A stretch of DNA of 64,000 nt from Apium graveolens. Its lineage: Eukaryota; Streptophyta; Magnoliopsida; Apiales; Apiaceae. Position 1 is the first letter of the stretch. Each line of letters begins with the position of its first letter. The stretch is taken from positions 64,978,219 to 65,042,218 of the forward strand of contig NC_133657.1 in NCBI RefSeq assembly GCF_009905375.1. The letters are read 5' to 3'. This document shows positions 1 to 64,000 of this stretch, in pieces. A program made the position numbers and the translations under genes. The notes below the pieces were generated by a model. That model was given only the letters and a program-made list of their open reading frames with translations, had not been told where the DNA came from and did not search any database.

Positions 1-266
1 TACTAGGAAGCAGCTGTGATTTAATTCTTTGAATCACAGATTTTCTGAAATAACACATCTCTGGTGGAACAACAAATCCACCAGAAAAGTTTTTAAGTTC
101 TTTGTGTTCTTTACATTTGTGTTTGAATATATATCTGTCTGTATTAGCCTCAAGCAATTCACACACATTTGCTCACTAAAACACTTAGCCTTAGAAACTG
201 CTCAAAACTTGAAAAAGTTTTGAGATTTACATTCAACCCCCTTCTATAAATCTCATTGTTAGTCCA
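1..266 (+). mobile_element. 3' end of a SIRE-like Copia LTR (R/U5 part)
   Basis: The stretch matches the layout of the end of the LTR at 62357-63383. Both have a CTGTG hairpin (14-21 with 32-39), then a hairpin of TCTGGTGGA (60-68) with TCCACCAGA (77-85), then a T-rich stretch, and a terminal run of the type ATTCAACCCCCTTCT. The left part is outside the window. It abuts Gypsy integrase coding sequence at about 266, so this is a solo LTR or the end of an element inserted into element T. The exact right boundary is uncertain by about 12 bases because no second LTR is available for comparison. Confidence 0.7.
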
Positions 267-884
267 CTGGGAATAACAGCTTTATATGGGAGAAAATGCA
301 GATCACCTACATGTTGGGATGAAGTTGGAGAACGCAAGATTCTAGGTCCAGAACTGATTCAGTAAACCAAGGAAAAAGTAGAACTTATCCGAAAGCGACT
401 TGAAGCATCGCAGAATCGACAGCGTAAATATGCTGATCAATCCAGAAAAGATGTGGACTATCAAGAAGGGGAACATGTATTTCTAAAGGTATCACCATGG
501 AAGGGACTAACCAGGTTTGGCAACAAGGGCAACTTGAAACCTCGCAACGTCGGACCATTTGAAATTTTGAAGAAAGTCGGAAAGGTTGCGTACGAGTTAG
601 CTTTACCACCCCATATGCAGCATATTCATAATGTATTTCATGTATGTATGCTTAAGAAGTACAACCCTGACACAAAGCATGTAATAGAATATGAGCCGAT
701 AGAATTTCAGGCAGATTTGTCATATGTAGAGCAACCGATAAGAATTCTAGATCGGCAAGAGAGGGTATTAAGGAATAAGTCTGTACCATTAGTGATAGTT
801 TTGTAGAAAAACCCAGTGGTTGAAGAATCAACCTGGGAGCTCGAGAGTAATATGTTAGAAAAGTATCCTCAGTTATTTACATAG
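267..884 (+). pseudogene. Tekay-type Ty3/Gypsy polyprotein tail: integrase C-terminus and chromodomain (element T)
   Basis: The reading frame shows the [10 protein letters not shown] motif that follows the integrase core in chromoviruses. It continues with the GEHVFLKVSPWKG and GPFEIL segments of the integrase C-terminal domain, then HNVFHVCMLKKY. The end is a chromodomain-like segment (YVEQPIRILDRQERVLRNKS, later EESTWE) known from Tekay/Del elements, where it guides integration into heterochromatin. Two in-frame stops break it: TAA at about 363, where the family has Gln, and TAG at about 804, where a Trp is expected in VLW. The polypurine tract and 3' LTR follow directly. Earlier gag-pol parts lie outside the window or were displaced by the LTR at 1-266. 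Confidence 0.85.
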
Positions 885-908
885 TGTGATTCTGAGGACA
901 GAATCCTG

Positions 909-922
909 TTAAGGGGGGAGAA
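909..922 (+). other. Polypurine tract of element T
   Basis: A purine run (TTAAGGGGGGAGAA) stands immediately before the LTR start TGTAACGACC. This is the usual plus-strand primer site for Gypsy reverse transcription and fixes the LTR start at 923. Confidence 0.85.
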
Positions 923-3900
923 TGTAACGACCGAGAAATTACGCTTGTATTATATTATAATAAAGATAAATTATATGTATTATTATGTGATTAAATGTGT
1001 TGTCGTTAAACCCTAATTACTATGTGCTACATGTTGTCCGTTTTGATCCAAACGTGTTTCGAATATTTATTAGGTGTTTTATCATAAGTTATATATTTTT
1101 ATATCAAAACCCGTACATCTCAAACAGTGTTTTAAAAGTCCGTATTTCAAACAAAATCATTGGCTCTGTTTTGCCAAAAACGACCTATACCATATCGCTA
1201 TTCAGAACCCCTAGACGTTTTACAAATTTACCTTTTTCGCGAAAAATGACTTTTCCGGACCCCTTCGGGTACCAAAAACCCCACAAAAATCACATTTTTA
1301 TTTTTATATGATCATGAAATTATCATACATCATTTTTCTTTGCATTTTTGTAATATTCATAATTTTTGGGAATTTTTAACATTTATTTTGTATTTATTGG
1401 ATATTTAAAAATTCATTATTAATACCCAAAAATTATAAAAATTGGGACCAAATATTTTTATTAGATGTGTAATTAGCCCCTTAAATTTATTTAGGGGTAT
1501 TATTTTCCATAATATAAATAGGCTAATTTTTATTAATTAATTACTAATTAATCATAAAAATTCAGAAAATTAGGAATTAGGGTTTGTGTTGGTGAAGAAC
1601 AAGCAGAGAATCAAATCGGATTTTGAAGGTGATTCTGGCATCCAAATCGAACATGTAAGTAGTCGTTTTAAAGCTGGTAAATCGTAGTTTATGATTATGT
1701 AACTGTTTTTGCTGTTTGTTTAATTGATTTTGATTTCGTATTTTCGGGTTTTAACTTCGAATTCGGGTTTTATGTTTGAGTAATTGTTTGATAAAATTGT
1801 TGATGGGAATGAGTAGATCGTCGAGTTTCCTATCGATTCGTACCAGTCTCGTTGATTTTGGCTTCGTTTTAGGTGTCGCCGGAGAACCGCCGACGCGGCG
1901 GCGTTCTTGAGATTCCTGGCGTCGAGGACGATGAAACGAAGGAGGAGAAAGGCAGGGGAGGCCTGGGAACGAAGGGGAACGAAGCTGCAGAAGGAACGAG
2001 GACGATTGTTCGCCGTTGGTTCGTTGTTGAATCGCCGGAAACGGCCGCCAGAAACGGCCGCCGACGTCTGATTTTATGGGAGCCCGACGTGTTCTTTGTG
2101 ACCCGAGGTCGACCCGGTTTCGATCCGGGTTTAATCCTCAAAAGTCCCAATCTGTTTTCTGTTTCCTGTTTCTAGAATTTAATTATTTAATTATTTTTAT
2201 ATAAAATCAAAATCAGATTTTAATAATTCTAAAAATTAATTAAAAATCAGTTTTTAATTCTGAAAAATATTATTAATAATTTCATGATTCTTTTATTAAT
2301 TTAGAAATTTGAATTTAATTAGTTATTTAATTATTTAATTATTTATCTAATTATTTATTTATTTATCTATTATTTAATAATTAGGTAATTAATTAATAAG
2401 GATTAAAAATTAATCGAATAATATAATTAGTTGAATATTGCGAGTAAATCGAGTAGCGATTCGATAATTAGAATTATTATTCGAACGATAATTTATTAGA
2501 AGAATGTTGTAATAATTATTTGTAACGAATAATTAATTATAAATGATTAATTAATCATATAGGTTATAATAATAGTTCGATAATTATACGAGGAATGCGA
2601 GTAGCTCGTATTTATACGAGTAGTTGATCGTTGAGTTAGATTATGGTGCGAATAATAATTATTTATTCGATAAATAGTGTATCAATTAGTTGTATCGATT
2701 ATTTATTTGTAAATAATCGATCTAATCGAATAAATGATTATAATTTGTAAATAATGGTAATAAATTTGAATTAATCCTAATAATTAGGGATTAATTATTT
2801 TAAAATACAATAATTATTAATTAATTATTTAAAAATATAATTAAGGATTATTTAATTATAATTAATTATTTATAATTAATTATTAATTAATTATATCTTA
2901 TTTAATTCATAATAATTAAACCGTTATACCTATTTGAGCGAAACGAAGACCCCTAGACTCAGAAAAATGAAACGAATCCAATAAAAATAATTGTAAGTCA
3001 TAAGTTCTTCCAGAAGAGAGTGGTCTTGTGTTAGTTAATTGTTTATATGCCCCAATAGAGGTAGAATTGAGGCAAATAAGTTCTGAAAAATTATAATAAA
3101 ATCAAATAGGGGTAGTTAATACTGGTATGAGTCTAGTATCGATTCTAAAAGTATTTATGAGTCCAAAAATCAATTATGTGCTTTATGTGTTATGTGCTTT
3201 ATGTGGTTATGTGAACCTTATGTGCTATATAATTATATGTGTATATATGCGAGTCTGTTAGAAACGTATGGGTAGATTGATAGGGTTACGTGGTATCAAT
3301 TCGAGATATGCGTATTTAGTAAGTTATCTAAACGACTATCTTTCTATGATTGATTCAGTATCGGCAAGGCAGATCAAGCAAGAGATAGAAGGCGGTGAGT
3401 TGAACCAGGTTAAGTACGCGCAAGGCAAGTTTTTCCCCTATTCTAAATTCAGAATAGTGAATTATATCCCATTTTTCACATCAGTTACACTTTAATAATT
3501 CTTGTTCATATACACTGTTACACAGTTATTGATTCTTGTTTCTATTTCATTTCGATTCTTAATTTCTCCCAATTTATTGAATTCCCTATTCATATTCCAA
3601 TACTTTTACCCTTGTTACATATACTCTGATATATCCTGATGTTGGGATACATCAAAAGCATTCCGATTGTTCCGGATGCTAAACTTTGGAGTGGATGGTT
3701 ACGATACGGGCTGGGTTTTACCCAGACCTTTAATTAATAGGCCATAGTTGCCTAAGTACTCCTTATGTTGGTTGGGTCTATGCAGATGGGTATAGTTCCG
3801 CACTATATCCTGACTGATCAGCAGGTTATAGTGCATATGTTCGTTCTTGTTTCCAGTCTTGTTCATTTGGCACTCGCCAGTATTGGAAAATTATTATTCT

Positions 3901-4440
3901 ATACAGAAACAGATGGTTGTTCAAACCAGCAGCTTATCGATTCATTTATTCTTCTCTCTTTATACTATATATATTGTTGCAGGCTTGTTGAGCAATTTTG
4001 GCTCATCCCCTTTTATTGTTATTCGTATTGTTTTACAGTTAAGGTAGAGAATGAAACCCATCAGAAGCCGCATAGTCAAGAAGTGAGTCAAGCAGCGGGA
4101 CCCTCTTATACCAAGAGTGTTCATCCCTATCCCAGAAGAGAGCTTTGAGTTACCAGATCAGGTGTAACAGGATAAGTAGTAATGTTGGTTTGAATAAAAG
4201 TTGTGTGGTGAGAATGTAGATAGAATAAAGTTTTGTAATAAAGAGAGTTCTTGAGATATATTATTTTTATTTGGGTTTGTAATAAAGTTAGTGTGTCGTT
4301 CTTGTTTTCAACTCTTAACCATAAAAGATCCTGAGTAGCAGTAGTTCGGGGTAATTATTATATTTATATTCCGCTTGTGTAGGTTTAGTTTATAGTTGAT
4401 ATTAATAATGACCCAAATCTATACCCCGAATTTGGAGTAT
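923..4440 (+). mobile_element. 3' LTR of Tekay-type Gypsy element T
   Basis: The LTR begins TGTAACGACC directly after the polypurine tract. It is about 3.5 kb long, as is common for Tekay/Del elements. It contains an AT-rich U3 with TATAAATA at 1513-1520, a leader-like stretch from about 1560 with a plausible splice donor at 1654 (GTAAGTAG) and acceptor near 1873, a GC-rich island (1865-2180), and a long AT-rich section of TTAATTATTTAATT-type simple sequence (2180-2920). The small ORFs inside it resemble no known protein. The right end is set where Copia integrase coding of element D begins (about 4440). No 5' LTR is present, so neither the end nor a target duplication can be verified. Confidence 0.7.
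1513..1520 (+). promoter_or_regulatory. TATA box of element T LTR
   Basis: TATAAATA about 590 bases into the LTR, followed by AT-rich sequence and a CA-rich leader. This is the expected place for the element's Pol II promoter. The call rests on sequence and position only. Confidence 0.5.
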
Positions 4441-4960
4441 AATCTTTATGATAGTTTAGTTTTGGTATACCTCAGACATGGTCTTTAGTTGATATATTCT
4501 TTATCAACTTTATGTTGGCATGTCCTAATCTTCGATGCCATAGCCATGGATCATCATTTATAATGATTAGGCACCCGTTCACTTGCTTGCTCATGCCACA
4601 TGTATAAACATTTTTATTTCTGGGGCATGTGAGAACCAACTTTCCAAATTTATCTAATATAGAACAATGAGTAGTGTAGAAAATTACCGTGAAATCATTG
4701 TCGCATAATTGACTAATGGAGAGAAGATTGTACTTTAACTCGGTGACCAATTGAACATCAAAAATTTTAATTTTCCCATTTCCGATATCTCCAATGTCGA
4801 CAATGTTTCCTTTACTACTATCACCAAATGTTACGCTCCCCGCGGTAACCTTTTTAATGTTGTTCAAGAGTGACTTATTACCACTCATATATCTTGAACA
4901 TCAACTATCAAGGTACCATATGTCTTGTTTCGCGGTAAGACAAACCTGCAACCATGATTA
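4441..4960 (-). pseudogene. Copia protease and integrase N-terminus, truncated (element D)
   Basis: On the minus strand the frame reads WYLDS, then a stop, then CSRYMSGNKSLL. This is the Copia aspartic protease site DSGCSRHM in which the glycine codon GGA has become TGA (4901-4903). It continues through GDIGNGKI, NLLSISQLCDN and the integrase zinc-finger start with WLWHRRLGHANI. A second stop (TGA, near 4472) interrupts V-GIPKLN. Coding resemblance ends near 4440 at the Tekay LTR, so integrase core, reverse transcriptase and RNase H are missing from this side. Element T either inserted here or joined by deletion. The protease stop falls on the catalytic triplet, so this copy cannot make active protease. 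Confidence 0.85.
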
Positions 4961-5214
4961 GTTATATTTATAGGTACCCATTTGTCTTGAGGGTCCTGGG
5001 GTTAGTACATCATATATAATATTTGATTTTTCATAAAAAAATCTAGGTATGGTATAATTATCATCAGGAACATAAATATTCCTAAATACATAAGACCTAG
5101 TTTGAGGTTGATAATACCTAGAGCTATCATGAAATCTTGATGGAGCATGATAAACATTATATCTATTATTATCATGGTAAGTAGCATAAGCATTTCTATT
5201 AAGAGGTTGTTACC

Positions 5215-7470
5215 TTCTAAATGCATTACCATTTACGTGATATTTTGTGTTTCTATTTTGTAACATAGTAGGTTGATGAGACCTTTTTTTCCTTGGATTT
5301 TTATATTCCATATTTCTGTAAGGCACATGTTTATCATCTTTCTTGTATGATTCCTTGCGAATTCATACATGCTTCCCCTTAATTTCACCATTCTTGAATT
5401 TGCAATATTGAATGGTATGTCCTATTTTATTGCAATAAGAACATTTATAAGATGGTGATTCGGGTGAAGTCTTTATTGGTGATACAAATCTCCGATTATT
5501 TCTTTTAGGAGGAGAATTCTTATTATATCCCAAACCTTCATGATTATATGAGGTTTTGTATGCACCATTTGATCCAACATCTTATTTCCTTTTGTAAATC
5601 TTTGAATGACTTCTTCAAGATTTTCATTTTCTTTCTTTAAGGCATCAATCTTGTTGTTAAGGATTCTTTCTTGATCCTTAACTTGAGCTATGAGTTTATG
5701 ATTTTCTTCTTTTAACCTTAGAGCTTCACTTTTAAGCTCTTTGGTTTCAAATAGCTCCTTTTCTTTATCAAGATTATCCATATAAGATGTTTCTTTATCT
5801 TGAACATTTGATTCATTTAGAATCTTTAAGTTCAAAAGATCAACGTGAAGTTTACAAATATTATCATTCAATTGTATCTTTTAACGTTTCATCTCTTCAT
5901 CTTGAAGTTTATTTACCTCAATCTTGATGAGATGGTTTTGATCTTTTAGAGATGTAATCTCATTCTCATCTTGGACTTTTGAGTCCATCATCCGAGTATA
6001 TTCTTTATTTTGAGTATGATGAATTTCCTCATTTTTTATCTTTTCGAACCATAATAAGTGAAACCTTTGTTCAACATCTTTATATTTATTTTTATAACTT
6101 ACTACAAGTTTAATTAAATCATGCTTATTTATATCAATGAGGGATAATTTAGATTCATCTAATAAAGATTTAACTGAGACATAGTAGGATGTTACCTCTT
6201 GATTTGAAGAGGAGATTTTCGTTGAGGTAGTTTCATCTCTGAGAGCCATTAAGCATAGATTGACCAATTCTTCACAAGCTTCCAAAGCTTCTTCATCTTC
6301 AATTAGATCCCAACCATTTTCGGCCACGAGACTTCGTCCCTTTGAGAGTTTAGGACATTCTCCTTTATAATGATCGGGTTGTTTACACTCGAAACACACA
6401 TCTTGTGTTTCTTCCGGAGATGGATCTTTAGGTTTTGGAGGAGTGTAAACAGGATGGTTTGTAGAGGCATTGGCATTACTATAGGTGTTTATATTTTGAT
6501 TGCATTTGCCTTTATTGTAGCTCGTTGACGGATAATTACTCTTATAGTTGGAAGAATAATTTTGAGAGTAATTTTGCCTTCCATTAGAGTTAAAAACACT
6601 TTGTTGATTATTTGATTTTAGGAAGCCTTTTCCGTATCTTTGAGCTTTTCTTTGAAACACACAACGAAGTTGTCTCGTGAGTAGAGCAATTTCACTCTCA
6701 TCGAGATTTTGGAATTCCTCGTTTAACTCCTCGTCATTTTCATCTTTATCAATTAATATGGCCTTTCGAGCCATATTTTTCTTTTTATCTTCCACTTTTT
6801 GAGTAACCTTTTCCGGAATATTAACTTCTTCGTAAGCACGAAGATTTCCAAATACGTTATCAATCTTATACTCACTTAGGTTGTGCATCTCTTTTATAGC
6901 AGTGACTTTAACCTTCCAACTAGGAGGTAGAGATTTGAGCACTCTTCTATTCTTTTCATTTTGAGAATAATTCTTTCCAAGTTGAGATAACTCATCGATA
7001 ATACAAGTAAATCTTGTTTCTATATCGATGATATTTTCTTTTTCTTGGAGTTCAAAGTTCTCATATTATTGGATCAATGTATCCATCCGAGAATCTTTTA
7101 TATCAGTGGTTCATTCATTGGTTACCACTAATTTGTTCCACATTTCTTGTGCCGACTTATAATTATTTACTCTTTTATATTCTTTTTCTACAAGTGCACT
7201 TGTGAGAACCATTTCTGCCTTGGCGGCTATATTCATTGTGGCTTCTTCCTCTAAATTGTATTCACTAACCTTCTTTTCGATGATGATGTCATCGATAGTT
7301 TTGGTAGGAATGCGAACACCATCTTCAATAGTCATCCAAACTTTGACTCCTTGAGATCTAGCATAAATGCAAAACCTCGTTTTCCATGTTGCAAAGTTGG
7401 TGCTATCAAATATAGGAGGTCGTGAGCTAGATAGACCTTCACCACATCCAACGGGATTAATATACGTCAT
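5215..7470 (-). pseudogene. Copia gag with two zinc knuckles and a coiled coil (element D)
   Basis: The start is the ATG at 7470-7468 (MTYINPVGCGEGLSSSRPP). It is followed by the gag core motif NFATWKTRFCIYARSQ and the EMWNKL segment typical of UBN2-type Copia gag. Two in-frame stops lie near 7111 and 7065. The frame continues with LPPSWKVKVTAI and a first CCHC knuckle CFECKQPDHYKGEC (near 6400-6360). A long Lys/Glu-rich coiled coil follows (6160-5580), with a stop at 5881 and a frameshift near 5570. A second CCHC knuckle, CSYCNKIGHTIQYC, lies near 5450-5400, and a Tyr/Asn-rich tail ends the gene. The combined gag is long (about 750 codons) for Copia because of the coiled coil and the duplicated knuckle. 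It is a clear pseudogene. Confidence 0.85.
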
Positions 7471-7532
7471 TCCGGATCACTTTTTATTGTGCTTGTAAAT
7501 CTGCAAATCACTTAACAAACACATTAAAAAGC

Positions 7533-7548
7533 ACCACTCTGACACCAA
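7533..7548 (-). other. Primer binding site of element D (tRNA-iMet type)
   Basis: On the minus strand TTGGTGTCAGAG lies two bases after the LTR end CTTACA. It matches the initiator-Met primer site TGGTATCAGAG with one change (A to G). It is placed between LTR and gag as expected. Confidence 0.7.
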
Positions 7549-7549
7549 T

Positions 7550-9963
7550 TGTAAGATCCCGTAAGAGGGCTATTTTAAGCTAGAAGGGGGGTTGAATACC
7601 TTGTTTACCAATTTAAAAATTGTTGTGGCATTTTAAAATAATTTATCCCTTTTTAAAACTTTACCAAGTGGTTATGCAGTTTATATTTGCAGAAAATAAA
7701 GTGCAAGGAAAGAAAATACCATACGGTGATTTTATCCTGGTTCGCGATGGGCCAACCTCTAATAGATTCTCTGACCCCTACTCCAGTTCCCGAGCTCCTC
7801 TCCCGAACTCGGGAATTTCTCTTATAATAAACTCGCTCCTTTAGTAGGCGGAGAAGCCTTTACACCCTTACAAGTATTTGTCTTGGTGCGTAACACAAGG
7901 GTCACCACCTCAAAATAAATGTAATACCTACACAACTTATCTTAGACAATAACTCCCCGTTATTTCATTAAAGTTGTTATAGAACCTTTATGTGGACTTG
8001 GATTCCTTAGCTTTAGTTGGTCTTGGATCTTAGTGATTCGGTCTTGGGTCTTTCCTCTTCTTTACGGTGCGAAGACTACTAACTCCCCGTTAGTACGTCT
8101 TGGGTCTTAGAACGAGAATCACCTCACGTTACTTCACCTCACTACAAAACTAATAAGATAATCCACGAAACAAACCAAGTATAGAAAAGATGGTTTAAAC
8201 TAGTATGTTACTGTACTAGCTCACAAGTAGTATAATATCCAAACAAGAATATTAAAACTAATTAGTTATACTTGACTTAGGATAATACAAGATGATCAAG
8301 TATATTTATAATTACTCCTTTATATATTTAGATAGGTGGAGTAATATGAGGTCTTTTTATATGTAGCACTTATGACTTGTGACTTCTTTAGTATTCTTCT
8401 TCTTTCGATTATGTATTTATAGATCGAAGAATACTTTAATTATAACCTCGGAGTTGTAATTTTACCTTTAAGTATATCAACTTAAGGTTTTAAGGTATAC
8501 TTGTATATTGACGATTATAAGGTCAAAGTATACTCTTTTAAATTCAAGCATGGTTTATAAGATTTACGAGTCTTAGACAAGATCCAAATAAGTTAAGTCC
8601 AAGTAATTGGCTTAAGATTGTGCTTTCAAAGTTTGGATGAATAATTACAAGTATTTTATAGATATCGTAGTATAACCCCACGGAATATTGAAGATGTTAG
8701 AAGGGGCTTATACGATATGACTCGTAATTGTTTATATACACGATACGGAAAATTCGCCGGAGGTTCGTCCGGATTTTGGAACTTCGGTCGAACTTGGGCA
8801 GCCATTCGGGAGGCTGGGAAGTGATAGTGGATGAGCTCACTTAGTGGGATAGAACTTGGTTGGGTGAAGCTAAGCTTGGGTTTCAAAAACGTTGTATATC
8901 TGTAAGTATATAGAAGAGAGAGAAGGTTTTTGAGAAAAAGTGTGTGTATAGAATTTGAAAAAGATGAAGAGAAACACTTCTTGAAAAAATCTCAGCAACT
9001 TTGTGGCTCTTTAGCTTGAAGAAAATGGGTTGGGTTGGGGGTTTATTTATAGGAGAAGTTAGGTGGATTGAATGGTGGAGATTTAAGGAAAATGGATGGT
9101 GGATGGTGTATGTCACTTGGATTGATGACATGGAAAGAAAAGTGTGCTTCTTTTCAACTTGCCATATGAGACAAAAAACTTTATGGGTTCAAAAACTCAG
9201 CTGATATATTAGAATAAATATATATTTTCCTTTTTTTTAATCATTGTTTAATCACTTAATTAAGGATTAAACACCATTAATTATGACCACCTTAAACACT
9301 TCTAAATAAAAACCATAAAAAATATGATAATTACTTAAATAACATAAAATGATGTGCTGAAAGTTTTGGTCAACTATGGTCAATGGTAACTATGTCAAAC
9401 GTGGTCAACTGTAGGACCAACTACCTCGATTTTTATGTCCGGACAAAAAATTTCGGAATGTTAAGAAATTTTTACCATAATTATAAAATATCATTTAAAT
9501 GATCCATACCAAATTTCAAGTCATTCTAGAATGTGGAAGTATTTTATCTAAAATAAAACTGTTCTGTTAGTCTTTTCTTCCGAGTAAAAATATCATTGGT
9601 CTTGAAATGAAGGAGATGCATCTTTTGACCAAAGTTTTGACTTGAATAAATACTTAAAGTATATTTCCTAATATATAAAATATATTTGGATGATAGGAAA
9701 TTTGTTTGAGTATTTTTGAATAATTTTCTCCGAAAAATTCTAATTTTACGAAATGGGAGAAAATTACTATAAGTATACATTGATGAGTTACAGAACTGGA
9801 TATTAATATTACAACAATGAATATTAATAAAATTTGAATAAAAACTCTTTTTTATTGATATGAGAATATATTTTGAGCGAAGAGTGAAATATTTTTGATA
9901 GAGCACGAGACCTCTAAAGAATATTTCCTTATTTGAGCATGTTGCCATATTCCTGTTGCAACA
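7550..9963 (-). mobile_element. 5' LTR of Copia element D
   Basis: The downstream end is well set: the minus strand reads ATTCAACCCCCTTCTAGC and ends GATCTTACA directly before the primer site. The upstream end is proposed at 9963, where the minus strand starts TGTTGCAACAGG. The only support is the terminal TG, since the partner LTR is absent. TATAAATA-like boxes on the minus strand lie at 9043-9050 and 8407-8414. If the right end is correct the LTR is 2.4 kb, long for Copia. The short ORFs inside it show no recognisable domain. Confidence 0.6.
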
Positions 9964-12127
9964 CAGATTTAAGAAATGTCATATCTTGATATTTCTTCTT
10001 TGATCATATTTCCTTAGAGATATATTCTATAATAGATATAATTTTGATATTTTGCAAAATCGGAATATCTCTTTTTATATGTTTGAAAGAAATGATTTTC
10101 CTAGTTTGACTTTTTGACTTTGATTTGGATCAATTAAATTCATGTCCTAATGGAGAGGATCTATGTGTTCTTAATTTTATGTTAAATCTTACAAATACCA
10201 AAATAAATAATATATCGAAGATATCCTTTCACATTATAGATCTTAAGTGCATTTTATCTCTATATTGCCATATGCTCTATGATGCAGGTTCAGCCTCCAA
10301 TGGCCTTCTTTCATTTGATAGTCATGAGGTTGAAACCCCATAAATTCTATCCCATAATGTAAAGACAAACACAGAAACAGAACCAACCAACACTCTCTTA
10401 CCCCTAAAATGAAGTATGATTGAGCGTGAGGGAGAAAGTGCCTTAGTGCACCACATAAGGAAGAATCTGAAGTCAACCCAGCAGCTCTGTCTCCTACAAA
10501 GTTGAGATATATTTTAACCGAGGAAACTACTAGCCTTCATACATCTTCTCAAAAATATGTAATGGCTGAAAAGGCATAAAATAGTCACTAGATTCATCCT
10601 TTCCAGGTGTTAGGAGAGGATACTGATCCAGTAGCCATATGTCAGTGGTCAGTGTCTACCTCCCCATGCTTAAATACCCTGGATGCATCTACGGATAATG
10701 GATCTAACATAGGTGCAGATCGGCAACTTGTTGACAATAATTCATATATTACCTGATGAGTCACAAGGAAATGTCTTCAAAGACATTAAAAAGAAAATTT
10801 GATCTTTATGCTAAATTCTTTGGATCATTGTTTACCTTCCCAGAGTTCAAATCTGGAACCCTAAAAAGGAAACTAGCAACTTTTAGATTATGACTCAGAT
10901 TCATCTGACGATTCTAACAAGGATGGGGATTTGTGAACTCCCATTGCACCACCTATGACCTTCTTAAGGATGGCTAAGGTGATTTTCTTTCCAGGGACAA
11001 CTGGATTTTGGAGCTATGAGAGGAGTGATACACTTATGAGAATGAGTGTAAACATGAGCGGAGATAAGAGTGAAATACTTGTGAGGTACACGAAACAGAA
11101 TTACACACTCACAGTGAGGAAGAAAGAGAAATACCATATCCCATTCCCTATCCATAAGTATGGCTCTTGATACTTCGGGTCTCGGATCTATTTATGATTG
11201 GAACCTAACTCTTAGGGACCTAACGTTTGAAGATTGGATTAGAATACTTCGAAACCTAATAAGTTGAGAGCTAACAATTGGTAACAATTGGTGATCTCAC
11301 ATTTGGGAGCTATAAGGAGTTGGGAAGATTGGTAAACATGATGATCAACAGTGAAGTCATTCTTGCAGCATTTAAAGGGACATGGTTGATCAGACTATGA
11401 CTTGTTATTTCTTTTCCAACCAAATAAAATATGAGAACTCCTTCATACAACAGAATACATTCCTTCTCTAAGGGGGAGATAAAAGCTTAAGTAATAGTTT
11501 GGAGGATTCCTCAACTAAGGGGGAGAAATAGAAGGCAGGAGGAAAAAGGTAAAGCAAATGTACACCACACCACACCATTATTGTTTGAAACTATGGATCC
11601 TATTGTAGGGGAGATGTGGTAAACACGAAGGTGATTTCCTAGTTATCAGAAGAAGTGATTTGGTTCATCACTATTCTTCTTAAGGGGAGAAGTTGTTTTC
11701 CAAAAGGGGAGTACCATTGGTTTTTAACTGCGGATCCTATTGTACGAGAGAGGTGGTAAACGAATGTGATCTCTTTTAAGTAGTTGATTCTCATAGGGGG
11801 AGAAGCAAGAGAGATATGTGCCTCTCAATAGGAAATGTGATTGTATAAAAGAAGCTGCTGATGATTACTTCAAGACCGAGAAGTGTTATCTAGAAGAGAT
11901 TTGAAGAACCAAGGAAATGAAGATGAAACTACATGAAGATCAGTTTAGTGCTAGAGGAACAAGCATCTTTTATTTCAGTTACTCAAGAAATCTGGAAATG
12001 CATAATTTGATCCAGAAAACCAGTAGCATTATTTACAAGTCCTGGAACTTTACTTTTTCTAGTTGTTTGTTGAGTATCCTCTCTATTTAATTTGTTTGAT
12101 AGGTTTAACAATCAAATGGGAGGAGAT
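9964..12127 (+). mobile_element. Decayed 3' internal region of SIRE-like element C
   Basis: The first ~160 bases are AT-rich and featureless, and the left boundary with element D is not certain. From about 10450 short Ser/Thr/Asp-rich reading pieces appear, for example an SDSSDDSNKDGD stretch just before the short ORF at 10955-11170. They resemble the low-complexity part of SIRE-like ORF3 but are too decayed to prove it. From 11460 onward there are repeated polypurine blocks (AAGGGGGAGATAAAAG, CTAAGGGGGAGAAAT, CATAGGGGGAGAAGC and others), as in the 3' untranslated part of SIRE/Maximus elements. The last is the working polypurine tract before the LTR at 12128. Confidence 0.5.
12115..12127 (+). 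other. Polypurine tract of element C
   Basis: AATGGGAGGAGAT stands immediately before TGTTGGTGAG, the start of the LTR that is interrupted 43 bases later by Athila. Confidence 0.75.
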
Positions 12128-12170
12128 TGTTGGTGAGACTGCGTAGCTGTATGAACAGTTACGTGATAAC
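12128..12170 (+). mobile_element. 3' LTR of element C, first 43 bases (split by Athila)
   Basis: TGTTGGTGAGACTGCG opens a SIRE-like LTR after the polypurine tract. After 43 bases it stops at ATAAC, where the Athila LTR begins TGTTAGTCGC. The LTR resumes at 31967 with ATAAT, a 5-bp target duplication with one mismatch, and ends at 33879. Confidence 0.75.
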
Positions 12171-13584
12171 TGTTAGTCGCTAAACACGCGCTAAAATTAC
12201 ACGCAAGTATACGCGTTCGCAAGTAGTATAAGATATAAATCAGATTCGTTCCCACAGGGACTGGTTTAGGTTAACTTTATAATTTATGCATTTAAACAAC
12301 AATGTATGGTTATTATTCACTGCTAAGACGAATAATAATTTGAGGTTGTATATAACTAAGAATTAAACTAACAATTATAAATAAGGGAATAAGAATGATT
12401 GAATTAATATCTATGACAAACATGGGATTCTAACTTTATTAAATACTTCATTCAATTGCCTTTTTGTTCTTAACATTAGCATCTAATGGTAATGACACTA
12501 ATCAGATAATACGAAACTGATAAATGCCAACTTTCGTTGCACGAATACCATACTACCAGACATCCACAAAAGAGATAGAAGCTGAATAGACACCAATTAT
12601 ATTGAGACCTGATATGTCTATATAATTTGAAAATATAACGGTTTAAGCATAAATTATTTATCTTGATTATATAGGGCAAGTAAGATGGTTAAAATTACCC
12701 ATGAATCATGCATAACAAATACATGAACCTATGCTAGCATGGCAAGTTCTAAATCCTTAAATTCACTTTCGCTTCATTAAGAATAAGCACAACCAATACT
12801 AGGTTATCATACAATCACCACACACTAACGTATCGAATCAAATTAACTAAAGAAATCCATAATTAAATCCACTAGAACCCCACGATAATGCTTAGCCCAT
12901 AATCGGACTCATCATCAACTTGGATTCCGATGAAAGCATGGTATAATAAACGTAGTCTTTATAACGAATAATAAAATAAAATTAACACAAGAGTATAGTT
13001 TTAATAAAACAAGAAACGAGCATCCAAGATTATAACTCAAAACAAAGATTCACATGAATAAACTAGATCGTCTTCGTCTTTGTTCAAATTATGTTGTAGG
13101 TCTCTTGTCGTCTTCTCCTTAGCTCTGATATGTCTCTGCCTTGATATCTTATAAAAAACGATCTTTAAATTGTTTATATAGTAGCCTCATGCATCGTATA
13201 AGTCTTTCTCTCAAAAGCCAAGTAGAAACAGGATTCTGCTATCCCGACACGGCGCGGGCGCGCGCTTGATCAGCGCGGGCGCTCTGGGTTTCTGATGTTT
13301 GAGCGCGGCCGCGCGCTTGATCAGCGCGGGCGTGCTGGCTCACTGTTTAAAACTTTGACTTCTTTTTTTCCTTGCCGATTGAGCTGGTTTTCAAGAGCTT
13401 TTATTCCAACACCTTCCTGATACCAAATTGGCATCAAAACAATGCTAATTCACTTGATTACCTGGAGAATGGTTGAAAATACAAAAACACTAGAAAACAC
13501 ATTAAAATACCAATAACTTGAGTACAAATACACCAATTCAAAGCTTTACGGGGCGTAATAAAGTGTCATAAATTCCAATCAACA
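12171..13584 (-). mobile_element. 3' LTR of Athila element
   Basis: Plus-strand ends are TGTTAGTCGC and CAATCAACA. The sequence is nearly collinear with 30509-31966. It contains the GC-rich motif array at 13245-13345 and, 65-70 bases downstream on the minus strand, a TATATAAACA box near 13171-13180 where the partner LTR has TATAAATA. Confidence 0.92.
13245..13345 (-). repeat. GC-rich motif array in Athila U3 (left LTR)
   Basis: Two units of about 45 bases, each built on GCGCGCTTGATCAGCGCGGG, sit in otherwise AT-rich sequence just upstream of the TATA box on the minus strand. The same unit recurs at 31625-31725 and, multiplied, in front of ORF3 at 16345-16512. Confidence 0.8.
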
Positions 13585-14790
13585 TACCCCCAAACTTGAA
13601 TCAATGTTTGTCCTCATGCATAAACAGACTCAAAGAACATGAAATAAAAATGCATGAATGCAACTAAATGAATGCAACAATCACCATAGAATAACTAAAT
13701 CAATCAATAGGCAACACCTCAGCAAATGCAGTTATTCGCATAAAGATCAATCAAACCTAACAAATCAATCTACAAACCAAAGATGTGCATATGTGCAACT
13801 GCTTACAGATATAATATCGCAACTAGATCAACAATCATGACTCACTACTTATCAAAGTAATCGCAAGGTTATAAATAGAATAAAATCTAGACTCAAAATA
13901 ACTTATAACATTTCAATTCTTATATTGTAGTATAACATGGATTCACGCTTTTATTCATAACAAGACAAAACAACTATGCTTATTTGATCATGCAATGAGT
14001 GAGGTCCACAAAAGACTTATACAATAGTACCATATAGCGAGCGTTAGGTTAGCGGATCCCAGACTATAAAAGCCTTAGGTCACTAGGCACAAAGTCCCCT
14101 AAGAACTTAATAACTCGAGTACTAAAAAGCCCACACGTGATCAATTATACACAACCCTTTCTCTTTTTTTTCTTTCTTTTTTCTTTTTTTTTTCTTCTTG
14201 TTTTTTCTATTTCTGAACGAGTGCGTTTCGCTTCATCTCGCTCAACCCTAGACTACTCATATAAATATGAGCCGGCTACTAGCCATTTGACACCTAGCCA
14301 CACCTAGCCACAATAACTAGCAATGAAATCCAATTTTCTCCAATTTTTAAATATCGATGCTAATTTATTATTAAGAGAATATCCAAAATACTTAATATAA
14401 ACAAGCGATTAAACCTCGACAAACAAACAAATCATGATCATGATCTAGCACTCTAGCAACCTATAAGACTTAGTGAAATATAATTGTCTCTAGCATGAAA
14501 ATTAATATGATAAGACTTATCATCACTAAATACGACATCACTACACTAGTATCAATATCACAAATTAATCGGAAAATCATCTAAGGGATCATGTTATTAT
14601 GCACATGCATGAAACTACATGAATAAACTATCATAAAAAAACTACCAAAAATAAAAACAAAACTACTCCATGGAAAAATATGCAAACTATATGCACTAAA
14701 CTATCATGAATATGCAACTATATGTGACTCACACAAAATATATTCCTTAAACTACTACCCCCAAACTTAAAATATTCACTGTCCTCAGTG
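13585..14790 (-). other. Athila 3' untranslated internal region with two polypurine tracts
   Basis: No coding sequence is visible. On the minus strand AAGTTTGGGGGTA at 13585-13597 directly precedes the LTR and is the polypurine tract. A second copy-like run, TAAGTTTGGGGGTAGTAG, lies at 14754-14771 just after ORF3 and could act as a central tract. Between them the sequence is AT-rich with a pyrimidine-rich stretch (14157-14215) and no obvious structure. Confidence 0.7.
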
Positions 14791-15040
14791 AAGGTAATAG
14801 TAAGGAATCAGGCATACCTACTCCGAATTAGAAGCATCACCCTCAACGGGTGGAGTGTCAGGCGTGTCCGGAGGCAAATACATGGAGTCCTCACCAAATA
14901 CTGGCCATTGGATGTCAACATCGGTGGCTCTAAATGCAGTCCCAAACGCCTGGGTGAGATCATGTGCAAACCGATTATGGATGTCGTGCGCATCCATCCT
15001 CCTCGCTAGACGCCTATACTGCATCGAACTCAAACCAGCT

Positions 15041-16047
15041 TCAACCTCTGCTCCTGCTGCCTCCTATTACTGCTGCTACGACAAACCAGCCTCCTCTCCT
15101 AACTGAGCTCTCCAAGCTGCTCGACGGGACTGCGAAGAACCTCCCGTAAAAGTCTGATCTGCTGGTACACCACCTGGAAGATGAGCATATAAAATTACCA
15201 AGCCCCTTAGGATCGGGCTTCCCTCCATACCACTCCTGCATACTCAACAGTGTAGAACTGTCAATAGGAGCACCGGGAAGCTGTAGCTGCTCATGTGCGG
15301 GCCAATGAACACCAACTGCCATGCACAGCTTCGTCATAACGGATGCATAAGGTATAGCACTTGTGGTACCTCCTCTCAAGAATCTCAAAATCCCCTGATA
15401 AATCACCATCCCCAAATCAATGTAATCGCCCTGAAGAATTCCCCACAGTAGACCAGCACGCTCCACAGTAATCTCATGCATATGAGAAGATGGCATGATG
15501 TTAGCACAGATAAACGAGTTCCAAGCCCGTGCAAACCTGTTCATGCATGATGCAGGGAACGTGGAGTAATCAGTAGTGCCCCTCTTGAACTTCCAGTGAG
15601 TCTCAGGCACACACAGAGTCGCAACGATCAGATCCAAGTTGAAGTCCTCGGGAGTCTTATCGTTCCAAGTGTCCTGACCGGGCTTCCTCGTGGGCTGCTC
15701 AATCACCCTCTTAATAGCATCAGCATTGTACTCTACAGTCATCGCCTAACCACCATGAAGCCATTCTTCTCCGCCTTAGTGTTAGCATAGAACTCCCGCA
15801 CAACACTCATGGGCACAGCAACGGGAGACTCACAAAAAGGAACCCAACCCATCTCAAGAATCATCTCTAACAGCTTACCATCCTTCCCTAATGGCAAAAA
15901 ACCTCGCTCCTTAGCAATAGGCTTTGAGAGAAGCCTCGTGTACTCCTTTTCAGTCTCAGGAGTAGAAAACCTTGGCCTCACACCACCCACAGATGAAGAA
16001 TCGGTGGTGCTGCTGCCTACTTGCATTCTTTGTCTCTTCGGTACCAT
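15041..16047 (-). pseudogene. Athila ORF3 (often called env-like)
   Basis: The start ATG at 16047-16045 sits in a good context (CAATGG) after a CT-rich leader that looks like a plant 5' UTR. The N-terminus is basic and Ser-rich. A conserved segment follows: EMGWVPFCESPVAVPMSVVREFYANT, which I quote only in part as VVREFYANT, then about 200 residues with VTVERAGLL-like and DLGMVIYQGILR segments. This is the Athila ORF3 domain that databases call a putative plant transposon protein. A frame change occurs near 15740 and the C-terminus runs into shifted sequence after about 15180. I see no signal peptide or clear membrane span, so an envelope role is not supported here. It lies downstream of integrase behind its own TATA-like box (16144-16151). 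Confidence 0.75.
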
Positions 16048-16143
16048 TGGGATTGAATAAGAGAGAATAAAAACTAAGTGTTTGAGAGAGATTTGTGTTT
16101 GAGAATTTGTGAAGTGGTGGAGAAGTTTATGTATAAGGATGTG

Positions 16144-16512
16144 TATTTATAGCTGGAGAGATGAGAATTAGATATGGAATAAAAGTGGGAATTGATCATG
16201 GGAATCGTGGGAATAATGGGTTTGATTTGGAGAGGGAAATTTGGGATGTGGAAGAGTAAAATTCGGTTTGGAATTGATTTTGTAGCAAAAATCCCGTTTT
16301 TACTCTTTAAACTGTTGTTTTTATTTTTTTTCTAAGTCATGACCCCGGCACGGGCGCGCGCTTGGACAACACGGGCGCGCTCACCTTCTGTAAAATCGGC
16401 GCAGGCGCGCGCTAGATCAGCGCGGGCGCGCGCTAGATCAGCGCGTGCGCGCTTACCTTCTGAAAAACAGCGCGGTCGCGTGCTAGATCAGCGCGGGAGT
16501 GCTTGGCTACTG
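16144..16512 (-). promoter_or_regulatory. Candidate internal promoter of Athila ORF3: GC motif array plus TATA box
   Basis: At 16345-16512 several units of GCGCGCGCTAGATCAGCGCG-type sequence repeat, separated by ACCTTCTGAAAA-like linkers. It is the same unit as in the LTR U3. Downstream on the minus strand TATAAATA occupies 16151-16144, and the ORF3 ATG follows about 97 bases later after a CT-rich leader. The order array, TATA box, start matches the LTR order of array then TATA box. The promoter function is inferred. The unit sharing and the TATA box are seen directly. Confidence 0.6.
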
Positions 16513-16833
16513 AAGTTAGCCCTGAATTTTTTTCTTTTCTGATTTTTTTATATTTTTCTCCTTTTTTCTTGATTCCTCTACCTACTAATGTACACCAAAC
16601 TTGGGTTGCCTCTCAAGAAGCGCTTCTTTTATGTCGCTAGCTCGACGTAGAACCTTGAGCTCAAATGGACAATGGAACGACACTAACCACCTCGCGGGTT
16701 GCCATATCACCATAGTAATGCTTCAATCTCTGACCATTTATCTTGAATTCTTGGCCTGGATCACTTTCAAAAATTTCCACCGCTATATACGGAAACACAG
16801 TTTTGATTATGAAGGGCCCTGACCACCTTGACT

Positions 16834-17760
16834 TCAACTTTTCAGGAAAAAGAAGGAGACGAGAGTTAAAAAAAGAACTTGTTGCCCCGACACAAATGAT
16901 TTGAGCACTAGACCCCTATCGTGCCACCTCTTGACTTTCTCCTTGTACATTTTGTTGTTCTCATAAGCTTGAAGTCGAAACTCGTCGAGTTTATTCAATT
17001 GAAGCATCCTCTTCTTTCCAGCCTCATCCAAATCAAGATTCAATTTCTTCCAAGCCCAATACACCTTATGCTCGAGCTCCATAGGCAAATGACACCCTTT
17101 ACCATATACCAACTGAAACGGAGACATTCCCAATAGAGTCTTGTATGTTGTTCTATAGGCCCAAACAGCTTCATTAAGCTTTAAAGACCAATCTTTTCTC
17201 GATGGACACACAACTTTCTCTAAAATGCCCTTGATCTCTCTATTAGACACCTTAGCTTGACCATTTGTCTGAGAATGATAAGCCGTAGCAATGCGATGAT
17301 TCACATTATACCTTTATATCATAGCAGTAAACTTGTGATTGCAAAAATGCGACCCCTCATCACTGATTATGACTCTTGGAGTTCCAAACCTTATAAATAT
17401 CTGCTTGTGAAGAAAATTAAGCACCACTTTCACATCGTTCTTTGGTAATGCCTTAACTTCAACCCATTTTGACACATAATCAACCGCCAACAAGATGTAC
17501 TGATTATTACAAGATGAGACAAATGTCCCCATGAAGTTAATTCCCCAAACATCGAAGACCTCAACCTTGAGAAGCATATTAAGATGCATCTCATCCCTCT
17601 TAGACATATTACCCACATGTTGACAACGATCACATTTCAAAATGAACTGGTGAGCATCTTTAAACAAAGTTGGCCAAAAGAAACCTGCTTGAAGAATACA
17701 AGTTTCTATCTTTTCTCTACTATAATGTGCTCCATAAACCGTTGAGTGGAAATCTCATAA
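16834..17760 (-). pseudogene. Athila integrase
   Basis: The minus strand shows the end of the HHCC zinc finger (ILKCDRCQ). The catalytic core follows with Asp in LLAVDYVSKWVE, Asp in ISDEGSHFC and Glu in [12 protein letters not shown], that is the D,D-35-E triad, then [22 protein letters not shown] stop or frameshift near 17310 splits the core between the second Asp and the Glu. The sequence ahead of 17667 is disturbed, with an 11-base C run near 17766. Downstream the frame ends in hydrophobic nonsense near 16834. Integrase would insert the cDNA; this copy is inactive. Confidence 0.88.
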
Positions 17761-18083
17761 GATCCCCCCCCCCCGTTCGTTGTAAGGATTACATCTCCTG
17801 ATGATTTGGTCAGCTTCTTATCGAAAAAGAAATGGCTCATCCCACATATACCACTTCACTTCATGTAGAAACCTCTTCCTTTGAGCATGTGATAAGTCGG
17901 GAGGCATGATATTACTCACAAGGTAGTTCACAATGTCTGCAAACCACGGTTCTTCTTTTTGCACTCCAAACAGCTGCTCGTCGGGAAAAGACCCATTATC
18001 AATGTCTTATCCAATGAAGTAGCCTTAGGGTTCTCTAAACACGAAAGATGATCAGCGACTTGATTTTCAGTCCCCTTTCTGTC

Positions 18084-18610
18084 CTAGATCTCTAGTTCAA
18101 AATCTTGAAGCAAAAGAACCCATCTAATCAATCTAGGTTTCGAGTCCTTTTTTGAGAGGAGATAATAAATTGCAGCGTGATCAGTGAAAACTGTCACCTT
18201 AGTCCCAAGTAGATAAGATCGAAATTTCTCAAAACCATAGACAATAGCCAAAAGTTCTTTCTCCGTAGTAGTATAATTCAGTTGAGCACCATTTAGGGTC
18301 TTGCTAGCGTAGTAGACCATGAAATATGTTGTTCTTCCTCTGCCCAAGAACTGCTCCAACCGCATAGTCACTTGCATCGTACATCATCTCAAAAGGTTCA
18401 TTCCAATCAGGTGTAGTTATGACAGGTGCCGTGATTATACTCTTCTTCAATGTCTCAAAAGCTGTAAGGCACTCGTCATCAAACTTGAAAGGGACATCTT
18501 TCTCTAGCAAACTGCACAATGGCTTCGAAATCTTTGAAAAGTCATTGACGTCTATAGAAACCCGCATGACGAAGAAACCGCAAATTCCCTTTACAGGAAT
18601 TAGGTGGAGG
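18084..18610 (-). pseudogene. Athila reverse transcriptase end and RNase H (downstream of F insertion)
   Basis: The frame resumes at 18610 exactly where F ends: PPNS-like residues, then HAGFYRR in a shifted frame, and KPLCSLLEKDVPFKFDDEC. RNase H follows with [15 protein letters not shown] (first catalytic Asp), [19 protein letters not shown] (catalytic Glu) and [12 protein letters not shown] (Asp). Two frameshifts are visible, near 18550 and near 18340. The matching upstream half of reverse transcriptase is at 26984-27780. Confidence 0.88.
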
Positions 18611-20289
18611 TGTAGGATTTTATACATCACAAAAGCATGGTAAAACATTTTCTTGATATAAAATCCATATAATCGCATACAAATCGTGAATAAATCGAGG
18701 GATCGATTACTAACCTTTAATAGCGATCCAAGAACGATGAACGGAGATCCCTAGCAGCTGCTCCTCAAGTGTGAAGCACTCCACCGGTATCCACCAAGAG
18801 ATCAATGTGATGGAGGAGGAAGAGGTTGGGAAAATTAGGGTTTGCTTAACTTTTTTTAGGTTTGAGGTAAATAGGGTTTATAATAGTATATTTATAGGCA
18901 AAATTTTCAGCTAAAAATTTTCCATAAAATATTATTATTATTAACCTTTTAATTGATTATTGTTATTAACCAATTAACTAATAATTAAAACACCTTATAA
19001 TCATTAATCCCTTTTCTAAACACTTTAGAAAAATAATTCTCTCACTTGATTTAATTTCCAAAATTCAATTCTTAATTAATAATATTAAGAACTTTTCTTA
19101 ATTAATTTATAATTAATTAAATCTCATTTAATCAATTATTAAATTTGCTAATTAATTATTTATTTCACAAATAAATAATTACCAGCCATTATTAATTAAT
19201 TCCTTCACCATTAAATCATTCTCTTTTATGGTATGACCTTGTAGGTTCAATATAAAGCCGGTAGTACAAATAAATAATAATAAAACTATTTTATCATTAT
19301 TTATATAAATTCTCTTATTTATTAAATATGATTAATTAATAAATTAATCATGTTTATTCTACATCGTGAGGGATACTTCTCAGCATATCGCGACTATCCG
19401 GATAATACGAATTCACTGCTTAGAATACCAAGAACCTATTCAGTGAGTAGTTATCGTACAATTAATTCCTTCTACCCTGCAATGTCACGATTAAATACAA
19501 GGCATGGAACTTGTGTCAAGCCTATCTTATTTAATCATTTGCTATCCCATTCACTATGCTTAGTTCTATTTAATGTAAATTAGAAACTCATTTCTAATTT
19601 CATTCACTATGTCCAGAGATTCCTGAACTAGCATAAGTGGATCAGCATTGAACATTCTTTTCCTTCACTGGAAGGGGTAGATCCTTTATTGATCATACAC
19701 TATCTTCGTGTACAAATTCCTATACCCAGTAGAGCCCTTATAATTGTCCCTGGAGACTAAGAACTAAACCAAAGCATAGTTCAATGTACACAAGATGACT
19801 ATGATGACCTCAAGTCTAAGGATACTTTTACAACTATCACTATGTGAACAACTGCTGACACGTGAGTGATCTCCATCAGTTATTCAGCTGTGTGAGTCAT
19901 GTTCAGTGAACTTATTCTATAATAAGCACCTACATACTAGCTATAGTGTCAACATACAAATGTCTATGAGAACAGACATCCTTCATAATGAAGCAAGCAT
20001 AGGATGTACCGATCTTTGCGGATTACTAATTACAAGTTAGTAATCCTACGACTAGGAAATATCTAAGTTTAGAGTTATCATATTTTAGGTCTCATTATTA
20101 TGATCTCATCATAATCCATAAAAAGCTTTACTCTAAACTATGGTATATCTTATTTAAACACTTAAATAGATAAAGCCCGTAATAAAACCAAAATAAGTCT
20201 TTTATTAATATCAATGTAATCAATATAGATTACATAAAAGTTATTCCTAAATCATCATACATGATTGGACTTAGGACACATCTCTTTCA
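18611..20289 (-). mobile_element. 3' LTR of Copia element F
   Basis: 1679 bp. On the minus strand it starts TGAAAGAGATGTGTCC after a polypurine tract and ends AAAATCCTACA. It is homologous to 25294-26983 and, more distantly, to the LTRs of element E. On the minus strand a TATAAATATAC-like box lies near 18880-18895. Confidence 0.92.
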
Positions 20290-20302
20290 ATCTCCCACTT
20301 GT
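20290..20302 (-). other. Polypurine tract of element F
   Basis: On the minus strand ACAAGTGGGAGAT directly precedes the LTR start TGAAAG. The same tract lies at 53597-53609 in element E. Confidence 0.85.
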
Positions 20303-20991
20303 ACTAAAGCCAATCACTCTGGTATCTAATACCCATCTTGTCTTTATGACGATCAAAGTGACTTTGAGAAAGTGGCTTTGTGAGTGGGTCTGCTACGTTG
20401 TTATGTGTGTCAACTCTCTCAATCTTGACATCTCCTCTTTCAATAGAATACAAGAAATGTTACCGCGCTCCCACTAACCTTTTTGTAGACACATGGTTCA
20501 TCTATGTTTTTGATAAAACCAAACTCTTTGATTGTCTCATCAAAACGGATGTTCCATCTACGAGAAGCTTGCTTTAAACCATATATGGTTCGCAGCAGCT
20601 TACACACTAGGTGTTTATTTCCCTTGGAAAGAAAACCCTCTGGTTGTGTCATATACACTTCCTCTTCAAGTTTCCCATCGAGGAAGGCCGTTTTCACGTC
20701 CATTTTCCAGATCACATAGTCGTAGTAAGCAGCAATCGCAAGCAAAATCTGAATTGATTTTAACAGGGTTACAGGCAAAAAAGTTTCATCAAAGTCAATC
20801 CCTTGCCTTTGTCTGAATCCTTTTGCCACGAGCCTGGCCTTATAGGTCTCCACCTGGCCATCTGATCCAATCTTTCTTTTGTATACCCACTTGCATCCAA
20901 TAGGCTTAACACCTTCAGGCGCCTCAACCAGAGTCCATACTTGGTTGGTATACATTGATTCCATTTCGGATTTCATGGCACTATGCCATTT
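20303..20991 (-). pseudogene. Copia reverse transcriptase truncated at YVDD, fused to RNase H tail (element F)
   Basis: The frame shows the Copia reverse transcriptase start ([77 protein letters not shown]). It breaks after VTFLVFY at about 20432, exactly where the catalytic VDD should follow. After the junction come the last RNase H residues in another frame (VDTHNNVADPLTKPL, then KMGIRYQSDWL). Roughly 1.2 kb of coding is missing compared with full Copia pol, including YVDD and all RNase H catalytic residues. Element E carries the same junction, so the deletion predates both insertions. Confidence 0.88.
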
Positions 20992-22380
20992 CTATGAGTC
21001 AACACTACTCATAGCCTCATTATAGGTCACAGGGTCGTCATCATCAATGATTGACAACTCATTGTCATTCTCAATGACAAGGCCATAATTCCTCTCAGGT
21101 TGGCGAGACACTCTCCCTGACCTACGAATGGGTTGTTCCACAGAAAGTTGTTCAGTCTGAACAGGTGTTTCCATTTGATCCGTAGTAGTTTGTGCTTCTT
21201 GAACTTCATCAAGTTCAATCTTGCTCCCACTGTTTCCTTCAAGGATAAACTGCTTTTCCAAGAAGGTAGCATGTTTGGAGACAAACACCCGATGATCGGT
21301 GTAAAAGTAATACCCTAAAGTCTCCTTAGGATATCCCACAAAATTACATTTTACGGATCGAGATTCCAGCTTATCTGGGTCAACTTTCTTGACATAAGCT
21401 GGACATCCCCAAATCTTAACGTGTTTAAGACCCGGTTTCCTTTCTTTCCATATCTCATATGGAGTTTGAGGAACAGATTTGGAAGGCACCTTATTCAGTA
21501 AATATGCTGAGGTTTCCAATGTATAACCCCATAGGAATACTGGAAGATTCACATAGCTCATCATGGACCGAACCATGTCTAACAAAGTTCGATTTATCCT
21601 TTCAGATACCTCATTCAACTGTGGAGTATATGGAGGAGTCCACTGGGAGACTATACCATTTTCTTTGAGATAATCTAGAAACTCTCCATTCAAGTATTCA
21701 CCACCTTGATCTGATCGAAGAGTTATAATACTATGTTTGGTTTGTTTCTCCACTTCATGCTTATATTCTTTGAACTTTTCAAAGGCTTCAGACTTGTGTT
21801 TCATCAAATACACATATCTGAATCTAGATCGATCATCTATGATTTTGATGAAGTTTGAAAATCCACCCATCGCTTGCATAGACATTGGTCCACATACATC
21901 TGTGTGTACCAATCCTAGCAAATCTACAGCCCTCTCTCCATGTCCACTAAATGGAGATTTGGTCATTTTACCCAATAGACAAGACTCGCATGTAGGATAT
22001 GATTCAAAATCAAAGGGGTCAAGTAACCCTTCCTTATGCAATGTCGGTAGTCTATTTTCACTAATATGACCAAGTCTGCAGTGCCACAAGAAAGTGAGAT
22101 TTTCATCATCCCTTTTTCTTTTATTAATTTGTTCAATCTGAAGCAAATTATGCTCTACGTCACATACATACAGACCAATAATATAAAGTACCACGTCCAT
22201 AAAGAACATTATCTCTAAGAATAGAACATTCATTATTCTTAATAATAAATGAAAAACCTTCCAAATCCAACATAGGAATAGAAAAAATATTCCTCACAAT
22301 AGAGGGAACGTAATAATAATTATTTAAAATAATAGTCTTGCCCGTAGGCATATATAAACTAAATGATCCTACAAATATGG
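20992..22380 (-). pseudogene. Copia integrase (element F)
   Basis: The integrase zinc finger is present: LWHCRLGHISENRL, then CESCLLGKM. The catalytic core has D in HTDVCGP, D in LRSDQGGEY and E in NEVSERINRTLLD. The C-terminal part includes [24 protein letters not shown] and VGYPKETLGYYFY, and a Gln/Glu-rich linker ends in RRSGRVSRQPERNYG. The core Glu context is NEVSERINR where the family usually has NGVSERRNR. The frame is open for 413 codons, unusually well preserved. A stop near 22160 and a short deletion separate it from the protease region upstream (MPTGKTIILNNYYYVPSIVRNI). Confidence 0.9.
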
Positions 22381-22393
22381 CGGCAACCCTTGC

Positions 22394-23384
22394 TCAATTG
22401 CCCATACGTAGAATCACCTCATCTTCTTCAAGAGTCCTACTTCCCTTTAGTCCTTGCAACGAATTGCAAATATGAGAACCACAGGCGGTATCTAATACCC
22501 AAGTAGAAATTTGACTTAGTGACATATTAACTTCGATCATGAACATACCTGAATCAGAAGCGGTAGTCTCACTACCTTTCTTCTTCTTTAATTCTACAAG
22601 GTAAACCTTGCAGTTCCTCTTCCAGTGCCCCACCTTGTTATAGTGAAAGCAAACAGCTTTGCTCTTGGGGTCTTCAGCTTTTGGTGGAACCGGCTTTTTC
22701 TCACCTACTTTCTTCTTCTTGGAAGGGTTCTTCTTCCTTTTCTTAGGATTGGAACCTTCACCAATTAGAAGAACATAACTCTTCGTAGGGGGAAATTTCG
22801 ATTCCGCAGTCTTCAACTTGTTATGAAGTTCAGGAAGGATGACATCCAGCTTATTCTTATGAATGTTCACAACAAACTGCGAGAACGAACTCGGAAGTGA
22901 TTGCAAGACCAATTCTTGGCTCAGCTCCCCATCCATGGAAAAACCAAGTTGTCCAAGACGTTCAATCAAATTGATCATCTTAAGTACATGGTCATTCACA
23001 GATGATCCCTCAGACATCCTACATCCGAACAGCTCCTTCGATATCTCATATCGAGCTGTCCTCCCTGCCACATCATACAAACTCTTGTAGATGCATAAGG
23101 ATAGTGTGAGCATCCAGATGCTCATGTTGCTTCTGTAGCTCAATATTCATGGCAGCTAGCATGATGCATTGAGCAACATTTGCATCATCTATCCACTTAC
23201 GATACATAACATGTTCATCATTATGTGCATCGCTAGCAGGTTCAGTAGGCTTAGGTGAGTCAAGCACATTTTCCAACTTCTCAACCCTGAGAACAATTCT
23301 CAAGTTTCGAAGCCAGTCAGCAAAATTAGGACCAGTCAACTTGTGAGCATCTAGTATACTCTGGAGTGATAGTGCAGAAGACAT
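22394..23384 (-). pseudogene. Copia gag and protease (element F)
   Basis: The ATG at 23384-23382 starts MSSALSLQSILDAHKLTGPNF, the gag N-terminus shared with element E. An extra T in a T run near 23085 shifts the frame after HLQE. The next frame continues LYDVAGRTARYEISKELFG, FGCRMSEGSSVNDHVLKM and LPSSFSQFVVN. A Lys-rich stretch and one zinc knuckle CFHYNKVGHWKRNC follow, in which the second Cys is Tyr. The protease motif is WVLDTACGSHIC, with Ala replacing the Gly of DTG. Both changes are also in element E, so they are old family traits rather than private damage. Start chosen because E has the same ATG and sequence. Confidence 0.88.
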
Positions 23385-23572
23385 AACGTATATAGTAAAT
23401 CTGCAAATGATGAACACATAACAACACTTAGCAAATATTCAATTTCATTTCAAAACACTACATGAATCGGATCTTTATTCATAAGTGGCTCCCACTAGTT
23501 TATCTAATTTATACAACCCGTAAGTGAAAATTAAGCATTCATAATGCTAGTGGGAATAGGGATCCTACATTC

Positions 23573-23906
23573 CATCACACAACCTCGGCTGTAGCACGAA
23601 ACTTCATGTGATGTTCAATAGGCAGACAACTCTTGTCAATTACATCTTATGTTATTCCCTAATAAAACTTTAGCCTCTTGATTAATTGAGTCATGGCTGT
23701 AGCACGACAGACTCAATATTTTTTGTCAAGTCTAACCCAACATTTCGTACAATTGAATCAGTCTCCAACGGCCCACGGCTGTAGCACGTAACGACCTTTA
23801 GATTCTAATTTAATGTACACGTCTCTATGTAATAGACAAGTATTTCTTATTTTGAAATCAAAGCCCTCGGATGTAGCACGAAACGACAATGATTTAAAAA
23901 TAAGAA
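23573..23906 (-). ncRNA. Four-hairpin leader RNA structure, element F copy
   Basis: Four copies of CGTGCTACAGCCG (minus strand; at 23586-23598, 23695-23706, 23776-23788 and 23868-23880) are each enclosed by a different inverted repeat. These are CATCACA with TGTGATG (23573-23579, 23607-23613), ATTGAGTC with GACTCAAT (23685-23692, 23710-23717), an imperfect AACGG with CCTTT plus an outer GTACAATTGAAT arm (23748-23759 with 23808-23818), and AAATCA with TGATTT extended by TTCTTATTTT (23844-23860 with 23890-23906). The same four stem-loops occur in the same order in element E. The stems are read directly; that the RNA folds this way is inferred. Confidence 0.7.
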
Positions 23907-24589
23907 CCACTTTCTACCATGTTGGAAGGCTTTGACCGACACAAGCCCGTTGTGTCATTGGCCAATTTCTACTTGATATTATTTAATTTTAGAGGGATTA
24001 TATTATGTTTCAATCATAATCATATTATAAAGAGATTCTTCCTTTTAAATTAAATATTTCAAATCAATAATCGATAATCAGATGATTCTCAGATCGGGGG
24101 GAGCATTGTCAAGAGGCGTCACTTAATACCCCTTTCTTACAGATAGAAATCTGCTTTTGACAGAATCATCCTTTCTCTCAATATTGAAAATTCATATTTA
24201 ATTACGTGTTTTATAAACACAAGAATCTCATGATTGTATTCATAATATTTATATTAAGGTCATGAAACAATTTCACTATACTAGATTGCCTAACATACGC
24301 CTTATGTTAATTAAGTTCACCTAAATCTATCATCGCATGATAAGTTAAGCATATATCATATATATAAGCATGAATAAACATAAAGGTAGGCATGTTAAAT
24401 CATGTAGCATATTACTCTAAGCATTATACATCCCTATGTATCACATGAAGCATTTAAAGGTAATTAAAACAATTAAAACAGCTATAAAACACTATTGTTA
24501 GCTATAAACAGTCCGAAATAATTTCAAAAAATATAATATAATATACCATTAGATGCGTCTCGAAAAGACAAATCCAACGGCACCAAGAA

Positions 24590-24870
24590 CGCCCCAAACG
24601 GACCTACCACGCGCCCTCACACGCCCCAAGAAGAAACTGACGCGCCTATACACGCACACGCGCTGTCAGGCGCATGACTGACATTCGGCCACTCGTCCCC
24701 ACGCGCACACGCGCCTCACACGCCCTGACAGCTGAGCTGACGTCAGCATGATGTCATCTGATGACGTCAGCATGACATCAGCATCAACGCTGACCAGTTA
24801 ACCGCGCGTGTCAGACACGCGCCGCGCGTGACACAGGAGCGCGTGACTCTCACGCGCGCTAGCCAGCCGC
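24590..24870 (-). repeat. CACGCGC-rich array in leader of element F
   Basis: About 280 bases of GC-rich sequence in an AT-rich leader, with many copies of ACGCGC, CACACGCGC and GCGCGTG plus three TGACGTCAGC-type repeats (24737-24790). The corresponding position in element E holds a different array (GGAATGCGTTACA units), so this leader segment differs between copies while its flanks are conserved. Confidence 0.7.
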
Positions 24871-25279
24871 GCGGTCCTTCGCCTGTTTCTGTCCTTTTTT
24901 ATTATTATTAACTGCCGCCGCCTTCATTGAACGACGTGCCAACCCATCAACATCAGCACATTCTTTATTGAATTCAGCAGGAAACAATAAATATATATAC
25001 ATAACAGATTACATATATATACATATTAAATTACGAATTTTAATTAAAACAGCTTTAAAAATTCATAATAATTAATCCACACATCAGATAATTATGAAAA
25101 AAATACCCAGACGATCTACAATACTTGTAGAATCCATATTCACAGTCAAAACAATTTTGAGAAACAATTTCTAATCAATCATAATTAATCCATGATATAA
25201 CTTGCAAAAATCATAATAAATTCATAAAAGATCATAAAATTCTGAAATTTTTATCACAGATCTATATGCATACAACCTA

Positions 25280-25292
25280 AGATCTGATACCA
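25280..25292 (-). other. Primer binding site of element F (tRNA-iMet type)
   Basis: On the minus strand TGGTATCAGATC follows the LTR end CCTACA after a single base. It matches the initiator-Met tRNA primer site TGGTATCAGAGC at ten of twelve positions or better. Confidence 0.88.
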
Positions 25293-25293
25293 T

Positions 25294-26983
25294 TGTAGGA
25301 TTTTATACATCACAGAAGCATGGTAAAACATTTTCTTGATATAAAATCCATATAATTGCATACAAATCGTGAATAAATCGAGGGATCGATTACTAACCTT
25401 TAATAGTGATCCAAGAACAATGAAGAAGATCCCTAGCAACTGCTCCTCAAGTGTGAAGCACTCCACCGGTATCCACCAAGAGATCAATGTGATGGAGGAG
25501 GAAGGGGTTGGGAAAATTAGGGTTTGCTTAACTTTTTTTAGGTTTGAGGCAAATAGGGTTTATAATAGTATATTTATAGGCAAAATTTTCACCTGAAAAA
25601 TTTTCCATAAAATATTATTATTATTAACCCTTTAATTGATTATTCTTATTAACCAATTAACTAATAATTAAAATACCTTTTAATCATTAATCCCTTTTCT
25701 AAACACTTTAGAAAAATAATTCTCTCACTTGATTTAATTTCCAAAATTAAATTCTTAATTAATAATATTAAGAACTTTTCTCAATTAATTTATAATTAAT
25801 TAAATCTCATTTAATCAATTCTTAAATTTGCTAATTAATTATTTATTTCACAAATAAATAATTACCAGCCATTATTAATTAATTCCTTCACCATTAAATC
25901 ATTCTCTTTTATGGTGTGACCCTGTAGGTTCAATATTAAGCTAGTATTAGAAATAAATAATAATAAAACTATTTTATCATTATTTATATAAATTCTCTAA
26001 TTTATTACTAATTTATTAAATATGATTAATTAATCAATTAATCATGTTTATTCTACATCGTGAGGGATATTTCTTGACATATCGCGACTATCCGGATAAT
26101 ACGAATTCACTGCTTAGAATACCAAGAACATATTCAGTGAGTAGTTACCGTATAATTAAGTCCTTCTACCATGCAATGTCATGATTAAATACAAGGCATG
26201 GAACTTGTGTCAAGCCTATCTTATTTAATCATTTGCTTTCCCATTCACTATGCTTAGTTCTATTTAATGTAAATTAGAAACTCCTTTCTAATTTCATTCA
26301 CTCTGTCCAGAGATTCCTGAACTAGTATAAGTGGATCAGCATTGAACATTCTCTTCCTTCACTGGAAGGGGTAGATCCTTTATTGATCATACACTATCTT
26401 CGTGTAAAAATTCCTATATCCAGTAGAGCCCTTATAATTGTCCCTGGAGACTAAGAACTAAACCAAAGCATAGTTCAGTGTACACAAGATGACTATGATG
26501 ACCTCAAGTCTAAGGATACTTGTACAACTCTCACTATGTGAACAACTGCTGACACATGAGTAAAGTCCATCAGTTGTTCAGCTGTGTGAGTCATGTTTAG
26601 TGAACTTATTCTATAATAAGCACCTACATACTAGCTATAGTGTCAACACACAAATGTCTACGAGAACAGACATCCTTCATAATGAAGCAAGCATAGTATG
26701 TACCTATCTTTGCGGATTACTAATTACCAGTTAATAATCCTACGACTAAGAAATATCTAAGTTTAGAGTTATCATCTTTTAGGTCTCATTATTATGATCT
26801 CATCATAATCCATAAAAAGCTTTACTCTAAACTATGCTATATCTTATTTAAACACTTAAATAGATAAAGCCCGTAATAAAACCAAAACAAGTCTTTTATT
26901 AATATCAATGAAATCAAAACAGATTACATAAAAGTTATTCCTAAATCATCATACATGATTGGACTTAGGACGCATCTCTTTCA
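25294..26983 (-). mobile_element. 5' LTR of Copia element F
   Basis: 1690 bp, collinear with 18611-20289 and with the same termini. It is adjacent to the primer site, so this is the promoter-bearing LTR. Scattered substitutions and a few small indels separate the two LTRs, for example AACGATGAACGGAGATCC against AACAATGAAGAAGATCC. Confidence 0.92.
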
Positions 26984-27780
26984 GGAGAAAGATTCTCAAT
27001 GACCCCCACCTTGGCTTTGTCCACCTCAAGACCCTTACTAGGAACCTTGTGTCCAAGAATAATACCATGTGGCACCATAAAGTGACATTTCTCCCAATTG
27101 AGAAGAAAATTGGTCTCAATACACCTCTTGAGAATGTGTCCAAGATTTTGCAAGCATTCATCAAAAGAATCGCCAAATACAGAGAAGTCGTCCATGAACA
27201 CCACCACATTCTGGCCAATCATATTAGAAAAGATGGCCATCATACATCTCTAAAATATGGCTGGTGCACCACACAAATCAAAAGAAACTCGTCTGAAGGC
27301 GAAAGTACCAAATGGACAAGTGAAGGTAGTCTTCTCCTGATCTTCAAGAGCGATACAAATCTGATTATAACCTGAATAGCCATCCAGAAGACAGTAGTAC
27401 TCATGACCAACCAATCTGTCAAGCATCTAATCAATGAAGGGAAAAGGGAAGTGATCTTTTCTAGTGGCCTTGTTCAGCTTCCTGTAGTCCATACAAACTC
27501 TCCACCCCATAACTGTTCATGTAGGAATAAGCTCATTCTTCTCATTTGCTACCACAGTAATTCCACATTTCTTTGGCACACATTGAATTGGGCTCACTCA
27601 TGAACTGACATAAATAGGATAGATGATCCCTGCATCCAGCCACTTAAGAATTTCCTTCTTCATTACTTCCTTCATGATTGGATTAAGTCTTCTTTGCTGC
27701 TCGACCGTAGGCTTGCTACCTTCCTCTAGCGGAATTTTATGCATGCAGTAAGAAGGGCTGATTCCTTTGATATCTACTAT
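26984..27780 (-). pseudogene. Athila reverse transcriptase, upstream half
   Basis: The minus strand shows the beginning of the RT domain in broken pieces (EQQRRLNP near 27690), then GTFAFRRVSFDLCGAPAIF and the catalytic VVVFMDDFSVFGDSF. FMDDF is the usual Athila form of YxDD, and both Asp are intact. NLGHILKRCIETNFLLNWEKCHFM, GIILGHKVPSKGLEVDKAKV and VIENLSP follow, ending at the F insertion site. Stops lie near 27600, 27430 and 27240. The rest continues at 18610. Confidence 0.88.
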
Positions 27781-27783
27781 AGT

Positions 27784-28957
27784 TCAACCTGTTGCCGGTT
27801 TGAACTCTCTCAGAATCCTCGGAAGCTTTTCCTCATCACTACCTGAAAGGTCAGATGCAATAATTAAAGGTAGAGTAGATGCATCACCTAAAAGAGCATA
27901 CCTCAAATACTCAGGTAAAGGCTTAAGCTCAAGTGTGGGGGCTTCCTCGATAGATGGCTTGAGGCGTTTAGGAGCTTTGTTCAATTCCTCCTTCCAAGAG
28001 ATTCAAAAGGCATATCAATCTTCCTCTTTCATGAAGAAGCATTCAAATATTATAATTGTTCTTCACCTTTGTCATCTTCCCCAATAAGCCTTTTTATAAG
28101 GCATCAGACCTCAGCAATTGATCAAGTTCCGAAGTCACCGCAGAATCGACCAACTCTACCTTTAAGCACTCCTCATTTTCCGTAGGAAATTTCATAGCAT
28201 TGAACATATTAAAAGTTACATCCTGATCCAGCACTCGCATTGTAAGCTCAACCTTCTGCACATCTATCAAGGTTCGTTCAGTCGCCAAGAAAGGTCTTCC
28301 CAAGATAATGGGAATCTTCTTATCATCCTCGAAATCAAGAATTACGAAATCAGCAGGGAAGATGAGTTTATCAACCTTGACCAAGACATTCTCCACAATA
28401 CCTCGCGGATATGTAATAGAACGGTCGGCCAACTGCAAAGTCATATAAGTCAGTTTTGGATTAGGTAAGTCTAACTGCTTGAAGATTGACAAAGGCATTA
28501 GATTGATGCTAGCTTCCAAGTCACATAAGCATCTGTCAAAAAACACTTTTCCAATAGTACACGGAATAGTGAAGCTTCCCGAATCTTTAAGCTTCGAAGG
28601 CAACTTCTGTTGCAGTACAACACTACATTCTTCTGTGAGAGAGATAGTCTCTAAATCATCTAACTTTACTTTCCGAGAGAGAATACCTTTCATAAACCTT
28701 GCGTAACTAGGCATCTGCTCAAGAGCCTCAGTGAAAGGTATGTTGATATGAAGTTTCTTGAACACCTCCAGAAACTTCTCAAATTGCTTATCCAGCTTTT
28801 TCTTCTGCATCCACTTAGGAAAAGGCGGTGGAGGATAGATCTGTTTCTCCCCTGTATTACCCTCATGAGGAGTGTGCTCAACAGTAGTATTCCTTGGTTC
28901 CACTTCTGTTTCCTGCTGCTCTATTTCTTTTTCAGTCCCAGCTTCTTTAGTCGACAC
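27784..28957 (-). pseudogene. Athila gag-pol linker and aspartic protease
   Basis: The frame opens with an acidic linker and the Athila segment FPKWMQKKKLDKQFEKFLEVFKKLHINIPF (quoted for position only: WMQKKKLDKQFEKFLEV). The conserved LEQMPSYARFMK and a protease domain with CDLEASINLMPLS follow (28501-28530). The family motif is CDLGASIN, so the glycine beside the catalytic Asp is Glu here (GGA to GAA). The domain ends with IPIILGRPFLATE, the ILGRPFL hallmark. The frame is open for 287 codons to 28094, is shifted, and then continues as a short acidic stretch (27984-27784) leading into reverse transcriptase. Confidence 0.88.
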
Positions 28958-29163
28958 TTGAGTTTGTTCGGGATTCGTAATAAGACCTCTAAGTGATTGC
29001 CTTTACTTGCTCCTTAGCTTCCCTCTTTCCTGGAACTTCAGTGTCACTAGGTAGTGTACCAGGCTGACGATTTAGCAAGACATTGGTAATTTGCCCAATT
29101 TGATTGTCTAAGGTCTTGATAGAAACAGCTTGGCTCTTACACATAAGCTTCAACTCCTCTAAT

Positions 29164-30368
29164 TCAGATTTTTATTAGCTTGTTGCAGCTGGAGTTGCTG
29201 CATTGGTGCATATTACGGTTGCTGAAAACCAGGGGATTGTACTGCTTAGCTGGATACTGCTGATAAGGCTGTTGAACCACATTCTGAGCGTTGCTCCAAC
29301 TGAAATTAGGATGATTGCGGTTGTTAGGATAATAAGTGACTGGCACAGGTTGCTGTGAACACTGAAAGTTGCTCAGGAACTGAGCTGATTCACTAGAAAT
29401 TGTGCATTGATCAGTCTCATGGGCACCAGCACAAAGCTCACAGACACTAGCAATTTGATTAACTCCATAATTAGCCAGAGTGTCCACCTTCATCATCAAA
29501 GCCTTAAGTTGGGCAGCTATAGCAGTTGCTGCATCCCGCTCCAGAATTCCAGCTACTTTTCCCTGAGTCAGTCTCTGAGTAGGATTCTGGTATTCATTAG
29601 CAGGCATCAGTTCAATCAATTCATAAGCTTCATCGTAGCTCTTAGCCCACAAGGCTCCTCCTGATGCTGCATCGATCATGGGTCTAGAAGTAGCACCCAA
29701 TCCATTGTAAAAACAGTTTATAATCATCCAATCAGGCATGTCATGGTGTGGGCACTTCCTTAGCATCTCCCTATATCGATCCCAAGCCTCACACAGAGAT
29801 TCTCCAGTTTGTTGAGCAAACTGAGTAAGAGCATTCCTGATTGCAACAGTCTTCGCCATAGGGAAGAATTTAGTGAGAAACTTTTTAGCAAGATATTCCC
29901 AAGTGGTGATAGACCCTGCTGGTAGAGAATTTAACCAACACTTAGCTTTATCCCCAGAGAGAATGGGAAGAGTCACAACTTGATAGCATCTTCAGTCAGA
30001 TCATTGAACTTGAAAGTATCGCAGATCTCGATGAAATCCCTGATGTGCATGTTGGGGTCTTCAATAGGAGAACCCCCAAACTGAACTGAGTTCTCTATCA
30101 TCTGAATCGTGCTTGACGTGATCTCAAAAGTGTTAGCCCTGATGGCTGGCCTGATGATGCTTGACTGAATGTCATTGATCTTAGGCTGAGAATAGTCCAT
30201 CAAAGCCTTAGGATTTTCTACTTGATCTCCCATCACTACTAAAACTGGTTCCTCGACTTTCTCTTCTTCTACCTTCTTTTCTTCTTCAAAAACTTCCCTT
30301 CGAACCACCACAACTTCTTCCTCGGCTTTATCCAGAGTTCTTTTACGAGACCACAAACGCGTATGCAT
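29164..30368 (-). pseudogene. Athila gag
   Basis: The ATG at 30368 begins MHTRLWSRKRTLDK followed by a Glu/Val-rich segment, MGDQVENPKALMDYSQP and the FGGSPIEDPNMHIRDFIEICDTFK region typical of Athila gag. A one-base shift near 29975 moves to the frame with LPILSGDKAKCWLNSLP, TTWEYLAKKFLTKFFP (retrotransposon gag core) and PDWMIINCFYNGL. A zinc-knuckle-like CELCAGAHETDQC lies near 29440. The C-terminus is Gln/Asn/Tyr-rich and breaks near 29164, after which some 200 bases of gag tail are out of frame. Confidence 0.88.
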
Positions 30369-30485
30369 ACATACTCGCTAGAGTACCTAAAATAAGACAA
30401 GGAAACAGATAAGTAACAATGTCCGAGTCAATGAACTTTAACGACCACTGATGGAAAACACATAAACTAGAAATTAACACCGAGT

Positions 30486-30502
30486 CCCCAGCAACGGCGC
30501 CA
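30486..30502 (-). other. Primer binding site of Athila (tRNA-Asp type)
   Basis: On the minus strand TGGCGCCGTTGCTGGGG follows the LTR end after a few bases (AATTTT). The complement of the 3' end of plant tRNA-Asp is TGGCGCCGTTGCCGGGG, one mismatch. This primer is characteristic of Athila. Confidence 0.9.
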
Positions 30503-30508
30503 AAAATT

Positions 30509-31966
30509 TGTTAGTCGCTAAACACGCGCTAAAATTACACGCAAGTATACGCGTTCGCAAGTAGTATAAGATATAAATCAGATTCGTTCCCACATGGACT
30601 GGTTTAGGTTAACTTTATAATTTATGCACTTAAGCAACAATGTATGGTTACTATCCAATGCTAAGACGAATAGCAATTTGAGGTTGTCTATAACTAAGAA
30701 TTAAACTAACAATTATAACGAAGGGAATAAGAATGATTGAATTAATATCTATGACAAACATGGGATTCTAACTTCATTAAATACTTCATTCAATAGCCTT
30801 TTCGTTCTTAACCTTAGCATGTAATGGTGATGACACTAATCAGATAACACGAAACTGATAAACGCCAACTTTCGTTGCACGAATACCAAACTACCAGACA
30901 TCCACAAAAGAGATAGAAGCTGAATAGACACCAATTATATTAATATCCTATATGTCTATAGAATTTGACAACATAACGGTTTAAGCACAAGTTATCTATC
31001 TTGATTACATAGGGTAAGTAAGATGGTTAAAATTACCCATGAATCACGCATAACAAATACATGAACCTATTCTAGCATGGCAAGTTCTAAATCCTTAAAT
31101 TCACTTTCGCTTCATTAAGAATTAACACACTATCTCATAAGTTCACGACGCTCATAAGACGAATAAGCACAACCAATACTAGGTTATCATACAATCACCA
31201 CACACTAAGGTATCGAATCAAATCAACTAAATAAATCCATAATTAAATCCTCTAGAACCCCATGATAACGATTAGCCCATAATCGGACTCATCATCAATG
31301 TGGGTTCCGATGAAAGCATGGTACAATAAATGTAGTCTTTATAATGAATAATAAAACAAAGTTAACACAAGAGTATAGGTTCACCAAAACAATAAACGAG
31401 CATCCAAGATTACAACTCATAACAAAGATTCATAAGAATAAACTAGATCATCTTCGCCTTTGTTGAATTGTGTTGTAGATCTCTTGCCGTCTTCTCCTTA
31501 GCTCTGATATGTCTCTACCTTGATATCTTATAAAAAAACTAGCTTTAAATTATTTATATAGCAGCCCCATGCAAAGTAGAAGTCTTTCTCTCAAAAACCA
31601 AGTAGAAACAGGATTTTGCTATCCCGACACGGTGTGACCGCGCGCTTGATCAGCGCAGGCGCACTGGGTTTCTAATGTTTGAGCGCGGCCGCGTGCTTGA
31701 TCAGCGCGGGTGCGCTGGCTCACTGTTCAAAACTTTGACTTGTTCTTATTCCTTGCCGATTGAGCTGTTTTTCCAATAGCTTTTATTCCAACACCTTCCT
31801 GACACCAAATTAGCACCAAAACAATGCTAATTCACTTGATTACCTGGAGAATGCCTGAAAATGCAAACACACTAGAAAATACATTAAAACACCAATACCT
31901 TGAGTATAAATACACCAATTTAAAGCTTTACGGAGCATAATAAAGTGTCATAAATACCACTTAACA
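30509..31966 (-). mobile_element. 5' LTR of Athila element
   Basis: 1458 bp, starts TGTTAGTCGC and ends CACTTAACA on the plus strand. On the minus strand the GC-rich motif array at 31625-31725 is followed 67 bases later by TATAAATA (31558-31551), the likely LTR promoter. About 42 bases near 31127-31170 are absent from the left LTR. Confidence 0.92.
31551..31725 (-). promoter_or_regulatory. Athila LTR promoter: TATA box with upstream GC-rich motif array
   Basis: TATAAATA (minus strand, 31558-31551) is preceded by two units around CGCGCTTGATCAGCGC (31625-31725). The same unit and order occur before ORF3 at 16144-16512. Confidence 0.65.
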
Positions 31967-33879
31967 ATAATTCAAAATGAGAACAACACTAGAATATGAG
32001 AGGTTAATAATACTATGTCAACACAAGAAATCAGAATAAATAAAGATAAAGTAAATACGAAGAATCGGAAGATTAGAAGAAGGCTTGAAGTCTGTTTACA
32101 GATCACTGAAAGAAGTTCATTAATATGATCATGCCTCAGTGAAGAATAAAGGTTAAAGACTTTCAAGGTTTCAAAAATGTTGAAGATTCAGTGAATAAGT
32201 GCTAACAAAATATTTCAGTGTATTAGCTTTGATTGAAGATAAACAGTGTATGAAGCATAGTAATCTGAAGTATTGAAGACAGGGTATAGACAGAGGTTAA
32301 AGAAGACAACTATAGTCTTGAAGTTATACTCACTGACAGGAGTTCATTTATATGTTCAAGCGTCGGTGAAGAACAGTGAATGAAGAATTCAAGATTGTAG
32401 TAGCAATGAAGACGTTGTCTAAAGTACCAGAAAGGATTCCAGTGAAAGTACGTTTGTTTATTGATAGTCAGTGTTTGAAGCGATAAAGTTATTTCAATCT
32501 TAACAATATAATCAAGGCTATAATACGAAGACTTGAATCAGGGTTAGTCGTCTGTGAACCAGACCAGTTGCACTAGGCATCAATAGCTCGTGAAAGGAAT
32601 CTGGGTATTATTTTTAGAAAAATTGTTAAGTTGAGGAACGTACTTGGATTGAACGTTTATCTGTTAAAGTACGAGAAGAGGTGCGCAGGGTATACAGCTA
32701 AGCGGCTCGAGGGATTGGCGAAGCTCAAAGTTTATTTGTTAAATTAAATAAATTTATTTATTGGACTTTAATATAATTTATTTAATAAACTTAAAATGAT
32801 TTGTTTTATAAACTTTAAATAAGTTTATTTTATAAATCTAGATTAGTTTATTTATATAAATTATATTTAAGTTTATTTTGTAAATTAATTTACTTACAAT
32901 TTAAACTTAAATAAATAGAAAAAGAAAATCAAAAGAAAAAAAAAAGGAAAAAGAAAATACAAAAAAGAAAATACAAAAAAAAAGAGAAAACAAAAAAGGA
33001 AAAAAAAGAGAGAAAGAAAATCAACAGGAAAAGGAAAAGAAAAAAAAGAAAAAAAAAAGAAAAAAATAATAATAAAAATAACCTTGCAACCAAATGGTCG
33101 TAGGTTGGTAAATATATAAAAGAAACCTGGCAAACCAAGTACATGTACTTGATAGTTGGTCGCAGGTTGTGTTGGTAATAAAATAAAGCAACCAAAGTTT
33201 TATTAGTCGCCAGTTGGTTTTTCTAGTCGCAAGTTACCTGTAATTCTTGTTAGTCGTGGGTTGCTAAAAATAAGGTCGCAGGTTACAAGGAATATTCCCT
33301 GATCTCAGCTCTCTCCTCAGCCACACATTATTGAATATAAAGTCTACACAAGCAGCAAAAGATTCTGAAATTTTTTGAGTTGTTATGTTCATCATCTTCT
33401 CCCAAGAGAGCTGGTGAAATAGAAGCAAAGATTTTCATAGAAGTTCAAGCACTTTGAATATCCGTTTAACTTTTCACCGGAGTAACGTTATAATGCCCGA
33501 TTAAACTCTTGTATATTCATAGGGGCATTATAATCGTTACCCGGTAATTAAATCCTAGTACAAACAAAAGCTACATAATTGTATAGGATTTGATTTGTAG
33601 ATCTTTGTAGAAGCTAGGAACTTTGTTGTTCTTAGATTGTAACCGGTTAATTTATTTACCGGAGTGTAGAAACACCCCTCGCGGGTTTATATACGAATAT
33701 ATATTTCCCCAAAGATCTTGTGTTCCTCGCTTTGTTGTTCCAAACATTATTCCTTTCAATAACACGAAACCACTAACCGAGCACTAAATTTTATATCCAC
33801 AAAAGATTCGAAATAATTTTTTAATTAATGATTATCGTATTCAACCCCCCCCCCTTCTACGATAATTCGGGACCTAACA
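31967..33879 (+). mobile_element. 3' LTR of SIRE-like element C, remainder
   Basis: This continues the LTR that starts at 12128. Landmarks are a block of paralogous segments around CACTGAnAGnAGTTCATT (near 32103 and 32330), a 150-base purine-only tract (32917-33067), six degenerate copies of GTCGCAGGTTG (33095-33285) and a TATAAAGT box near 33341. An AACCGGTTAATTTATTTACCGG hairpin lies near 33640 (read as ACCGGT and ACCGG arms). The end has the SIRE-like form ATTCAACCCCC...CTTCTACG...GGGACCTAACA at 33879. Total LTR length without the Athila insertion is about 1.95 kb. Confidence 0.8.
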
Positions 33880-34110
33880 CCAAAGCCATGTTCACATCAC
33901 CCTCATAAATCTCCACCTGTTGGCCCTTGATTAAACAATTTACAAAAATTACAGCAGCCTGATTGTCATGCACCATTGTCCTGGTCACAGCTGTAGTCCA
34001 GAAATCCCTTAGAATATCCAATTAGAGTATGGGATTTGCAGTGAGAGCCCGCACAAGGTATGTCTCTGACAGAAACTTCACAAAGCTTTTGAAACCTTCA
34101 GGAGCCTGGT
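33880..34110 (-). pseudogene. SIRE-like ORF3 N-terminal scrap (element H)
   Basis: The minus strand has an almost open frame with GFKSFVKFLSETYLVRAL, LDILRDFWTTAV and VNCLIKGQQVEIYEGDVNMAL. It aligns by pattern with the start of ORF3 in element B (MMDFLKNCKLSFAML, EVVEEMWTTTI, LTIKGNEFCINSDVIKACF) and more weakly with element A. One stop lies near 34018. It is bounded on the left by the end of element C and on the right by Gypsy LTR K, so it is the remaining target of both insertions. Confidence 0.7.
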
Positions 34111-34936
34111 GTAATAACCCCAAAAAATTTTGGACTTTTTGTAACCCTTATGAATAGTGATTTTGCTGATTATGCTTAATAAGAAAACTTTTCATGCCAC
34201 ACTTTGTAGAGGTTCTTTTATTGTTATTCTGAGATCTTATTAGTACTCTATATGGTATATAAGTGTATGTAAAGATCGTCAGAATCCAGATTCGAAACAC
34301 TTTGATTTTTCCCGAAAATCCACCAGATACCGAAAGAATTGAGTATAAGGTAACAGGATAAAAAGGATTTAAATTCAAGGAGTATAAGAGAGGATCATAA
34401 AAGGAATATAATGTATTGAGAAAGGTTAAGGAAACCCAAGTAATAAGATCCCGGGTATGATCCCTCAAACGATAAACGAGAACGAAAGTTAAGCGAACCG
34501 TATAACACATCAGCGGTCATTAGCCAAGTAATTAGGAGTTAATCAAAGAGGTTAGTGATGATGATGTCATCACACCAACAAGAAGAGGACAAGTGTGGGA
34601 AGATGACATAGGAGGATGACATAAGCATGACCAAAAAGGGAAGGAAGTGTTGGTTGATTATAAACCACACAAAATTTACCATGGTAACAATTCAATTAAT
34701 CACAAAAATCAAAAGCAACCAAAACAAACACATTTTCTTCTTCCCCCATCTTTTTGCCTCGACTTTTTGAAGAAAAGCAAGGAAGAAAATTCCAAAACCC
34801 AAGCTCCACTTAATCATAATTCAAGAGGTTTGTTTTTTTAGCTTCCACAATTCATAACTTAGATGTGCCAAAAGTTTAAGCTCAAGATTCCATGTTTAAC
34901 ATAGCTAATCAATTCATCAAAGTTCTTGGTGAATAT
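34111..34936 (+). mobile_element. Start of a Ty3/Gypsy LTR (element K), truncated
   Basis: TGTAATAACCCCAAAA is a chromovirus-type LTR start. There is no polypurine tract before it but foreign ORF3 coding, so this is the 5' LTR of a plus-strand insertion. A TTATAAACC box near 34659 and a CAAAACAAAC-rich leader follow. The LTR is cut at 34936 by element A and does not resume on A's far side at 48106. Confidence 0.6.
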
Positions 34937-36242
34937 TGTTAGGTCCCAATTTGTTTGTAGAAGGGGGGTTGAATGCAAACAATACCGTTTAATCGAATAA
35001 AATGCGGAATAAAAAGGTGAAACAAAATTCAAGTTAAATAAAACTTTTATTAAACTCGAAAGGTGTTACAACAATGGTATCTGTTACAAGGGATTAATCT
35101 CAAATCAATTATTACAAATCTAGAATAAATTCGACATGAACTTTTTCTATTTTTGCAATGAAAAGATCAAATGCTAAATGCGATTTGAGATTAAGTTCTA
35201 GGGATTTTAATCCGCTAGATTGTTATATAAGAACAAGATAAATAATTCTAGTGGTTTGGATTTAACTTTACAATCTAGAATTTTGATCTTGAATAGAGCA
35301 GATGAAAAAAGAAATGATTTGCTTTTGTTTTTGCTGTGTTCTTGACTTGTGTGTTCTGTTTGAATAATTGCATGAATAATGTCTTCTGCTTTCTGTTGTT
35401 TAAGTAAACAAAACAATCCAGTTGAATCAGCAAGACTTTCGGCAAGACAATCAAATGAACTGGCATGACAATCCATTTGAACTGGTAGGACTTTCGGTGA
35501 GACTATCCTTTTGAACTAGCAAGACAATCCCAATAGCTAGCAAGACAATCAGAATGAACTAGCAAGACTTTCGGTATGACTATCAATTGTCATACCGATT
35601 GTCATAGTAGTTCAAATCATATTGTCTTACTGAATTATTAATAGATTTTAATCTAATAACAATTCTCAAAATCCTTAATATTAATTCTGAATTAATTAAT
35701 CAATTAATTCAATTAATCAATAAATTAATCTTTGCAGATATAATTTATTTTCTTAATTAAATTATTTGACTTAATTAATTATTAGAGAATTAATACTAAT
35801 CTTGAGCAGCAACCATTCTTCTGAAAATCTTCTAAAAATTACTGTCAATTATGAATCAATTCCACCACTTCAATGTTGACACTCGATGTACTGTCTGGTT
35901 CATGAGTGACTAACTTCCGTGACGTTTCTTCAAGCCTTGACCTTGATACTCTTGATTTTCTTCAGACTAAATCCTTGTATTTAATTGATACCCTGACGAG
36001 ATCTCTGTCACTTGATTAAATCCACAATCTTGATTTATATCACTGAGGCTTGATCAATTTCTTGAGCTTCTTCCAGTGAATTAAGTCTTCAAGTCTGTAG
36101 ATGAATAATGTTTCTTAACCCTTTGACAGATGTTACTCTGTGAGATCTCTCTGATGATAGATCCACTATTTACTTATTACATTCTTATTTGAGTTGAGTT
36201 AAATCCTCGAATAAACAAATAGGCTATGACATATGCCTTTCA
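34937..36242 (-). mobile_element. 3' LTR of element A
   Basis: 1306 bp. On the minus strand it starts TGAAAGGCATATGTC after a polypurine tract and ends GGGACCTAACA. It carries the GACAATC/GACTTTCGG motif array at 35419-35615 and a TTATATAACA box (minus strand, 35230-35221) about 190 bases downstream. Confidence 0.95.
35224..35615 (-). promoter_or_regulatory. Element A LTR promoter region: motif array and TATA-like box
   Basis: Array 35419-35615: repeated CAAGACTTTCGG, CAAGACAATC, GGCATGACAATC and an inverted TATGACTATCAATTGTCATA. TATATAA on the minus strand at 35230-35224. The same motif type recurs before ORF3 at 40435-40755. Confidence 0.55.
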
Positions 36243-36256
36243 ATCTCCCCCTATTT
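36243..36256 (-). other. Polypurine tract of element A
   Basis: On the minus strand AAATAGGGGGAGAT directly precedes the LTR start TGAAAGG. Confidence 0.88.
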
Positions 36257-36506
36257 GCTTGTTAGACAATAACAACAAATACCTAGAGGATAACTCAACT
36301 AACAAATAAGAAAAAGATATAAACAGTAATGCAAAGTAAATAGCAGAAAAGTTCTGGATTATATATTTAACATTTTCCAGATTCCAAAAGAAATTTACAA
36401 GTGAATACAAGATATATGTTCCTCTAGCCTGAACATATAACTACATTAGTCTATCTTGATTCATAAAGCTCTAATCATATTACATTGAGTTTTGAGCTAA
36501 TTGACT

Positions 36507-39500
36507 TCAGTTGTCTTCTCTTCTGACTTCACCTTCTTCTAAATCTTGAAGCAACTCCTTGTCAAAGACACGATCCTTTTCTGAAGTGAAGCTTGCTAGT
36601 CTGACTGGTTGAACTCCAACTGACTTCAGCTTATTCTTGAACTGATTGTACCTTTTAATATTCTTTTCACAATAAGCTTGAATCAAATCAGCAGCTTGAG
36701 TCTTCAACATGGATGAGTATCCAGCAGTTCTTAAATGATGTTCCATCCAAACCAGATGCTTAGCTGAGTAGTCTTTAAGAGATTGTACATCTAGCTGACA
36801 GATTTGAAGACAATCAGACTTAAAGAATCTCACCTGATGAGGATTGTTGACCACTTGAGGACTAGCCCTGCTGGCAAACTCTTTAAGCCTTTCTCGAAGA
36901 ACTTCATTCAATTCTGAGCTTCTTTTTACTTTGTTGAGAAGAACCCAAATCTCTGACAAAGAACGATTCTCAAACAGATGAAGTGACACCTTGAAAGATC
37001 CTTCACTCTGACAATATACAAAAATGCTCATCTCATTTAGGGATCTGTCAAAAGCAGATGTGATCCTTGAGACTTCAGTCTTGATAGCATTCATGTACAT
37101 GTCATTGTTAGGATTTGAGATTTCCAGCTTGTCAAGAAGATGTAGGAACTGCCTATCATTGTTAGTGCTCAGCTGAGGCATATCAAGTACTCTCCTAGCT
37201 TCATACCATTTTTCACCAATCTTTAATCTGACATCTCTTCTCCTTTCTTGAGCCTTAATGTCATGAAGACGTTGTTTTTGAAGAGTTTCTGTTCTTTGTA
37301 TGTCTTTCCTCATGTCAATCATCTGGGAGACCTTTTTGAGTTCAGCTTCTTTTCTTTTCATCTCTGACTGCTGCTGCTGAAACTCTTTCTCAAAGATAGG
37401 ATCTACTGTAGCTTCCTCTTCCCATTCTCCAAAATCACTTTCCTCTTCAGCTTCAAATAAACCATCTTTATCTTCCAAGACTGGTTCAGTGGGAATGTCA
37501 AAAATATCAAAGTCATCTGGTTCTCCACTGTAGTAGACATCATCAGCCTTTCCTTTGTCTCCAGCAGAGGTATCTTTTTCTTTTCCCTTTCCACTACTCC
37601 CTTTCTTCTCCCCCTTAGTTGAGGGATCATCTGCTGACTTTCCTTTAGAAGCTCCATGACCTCCATCACCTCCAGAGCCTGAGCCTCCACCAGAAGGCCC
37701 TTCAAAGTAAGTTCTTTGTTCTTTATTAGGGCAGTGAGAATTCTTGATCATGAAATACAAGTGTTTCATTCCTTCATTAAGATGTTCCATGCCCGTTTCT
37801 ATCTTTAGAAATCTGGAGGAGTCCGGTGCATGATTCATTTCAACCAGGTCTTCAAGAGATGTCATTCTTGTATGTAGAGAGCAGAAGTTAGAAATGTCAT
37901 CAGCTGATAAAGTTGGAGTTTCCTGAATGGAATTGAGCTTTGGTATGACAGTGGTCTTGAGATCTGAGATATCATTCCTGATGAGTGCCAGCTGATTGTT
38001 GACAGAGGTGGAAGAAGAAGACCGTTCAACCACTTGTGCTTTGAATGATTTATCTTCAGCTTGGCTTTTAGCAAGTTCTTCTTTTAAAGCAGCAATTTGA
38101 GCTAACAGGTTTTCAGTGTCTGTGTCTGTGTGTGCTCTCACCTGAATTTCACTCGTGTTTGGTTCACTCACCTCACGTGCTTGTGTTTCTCTCAATATAA
38201 TTGCTCGTGAGGAGTCTTCTGGTTGCTGTTCTTCTGTACCTGCAGTTAAAATCACCCTAGCCTCTTCAAGAGAGGTCAGTGGTGGTGCAATGGGAATTCG
38301 CGAGTCCCGATCCTCAGTCAATACTATCAGTTCATGTGAAATAGATGTCTGAATTGCTTCAGGGATAGATTGACCAAGTTGCCCTCCACTTTCTCCAGAT
38401 AAATTTGCGAGTGGAGAATCCCGTGAGGGAGCCGGAGGTGTTGGATCTGGGAGGGGAGAAAATGACTCTATTAAAGGTGGCTCAGAGTCAGATTTTCCCT
38501 CAGAAGCATGTGACTGCTCTTCTGCGGTAACTATGGCAGGTACTGTAACAGACTCTATGTGCACTCCTCGCTCCGTGTCCTGAGTATCATCTACTGGTAT
38601 GTATGGTTCCATTGTAAGTAATGGAATTGTGCTTGACTCAGTACAGGATGCCATGGCCCTATGGCGAATTTCAATAGATTTATCCTGTTGAGAGAATGTG
38701 TCTAGTAACTGTTCATTGGCCATTACAAAGTCCATGTCCTGTTGGGAGGACAAGGATGGGCTTTTAGATGCCTCAGTATATGTTCTTCTTTTCTTGGGAG
38801 GAGGCAGAGCTGAGGGTTCACTCACATTCAACAATACACTACTTCCTATTAACCTTCTGGGTAACATTTTAGACAGTGGGGGAGAGGTTGAGATAGGTTG
38901 TGTCTCTGTGTTTGGCTCTATGACCTGGGATTGAAGTTGTGGTTATACAACTTCATGGTCAGTCCTATCGACCACTGGGGGTCTTTCAACAGAAGTAGGA
39001 ATGGAGTGAGAGTGAGGAATTACTACCTGTAATGGAAGAGCATCTGATATTGGAGTAGTCTGGGTGGCTTGAACCACTGGAGGTTGAGCTTGCTGTTCAT
39101 GACCGGGAAGATTGAAAATAGGTAAGGGAATATAAGTGGCCATGAAAGCAGATACAAGTACTGGAACTTGCATAAATTTGAAGGTTGTGTCTTGGCGGGT
39201 GTAAATCTTTTTGCTTACAGGAGGGGGTTCGGTTACTGCAGAGTTAGCAAAAAAGGCTTTGTGCTCAGGTGTGAGAAGATGATCTGCTATAAGCATAAGA
39301 AAATGAGCATAGTAACACGAGACCCTACGATTTGTAGAATGATCACGTAAAGCAGTAGTGAGACGTCTCAAGAGAATGGGAAAAAGTAGTTTGCCAAAAT
39401 TGATCCTTTGATTGAAAATAACCGCAAGACCAATATACTGCAGAGTGGAAGTGATGTTGTGAAAGTTGGATTTAGTGCAGTTGGCAAACACTTTAGAAAG

Positions 39501-39917
39501 TGTATCGAAGAAAATGTCCCATTCAGACACCAAATTGGATTTTGAAAGTTTGGTTAAATTGATCACCCCCTGATAGTGAATAGCATGGAAAAAGTTTGGG
39601 ATATCATTTTCAGAGGGTAAATTACAGAAATTGTCCAATGGAAAATTTAACGCTCGATTGATGACTGTTTCATCAACTACATACTGTGTGTTTGCCATGG
39701 TGAATGAAAAAGATTTTGAATCATCGGTCATAGTAGAGGTTGTGCAAATCAGTCTAAGCAGATTGACATTTAAAATCACATTTGATTTAATAGCAGAGCT
39801 AACAATCGAATGGTCATTTAAAAATCTAATCCATGGCTTAAATTTTTCCACATCACATTTTTCTGGATTAAAATAACCAACAAGATTATGCGAAACAATT
39901 TGGAAATTGAGAGCCAT
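36507..39917 (-). pseudogene. ORF3 of SIRE-like element A, open but for one stop
   Basis: ATG at 39917-39915 (MALNFQIVSHNLVGYF). The frame is continuous for about 1137 codons to 36507, interrupted only by TAA at 38945-38943 (after DHEVV). The N-terminal ~240 residues form a helical domain with WIRFLNDHSI, RALNFPLDN and NFGKLLFPILL. It parallels ORF3 of element B and the Athila ORF3. A Pro-rich stretch follows, then a basic PPKKRRTY patch near residue 350 that looks like a nuclear localisation signal. An acidic/Ser-rich region, a coiled coil (IAALKEELAKSQ), a Gly/Lys-rich linker (residues ~740-790) and a long helical C-terminal part complete it. No signal peptide or transmembrane segment is visible. 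The gene is often labelled env-like, but nothing here supports an envelope. Confidence 0.85.
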
Positions 39918-40306
39918 TTAAAAATAATAATAAGACACACACTTTCAGAATTTTAAGAATAATATTAAGAAAATTCGAATTAATTAAATTAATTTAATAA
40001 TTCGAATTAAATTAATTATAATCGAAAAATTTAGACAGAAATGTATCTCGTTAAAATTCTTAACTCACACACACAGATTTGAAAAGCCAAAAGACACAAA
40101 ACATAAATTAAAATTAAAATTAAAATTACCCAAAATCAACAAACACAAACTGAATTTGAAGGAAAAAAATGATTCGAAAAAAGTTTTAAATTTTTTTTGA
40201 CAGCACTCCTGTATGTATATATATGTAAGTATATATAACAGGAGTAAGATTGCTGAGTAAGAACTCGAGCAAAGGAGATAATGGCGATGGAATTGGTGTT
40301 TGCTGT

Positions 40307-40357
<51 letters not shown>

Positions 40358-40755
40358 TGATGGAATTTTTTGAAAAACAAAAAAAAACTGAACTGATGAA
40401 AATTAAAATACACATAAAAATGATTAAGTAGTATAACTGGTATGACAATCGGATTGTCATACTGATTGTCATATCGATTGTCACACCAGCTTAAAGACAA
40501 AAAAAAATAAAAAACAAAACAAATAATAATATATAACTGGTATGACAATCTGATAGTCATACCGATTTTCATACCAGTACAAAATAAAACATAAAAAATC
40601 TGATATTAATTTTAATACTGGCATGACAATCAATAGTCATACCGATTGTCTTGCCAGTTATAAAATTAATCTGATTTAAAAATAAACAAGTATTAGTACT
40701 GGAATGACTTTCAGCAAGACAATTTCAATTGTCTTGTCGATTGTCATTCTAGTAT
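39918..40755 (-). promoter_or_regulatory. Candidate internal promoter of element A ORF3: inverted-repeat array plus TATA-like stretch
   Basis: Four modules (40435-40490, 40535-40579, 40617-40660, 40697-40755) each read ACTGGTATGACAATC ... GATTGTCATACCAGT with variations, that is a motif and its inverted copy. About 190 bases downstream on the minus strand lies TTATATATACTTACATATAT (40241-40216 region), and ORF3 starts about 300 bases further. In the LTR the same motif family stands about 190 bases before the TATA box. The repeat structure is seen; promoter activity is inferred. Confidence 0.55.
40311..40355. repeat. (AG)n microsatellite
   Basis: An uninterrupted AG run of about 45 bases between the TATA-like stretch and the motif array of element A's spacer. 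Confidence 0.95.
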
Positions 40756-41175
40756 AACATAAATTAAGTATTTAAATATACTGAATAATTAACATAAAAA
40801 CTGTTAAAAACACATAAAAAACAGAATATTTAAAATATTTCAATATCAGAAAACTGAAATAAATATTGCAGAAAATATTTACATAACTAAAATAATTAAA
40901 ATATTTTAGAGATAATAATATTTTCAGTCCAAAAATAGATTTCTTTTGAATTTTAACAAATTAAATTCATGGAAAAATATTTTTAGAGAAAATAAAATAT
41001 TCTGAGACATTAAAATTAACAAGTTGAGTAAATAAATAAGATAAGATAATAAAAATTACATAGAAATAAGCAAGAAATATGATAAAATGATAAAATAAAT
41101 TTGCAAATGAATTTTTCATTTATGAAAAATTCATTTGTAAATTCATTCAAGAACAGATCTCAGATATTAACTAGA
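40756..41175 (-). other. AT-rich spacer between RNase H and ORF3 promoter region of element A
   Basis: No coding sequence or repeat array. It is about 80 percent AT. A perfect inverted repeat, AAATGAATTTTTCAT with ATGAAAAATTCATTT (41105-41138), lies just after the RNase H stop and could form a hairpin at the pol 3' end. Confidence 0.5.
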
Positions 41176-42760
41176 TTAATCACTAAAACTATTCAACATA
41201 CCCAATTTACCAACTAATCTGGTAAATTTGGATTCATCAAGTGGTTTAGTGAAAATATCTGCAATTTGTTCTTCTGTTGGAACAAAAAATAGTTCAACAG
41301 TACCATTCATGACGTGCTCTCTAATAAAATGATACCTGATGTCAATGTGCTTTGTCCTCGAGTGCTGCACAGGATTGTTGGTGATGGCTATTGCACTTGT
41401 ATTGTCACATAAAATAAGAATTTTGTTCAATACAGAGCTATAGTCTCGTAGCTGGTTCCTAATCCACAAGATCTGAGCACAGCAGCTTCCAGCAGCAATA
41501 AATTCAGCCTCGGCCGTTGAGTTGGAAACTGTTTGATGTTTCTTGTTGTACCACGAGACTAGTCTGCTACCTAGGAATTGACAACTCCATGAGGTGCTTT
41601 TCCTATCAATAACACTTCCTGCATAATCTGAATCTGTATATCCAACAAGGTTAAAACCAGATTCTTTAGGGTACCAAATACCTAGATTTGGTGTTCCCTT
41701 AAGATATCTTAAGATTCGTTTAACAGCAACGGGATGAATATCTCTAGGATCCGCTTGGAACCTTGCACATAAGCATGTAGCATACATAATATCTGGTCTA
41801 CTTACAGTAAGATACAGTAACGAGCCAATCATACCTCTGTAGCTTGTGACATCTACCTTAATGGAGTTTTCACATGGTCCAAGCTTGACAGCTGTAGTTG
41901 ATGGAGTCCTTGCTGATGCAGAATCCTCTAGATTGTACTTTTTGAGGAGTTCCTTGAGATACTTGGATTGACAAATAAATGTTCCATCTAACCTTTGATT
42001 TACTTGTAATCCAAGAAAGAACTTCAGCTCTCCCATCATGCTCATTCAAACTTGCTGTGCATTAACTTAGCAAATCTCTTACAGAGATTATCATTAGTAG
42101 GCCCAAATATTATATCATCCACATAGACTTGGACAAATATAGTATCATTCTTATGTTTTTTGGAAAAGAGAGTTTTGTCTATGACACCTCTAATAAAGTT
42201 ATTTTCAATAAGAAATTCAGAGAGAGTGTCATACCATTTTCTTGGAGACTGTTTGAGCCCATAGATAGCCTTGAAAAGAAAGAAGGCAAAATTCAAATGA
42301 TCTGGATCTTCAAAACCAGGAGGTTGCTCTACATATACCTCTTCATCCAGCTTTCCATTTAGAAAGGCGCTCTTGACATCCATTTGATAAACTTTAAAGT
42401 TAGAGAATGCTGCAAATGCCAAAAATATCCTGATGGCCTCTAGTCTAGCCACTGGAGCATAGGTTTTATCATAATCAATGCCTTCAGCTTGAGAATACAC
42501 TTTAGCTACCAGTCTTGCTTTGTTTCTTGTAACCACACCATCTTCATCTAGTTTATTCCTGAATACCCACCTAGTACCAACAGCTTTCTTGTGTGTAGGT
42601 CTAGGTACCAGTTTCCAGACTTGTTAACTTTCAAACTGATTGAGTTCATCTTGCATAGCAATCACCCAATCTGGATCAGTCAGTGCTTCCTCAATCTTCT
42701 TAGGTTCCATCTCAGAAAGAAATCCTGATAACAGACACTCATTTTGAGTAGCACGTCTAG
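41176..42760 (-). pseudogene. Copia reverse transcriptase and RNase H (element A)
   Basis: The segment begins after the integrase with ATQNECLLSGFLSE and DPDWVIAMQDELNQFES, has a stop near 42625, then [17 protein letters not shown] and [21 protein letters not shown]. The palm follows: [13 protein letters not shown] and the intact [10 protein letters not shown] small frame change near 42045 leads to [17 protein letters not shown], then RNase H with GYTDSDYAGSVIDRKST, STAEAEFIAAG, CDNTSAIAI and HSRTKHIDIRYHFIRE. The gene ends with ADIFTKPLDESKF. All catalytic Asp and Glu residues appear present; only one stop and one shift prevent translation. Confidence 0.92.
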
Positions 42761-42773
42761 TTCTGACTCCAAA

Positions 42774-44466
42774 TTATGGATCACCAATAATCAACTCAAA
42801 GGGATGAGCATTATTCCAGACAATCTGTCTTGGAAGATTTGATATTGATGATTCGCCTTGAAATTCATTGGGATGTTGTGTCCTACTAGATGATCCTTCA
42901 GCATCTCCCCCTGAGTTGTTGCCATGTTGACTTGAAGATTCTCCGTCAGTAGCAGTGGTATCTTCATTGTTGCCAAAGTTTCCATCACTATTACCTTGAG
43001 TATCATCATGATTAACAGGTTCTTCACCAGCAACAACCTCAGGTTCTTGACCATGTTCTGATTCTGAATCTGACATATCATCAAACTTCAGTTTCTCAGA
43101 AGGATCTTCAGTTTGGATACTAGGGAGTTTAGTGTCATCAAATGTAACATTGACACTTTCAGTTACTTTGTGTTGATCAATGATATACACTCTGTATGAT
43201 CTTCTTCCATATCCAACAAAAATACCCTCATATGCCTTTGCCTCGAATTTACCACGACGATCATCTCCATCCTTGAGCACGAAGCATCTGGCACCAAATA
43301 CATGAAAGTATTTGATAGAAGGTTTCTGTTCATTCAAAATTTCATAACGAGTTTTCATGAAGTCTTTGTTGATTAGAGTTCGATTCTGAGTATAACATAC
43401 GGTATTGACAGCTTCAGTCCAAAAGTACATTGGAAGACCTGATTCACTTAACATCGTTCTTGCAGCTTCAATCAATGCACGATTCTTCCTTTCTACCACT
43501 CCATTTTGCTGAGGGGTTCTAGGAGCTGAAAATTGTCTGGTAATCCCTTTGACTGTACAGAATCCATTGAGAAGTGAATTCTTGAATTCTGTTCCATTAT
43601 CTGACCTTATTGCTCTAACAGGGACATTAGAATCTAACTCAATCATCTTGATATGATCAATCACAACTTGTGGTGTTTCATCCTTAGAGTGAATAAATAA
43701 AACCCACGTATACTTGGAATAGTCATCAACTATCACAAGACAGTAACACTTCTTTGACATCGAAAGGACATTAACTGGTCCAAATAAATCCATGTGCAAT
43801 AATTACAGAACACCAGTTATGGAAGATGTGTCAGTGCCTCTGTGACTTGCTTTCTTTGACTTTCCTTTCTGGCAAGCCTCACATAGTCCTTCTGGGGAGA
43901 ATTCCAGCTGAGGAAGACCTCTGACCAATTCTCTTTTGACAAGAGAATTCATTGTTTTGAAATTGAGATGAGAAAGTCTCTTGTGCCATAGCCAACTCTC
44001 ATCTGACGATGCCTTTGCATAGAAACAATTGACTTCAGGATTGTTTCCAGAGTTCATGTCAGCTACGAACAGATTTCCTTTCCGGATTCCCATCAAGGAG
44101 GGTTTTTCACTTGTCTTGTGCAGAATCTGACACTTCAGCTTGTCGAATAAAACATTGTAGCCGTTGTCACAGAACTGACTAATGCTAAGCAGATTGTGTT
44201 CAAGTCCTTGCACAACATACACATTTTCAATGATAACATTTCCAGCTAGCAAACAGCCATATCCCTCAGTTAAACCTTTGTTGTTATCTCCAAAGGTAAC
44301 CACTGGGCCAGCTTTCTCAACCACATTTGATAGCAGGGCTCTATCTCCGGTCATATGTCTTAACGATCCGCTGTCAAGAATCCACACTACCGGTTGTACC
44401 TGTTTAATGCCCTGCAATACAAATGGATTAGACCTTCTTCGAAACCCAAGCTTGGCTGGGTCCGGC
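42774..44466 (-). pseudogene. Copia protease and integrase (element A)
   Basis: The aspartic protease motif is VVWILDSGSLRHMTG (near 44380), with DSG intact and the following CSRHM-type Cys replaced. The integrase zinc finger follows with WLWHKRLSHLNF and CEACQKGKSKK. A stop near 43803 is followed by the core, with D in MDLFGPVNV, D in IRSDNGTEF and E in GVVERKNRALIEAAR, the D,D-35-E triad. HVFGARCFVLKDGDDRRGKF and a long acidic, Ser/Asn-rich linker lead to ELIIGDP. There is a TAA near 42774. Apart from the two stops the domain is complete. Confidence 0.92.
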
Positions 44467-45416
44467 ATATTTATAAAATTGGCCTTTATCAGGCAAAACA
44501 ACATTCTTAATTTTAATATTCTCAACTTTCTCAATGACTGGACATTTGACCTTGTGAACAGCCTTGACAAATTTCTGTTTAGGCTTAGGCACAAATGTCT
44601 CCTTTCTAGCTTTAGGAGGACTAGCAGTCTTAGACCTATCATGCTTTCTATTATTCACATGCTGACGAGGAGTAGTCTTATCATTAGAAACATGCTTACC
44701 ACTAAAATAAGCATACATCAGATTAAAAGCACAAGACATACAATCAGGAACACCACATGCTTTATGAGAGGGATTAACAATAGGCAACTTATGCATGGTA
44801 GACATGGCATTTGTGTTATCCAACTCATGTGTGTCTGAGTTAGTCTCAGTTGCTTTCACAACCTTGACTGGAACTGTTGACACACTTGACTTGGAGACAG
44901 CTTTCTCATTAGCATTATCTTCAGCACGAATTTCTTCTTGAATAATAAATGAGGTCTCATCAAATGGTTCAGCAATTGATTCTTTATAGAGAGGTTCATC
45001 AACACCCTTAAGCACATGTGGTACTTCCCTGCCTTTAGCACAGACATGAGGAGGGGAGTTTATGCCTAATTTTCCAATAGCAGCATTGTAATCATAACCT
45101 ATTCCAGATGTTTGATTAATAGCTTGCTTATTGTAAAACTCTTTGGACTTCGAACAAGAATTAAAGTAAGCTTTAACCTTAGCCTCAAGACCGGTGATCT
45201 TGTCTTTGAGAATAGTTTCAAGTTGTCTATAACAGTCAACTCTATTCTCTAGTAAAGATACTTGTTCTTTTAATTAATCTTGATTAATGTGCACAAGTCT
45301 TAATTCATTGACCTCTTTCTCAAGGTCTTTGATTTGTTGATTTAACAATTCATTATCACGACGAGCACAATCTAAGGAACCTCCTAGATGATAAACTAAT
45401 TCAGCATCAGTAAATT
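44467..45416 (-). pseudogene. Element A gag-protease linker with coiled coil
   Basis: Between gag zinc knuckle and protease. It contains a helical, Leu/Glu-rich segment (45420-45170), a stop near 45275, and a Lys-rich tail including VPDCMSCAFNLMYAYF and KHNRKHDRSK-like basic runs (45015-44500). The region is typical of SIRE gag-pol but carries no catalytic motif. The frame is interrupted at least twice. Confidence 0.7.
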
Positions 45417-46701
45417 TTACCTCTTTTCTTGACGATTAGGTGTTTGCATCACTAGCCATGAGAGCAAGATTCCCAACTTCTTCATCTTCACTGTCAGTAT
45501 CATCCCAGCCTCTTCCCTTTGCCAGGTAAGCCCTTTCAGATTTACTCTTCTGATTAGAATCGTAAGAGTTCTTCCTAACTTGTTTTGGCTTCCTGCATTC
45601 TGTGGCAAAGTGTCCCAACTCATTGCAGTTGAAGCATCGAATGGTGCTTCGATGAACCATCCCTGTTTTATACCCACCACTGCTGGTGTTAGAGGATGAA
45701 GATCCACCTTTCTGGAATCTGTTGTAGTTGGACTTGTACTTGAACTTGGGATTCCTTTTGAATCTGACATTTGAGAATCTCTTGACAATCAGGGCCATTG
45801 ACTCATCCTCCAATTGCTATAGTTCTTCCAAGGAATAAAAATCTTCTCCTGATTGATTTGTAGTGGGAGGATCAAATTCTGCTACTATCACATTTTCTTC
45901 AACCTTGGAAGACTGTACCATTCTTTCCGACGGTTGAGATTGTTGTTGATATTGTGGTTGTTGTTGTTGTTCATCAGCTACTAGAGCAGTAGACGTACTG
46001 ACCACTCTTCCTTTCCCGTAAACTTCCTTCTGCTGAATCTGCTCCAACTCATAAGTCTTTAACACACCATAGAGCCTATCCAAAGAAATCTCACTCAGAT
46101 CTCTTGCTTCTCTTATGGCAGTGATTCTATGTTCGAGATGAGTTGGCAGTGTTAAAAGGAACTTTTTGTTGACCTCCCTGATGGAATAGTATTTACCATT
46201 AATGTTCAGGTTGTTGATCAATGCATTGTACTTCTCAAACACTTCAGTGATTCCTTCTCTAGGATTGGATTTAAAGTATTCATACTCAGAGGTTAGGATT
46301 TCTAACTTGTTCTCCCTAACTTCCTCTGTGCCTTTATTAATAACCTTAATAGTTTCCCAGATATATTTGGAATCTTTACAATTCATCACATGTCTATTCA
46401 TCAAGGGATCAAGGGAATCTACTAAAATTAATTGAAGGCTAGCATCCAGAGAGGCTTCTTCTATTTCAGCAGGAGAGAAATCCTCAGGATCTTTCACATA
46501 AGTTCTAGCTTTGGTGATCACCACATCATTTTCTATTACCTCTGGTTCAATAACCATTGGAATTTTTGGACCCTTCTTTAACACTTGCAGATATTTGGGA
46601 TTAGCAACTTGTAAAAACAATAGCATCTTCTTCTTCCACATAACATAATTTTCTTTATCGAATAGTGGAATTTTAACGGTTCCAACTTTTTGTGTAGTCA
46701 T
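45417..46701 (-). pseudogene. Copia gag (element A)
   Basis: ATG at 46701 (MTTQKVGTVKIPLFDKENYVMW), with the start supported by a leader of about 85 bases after the primer site. It is a UBN2-type gag: YVMWKKKMLLFLQ, DSKYIWETIKVINKG, VFEKYNALINNLNING, LPTHLEHRITAIREARD and LYGVLKTYELEQ. A single TAG stop at 45819-45817 (after YSLEEL) interrupts an otherwise continuous frame. It resumes with the basic KRFSNVRFKRNPKFKYK and one zinc knuckle CFNCNELGHFATEC. The fragment G at 63384-64000 is the same part of a related gag. Confidence 0.9.
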
Positions 46702-46784
46702 TATGAATTTTTTGAGTGAATAAAAAATTCAAGGAGTGAAAGAAACACAAAAGTCTAGGATCTTGTTTTGTACGTTAATCAGAA

Positions 46785-46798
46785 GGCTCTGATACCAA
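46785..46798 (-). other. Primer binding site of element A (tRNA-iMet type)
   Basis: On the minus strand TTGGTATCAGAGCC follows the LTR end CTAACA by one base. It matches the initiator-Met primer site through the first twelve positions. Confidence 0.93.
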
Positions 46799-46799
46799 T

Positions 46800-48105
46800 T
46801 GTTAGGTCCTAATTTATTTGTAGAAGGGGGGTTGAATGCAAACAATACCGTTTAATCAAATAAAATGCGGAATAAAAAGGTGAAACAAAATTCAAGTTAA
46901 ATAAAACTTTTATTAAACTTGAAAGGTGTTACAACAACGGTATCTGTTACAAGGGATTAATCTCAAATCAATTATTACAAATCTAGAATAAATTCGACAT
47001 GAACTTTTTCTATTTTTGCAATGAAAAGATCAAATGTTAAATGCGATTTGAGATTAAGTTCTAGGGATTTTAATCCACTAGATTGTTACACAAGAACAAG
47101 ATAAATAATTCTAGTGGTTTGGATTTAACTTTACAATCTAGAATTTTGATCTTGAATAGAGCAGATGAAAAATGAAATGATTTGCTTTTGTTTCTGCTGT
47201 GTTCTTGACTTGTGTGTTCTGTTTGAATAATTGCATGAATAATGTCTTCTGCTTTCTGTTGTTTAAGTAAACAAAACAATCCAGTTGAATCAGCAAGACT
47301 TTCGGCAAGACAATCAAATGAACTGGCATGACAATCCATTTGAACTGGTAGGACTTTCGGTGAGACTATCCTTTTGAACTAGCAAGACAATCCCAATAGC
47401 TAGCAAGACAATCAGAATGAACTAGCAAGACTTTCGGTATGACTATCAATTGTCATACCGATTGTCATAGTAGTTCAAATCATATTGTCTTACTGAATTA
47501 TTAATAGATTTTAATCTAATAACAATTCTGAAAATCCTTAATATTAATTCTGAATTAATTAATCAATTAATTCAATTAATCAATAAATTAATCTTTGCAG
47601 ATATAATTTATTTTCTTAATTAAATTATTTGACTTAATTAATTAATAGAGAATTAATACTAATCTTGAGCGGCAACTATTCTTCTGAAAATCTTCTGAAA
47701 ATTACTGTCAATTATGAATCAATTCCACCACTTCAATGTTGACACTCGATGTACTGTCTGGTTCATGAGTGACTAACTTCCATGACGTTTCTTCAAGCCT
47801 TGACCTTGATACTCTTGATTTTCTTCAGACTAAATCCTTGTATTTAATTGATACCCTGAAGAGATCTCTGTCACTTGATTAAATCTAAAATCTTAATTTA
47901 TATCACTGAGGCTTGATCAATTTCTTAAGCTTCTTCCAGTGAATTAAGTCTTCAAGTCTATAGATGAATAATGTTTCTTAACCCTTTGACAGATGTTACT
48001 CTGTGAGATCTCTCTGACGATAGATCCACTATTTACTTATTACATTCTTATTTGAGTTGAGTTAAATCCTCGAATAAACAAATAGGCTATGACATATGTC
48101 TTTCA
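46800..48105 (-). mobile_element. 5' LTR of element A (TATA box changed)
   Basis: 1306 bp, same length as the partner LTR. The motif array is at 47282-47478. At the TATA position (47085-47094) the plus strand reads TGTTACACAA where the 3' LTR has TGTTATATAA, so the minus-strand box is TTGTGTAACA. This promoter LTR has therefore lost its TATA-like box. Confidence 0.93.
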
Positions 48106-48957
48106 GTAGGGTAGAAGGAGTTTGTTGTACGGTAATTATTCACTGAATAGGTTCTTGGTATTCAAAGCAGTGAATTCGTATTATCCGGATAGTCGCGATA
48201 TGCTGAGAAGTATCCCTCACCATGTAGAATAAATATGATTAATTAATTAATCATATTTAATAAATTAGAGAATTTATATAAATAATGATAAAATAGTTTT
48301 ATTATTATTTATTTCTACTACCAGCTTAATATTGAACCTACAGGTCACACCATAAAAAGAGAATGATTTAATGGTGGAGGAATTAATTAATAATGGCTGA
48401 TAATTATTTATTTATGAAATAATAATTAATTGGCAAATTTAATAATTGATTAAATTAGATTTAATTGATTATAAATTATTTAAGAAAAGTTCTTAATATT
48501 ATTAATTAAGAATTTAATTTTTTGGAAATTAAATCAAGAGAGAGAATTATTCTAAAGTGTTTAGAAAAAGGATTAATAATTAAAAGGTGTTTTAATTATT
48601 AATGAGAATAATAATGAGTTAATAATAATAATATTTTATGGGAAAATTTCAGCTGAAAATTTTGCCTATAAATATCTATTATAAACCCTATTTTTATTCT
48701 AACCCAACCCAAAAATTTTAGAAAAACCTAATTCTCTCCACCTCCTCCTCCTCCTTAACGTCGTTTTCTTGGTGGATACCGGTGGAGTGTTTCACGTTTG
48801 AGGAGCAGCTGCTAAGGATCTCCGATCGTTGCTTTTGGATCGCTATTAAAGGTTAGTAATCAATTCATATGTTTTAATCACGATTTATATGCTTTTATTT
48901 GGATTTTATATGTGTAAAGTATTTTACCATGCCTCCGCTGCGATTAAAAGTCCAACA
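48106..48957 (+). mobile_element. 5' LTR of element E, truncated
   Basis: It matches 54403-55001 of the 3' LTR from its first base (GTAGGGTAGAAGGAG) and ends AAGTCCAACA before the primer site. The start of the LTR (as at 53610) is absent. A TATAAATA box lies near 48665-48675 (GCCTATAAATATC). Confidence 0.88.
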
Positions 48958-48958
48958 A

Positions 48959-48970
48959 TGGTATCACAGT
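48959..48970 (+). other. Primer binding site of element E (tRNA-iMet type)
   Basis: TGGTATCACAG follows the LTR end CCAACA by one base; element F has TGGTATCAGATC at the same place. Confidence 0.8.
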
Positions 48971-49406
48971 ATAGGTTGTATGCATATAGATCTGTGGTAA
49001 AAATTTCAGAATTTTATGTGCTTGTATGAATTAATTATGATTTTTACAAGTTTTATTATGGATTAATTTTGTCTGATGAGAAATCAATTCTCAGAATAAT
49101 TTTGAATGTTAATCTGGGTTCTACAGTGTTGTAGATCGTCTGGGTATTTTTTTTTTATAATTTTATGATGTATAGATTTCTTATTATGAATTTTTGAAGT
49201 TGTTGCAATTAAATTCGTAATTAAATAATCATATATATATATAAATTGTAAGTATATATATATTGCATCTGCTGCTTGTCTGCTGTTGTCTGTTGAAAGC
49301 AAAGCAAAGGTACAGAGTTGACAGGGACGGCGGCACGGAAATTCGTGCGAGAAAAGACGGCGGCTGTTCTGACAGGCGGAGAAACGCAGAAGAAAGGGTG
49401 TCGCGC

Positions 49407-49545
49407 ATTCCGAGAATGCGTTACACCCTGTGGCGCATTCACGGAATGCATTACACCTTTTAATGGCTTAAAAGGGTTGTAACGCATCACCGGAATGCGT
49501 TACAGGGCTTGTAACGCGTTCCTGTAATGCGTTACAGCCCGACTG
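49407..49545 (+). repeat. GGAATGCGTTACA array in leader of element E
   Basis: Five to six units of the kind CATTCCGAGAATGCGTTACA, GGAATGCATTACA, GGAATGCGTTACA and TGTAATGCGTTACA, partly as inverted copies (TGTAACGCATCACCGGAATGCG). In element F the same leader position holds a CACGCGC array instead. Confidence 0.75.
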
Positions 49546-50043
49546 TCCATATTAATTTGATTTTTTGGGAGTTTCGTAACTCCGTTTTGGGCGTGCAATA
49601 TATCGTTGGATTCGTTTTTCCGAGACGGATCTAATGGAGTGATCAAATTTTATTTTATATAAAAGGTTTGAACTGTTTATATTTCCGAAAGTGTTTTAAA
49701 GCTATTTTTGACTGTTTTAACTGCTTTTAAATGCTTCATGTGATACATAGAGATGTATAATGCTTAGACCAATATGCTAGATGATGTAACATGCCTACCT
49801 TGACGTTTATTCATGTTTATATATGTGATATATACTTAGTTTATCATGCGATGATAGATTTAGGTGAACTTAAATGAACATAAGGCGTTTGTTAGACAAC
49901 CTAGTATAGTGAAATTGTTTCATAACCTAAATAATAATATTATGAATACAATCATGAGATTCCTGTGTTTATGAAACACGTAATTGAATATGAATTTTCA
50001 ATATGAGAGAAAGGATGATTCTGTCAACAACAGATTTCTATCT

Positions 50044-50783
50044 GTAAGAAAGGGTTATTCAGTGACGCCTCTTGACAATGCTCCACCCGATCTGGGAATC
50101 ATCTGATTATTGATTATTGATTTGAAATATTTAATTTAAAAGGAAGAATCTCTTTATAATATGATTATGATTGTAACATAATATAATCCCTCTAAAATTA
50201 AATAATATCAAGTAGTAATTGGCCAATGATACAACGGGCTTGTGTCGGTCATAGCCTTCCAACATGATAGAAAGTAGTTCTTATTTTTAAATCATTGTCG
50301 GTTCGTGCTACAGCCGAGGGCTTTGATTTCGAAATAAGAAATACTTGTCTATTACATAGAGATGTGTACATTGAATTAGAATCTAAAGGTCGGTACGTGC
50401 CACAGCCGTGGGCCTTTGGGGACTGATTCAATTGTACGGAATGTTGGGTTAAACTTGACTTAGAATATTGAGTTTGTCGTGCCACAGCCGTGACTCAATT
50501 ATTCAAGAGGCTAAAGTTTGATTAGGGAATAACATAAGATGTAATTGACAAGAGTTGTTTGCCTATTGAACATTACATGGCGGTTCGTGCTACAGCCGGG
50601 GTTGTGTAATGGAATGTAGGATCCCTATTCCCACTAGCATTATGAATGCTTAATTTTTCACGTAGGGGGTTGAATAAATTAGATAAACTAGTGGGAGCCA
50701 CTTATGAATAAAGACCCGATTCATAGTGTTTTTAAATGAAATTGAATATTTGCTAAGTGTTGTTATGTGTTTATCATTTACAG
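50044..50783 (+). other. Candidate leader intron of element E
   Basis: The donor is GTAAG at 50044-50048 in the context TATCTGTAAGAAAGGG. The acceptor is TATCATTTACAG ending at 50783. Length is 740 nt, the same as in element F (24140 to 23401), and both sites are conserved. The gag ATG lies 17 bases beyond the acceptor (50800). Splicing is inferred from these signals only. Confidence 0.45.
50278..50611 (+). ncRNA. Four-hairpin leader RNA structure, element E copy
   Basis: The loop motif CGTGCYACAGCCG occurs at 50304-50316, 50396-50408, 50478-50490 and 50586-50598. H1: TTCTTATTT/AAATAAGAA (50278-50286, 50332-50340) and AAATCA/TGATTT (50289-50294, 50324-50329). H2: AAAGG/CCTTT (50385-50389, 50413-50417) within GTACATTGAAT/ATTCAATTGTAC (50366-50376, 50426-50437). 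H3: ATTGAGT/ACTCAAT (50467-50473, 50493-50499). H4: CATTACA/TGTAATG (50571-50577, 50605-50611). H4 is CATCACA/TGTGATG in F, so a T-A pair has become C-G. The loops are alike and the stems unlike, which argues for structure over simple duplication. Role unknown; packaging or translation control are possibilities. Confidence 0.72.
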
Positions 50784-50799
50784 ATTTACAATATACATT

Positions 50800-51632
50800 A
50801 TGTCTTTTGCACTATCACTCAGGAGCATACTGGATGCTCACAAGTTGACTGGTCCTAATTATGCTGACTGGCTTCGAAACTTAAGAATTGTTCTCAGGAT
50901 TGAGAAGCTGGAATACGTGATTGACTCACCTAAGCCTACTGAACCTGCTAGTGATGCACATAATGATGAACATGTTGTGTATCGTAAGTGGGTAGATGAT
51001 GCAAATGTTGCTCAATGCATCATGCTAGCTTCCATGAACATTGAGCTACAGAAGCAACATGAGCATATGGATGCTCACACTATCCTCATGCATCTACAAG
51101 AGTTGTATGATGTGGCAGGGAGGACAGCTCGATATGAGATATTGAAGGAGCTGTTCGGTTGTAGGATGTCTGAGGGATCATCTGTGAATGACCATGTACT
51201 TAAGATGATCAATTTGATTGAACGTCTTGGACAACTTGGTTTTGCCATGGATGGGGAGCTGAGCCAAGAACTGTGGTCTTGCAATTGCTTCCGAGTTCGT
51301 TCTCCGCAGTTTGTTGTGAACTTTCACATGAATAAGTTGGATGTCAGCCTGCCTGAACTCCACAACATGTGAAGACTGCGGAATCGAATTTCCCCCCTAA
51401 GAAGAGTTCTGTTCTTCTAATTGGTGAAGGGTCCAATCCTAAGAAAAGGAAGAGGAAACCTTCCAAGAAGAAGAAAGTAGGTGAGAAAACGCCGGTTCCA
51501 CCAAAAGCTGAAGACCCCAAGAGCAAAGTTGTTTACTTTCACTATAACAAGGTGGGGCACTGGAAGAGGAACTGCAAGGTATACCTTGCAGAATTGAAGA
51601 AGAAGAAGGGTAGTGAGACTACCGGCTTCTGA
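50800..51632 (+). pseudogene. Copia gag (element E)
   Basis: ATG at 50800 (MSFALSLRSILDAHKLTGPNY), the same start as in F. Core segments: WLRNLRIVLRIEKLE, YRKWVDDANVAQCIML, ELYDVAGRTARYEILKELFG and EGSSVNDHVLKMINLIERLGQLGF. A frame disturbance near 51275 (after ELSQEL) and another near 51372 shift the tail. The next frame has the Lys-rich PKKRKRKPSKKKKVG and the knuckle YFHYNKVGHWKRNC, in which both first Cys positions are now Tyr. It lacks F's extra T near the LQEL site. Confidence 0.88.
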
Positions 51633-53056
51633 TTCAGGTATGTTCATGATAGAAGTGAATATGTCATTAAAATCAAATTTCTACTTGGGTATTAGATACC
51701 GCTTGTGGTTCTCATATCTGCAATTTGTTACAGGGACTAAGGAGAAGTAGGACTCTTGAGGAAGAGGAGGTGATTCTACTGATGGGAAATGGAGCAAGAG
51801 TTGCTGCTAAAGATGTAGAATCATTTCATTACATATGCCTACGGGCAAGACTATTGTTTTAAATAATTTTATTTTGTTCCCTCGATTGTGAGGAATATTA
51901 TTTCTATTCCCATGTTAGACTTGGCTGGATTTTCATTTATTATTGAGAATAATGAATTGTTCTATTCTTAGAGATAATATTCTTTATGGACGTGGTACTT
52001 TAAATAATGGTCTGTATAAATATGACATAATTTACTTCAGATTGAACAAACTAATAAAAGAAAAGGGATGATGAAAATCTCACTTCATTGTGGCACTGCA
52101 GTCTCCATTTAGTAGACATGGAGAGAGGGCTGCAAATTTGCTAGGAATGGTACACACAGATGTAGTGGACCAATGTCTACGCAAGCCATGGGTGGGATTT
52201 TCATACTTGCATTACTTTCATGGATAATAGATCTAGATTCGGATATTGTGTTGATGAAACACAGTCTGAAGCCGTTGAAAAGTTCAAAGAGTATAAGTAT
52301 GAAGTGGAGAAACAAACCAAACATAGTATTATAATTCTTCGATTAGATCGAGGTGGTGAATACTTGAATGGAGAGTTTCTGGATTATCTCAAAGTAAATG
52401 GTATAGTCTCCCAGTGGACGCCTCCAGATTGGTATCTGAAAGGAGAAATCGAACTTTGTTAGACATAGTTCGGTCCATGATGAGCTATGCAAATCTTCCA
52501 GTATTCCTATGGGGTTATGCATTGGAAACCTCAGCATATTTACTGAATAAGGTGCCTTCCAAATCTGTTCCTCAAACTCCGTATGAGATATGGAAAGAAA
52601 GGAAACCGAGTCTTAAACACGTTAAGATTTGGGGATGTCCAGCTTATGTCAAGTAAGTTGACCCAGATAAGCTGGAATATCGATCCGTAAAATGTAGTTT
52701 TGTGGGATATCCTAAAGAGACTTTAGGGTATTACTTTTACACCGATCATCGGGTGTTTGTCTCCAGACATGCTACCTTCTTGGAAAAGGAGTTTATCCTT
52801 GAAGGAAACAGTGGGAGCAAAATTGAACTTGATGAAGTTCAAGAAGCACAAACTACTACGGATCAAGTGGAAACACCTGTTCTGACTGAACAACCTTCTG
52901 TGGAACAGCCCATTCGTAGGTCAGGGAGAGTGTCTCGCCAACCTGAGAGGTAATATGGCCTTGTCATTGAGAATGACAATGAGTTGTCGATCATTGATGA
53001 TGACGACCCTGTGACCTATAATGAGGCTATGAGTAGTGTTGACTCAGAGAAATGGC
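51633..53056 (+). pseudogene. Copia protease remnant and integrase with lost zinc finger (element E)
   Basis: The protease shows VLDTACGSHICNLLQGL (near 51690), with the same Ala as in F. Several shifts follow. At 52085 LWHC is joined directly to the HGERA segment, so most of the integrase HHCC finger is deleted relative to F. The core is in pieces: the first Asp region is altered, a [18 protein letters not shown] segment covers the second Asp, and a deletion at 52425 removes part of the region before [10 protein letters not shown] (catalytic Glu). [36 protein letters not shown] and RRSGRVSRQPER follow. A stop occurs near 52653. Confidence 0.85.
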
Positions 53057-53596
53057 ATAGTGCCATGAAATCCGGAATGAAATCTATGTATACGGGATAA
53101 AAAGAATGATTAGAGCAGATGGCCAGGTGGAGACCTTTAAGGCCAGGCTTTGGGAAAAGGATTCAAACAAAGGCAATGGATTGACTTTGATGAAACCTTT
53201 TACCTGTAGCCCTGTTAAAATCAGTTCGGATTTTGCTTGCGATTGCTGCTTACTGACTATGAGATCTGGCAATAGCCAGATGGTTTTCTTTCCAAGAGAA
53301 ATGAAAACCTAGTGTGTAAGCTACTGCGAACCATATGTGGTTTAAAGCAAGCTTCTCGTAGATGGAACATCCGTTTTGATGAGACAATCAAAGAGTTTGG
53401 TTTTATAAAAAACGTAGATGAACCATGTGTCTACAAAAGGGTTATGGGAGCGCGATAACATTTCTTGTGTTGTATTGAAATAGAGTTGACACACATAACA
53501 ACATAGCAGACCCACTCACAAAGCTACTTTATGAAAGTCACTTTGATCGTCATAAAGACAAGATGGGTATTAGATACCAGAGTGATTGGCTTTAGT
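53057..53596 (+). pseudogene. Copia reverse transcriptase cut at YVDD, fused to RNase H tail (element E)
   Basis: Damaged reverse transcriptase start (DGQVETFKARL, then IDFDETF-like residues in another frame), YGLKQASRRWNIRFDETIKEFGF in frame pieces, and ITFLVLY at about 53455-53478. Directly after it comes the RNase H tail with VDTHNNIADPLTKLL and KMGIRYQSDWL. The junction is at the same place as in F; E has lost a further ~19 bases beside it. YVDD and RNase H catalytic residues are absent. Confidence 0.85.
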
Positions 53597-53609
53597 ACAA
53601 GTGGGAGAT
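53597..53609 (+). other. Polypurine tract of element E
   Basis: ACAAGTGGGAGAT precedes the LTR start TGAAAGG; identical in element F. Confidence 0.88.
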
Positions 53610-55001
53610 TGAAAGGAATATGTCCTAAGTCCAATCATGTAAGGATTTAGGAATAACTTTTATGTAATCTGTTTTGATTTCATTGATATTAATAAAAGAC
53701 TTGTTTGTTTTTATTACGGGCTCTATCTATTTAAGTGTTTAAATAAGATATACCATAGTTTAGAGTAAAGCTTTTATGGATTATGATGAGATCATAATAG
53801 TGAGACCTAAAAGATGATAACTCTAAACTTAAATAGTTCCTGGTCATAGGATTACTAACTGGTAATTAATAATCCGCAAAGATCGGTACATACTATGCTT
53901 GCTTCATTATGAAGGATGTCTGTTCTCATAGACATTTGTGTGGTGACACTATAGCTAGTATGTAGGTGCTTATTATAGAATAAGTTCACTGAACATGACT
54001 CGCACAGCTGAACAACTGATGGAGTTCACTCACGTGTCAGCAGTTGTTCACATAGTGATAGTTGTACAAGTATCCTTAGACTTGAGGTCATCATCTTGTG
54101 TACACTGAACTATGCTTTGGTTTAGTTCTTAGTCTCCAGGGACAATTATTAGGGCTCTACTGGGTATAGGAATTTGTACACGAAGATAGTGTATGATCAA
54201 TAAAGGATCTACCCCTTCCAGTGAAGGAAGCGAATGTTCAAGGCTGATCCACTTATGCTAGTTCAGGAATCTCTGGCCAGAGTGAATGAAATTAGAAAGG
54301 AGTTTCTAATTTGCATAGAACTAAGCATAGTAAATGGTAAGCAAGTGATTAAATTAGATAGGCTTGACACGAGATCCATGCCTTGTATTTAATCAGGACA
54401 TTGTAGGGTAGAAGGAGTTTATTGTACGGTAACTATTCACTGAATAGGTTCTTGGTATTCTAAGCAGTGAATTCGTATTATCCGGATAGTCGCGATATGC
54501 TGAGAAGTATCCCTCACGATGTAGAATAAATATGATTAATTAATTAATCATATTTAATAAATTAGAGAATTTATATAAATAATGATAAAATAGTTTTAAT
54601 TATTTATTTCTACTACCGGCTTAATATTGAACCTACAGGGTCACACCATAAAAATAATTAATAATGGTGATAATTATTTATTTATGAAATAAATAATTAA
54701 TTGGCAAATTTAATAATTGATTAAATGAGATTTAATTGATTATAAATTAATTAAGAAAAGTTCTTAATATTATTAATTAAGAATTTAATTTTTGGAAATT
54801 AAATCAAGAGAGAGAATTATTTCTAAAGTGTTTAGAAAAAGGATTAATAATTAAAAGGTGTTTTAATTATTAATGAGAATAATAAATGGGTTAATAATAA
54901 TAATATTTATGGGAAAATTTCAGCTGAAAATTTTGCCTATAAATATACTATTATAAACCCTATTTTATTCTAACCCAACCCAAAAATTTTAGAAAAAACC
55001 T
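53610..55001 (+). mobile_element. 3' LTR of element E, cut by the assembly gap
   Basis: It starts TGAAAGGAATATGTCC after the polypurine tract, is homologous to the LTRs of F throughout, and matches 48106-48720 from 54403 on. It ends at the N run in the leader part (AGAAAAAACCT). Confidence 0.9.
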
Positions 55002-55101
55002 NNNNNNNNNNNNNNNNNNNNNNNNNNNNNNNNNNNNNNNNNNNNNNNNNNNNNNNNNNNNNNNNNNNNNNNNNNNNNNNNNNNNNNNNNNNNNNNNNNN
55101 N
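55002..55101. other. Assembly gap of exactly 100 N
   Basis: One hundred N, a customary placeholder for a gap of unknown size. The 3' end of element E's LTR and the 5' LTR, gag, protease and integrase of element B must lie in it or be absent. Confidence 0.98.
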
Positions 55102-55102
55102 T

Positions 55103-55573
55103 CAAGAAATAGTGTCTAAGGATAATGCAGACAAATCTACCACAAATGAAGCACAAAACTCAACATCCGTCGAGTTACATAATGCTTCATCCGTCGGAAG
55201 GTAATCAGTATTATCCGTCGGAAGACAACCTGCCTCATCCGTCGGTACTCAAAATTCACCATCTGTCGGGTTATCAAAAGGAGCAGGAAGTCAAGGCAGA
55301 TCACCCATAGAAAGTACCCATATCTCAAATCAAAGATCCACAAACTCAGGGGGAGTTTCTAGCAATCAAAACTCAATCACACATCAAGACAACATTGAGG
55401 TCTCTTCATCTAGGGCTAATCTACCTCAACCAAGGAAATGGACAAAAGATCACCCCTTTGAACTGATTATTGGTGATGTTTCTTCCAGAGTTCAAACCAG
55501 GAGAGCAACTCAAGAAGAATGTCTATACAGTAGCTTTCTGTCAAAGGAAGAACCAAAGAAGGTAGAAGAAGCC
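55103..55573 (+). pseudogene. Integrase-RT linker of element B with SSVG-coding repeats
   Basis: The frame that leads into reverse transcriptase is open here except for a TAA near 55201. It is Ser/Asn-rich linker and contains five copies of TCATCCGTCGG or close variants (55164-55270), each read in frame as (S)SVG or SVE. It ends with the conserved [36 protein letters not shown] and DPNW. The integrase catalytic part lies beyond the gap. Confidence 0.75.
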
Positions 55574-57075
55574 TTGTTAGATCCTAATTGGATTTTAGCT
55601 ATGCAGGAGGAGCTAAACCAATTTGAAAGGAATAAAGTATGGAAGCTGGTACCCAAGCCTAAAGGAAAGAATCCAATAGACACCAAATGGGTATTCAGAA
55701 ACAAGATGGATGAAAATGGCATAGTAGTAAGGAACAAAGCAAGATTGGTTGCTAAAGGCTATTGCCAGCAAGAAGGAATAGATTTTGATGAAACATTTGC
55801 TCCTGTTGCAAGACTTGAAGCCATCAGAATCTTCTTAGCCTATGCAGCCCATGCCAATTTCAAGGTCTATCAAATGGATGTCAAAAGTGCCTTTCTGAAT
55901 GGAGATTTGGAGGAAGAAGTGTATGTTAGTCAACCTCCTGGCTTTGAAGATCCAAATTTTTTAGAGTATGTCTATTATCTACTGAAAGCACTTTATGGAC
56001 TAAAGCAAACACCTAGAGCCTGGTATGACACTTTATCAAAGTTCCTTTTGGAAAATCACTTCACAAGAGGTACTGTAGATAAAACTTTATTTTTCAGAAA
56101 TGTTAATGGCTCTAGCATACTTGTTCAAATTTATGTAGATGATATTATTTTTGGATCTACAGATGAGAATCTTTGTAAAAAGTTTGCCAAACTGATGGAA
56201 AGTAAGTATGAAATGAGTATGATGGAAGAACTAACTTACTTTCTTGGTTTACAAGTTAAGCAAGTCAGTGATGGAATATTCATTAGTCAAACTAAATATA
56301 TTTTTGTCCTTTTAAAGAAGTTTGATCTAATGGATTGCACATCTGCAAAAACTCTCATGGCTACTGCAACTAAGCTTGAACTAAACACTACTAAAAAGTC
56401 TGTGGATATTTCAAGCTATAGAGGCATATTGGCTCACTTCTATACTTAACAGCTAGTAGGCCAGATATAATGTTTGCTACATGTTTGCATGCTAGATTTC
56501 AGGCTGATCCTAGAGAGTCTCACTTGATAGCTAATAAGAGAATTTTCAGATATCTCAAAGAAACACCAAAACTTGGCATTTGGTATCCTAGAGATTCTGG
56601 TTTTGATCTAACTGGTTATTCAGATGCAGATTATGCAGGTTGCAGAATTGATAGAAAAAGCACAACAGGAACCTGTCAATTTTTAGGAGACAAGCTTGTG
56701 TCCTGGTTCAGTAAAAAGCAAAATTCAGTTTCTACCTCTACAGCTGAAGCTCAATATATTGCTGCTGGCAGTTGCTGTGCACAAATTTTATGGATGAAAA
56801 ATCAATTGCTAGACTATGGTTTGCAAGTTGAAAGTATTCCTATTTTCTGTGACAACACAAGTGCAATTGCCATCACTGAAAATCCAGTGCAACATTCAAG
56901 GACAAAGCACATAGACATCAAGTACCATTTCATAAGGGAACATGTAATGAATGGTACTGTAGAGTTACATTTTGTTCCAAGTGAGAAGCAACTTGCAGAT
57001 ATTTTTACCAAGCCACTGGATGAATCCACCTTTTCTAAGTTGGTAAGTGAGTTAGGTATGCTTAATTACTCTTGA
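55574..57075 (+). pseudogene. Copia reverse transcriptase and RNase H (element B)
   Basis: The reverse transcriptase is fully recognisable: [82 protein letters not shown] and intact [10 protein letters not shown], then [15 protein letters not shown] frameshift at about 56435 (in [11 protein letters not shown], where the family has GSLLYLT) precedes RNase H. That domain has GYSDADYAGCRIDRKSTTG, STAEAQYIAAG, CDNTSAIAITENPVQHSRT and ADIFTKPLDES. Catalytic residues are intact; only the one shift breaks the gene. Confidence 0.93.
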
Positions 57076-57169
57076 ATTTATCTGAATTATTTTGCAAGTT
57101 GAAAAGTAGCCAGAAATTTAGCTGATTTTTAGTCTTGAATGAAATTCTGGCTAAGTCAAAATTTGCATT

Positions 57170-57597
57170 TCGACGGATGACCATCATCCATCGGGTTGAG
57201 TCATCCGTCGATATACAAATTGTAAATAATAAAATCAATTATTTTTCTGGAATCTTTTAAAACTCGACGGATAACAGTTTATCCTCATCCGTCGAAGTGT
57301 CTAAATCTTAACCGTTAATTCCCTGAACATTATCCATCAAGTATACTTACAGTTTGTAAGCATTACACGACGGATAATGGGTGGAATTTTTACAGTTTAT
57401 TTTAAAACGGCTAATTTAGGCAATTCCTATTGGATAATTTACTTCTCTTTATTATTTTTATCCGTTGTTTTTGTACAAAGTATAAAAGCTTATTTCATTC
57501 TAATCATTTTCTTTTATTATTCTCAAATTCAACTGTGTTTATTTCATTCTCTCTCAAGCAAAAATCCTCTTTCTCTTCAAGCTTTTCTTCTCTAACA
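57170..57597 (+). promoter_or_regulatory. Candidate internal promoter of element B ORF3: CGACGGAT array plus TATA box
   Basis: Six to seven motif copies in both orientations lie at 57170-57375. They include a perfect inverted repeat TCGACGGATGA (57170-57180) with TCATCCGTCGA (57201-57211) and a second pair ACTCGACGGAT (57262-57272) with ATCCGTCGAAGT (57287-57298). TATAAAAG is at 57481-57488, 105 bases after the array, and the ORF3 ATG is 110 bases further after a CT-rich leader. In the LTR the same motif array (62437-62872) is followed at 120 bases by TATATAAA (62992-62999). Activity is inferred. Confidence 0.6.
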
Positions 57598-60500
57598 ATG
57601 GCACCCGTAGTAAAGATCATGTCACAGACTGGGTTCATCTGTGAGAAGAACAACTTCACTGCTTTGGTCAATAAGGGTATTCAGCAATCAGAGGACTATC
57701 ACAAGATGATGGACTTCCTGAAGAACTGCAAGTTAAGTTTTGCCATGTTGGAATCACCCACAATTTATTGTGAAGTTGTTGAGGAGATGTGGACAACAAC
57801 AATCTACAACTCTACTGACAAAACCATCACTCTGACCATCAAAGGTAATGAATTTTGTATCAATAGTGATGTGATAAAAGCATGTTTCAAGATTCCTGAT
57901 GATAATGTAACTTCACCACACACTGACACTGATTTGATCAATATGCTTAATTCCATGCATTATGCACTTCCTACTAATAAGCTAAGTGAGATTAGAAGAC
58001 TAGGTCTTAGGAAGGAATGGAGTTATTTGTGTGATGTTGTAACTAAAGTCTTTTTTGGAAATATCAGTAATTTTGATTATGTGAATATTTCCATGCTTAA
58101 CATGCTATACATGCTAGTTACAGACAAATTTTACAATTTCAGTGACCTTGTGGTGTATGAGTTAGGTTTTAAACTAGGTGACTTAGCCAAAAGAGGAAAG
58201 AATGTTTACTATGCTAGATTTTTTATGCTTTTGGCTAACCATCTTTTGTCAAGAGATTGTACTTGAGAACCCAGACAACAAATTGGCTTGTTGGGTTTAA
58301 GAGAGAAGAATCATTGCAGACTTGAACAGAGCCAACCATCACAGGGATGTGCCAATGTTCTATTTTCCTGTAATGCTGACACCTCAAGTAAGTGAGGTAA
58401 GTTCAACCATACCCTTCAACTATTCCAATCTCCTCCTATTTCTTTGACTTCAGGCATAGCTATGGCAACTGTGACAATGACCAAACAGTTGCCTACCAAA
58501 GCTGCCAAAATAACTGCAATTTCCAAATCCAAATCAAAGAAAACCCCCTCTGGTATCTCTCAAAAGGTACCAGTTGAAAAATCTACCAAAGCCAAAGAGG
58601 GGAGTGTGAAGGAGGGTAAGATAGGTGAGGAAAGGGGTGAGCATCAAAGAAACCCCAAGGATAAGGTTGGAGAGTTGAGTGAATCCCAGCCTAGCCACAC
58701 TGTAGTTTCCCAACAAACTGTAGTGCTTAAAAAGGACAAAAGCTCTATTCTACCTGCATCCTCCCAAAAGGATGTAGCTATTGAACAAAGCTCTCATCCA
58801 AGAGCACAGGCCAAGAGGGTTAGGGACACAAGCTCACCCCAAACTTACACTAGAAAGAAGAAATACAAAACAACTGGGGATGCACAGGGCACACACTTAG
58901 TGCAAACTGGTGCTAAAGACACAGTCCCTGCACCTTCTCAAATTCAGTTTGATGTGGCTCCTAATAAATGTGGAGTCACAGCCAAAATCTCTCATTATAG
59001 AAGCCACTGAAACACTATACTCACCAACTAATTCACTGGAAGTGGACATGATAAACACTTTAATTCCTGATTCCCCTTCTTTAACTCTGTTGGGGAAGCC
59101 AAAATTTAGTGCAAGTGAGCATCATCTTTTAGATGATTTGTTGGCTCACTTGCCAATTCTTTCAGATTCTATTGTGACATCTGTGCCTCAAATAACTTCA
59201 ATCAACACAGAGTCTACAATAGTTTTCTCTTCCCACCTCATTCACTTCTACTCTCTCGATGGATATTGCTCATCCGTCGAGTAGTGATTGTATCCCGATG
59301 GATAAGCTTAACAGCAGTTATCCGTCGGATAGCTTTACCACTCACCCGACGGATATCACTTATCCGTCGAGTGTCTCTGCACAACTTCAAACCTCAATAA
59401 TTTCAAGTGCAGAAGACTTAGTGGTAATACAATCACTCTTAGGACTGAGAGAGGAGAGTGCATTGAGTGAGAGGCTGGGTTGCTCCCAGGCAAAAGGAGA
59501 GGAAAATAGTGAATCTCAGCAATCCATTCATTCAGGATTGGCAAAAGTGAGTGAGAGAAGTCCCACCTTAGTAGGTGAAGGTGAGGGTGTGAGGGTGGGG
59601 AGCCAGGGTGAGACCCTGATGCAACAAAAGAGAGAATATGAGAGAAAGGCAGGTACAGGAGAAATAAGGATGGAACCAGCCATTGCTAGTGAGTCAATGA
59701 TTGTGGATGATGCTGAAAAGAAAAGACAATTTCAGCAACATTACAAAGCTGTAATTGATAACATTTCCTTGGATGCTGACACTTTTACTCACCCTATTTC
59801 AGCCTATCAATTGTTGGCTGCTCAGGGCAATGTGGAGGCATAGCAGACTTTGAATTTAGTGCACACCACAGAATCTCTTCAAAGAGATAAATCTGCTGTT
59901 AACAGGATGCCTTCTCAAGCTGGAGAGCCATCTGAAGAATTTGGAGTAAATTCTGATGATGATGATTGTGGTTCCTTGGATGGAAGCATGAACTTAGGGG
60001 GAGCTGAAGGCCCAAGTTCTGCTTTAAGTTTACCTGAATGGGCATGGGCAAAGGAATCTACACCAGGACAATTTGAGGTGTCCTTGGTCAAGCAAGTAAT
60101 AGCTATTCAATAGGCTCTTCAGGAAACTTCAGATGCTGGTACCAAGGCTGTTCTTCAAGCTCACCTGGACTCTCTACATCTAATGAAGATCCAAGCACTT
60201 AAGACAGAATCTCAGTGTGGATGAATTGAAAAGGGATATAGCTGACTTGAAGACCTATAACTCTGAGAAGCTGGATTCAGTAATTCTATATGGTACCATG
60301 CAAGATCTATTACTGAGATTAAGGAGAGAATCAGATTCTGACAAGAAGATAGCCAAGCTGGAGAACAGAGTTCAAGTTATTGAGAATTTAGTGGCTCTAC
60401 TTCTTCAAAATCAACAGACTCAGACAAATCTTCGTATGCAACTGGCTAAAGCACAAGGCCTAACTCCTCCACTTGATGATAACAAAAAGGGGGAGAGAGA

Positions 60501-62187
60501 ATCAAGTAAGGGGGAGAAAGGACCAACTGAGGGGGAGACACTTCTAGTTCAAATCAGCAAAGTAATTATACTTTCAATTACTATATCCAAGCCACCAGTT
60601 GCAGATGGTATAGATCTTATCAATGCAGCAGTAGAAAATTTAAAAGATGCTGATAAAGGAAAGTTGACTCTGATCAACTGGAAAAAGATTGATGAGGAAA
60701 TACAGAAAAAGTTTGAATTAGTCAAGGAACCAGTTCAGTCAGCCATCCATCACTCTCATGTCAAGCCAATCAGTGTGAATGAGATGAGCATGAACTATCT
60801 GGAGAAAGGACAATCTTCCTGCATCAAGACTACAAAGGCTGACATAATTCTTAAACCAAGGGCAAACTATCCAAAGTCATCTTTGAAGAACCCTATGGAT
60901 ACTGTGTATGAGACACCCAAGCCTGATGAAAAGAAGCTTCTGTCAAGATCTATTGTCTTCTACAAAGATCCAGCTGATTCAGCCTCAAGAAAGAGAATTG
61001 CAAAGATATTAAGAAATGGAAAGGAAATTTGTGTGGTAGCTGGACATCCACAATTTGCTCATGTAAAGAAAGAAGAAAAAGCCAGATTGAAGCAGGAAAA
61101 GAGGCAAGCTGCTCTAAATGTAAAGAAGTCTAAACAAAAAAAAGAACAGTTTGCTATCTTGGCCAAGCTACAGGCTGTGAATTCTTCTCAACAAATTCCC
61201 TCTCAACCATCTCAAGCTGCTGAATCAAAGAAGAAGATTGAAGAACAGAAGAAATCCCCAAGAAAGAAAGAACTGGCTAGAAGAACAAAAAGGAAACTGG
61301 ATGTTGTTGACAAGGAATTGGAAGATCAATTTCCTAAGGAATCCACTCAAGCTAAAACTCAAGCATCAAAGCCCTCTGTGGTATTTGAAGACATAAGAGT
61401 GGTGGACCCCTACAGGAACATACATGGAGAGCCTATTGTGCCAAAGGATGAGCCAATAGAGTGGGATAAATTACCAATTCCTGATTTCAACTTGCCAATC
61501 CTTACTAAGCCAAAAAGGACAAAATCAAGGGCAGTCAAGAAAGTGAAACTGTCACCTCTCAAATCCAAGTTAGTAGTCAAAGCTCAACCCAAGGTCAACA
61601 GGGGAGACTACTTGTACTTGTGTGACATCAAAGAATTCTCAGATCTAAACCTTTATCTGGAGGAGCTGGATGAAGTAAGAGCAATTGATGCATACAGAAA
61701 CCTACCTGAAAGGTTGGTGTTCAAGTACAAAGGAGGAAGGGAGATTCAGTGGCCTCTTCACAGGATACTTTAAGAAAGCCAAGTTGTGTTGATCAAAGTC
61801 TATTCATCCTTCAAGAAAAACTTTGGGTTCAATGTAACTGCAATAAGATTAGTATTGAAGAAGATTGAAGAGCTAAGGAGTGTTAGAGCCAAAGATGCAC
61901 TTCCCAAGACTCTTATCATCCCATACACAGGGAGAAGAGTGCATCTAAGGCCCTACTGGCTGATGGAATTCATGGATGACAAGGGTGTGAGAAGATTCTT
62001 CAAACTAGAAGACCAAGTGAGTATCTCTAGCAACGAGACTCTCTTGGAGATGCAAGAAATGCTAGATCTCTCAGAATCTGATGAATTAGAATTCCACAGG
62101 CAGCTCCAGAATCAAATTGAAGAAAACAACAGAAAGCTTGGAAGAAGATCCAGACCTTCAGAAACTAGAAAAATCTGCTCAGGCTAG
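57598..62187 (+). pseudogene. ORF3 of SIRE-like element B, broken by several shifts and stops
   Basis: ATG at 57598 in a CT-rich leader (MAPVVKIMSQTGFICEKNN). The N-terminal domain has MMDFLKNCKLSFAML, EVVEEMWTTTIY, FKIPDDNV, LGLRKEWSYLCDVVTKVF and YYARFFMLLANHLLS, and aligns by pattern with ORF3 of A and scrap H. Stops or shifts occur near 58264, 58985, 59280, 59841, 60111, 60215 and 61771. Downstream parts are Ser/Lys-rich, then helical with a Lys-rich section (KRTKSRAVKKVKLSPLKSK near 61510-61570). The final section contains two related modules, EFSDLNLYLEELDEVRAID...YRNLPERLVFKY and LVLKKIEELRSVRAKD...LPKTLIIPYTG. Total about 1500 codons. No signal peptide or membrane span is evident. The CGACGGAT cluster at 59254-59370 lies within it. 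Confidence 0.8.
59254..59370 (+). repeat. CGACGGAT motif cluster inside ORF3 of element B
   Basis: Six copies in both orientations: CTCGATGGATA, CATCCGTCGAG, CCCGATGGATAAG, TTATCCGTCGGATAG, CCCGACGGATATC and CTTATCCGTCGAG. The same motif as in linker, spacer and LTR. Confidence 0.8.
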
Positions 62188-62356
62188 AGGAGCATCTTGA
62201 ACTGACTGTGAGCCAAACCTTGTACATTTTATTTAAATTGAAGCACTTTCAGTTTTATCTACTTATCTTTAAAGATATATGTTTAGGATGTTTTGTAATC
62301 ATCAAGTGTCTCTTAATTTATGGCTACAATTCCAGTAGACATAAATTGGGGAAGAT
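62188..62356 (+). other. 3' untranslated region and polypurine tract of element B
   Basis: About 150 bases without coding after ORF3, ending in ATAAATTGGGGAAGAT (62341-62356), the polypurine tract directly before the LTR. Confidence 0.75.
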
Positions 62357-63383
62357 TGTTGTGAATATGTTGTGTACTTGATGATCACTTAAACAAAATG
62401 TCTAAGTAGATTTTACTTAGTGAAACTATGTAGCTCTCGACAGATAAGAATTATAGTCCCGACGGATAACTCATTATAGTCCCGGCGGATGATTAACTTA
62501 TTATCCATCGAGTGAGTAGCTTATGTAATAAAAAGTTTGTAGCACGGTGATGTATGCACCTTTGTATAGAATCTGTAGTAGCATATAAGTCTTGTTGACT
62601 TTAACTAGATATGCAGAATAGGTTGATTAATTGTACATAAGCAATGTCTTGTAATTCTGTATAAGTGAAATGAAGTCAAGTGCCAAAATAGCTACCGACG
62701 GATGATTAACAAAGCCTTCGACGGATGATCAAATGACTATCAACGGATGTTTAATATAGCAGTCGACGGATGATCAATCATGTCATCGATGGATGATCTG
62801 AAAGTCGACGGATGATCATATCAAGAATTCAAACATCAGCTGAACAGTGAAAGCTGACACACAGCCGTCGAGTTGGATACAAACACACTGTGGAAGCCCA
62901 TTAACTGGGTAATAGAGGATGAAAAGCAGCAAAGATCAAGACTGTTAGATTTTATATTTGTTCAGTCTTTTTGACTTTGTAATCTTGGTAATATATAAAC
63001 CAAGAGAGTAGCAAATAGAAAAATGACTGAGATAGCTGAGAAACACACAAACATAGAAATCTTTATAAGCATAATCTTTAGCATTTCCTGTATTCTCAGT
63101 AGTTCTATTTTGTAAGCAGCTGTGGGCATTTCTGCACACAGAGTCCTCTCGATATATTATATATATATCTCTGGTGGAATTGTTTAAATCCACCAGAAAG
63201 TTTTTAAAGACTCTTGTTTTTAATTACTTATGTTTTGATTCATTCAAGTTTACATTCCGCATTGTGCTAATCAAAACAAATATATCTATAATCGAGTTGA
63301 ACATTTTTATTTCAAGAAAAAGGTTCAAGAATTCCATTCAACCCCCCTTCTGTAATTCTTGCTATATTATTAAGGGACTAACA
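62357..63383 (+). mobile_element. 3' LTR of element B
   Basis: 1027 bp from TGTTGTGAATATG to AAGGGACTAACA. U3 holds the CGACGGAT array (62437-62872, about eleven copies), then TATATAAA at 62992-62999. Downstream lie two hairpins, CTGTGGGCA with TGCACACAG (63120-63128, 63133-63141) and TCTGGTGGA with TCCACCAGA (63170-63178, 63189-63197). The end is CATTCAACCCCCCTTCTG, shared in form with the LTRs of A, C, D and the one at 1-266. The next five bases, CATGT, would be the target duplication. Confidence 0.9.
62437..62999 (+). promoter_or_regulatory. Element B LTR promoter region: CGACGGAT array and TATA box
   Basis: Motif copies such as CCGACGGATAA, CCGGCGGATGATTA, TTCGACGGATGATC, GTCGACGGATGATC (twice) and CATCGATGGATGATC span 62437-62830, with a last half-site CCGTCGAG at 62865-62872. 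TATATAAA follows at 62992. Confidence 0.6.
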
Positions 63384-64000
63384 CATGTATAATCAAAGCA
63401 CTTGAACCATCAACAACATGTCCATGTTGTGCTTTTAATGACTTTCTTTGCAGCATTTCAAGTTACAAGTTTTCAAGATTTCATATAGTACTTCCAAAGT
63501 CATTCTGCTTAGATCTCTTCCTTCTCTATTAGCTAATATTTTCTGTTCGAGATGGTCAGGAAGAGCTAGCAGGAACTTTACGTTAACCTATTCAGCCTCA
63601 TAATATTTATCATGTAGCTGTAAGTCATATATCAACTTATTGAACTCTCAAAAACTTCAGTAATTTCTTCTTTTGGTTTAGCCATAAACCCCTCATACTG
63701 AGAAACCAGAATCCTCCTTTGGTTTGACCTAACTTCCTCTATTCCTTCACACAGGATCTCTATCTTCTCCCATATCGGTTTGGTTGTATCACAATTGATA
63801 ATGTTATTGTAAATTACATTGTCAAGTGACTCTATTAAAATCAGCTACAAGCCACTATCGAGAGAGACTTTTTCTTTTTCAGGTTCAGTATATTCTGAAG
63901 GATCTTTAGGAGCACAATGTGCTGGAATGACCATGTCTCCATCTGTAGATTCCTCAACTCTTACCATGGGGGTGAAAGGCCCATTCTTGAGGATCTGAAT
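63384..64000 (-). pseudogene. SIRE-like gag fragment (element G), target of element B
   Basis: On the minus strand the frame shows KNGPFTPMVRVEE, PKDPSEYTEPEKEKVSLDSG, IWEKIEILCEGIEEVRSNQRRILVSQYEGF (quoted for order: IEEVRSNQRR), EEITEVFE, RDLSRMTLEVLYEILKT and LEMLQRKS. It follows gag of element A segment by segment (WETIKVINKGTEEVREN, ITEVFEKYN, RDLSEISLDRLYGVLKT). Several stops and one or two shifts are present. It ends exactly at the LTR end of B and continues beyond the window on the right. Confidence 0.82.

What the first reader, a model, noticed from the sequence alone, without database searches (positions are those of the whole stretch)
50278..50611. Four consecutive hairpins with one shared loop and different stems in a Copia leader, with a compensatory change between copies
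In element E four copies of CGTGCYACAGCCG, 80-110 bases apart, are each enclosed by a perfect but different inverted repeat: AAATCA plus TTCTTATTT, AAAGG plus an 11-bp outer arm, ATTGAGT and CATTACA. A simple tandem duplication would have copied the stems as well. The related element F has all four. The last stem is CATTACA/TGTAATG in E and CATCACA/TGTGATG in F, so both sides of one pair changed together. Conserved loops with interchangeable stems are the mark of an RNA recognised through its loop, such as a packaging signal bound by Gag or a translation element. I know of no described counterpart in plant Copia elements.
Basis: partly seen in the sequence, partly recalled or inferred. Interest (0 to 1): 0.88.

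Follow-up and report, generated by a model that had tools for sequence, protein, structure and literature searches.

The report
Four matched RNA hairpins in retrotransposon
A very common jumping gene of a celery-like plant carries, just before its first protein gene, RNA hairpins with one shared tip and different stems; the stems change sequence while mostly still pairing, and the same letters near the tips have switched together across the hairpins, so the array looks like a set of matching docking sites on the element's RNA.

Summary
Ty1/copia elements E (+) and F (-), from a genome near Apium graveolens, each have four CGTGCYACAGCCG copies (two in F with one mismatch), each inside its own inverted repeat. 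The genome holds 34,759 exact motif copies, the reversed control 2.

I compared 42 E/F-family leaders with 30 of a second family, D, 81% identical. Stems covary in hairpins 1, 2 and 4: on 23 leaders 94.1% of cells pair, 34-45% when slid; each of 30 D copies loses fewer pairs than a scatter null.

New here: two unpaired core positions change in concert across the hairpins. Subfamilies split by a marker outside the cores differ at 10 further domain sites; 7 are these positions. No gag site co-segregates.

Best reading: a multi-site recognition array in genomic RNA, probably for packaging or dimerisation. Structure is shown by comparison; function is inferred.

The parts
50270..50349 (+). hairpin 1 of element E (motif 50304-50316)
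   Evidence: pairs changed on both sides and kept between E and D: 50284-50334 and 50292-50326
50366..50437 (+). hairpin 2 of element E (motif 50396-50408)
   Evidence: pairs changed on both sides and kept between E and D: 50369-50434, 50373-50429, 50387-50415
50462..50507 (+). hairpin 3 of element E (motif 50478-50490); outermost pair 50463-50504; the least supported of the four
   Evidence: most pairs unchanged, three pairs not formed in the commonest D state; RNAalifold pairs this stretch otherwise
50562..50620 (+). hairpin 4 of element E (motif 50586-50598)
   Evidence: 85-nt z only -0.9; pairs 50574-50608 (E versus F) and 50579-50603 (E versus D) changed on both sides
50253..50512 (+). 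larger branched domain: CCAACAT 50259-50265 with ATGTTGG 50441-50447 closing hairpins 1-2, and AGCCTT 50253-50258 with GAGGCT 50507-50512 closing hairpins 1-3
   Evidence: predicted in E and F folds (centroid, 36, 52) and in the 42-leader fold; columns nearly invariant there, so not tested by covariation
23835..23914 (-). hairpin 1 of element F (motif 23868-23880, one mismatch)
   Evidence: outer stem folds, core does not
23747..23818 (-). hairpin 2 of element F (motif 23776-23788)
23677..23722 (-). hairpin 3 of element F (motif 23694-23706, one mismatch)
   Evidence: z only -0.3 and core not formed
23564..23622 (-). hairpin 4 of element F (motif 23586-23598)
48959..50799 (+). leader of E from the primer-binding-site-like TGGTATCACAGT to the gag ATG at 50800; 1841 nt with 51 ATGs; splice-acceptor-like site at 50783, tied for best score with one at 50665
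   Evidence: splice matrices recalled, not from a call
23385..25292 (-). leader of F from TGGTATCAGATC to the gag ATG; 1908 nt with 60 ATGs; best-scoring acceptor-like site at 23401
50800..51372 (+). first part of gag of E (PF14223); the open frame ends here, earlier than in related gags

Best explanation
The stretch is a selected RNA structure in the 5' leader of an abundant Ty1/copia family: an array of four copies of one recognition hairpin. Its core is a bulged stem capped by a YACA tetraloop (CG-U-GC-YACA-GC-CG), in three of the four with a 2-nt bulge below it, on stems whose sequence is largely free as long as they pair. Shown by comparison: the hairpins exist in two families, three of the four stems covary, and two unpaired core positions (bulge position -3 and loop position 6) change in concert across the array. 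Inferred: the array marks the unspliced genomic RNA and is bound at several sites at once during packaging or dimerisation, by Gag or by the same hairpins of a second RNA, as retroviral leader stem-loops are. The two concerted positions would be contact bases.
For: Own-arm versus swapped-arm pairing. Domain z -5.4 and -4.1 against -1.9 upstream. 42 E/F-family leaders: paired-site changes shared by at least 6 copies keep pairing in 10 of 13 cases (one of the three losses lies in the hairpins), changes in 1-2 copies in 37 of 116, Fisher P 0.004 with one E structure; with the other, 11 of 18 against 38 of 124, P 0.016. Family D (the 30 best of 300 gag matches): 30 of 30 loci hold at least 3 motif copies at up to 2 mismatches; lost-pair changes 11-17 against null means 22-31, P at most 0.002 in each (gaps were filled with the letter of E). 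Pair counts: 94.1% of cells paired against 34-45% slid, 57 double-changed cells against at most 17 slid. Concerted core changes: 7 of the 10 sites with |df| 0.5 or more between E-type copies split by marker 50432. In hp2 the pair A(-1)/U(+1), between the two switched sites, is the same in 42 of 42, which speaks against a conversion tract. The array lies in the stretch that splicing to the acceptor-like site 16 nt before gag would remove (inference).
Against: No expression, probing or binding data. Gag does not co-segregate with core type: 1 of 1106 sites at |df| 0.5 or more, and that site is non-coding; pol was not compared. Few independent events: two main splits, about eight pairs changed on both sides. 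Two of the five measures do not exceed shuffles (pairs with double change 10 against 9.1; further pair types 43 against 48.4). Nine pairs of the E structure are not formed in the commonest D state, among them 50574-50608. Hairpin 3 is poorly supported. Uniform arrays are not required: 15 of 42 E/F-family arrays are mixed and D carries T,C,T,T at position 6 in 24 of 30. One outside marker, 50684, gives only 1 of 7 core sites. The motif varies more than stems within the E/F family. In the E/F test a control leader stretch also gave one low value (kept pairs P 0.017 with the F structure). No splice donor is clearly shared by E and F, and in E a second acceptor-like site scores as well.
Confidence: 0.5

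Rival explanations
1. Translation element: the hairpins let ribosomes reach gag past 51-60 upstream ATGs, by internal entry or by shunting as in plant pararetroviruses (recalled).
For: Leader of 1841/1908 nt with 51/60 ATGs; hairpin 4 ends about 180 nt before the gag ATG.
Against: An acceptor-like site 16 nt before the gag ATG in both elements could remove the problem by splicing. A four-fold repeat of one recognition core is not typical of entry sites (recalled).
Confidence: 0.17
2. Nuclear export, retention or splicing-control element: a host RNA-binding protein reads the core so that unspliced genomic RNA leaves the nucleus or splicing is limited.
For: Position before an acceptor-like site found in both elements; export elements of IAP and musD are known (PMC12786077, passages). 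A host partner would explain why Gag does not co-segregate.
Against: No donor site is clearly conserved between E and F; no partner known.
Confidence: 0.17
3. Escape from, or decoy for, host silencing: the hairpins are targets of a small RNA or sensor and change together to escape it.
For: Concerted switches of the same two letters.
Against: Escape does not explain why stems keep pairing and why the rest of the core is kept between families.
Confidence: 0.08
4. DNA-level repeat or ordinary tandem duplication without RNA function.
For: The four cores are alike.
Against: Flanks 10-40 nt away are unrelated between copies (6-12 of 30 letters alike) yet self-complementary; pair-keeping changes.
Confidence: 0.03

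Closest known systems
Gamma-retroviral leader hairpins SL-C and SL-D with shared GACG tetraloops (MLV; two GACG tetraloops also in RD-114)
   Same: Hairpins of a reverse-transcribing element's leader that share one tetraloop; loops make non-canonical loop-loop contacts that stabilise the RNA dimer (PMC5874298, passages). Their place upstream of gag and role in packaging are recalled.
   Different: Two hairpins there, four here; other loop (YACA), with a bulged U and a 2-nt bulge; no dimer or packaging data here
Multiple packaging signals with a common loop motif (hepatitis B virus, RGAG loops)
   Same: Several stem-loops per RNA that present one recognition motif in their loops (PMC7612645, abstract start in the listing; similar proposals for STNV are recalled)
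   Different: Those are dispersed across the genome; here four are clustered in the leader; a capsid contact is untested
MS2 phage coat-protein operator hairpin
   Same: Tetraloop, two base pairs, then one bulged 5' nucleotide (recalled, no call)
   Different: Different letters, different biology; an analogy of shape only
Ty1 RNA 5' region
   Same: Structured 5' end of a copia-type genomic RNA with Gag binding sites (PMC4974528, passages)
   Different: The passages describe a pseudoknot, for which a role in packaging could not be shown, and no repeated hairpin core
IAP RTE and musD MTE export elements
   Same: Structured cis RNA elements of LTR elements (PMC12786077, passages)
   Different: No repeated core described in those passages

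Membership tests
Ty1/copia LTR element | copia-type gag, integrase and reverse transcriptase, LTRs, primer binding site | tested here: met
   PF14223 in E and F, PF00665 and PF07727 in F; direct repeats of LTR type; TGGTATCAGA at 25292 in F, a weaker match in E
Structured, conserved RNA element | pairing kept through changes on both sides across relatives | tested here: met
   for hairpins 1, 2 and 4; hairpin 3 inconclusive
Retroviral-type packaging signal | located in the leader, before gag | tested here: met
Retroviral-type packaging signal | absent from spliced RNA | tested here: inconclusive
   acceptor-like site 16 nt before gag in both elements, tied with another in E, no clearly shared donor; no transcripts available
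Retroviral-type packaging signal | needed for encapsidation and bound by Gag | not testable with these tools
   no binding or particle data; gag does not co-segregate with core type
MLV SL-C/SL-D type tetraloop hairpin | GACG tetraloop | tested here: not met
   the letters at the loop positions are YACA in all eight window copies
Any Rfam family | match at the family's gathering score | tested here: not met
   one gathering-score match in the window, a snoRNA outside the leaders; best sub-threshold match over the hairpins 23.4 bits against a cut-off of 101.7 (E leader 49600-50800)

The most novel reading that the evidence does not exclude
The core letters are compatibility types. The four hairpins contact the same hairpins of a second genomic RNA (or a homo-oligomeric host factor), so an array works best when all four match. 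Lineages therefore drift to different uniform states, (G,U), (U,C) and (U,U) at positions -3 and 6, through mixed intermediates that are still in the genome, and this sorts which RNAs are co-packaged, with no change in Gag.
Probability: 0.17. Interest if true: 0.88.

Novelty: new variant of a known kind. Interest (0 to 1): 0.68.

Why it matters
How plant LTR retrotransposons choose their own RNA for packaging is, to my knowledge, largely open. Nine searches of a library of open-licence papers showed no covariation-supported cis element of a plant copia leader among the titles and abstract starts listed; several lists were cut, and most subscription papers are not held. Here such an element sits in a family with thousands of copies, so it is directly testable. 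The concerted switch of the same two bases in spaced hairpins is unusual evidence for a shared binding partner that can be read from sequence alone.

Tried and rejected
Viral contigs: the two-motif pattern hit one contig, a phage-like repeat protein (L001, read); gag and reverse-transcriptase queries found no relative. Bacterial genomes: one actinobacterial hit to the two-motif pattern (L002), taken as chance and not read. Rfam: nothing in the leaders at gathering score. Paper search for the motif letters: 27 papers hold one of the two 11-mers, 20 were listed, none of those titles on retrotransposons. Gene conversion between hairpins was considered and judged unlikely because A(-1)/U(+1) of hp2 lies between the switched sites and is kept. 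Gag co-evolution was tested and not found. A first test of parallel core changes on E and F alone gave 4 shared changes against a null probability of about 0.005-0.01, after looking.

My first grouping of copies used the core letters themselves, which is circular; the figures and the P values rest on that grouping, so I regrouped by single markers. Markers 50432, 50491 and 50536 (T against G only; copies with A left out) give 7 of 7 core sites; 50684 gives 1 of 7. 50432 lies in the outer arm of hp2 and 50491 inside the hp3 core.

One search ran blastn with an option set that gave no output; one search repeated it correctly.

Not reached: more distant gag families (P0049, P0014) and a count of hp1 of type (G,C); these requests did not complete.

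Full report
What is there. The window lies in a 3.33-Gb plant assembly. Named gag hits include Apium graveolens proteins, the best 98% identical over 77% of the query. E and F have a copia-type gag; F also shows integrase and reverse transcriptase domains (those parts of E were not scanned, but the listed blocks align to F at 87-98%). Between a primer-binding-site-like stretch and gag lies a leader of 1841 nt (E) or 1908 nt (F) with 51 or 60 ATGs. Its last third holds the four motif copies.

Structure of one site. The 13-mer is not an open loop. In hairpins 1, 2 and 4 of E the fold is UWCG, a bulged U, GC, the tetraloop YACA, GC, then the partner strand, with two unpaired 5' nucleotides below; hairpin 3 has only the inner part. 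In F this core fold appears in hairpins 2 and 4 only; 1 and 3 carry a motif mismatch. The pair at -1/+1 is U-A, A-U or U.G in hairpins 1, 2 and 4, and U.U or U-A in hairpin 3: hairpins 1 and 2 of one leader differ on both sides of this pair.

More than chance. In E each 5' arm pairs with its own 3' arm (mean -16.5 kcal/mol) and not with the others (-6.2); the true assignment is best of 24 in both elements. The 456-nt domain folds better than 100 of 100 shuffles in E and in F; the 621 nt upstream give z -1.9, with 20 shuffles. Taken one at a time, hp4 of E and hp3 of F do not stand out.

E against F. Of 29 substitutions, 3 break pairs of the F structure against 9.7 expected (P 0.0008) and 10 break pairs of the E structure against 15.1 (P 0.022). 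A control leader stretch showed no deficit of broken pairs with the E structure (10 against 8.9) and a mild one with the F structure (5 against 8.3, P 0.07; kept pairs 7 against 3.4, P 0.017), so this test alone is modest.

Many copies. The motif occurs 34,759 times in the genome against 2 for the reversed pattern. The first 100 places, all on contig C1, fall into 40 clusters by my grouping; 40 of 40 hold this leader domain, 92-98% identical to E. By that ratio there may be about 14,000 copies (inference). In the 42 leaders (40 plus E and F) pair 50574-50608 is T-A in 25 and C-G in 17, with none broken. Paired-site changes shared by at least 6 copies keep pairing in 10 of 13 cases; changes seen in 1-2 copies in 37 of 116. 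This fits selection while elements were active and decay after insertion.

A second family. A search with a related gag (57% identical to the gag of E) scored 150 of 30,112 candidates and gave 300 matches; I took the 30 best as loci. 30 of 30 hold at least three motif copies at up to 2 mismatches, in the same order and nearly the same spacing (91, 83, 107; L102 departs). Their domain is on average 81% identical to E. Pairs whose commonest state changed on both sides and still pair: 50284-50334, 50292-50326, 50369-50434, 50373-50429, 50387-50415 (paired in only 25 of 42 E/F-family leaders), 50579-50603, and 50377-50425, which is unpaired in 24 of 42. Pairs whose commonest D state does not pair, by 5' position: 50278, 50281, 50283 (hp1; by eye a shifted register restores the stem), 50371, 50383 (hp2), 50463, 50467, 50474 (hp3) and 50574 (hp4). 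Against a null that scatters the same substitutions over the hairpins, each of 30 copies loses fewer pairs (P at most 0.002), and 29 of 30 have more double pair-keeping changes at P below 0.05, the exception being L104 at 0.08. The copies are related, so these are not 30 independent tests, and the structure was taken from E. On a 23-leader subset (15 of 42 E/F-family leaders, 8 of 30 D loci), 94.1% of cells pair, 57 cells have both sides changed and the covariation score is 0.148; slid by 1-3 columns, at most 44.9%, 17 and 0.053. Two other measures there do not exceed shuffles, as told under evidence against. RNAalifold on the same alignment recovers much of hp1, hp2 and hp4 but pairs hp3 otherwise. 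By class, E/F-family versus D identity is 76.3% for paired stem sites, 70.7% for other unpaired hairpin sites, 87.9% for the motif and 85.7% for spacers; within the E/F family the motif (89.7%) is less conserved than stems (94.7%).

Concerted evolution of the cores. Two unpaired positions vary between subfamilies: -3 in the lower bulge (G or T; hp3 has no G) and 6 in the tetraloop (C or T). Arrays of the 42 copies, as (-3,6) for hp1 to hp4: (T,C) in all in 11 copies; (T,T) in all in 8; (G,T) with T in hp3 in 7, one more with A at -3 of hp1; the other 15 mixed. Split by marker 50432, in the outer arm of hp2 and outside the cores, the 25 E-type copies (12 and 13) differ with |df| 0.5 or more at 10 other sites of the 456-nt domain, and these include all seven homologous core positions (hypergeometric P 1.6e-13, chosen after looking and ignoring linkage). 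Marker 50684 gives only one of the seven. Mixed arrays look like steps towards uniform ones, for example GT GT .C GT beside GT GT .T GT. Family D is not uniform: T,C,T,T at position 6 in 24 of 30, so uniformity is a tendency and not a rule. Over 1106 sites from the end of the leader through gag (9 and 10 copies), only one, non-coding, site separates the two types at |df| 0.5 or more; the largest value inside gag is 0.46. Pol was not compared.

Reading. The comparative evidence shows a selected RNA structure with a common recognition core. A multi-site array in the leader, in a stretch that splicing to the acceptor-like site before gag would remove, is most simply a mark of the genomic RNA. Packaging or dimerisation is my first choice because gamma-retroviral leaders use hairpins that share a tetraloop in dimer formation (PMC5874298, passages). 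That the core letters switch without gag points to a tolerant Gag, a host partner or RNA-RNA contact. This step is inference.

Known or new. No Rfam family matches at gathering score in the leaders. Nine paper searches showed no such element among the entries listed; some lists were cut and the library lacks most subscription papers. Of papers I read only passages (PMC3735527, PMC4974528, PMC12218528, PMC12786077, PMC5874298) or listing lines.

Noticed in passing
window 49270-49600 (E) and about 24550-24980 (F, - strand): A GC-rich stretch of short palindromic repeats in the leader that hardly aligns between E and F (28-46% matches per 50 columns) while both flanks align well.
   Followed up: partly
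window 50630-50695: A fifth stem (CCCACTAG with CTAGTGGG) directly after hairpin 4, without the shared core; several subfamily-level indels and changes lie in it.
   Followed up: no
window 50783 and 23401: An acceptor-like site lies 16 nt before the gag ATG in both elements: best-scoring in F, tied with 50665 in E (recalled matrices).
   Followed up: partly
window about 51537-51578 (+) and 22610-22651 (-): The Gag zinc knuckle reads HYNKVGHWKRNC in F and, read by eye, in E, where related gags P0002 and P0009 read HCNKVGHWKRNC.
   Followed up: no
window 29738-29844: A plant snoRNA R71 (RF00097, 54.1 bits) lies opposite an open frame on the other strand that looks gypsy-gag-like by eye.
   Followed up: no
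window 13250-13335, 16346-16452, 31630-31715: GC-rich repeats with GCGCGGGCGCGCGC-like units elsewhere in the window.
   Followed up: no
L096, L100, L108, L110, L112, L120: Second-family copies whose hairpin 4 is of the E/F-family type, which suggests recombination between families inside the array.
   Followed up: no
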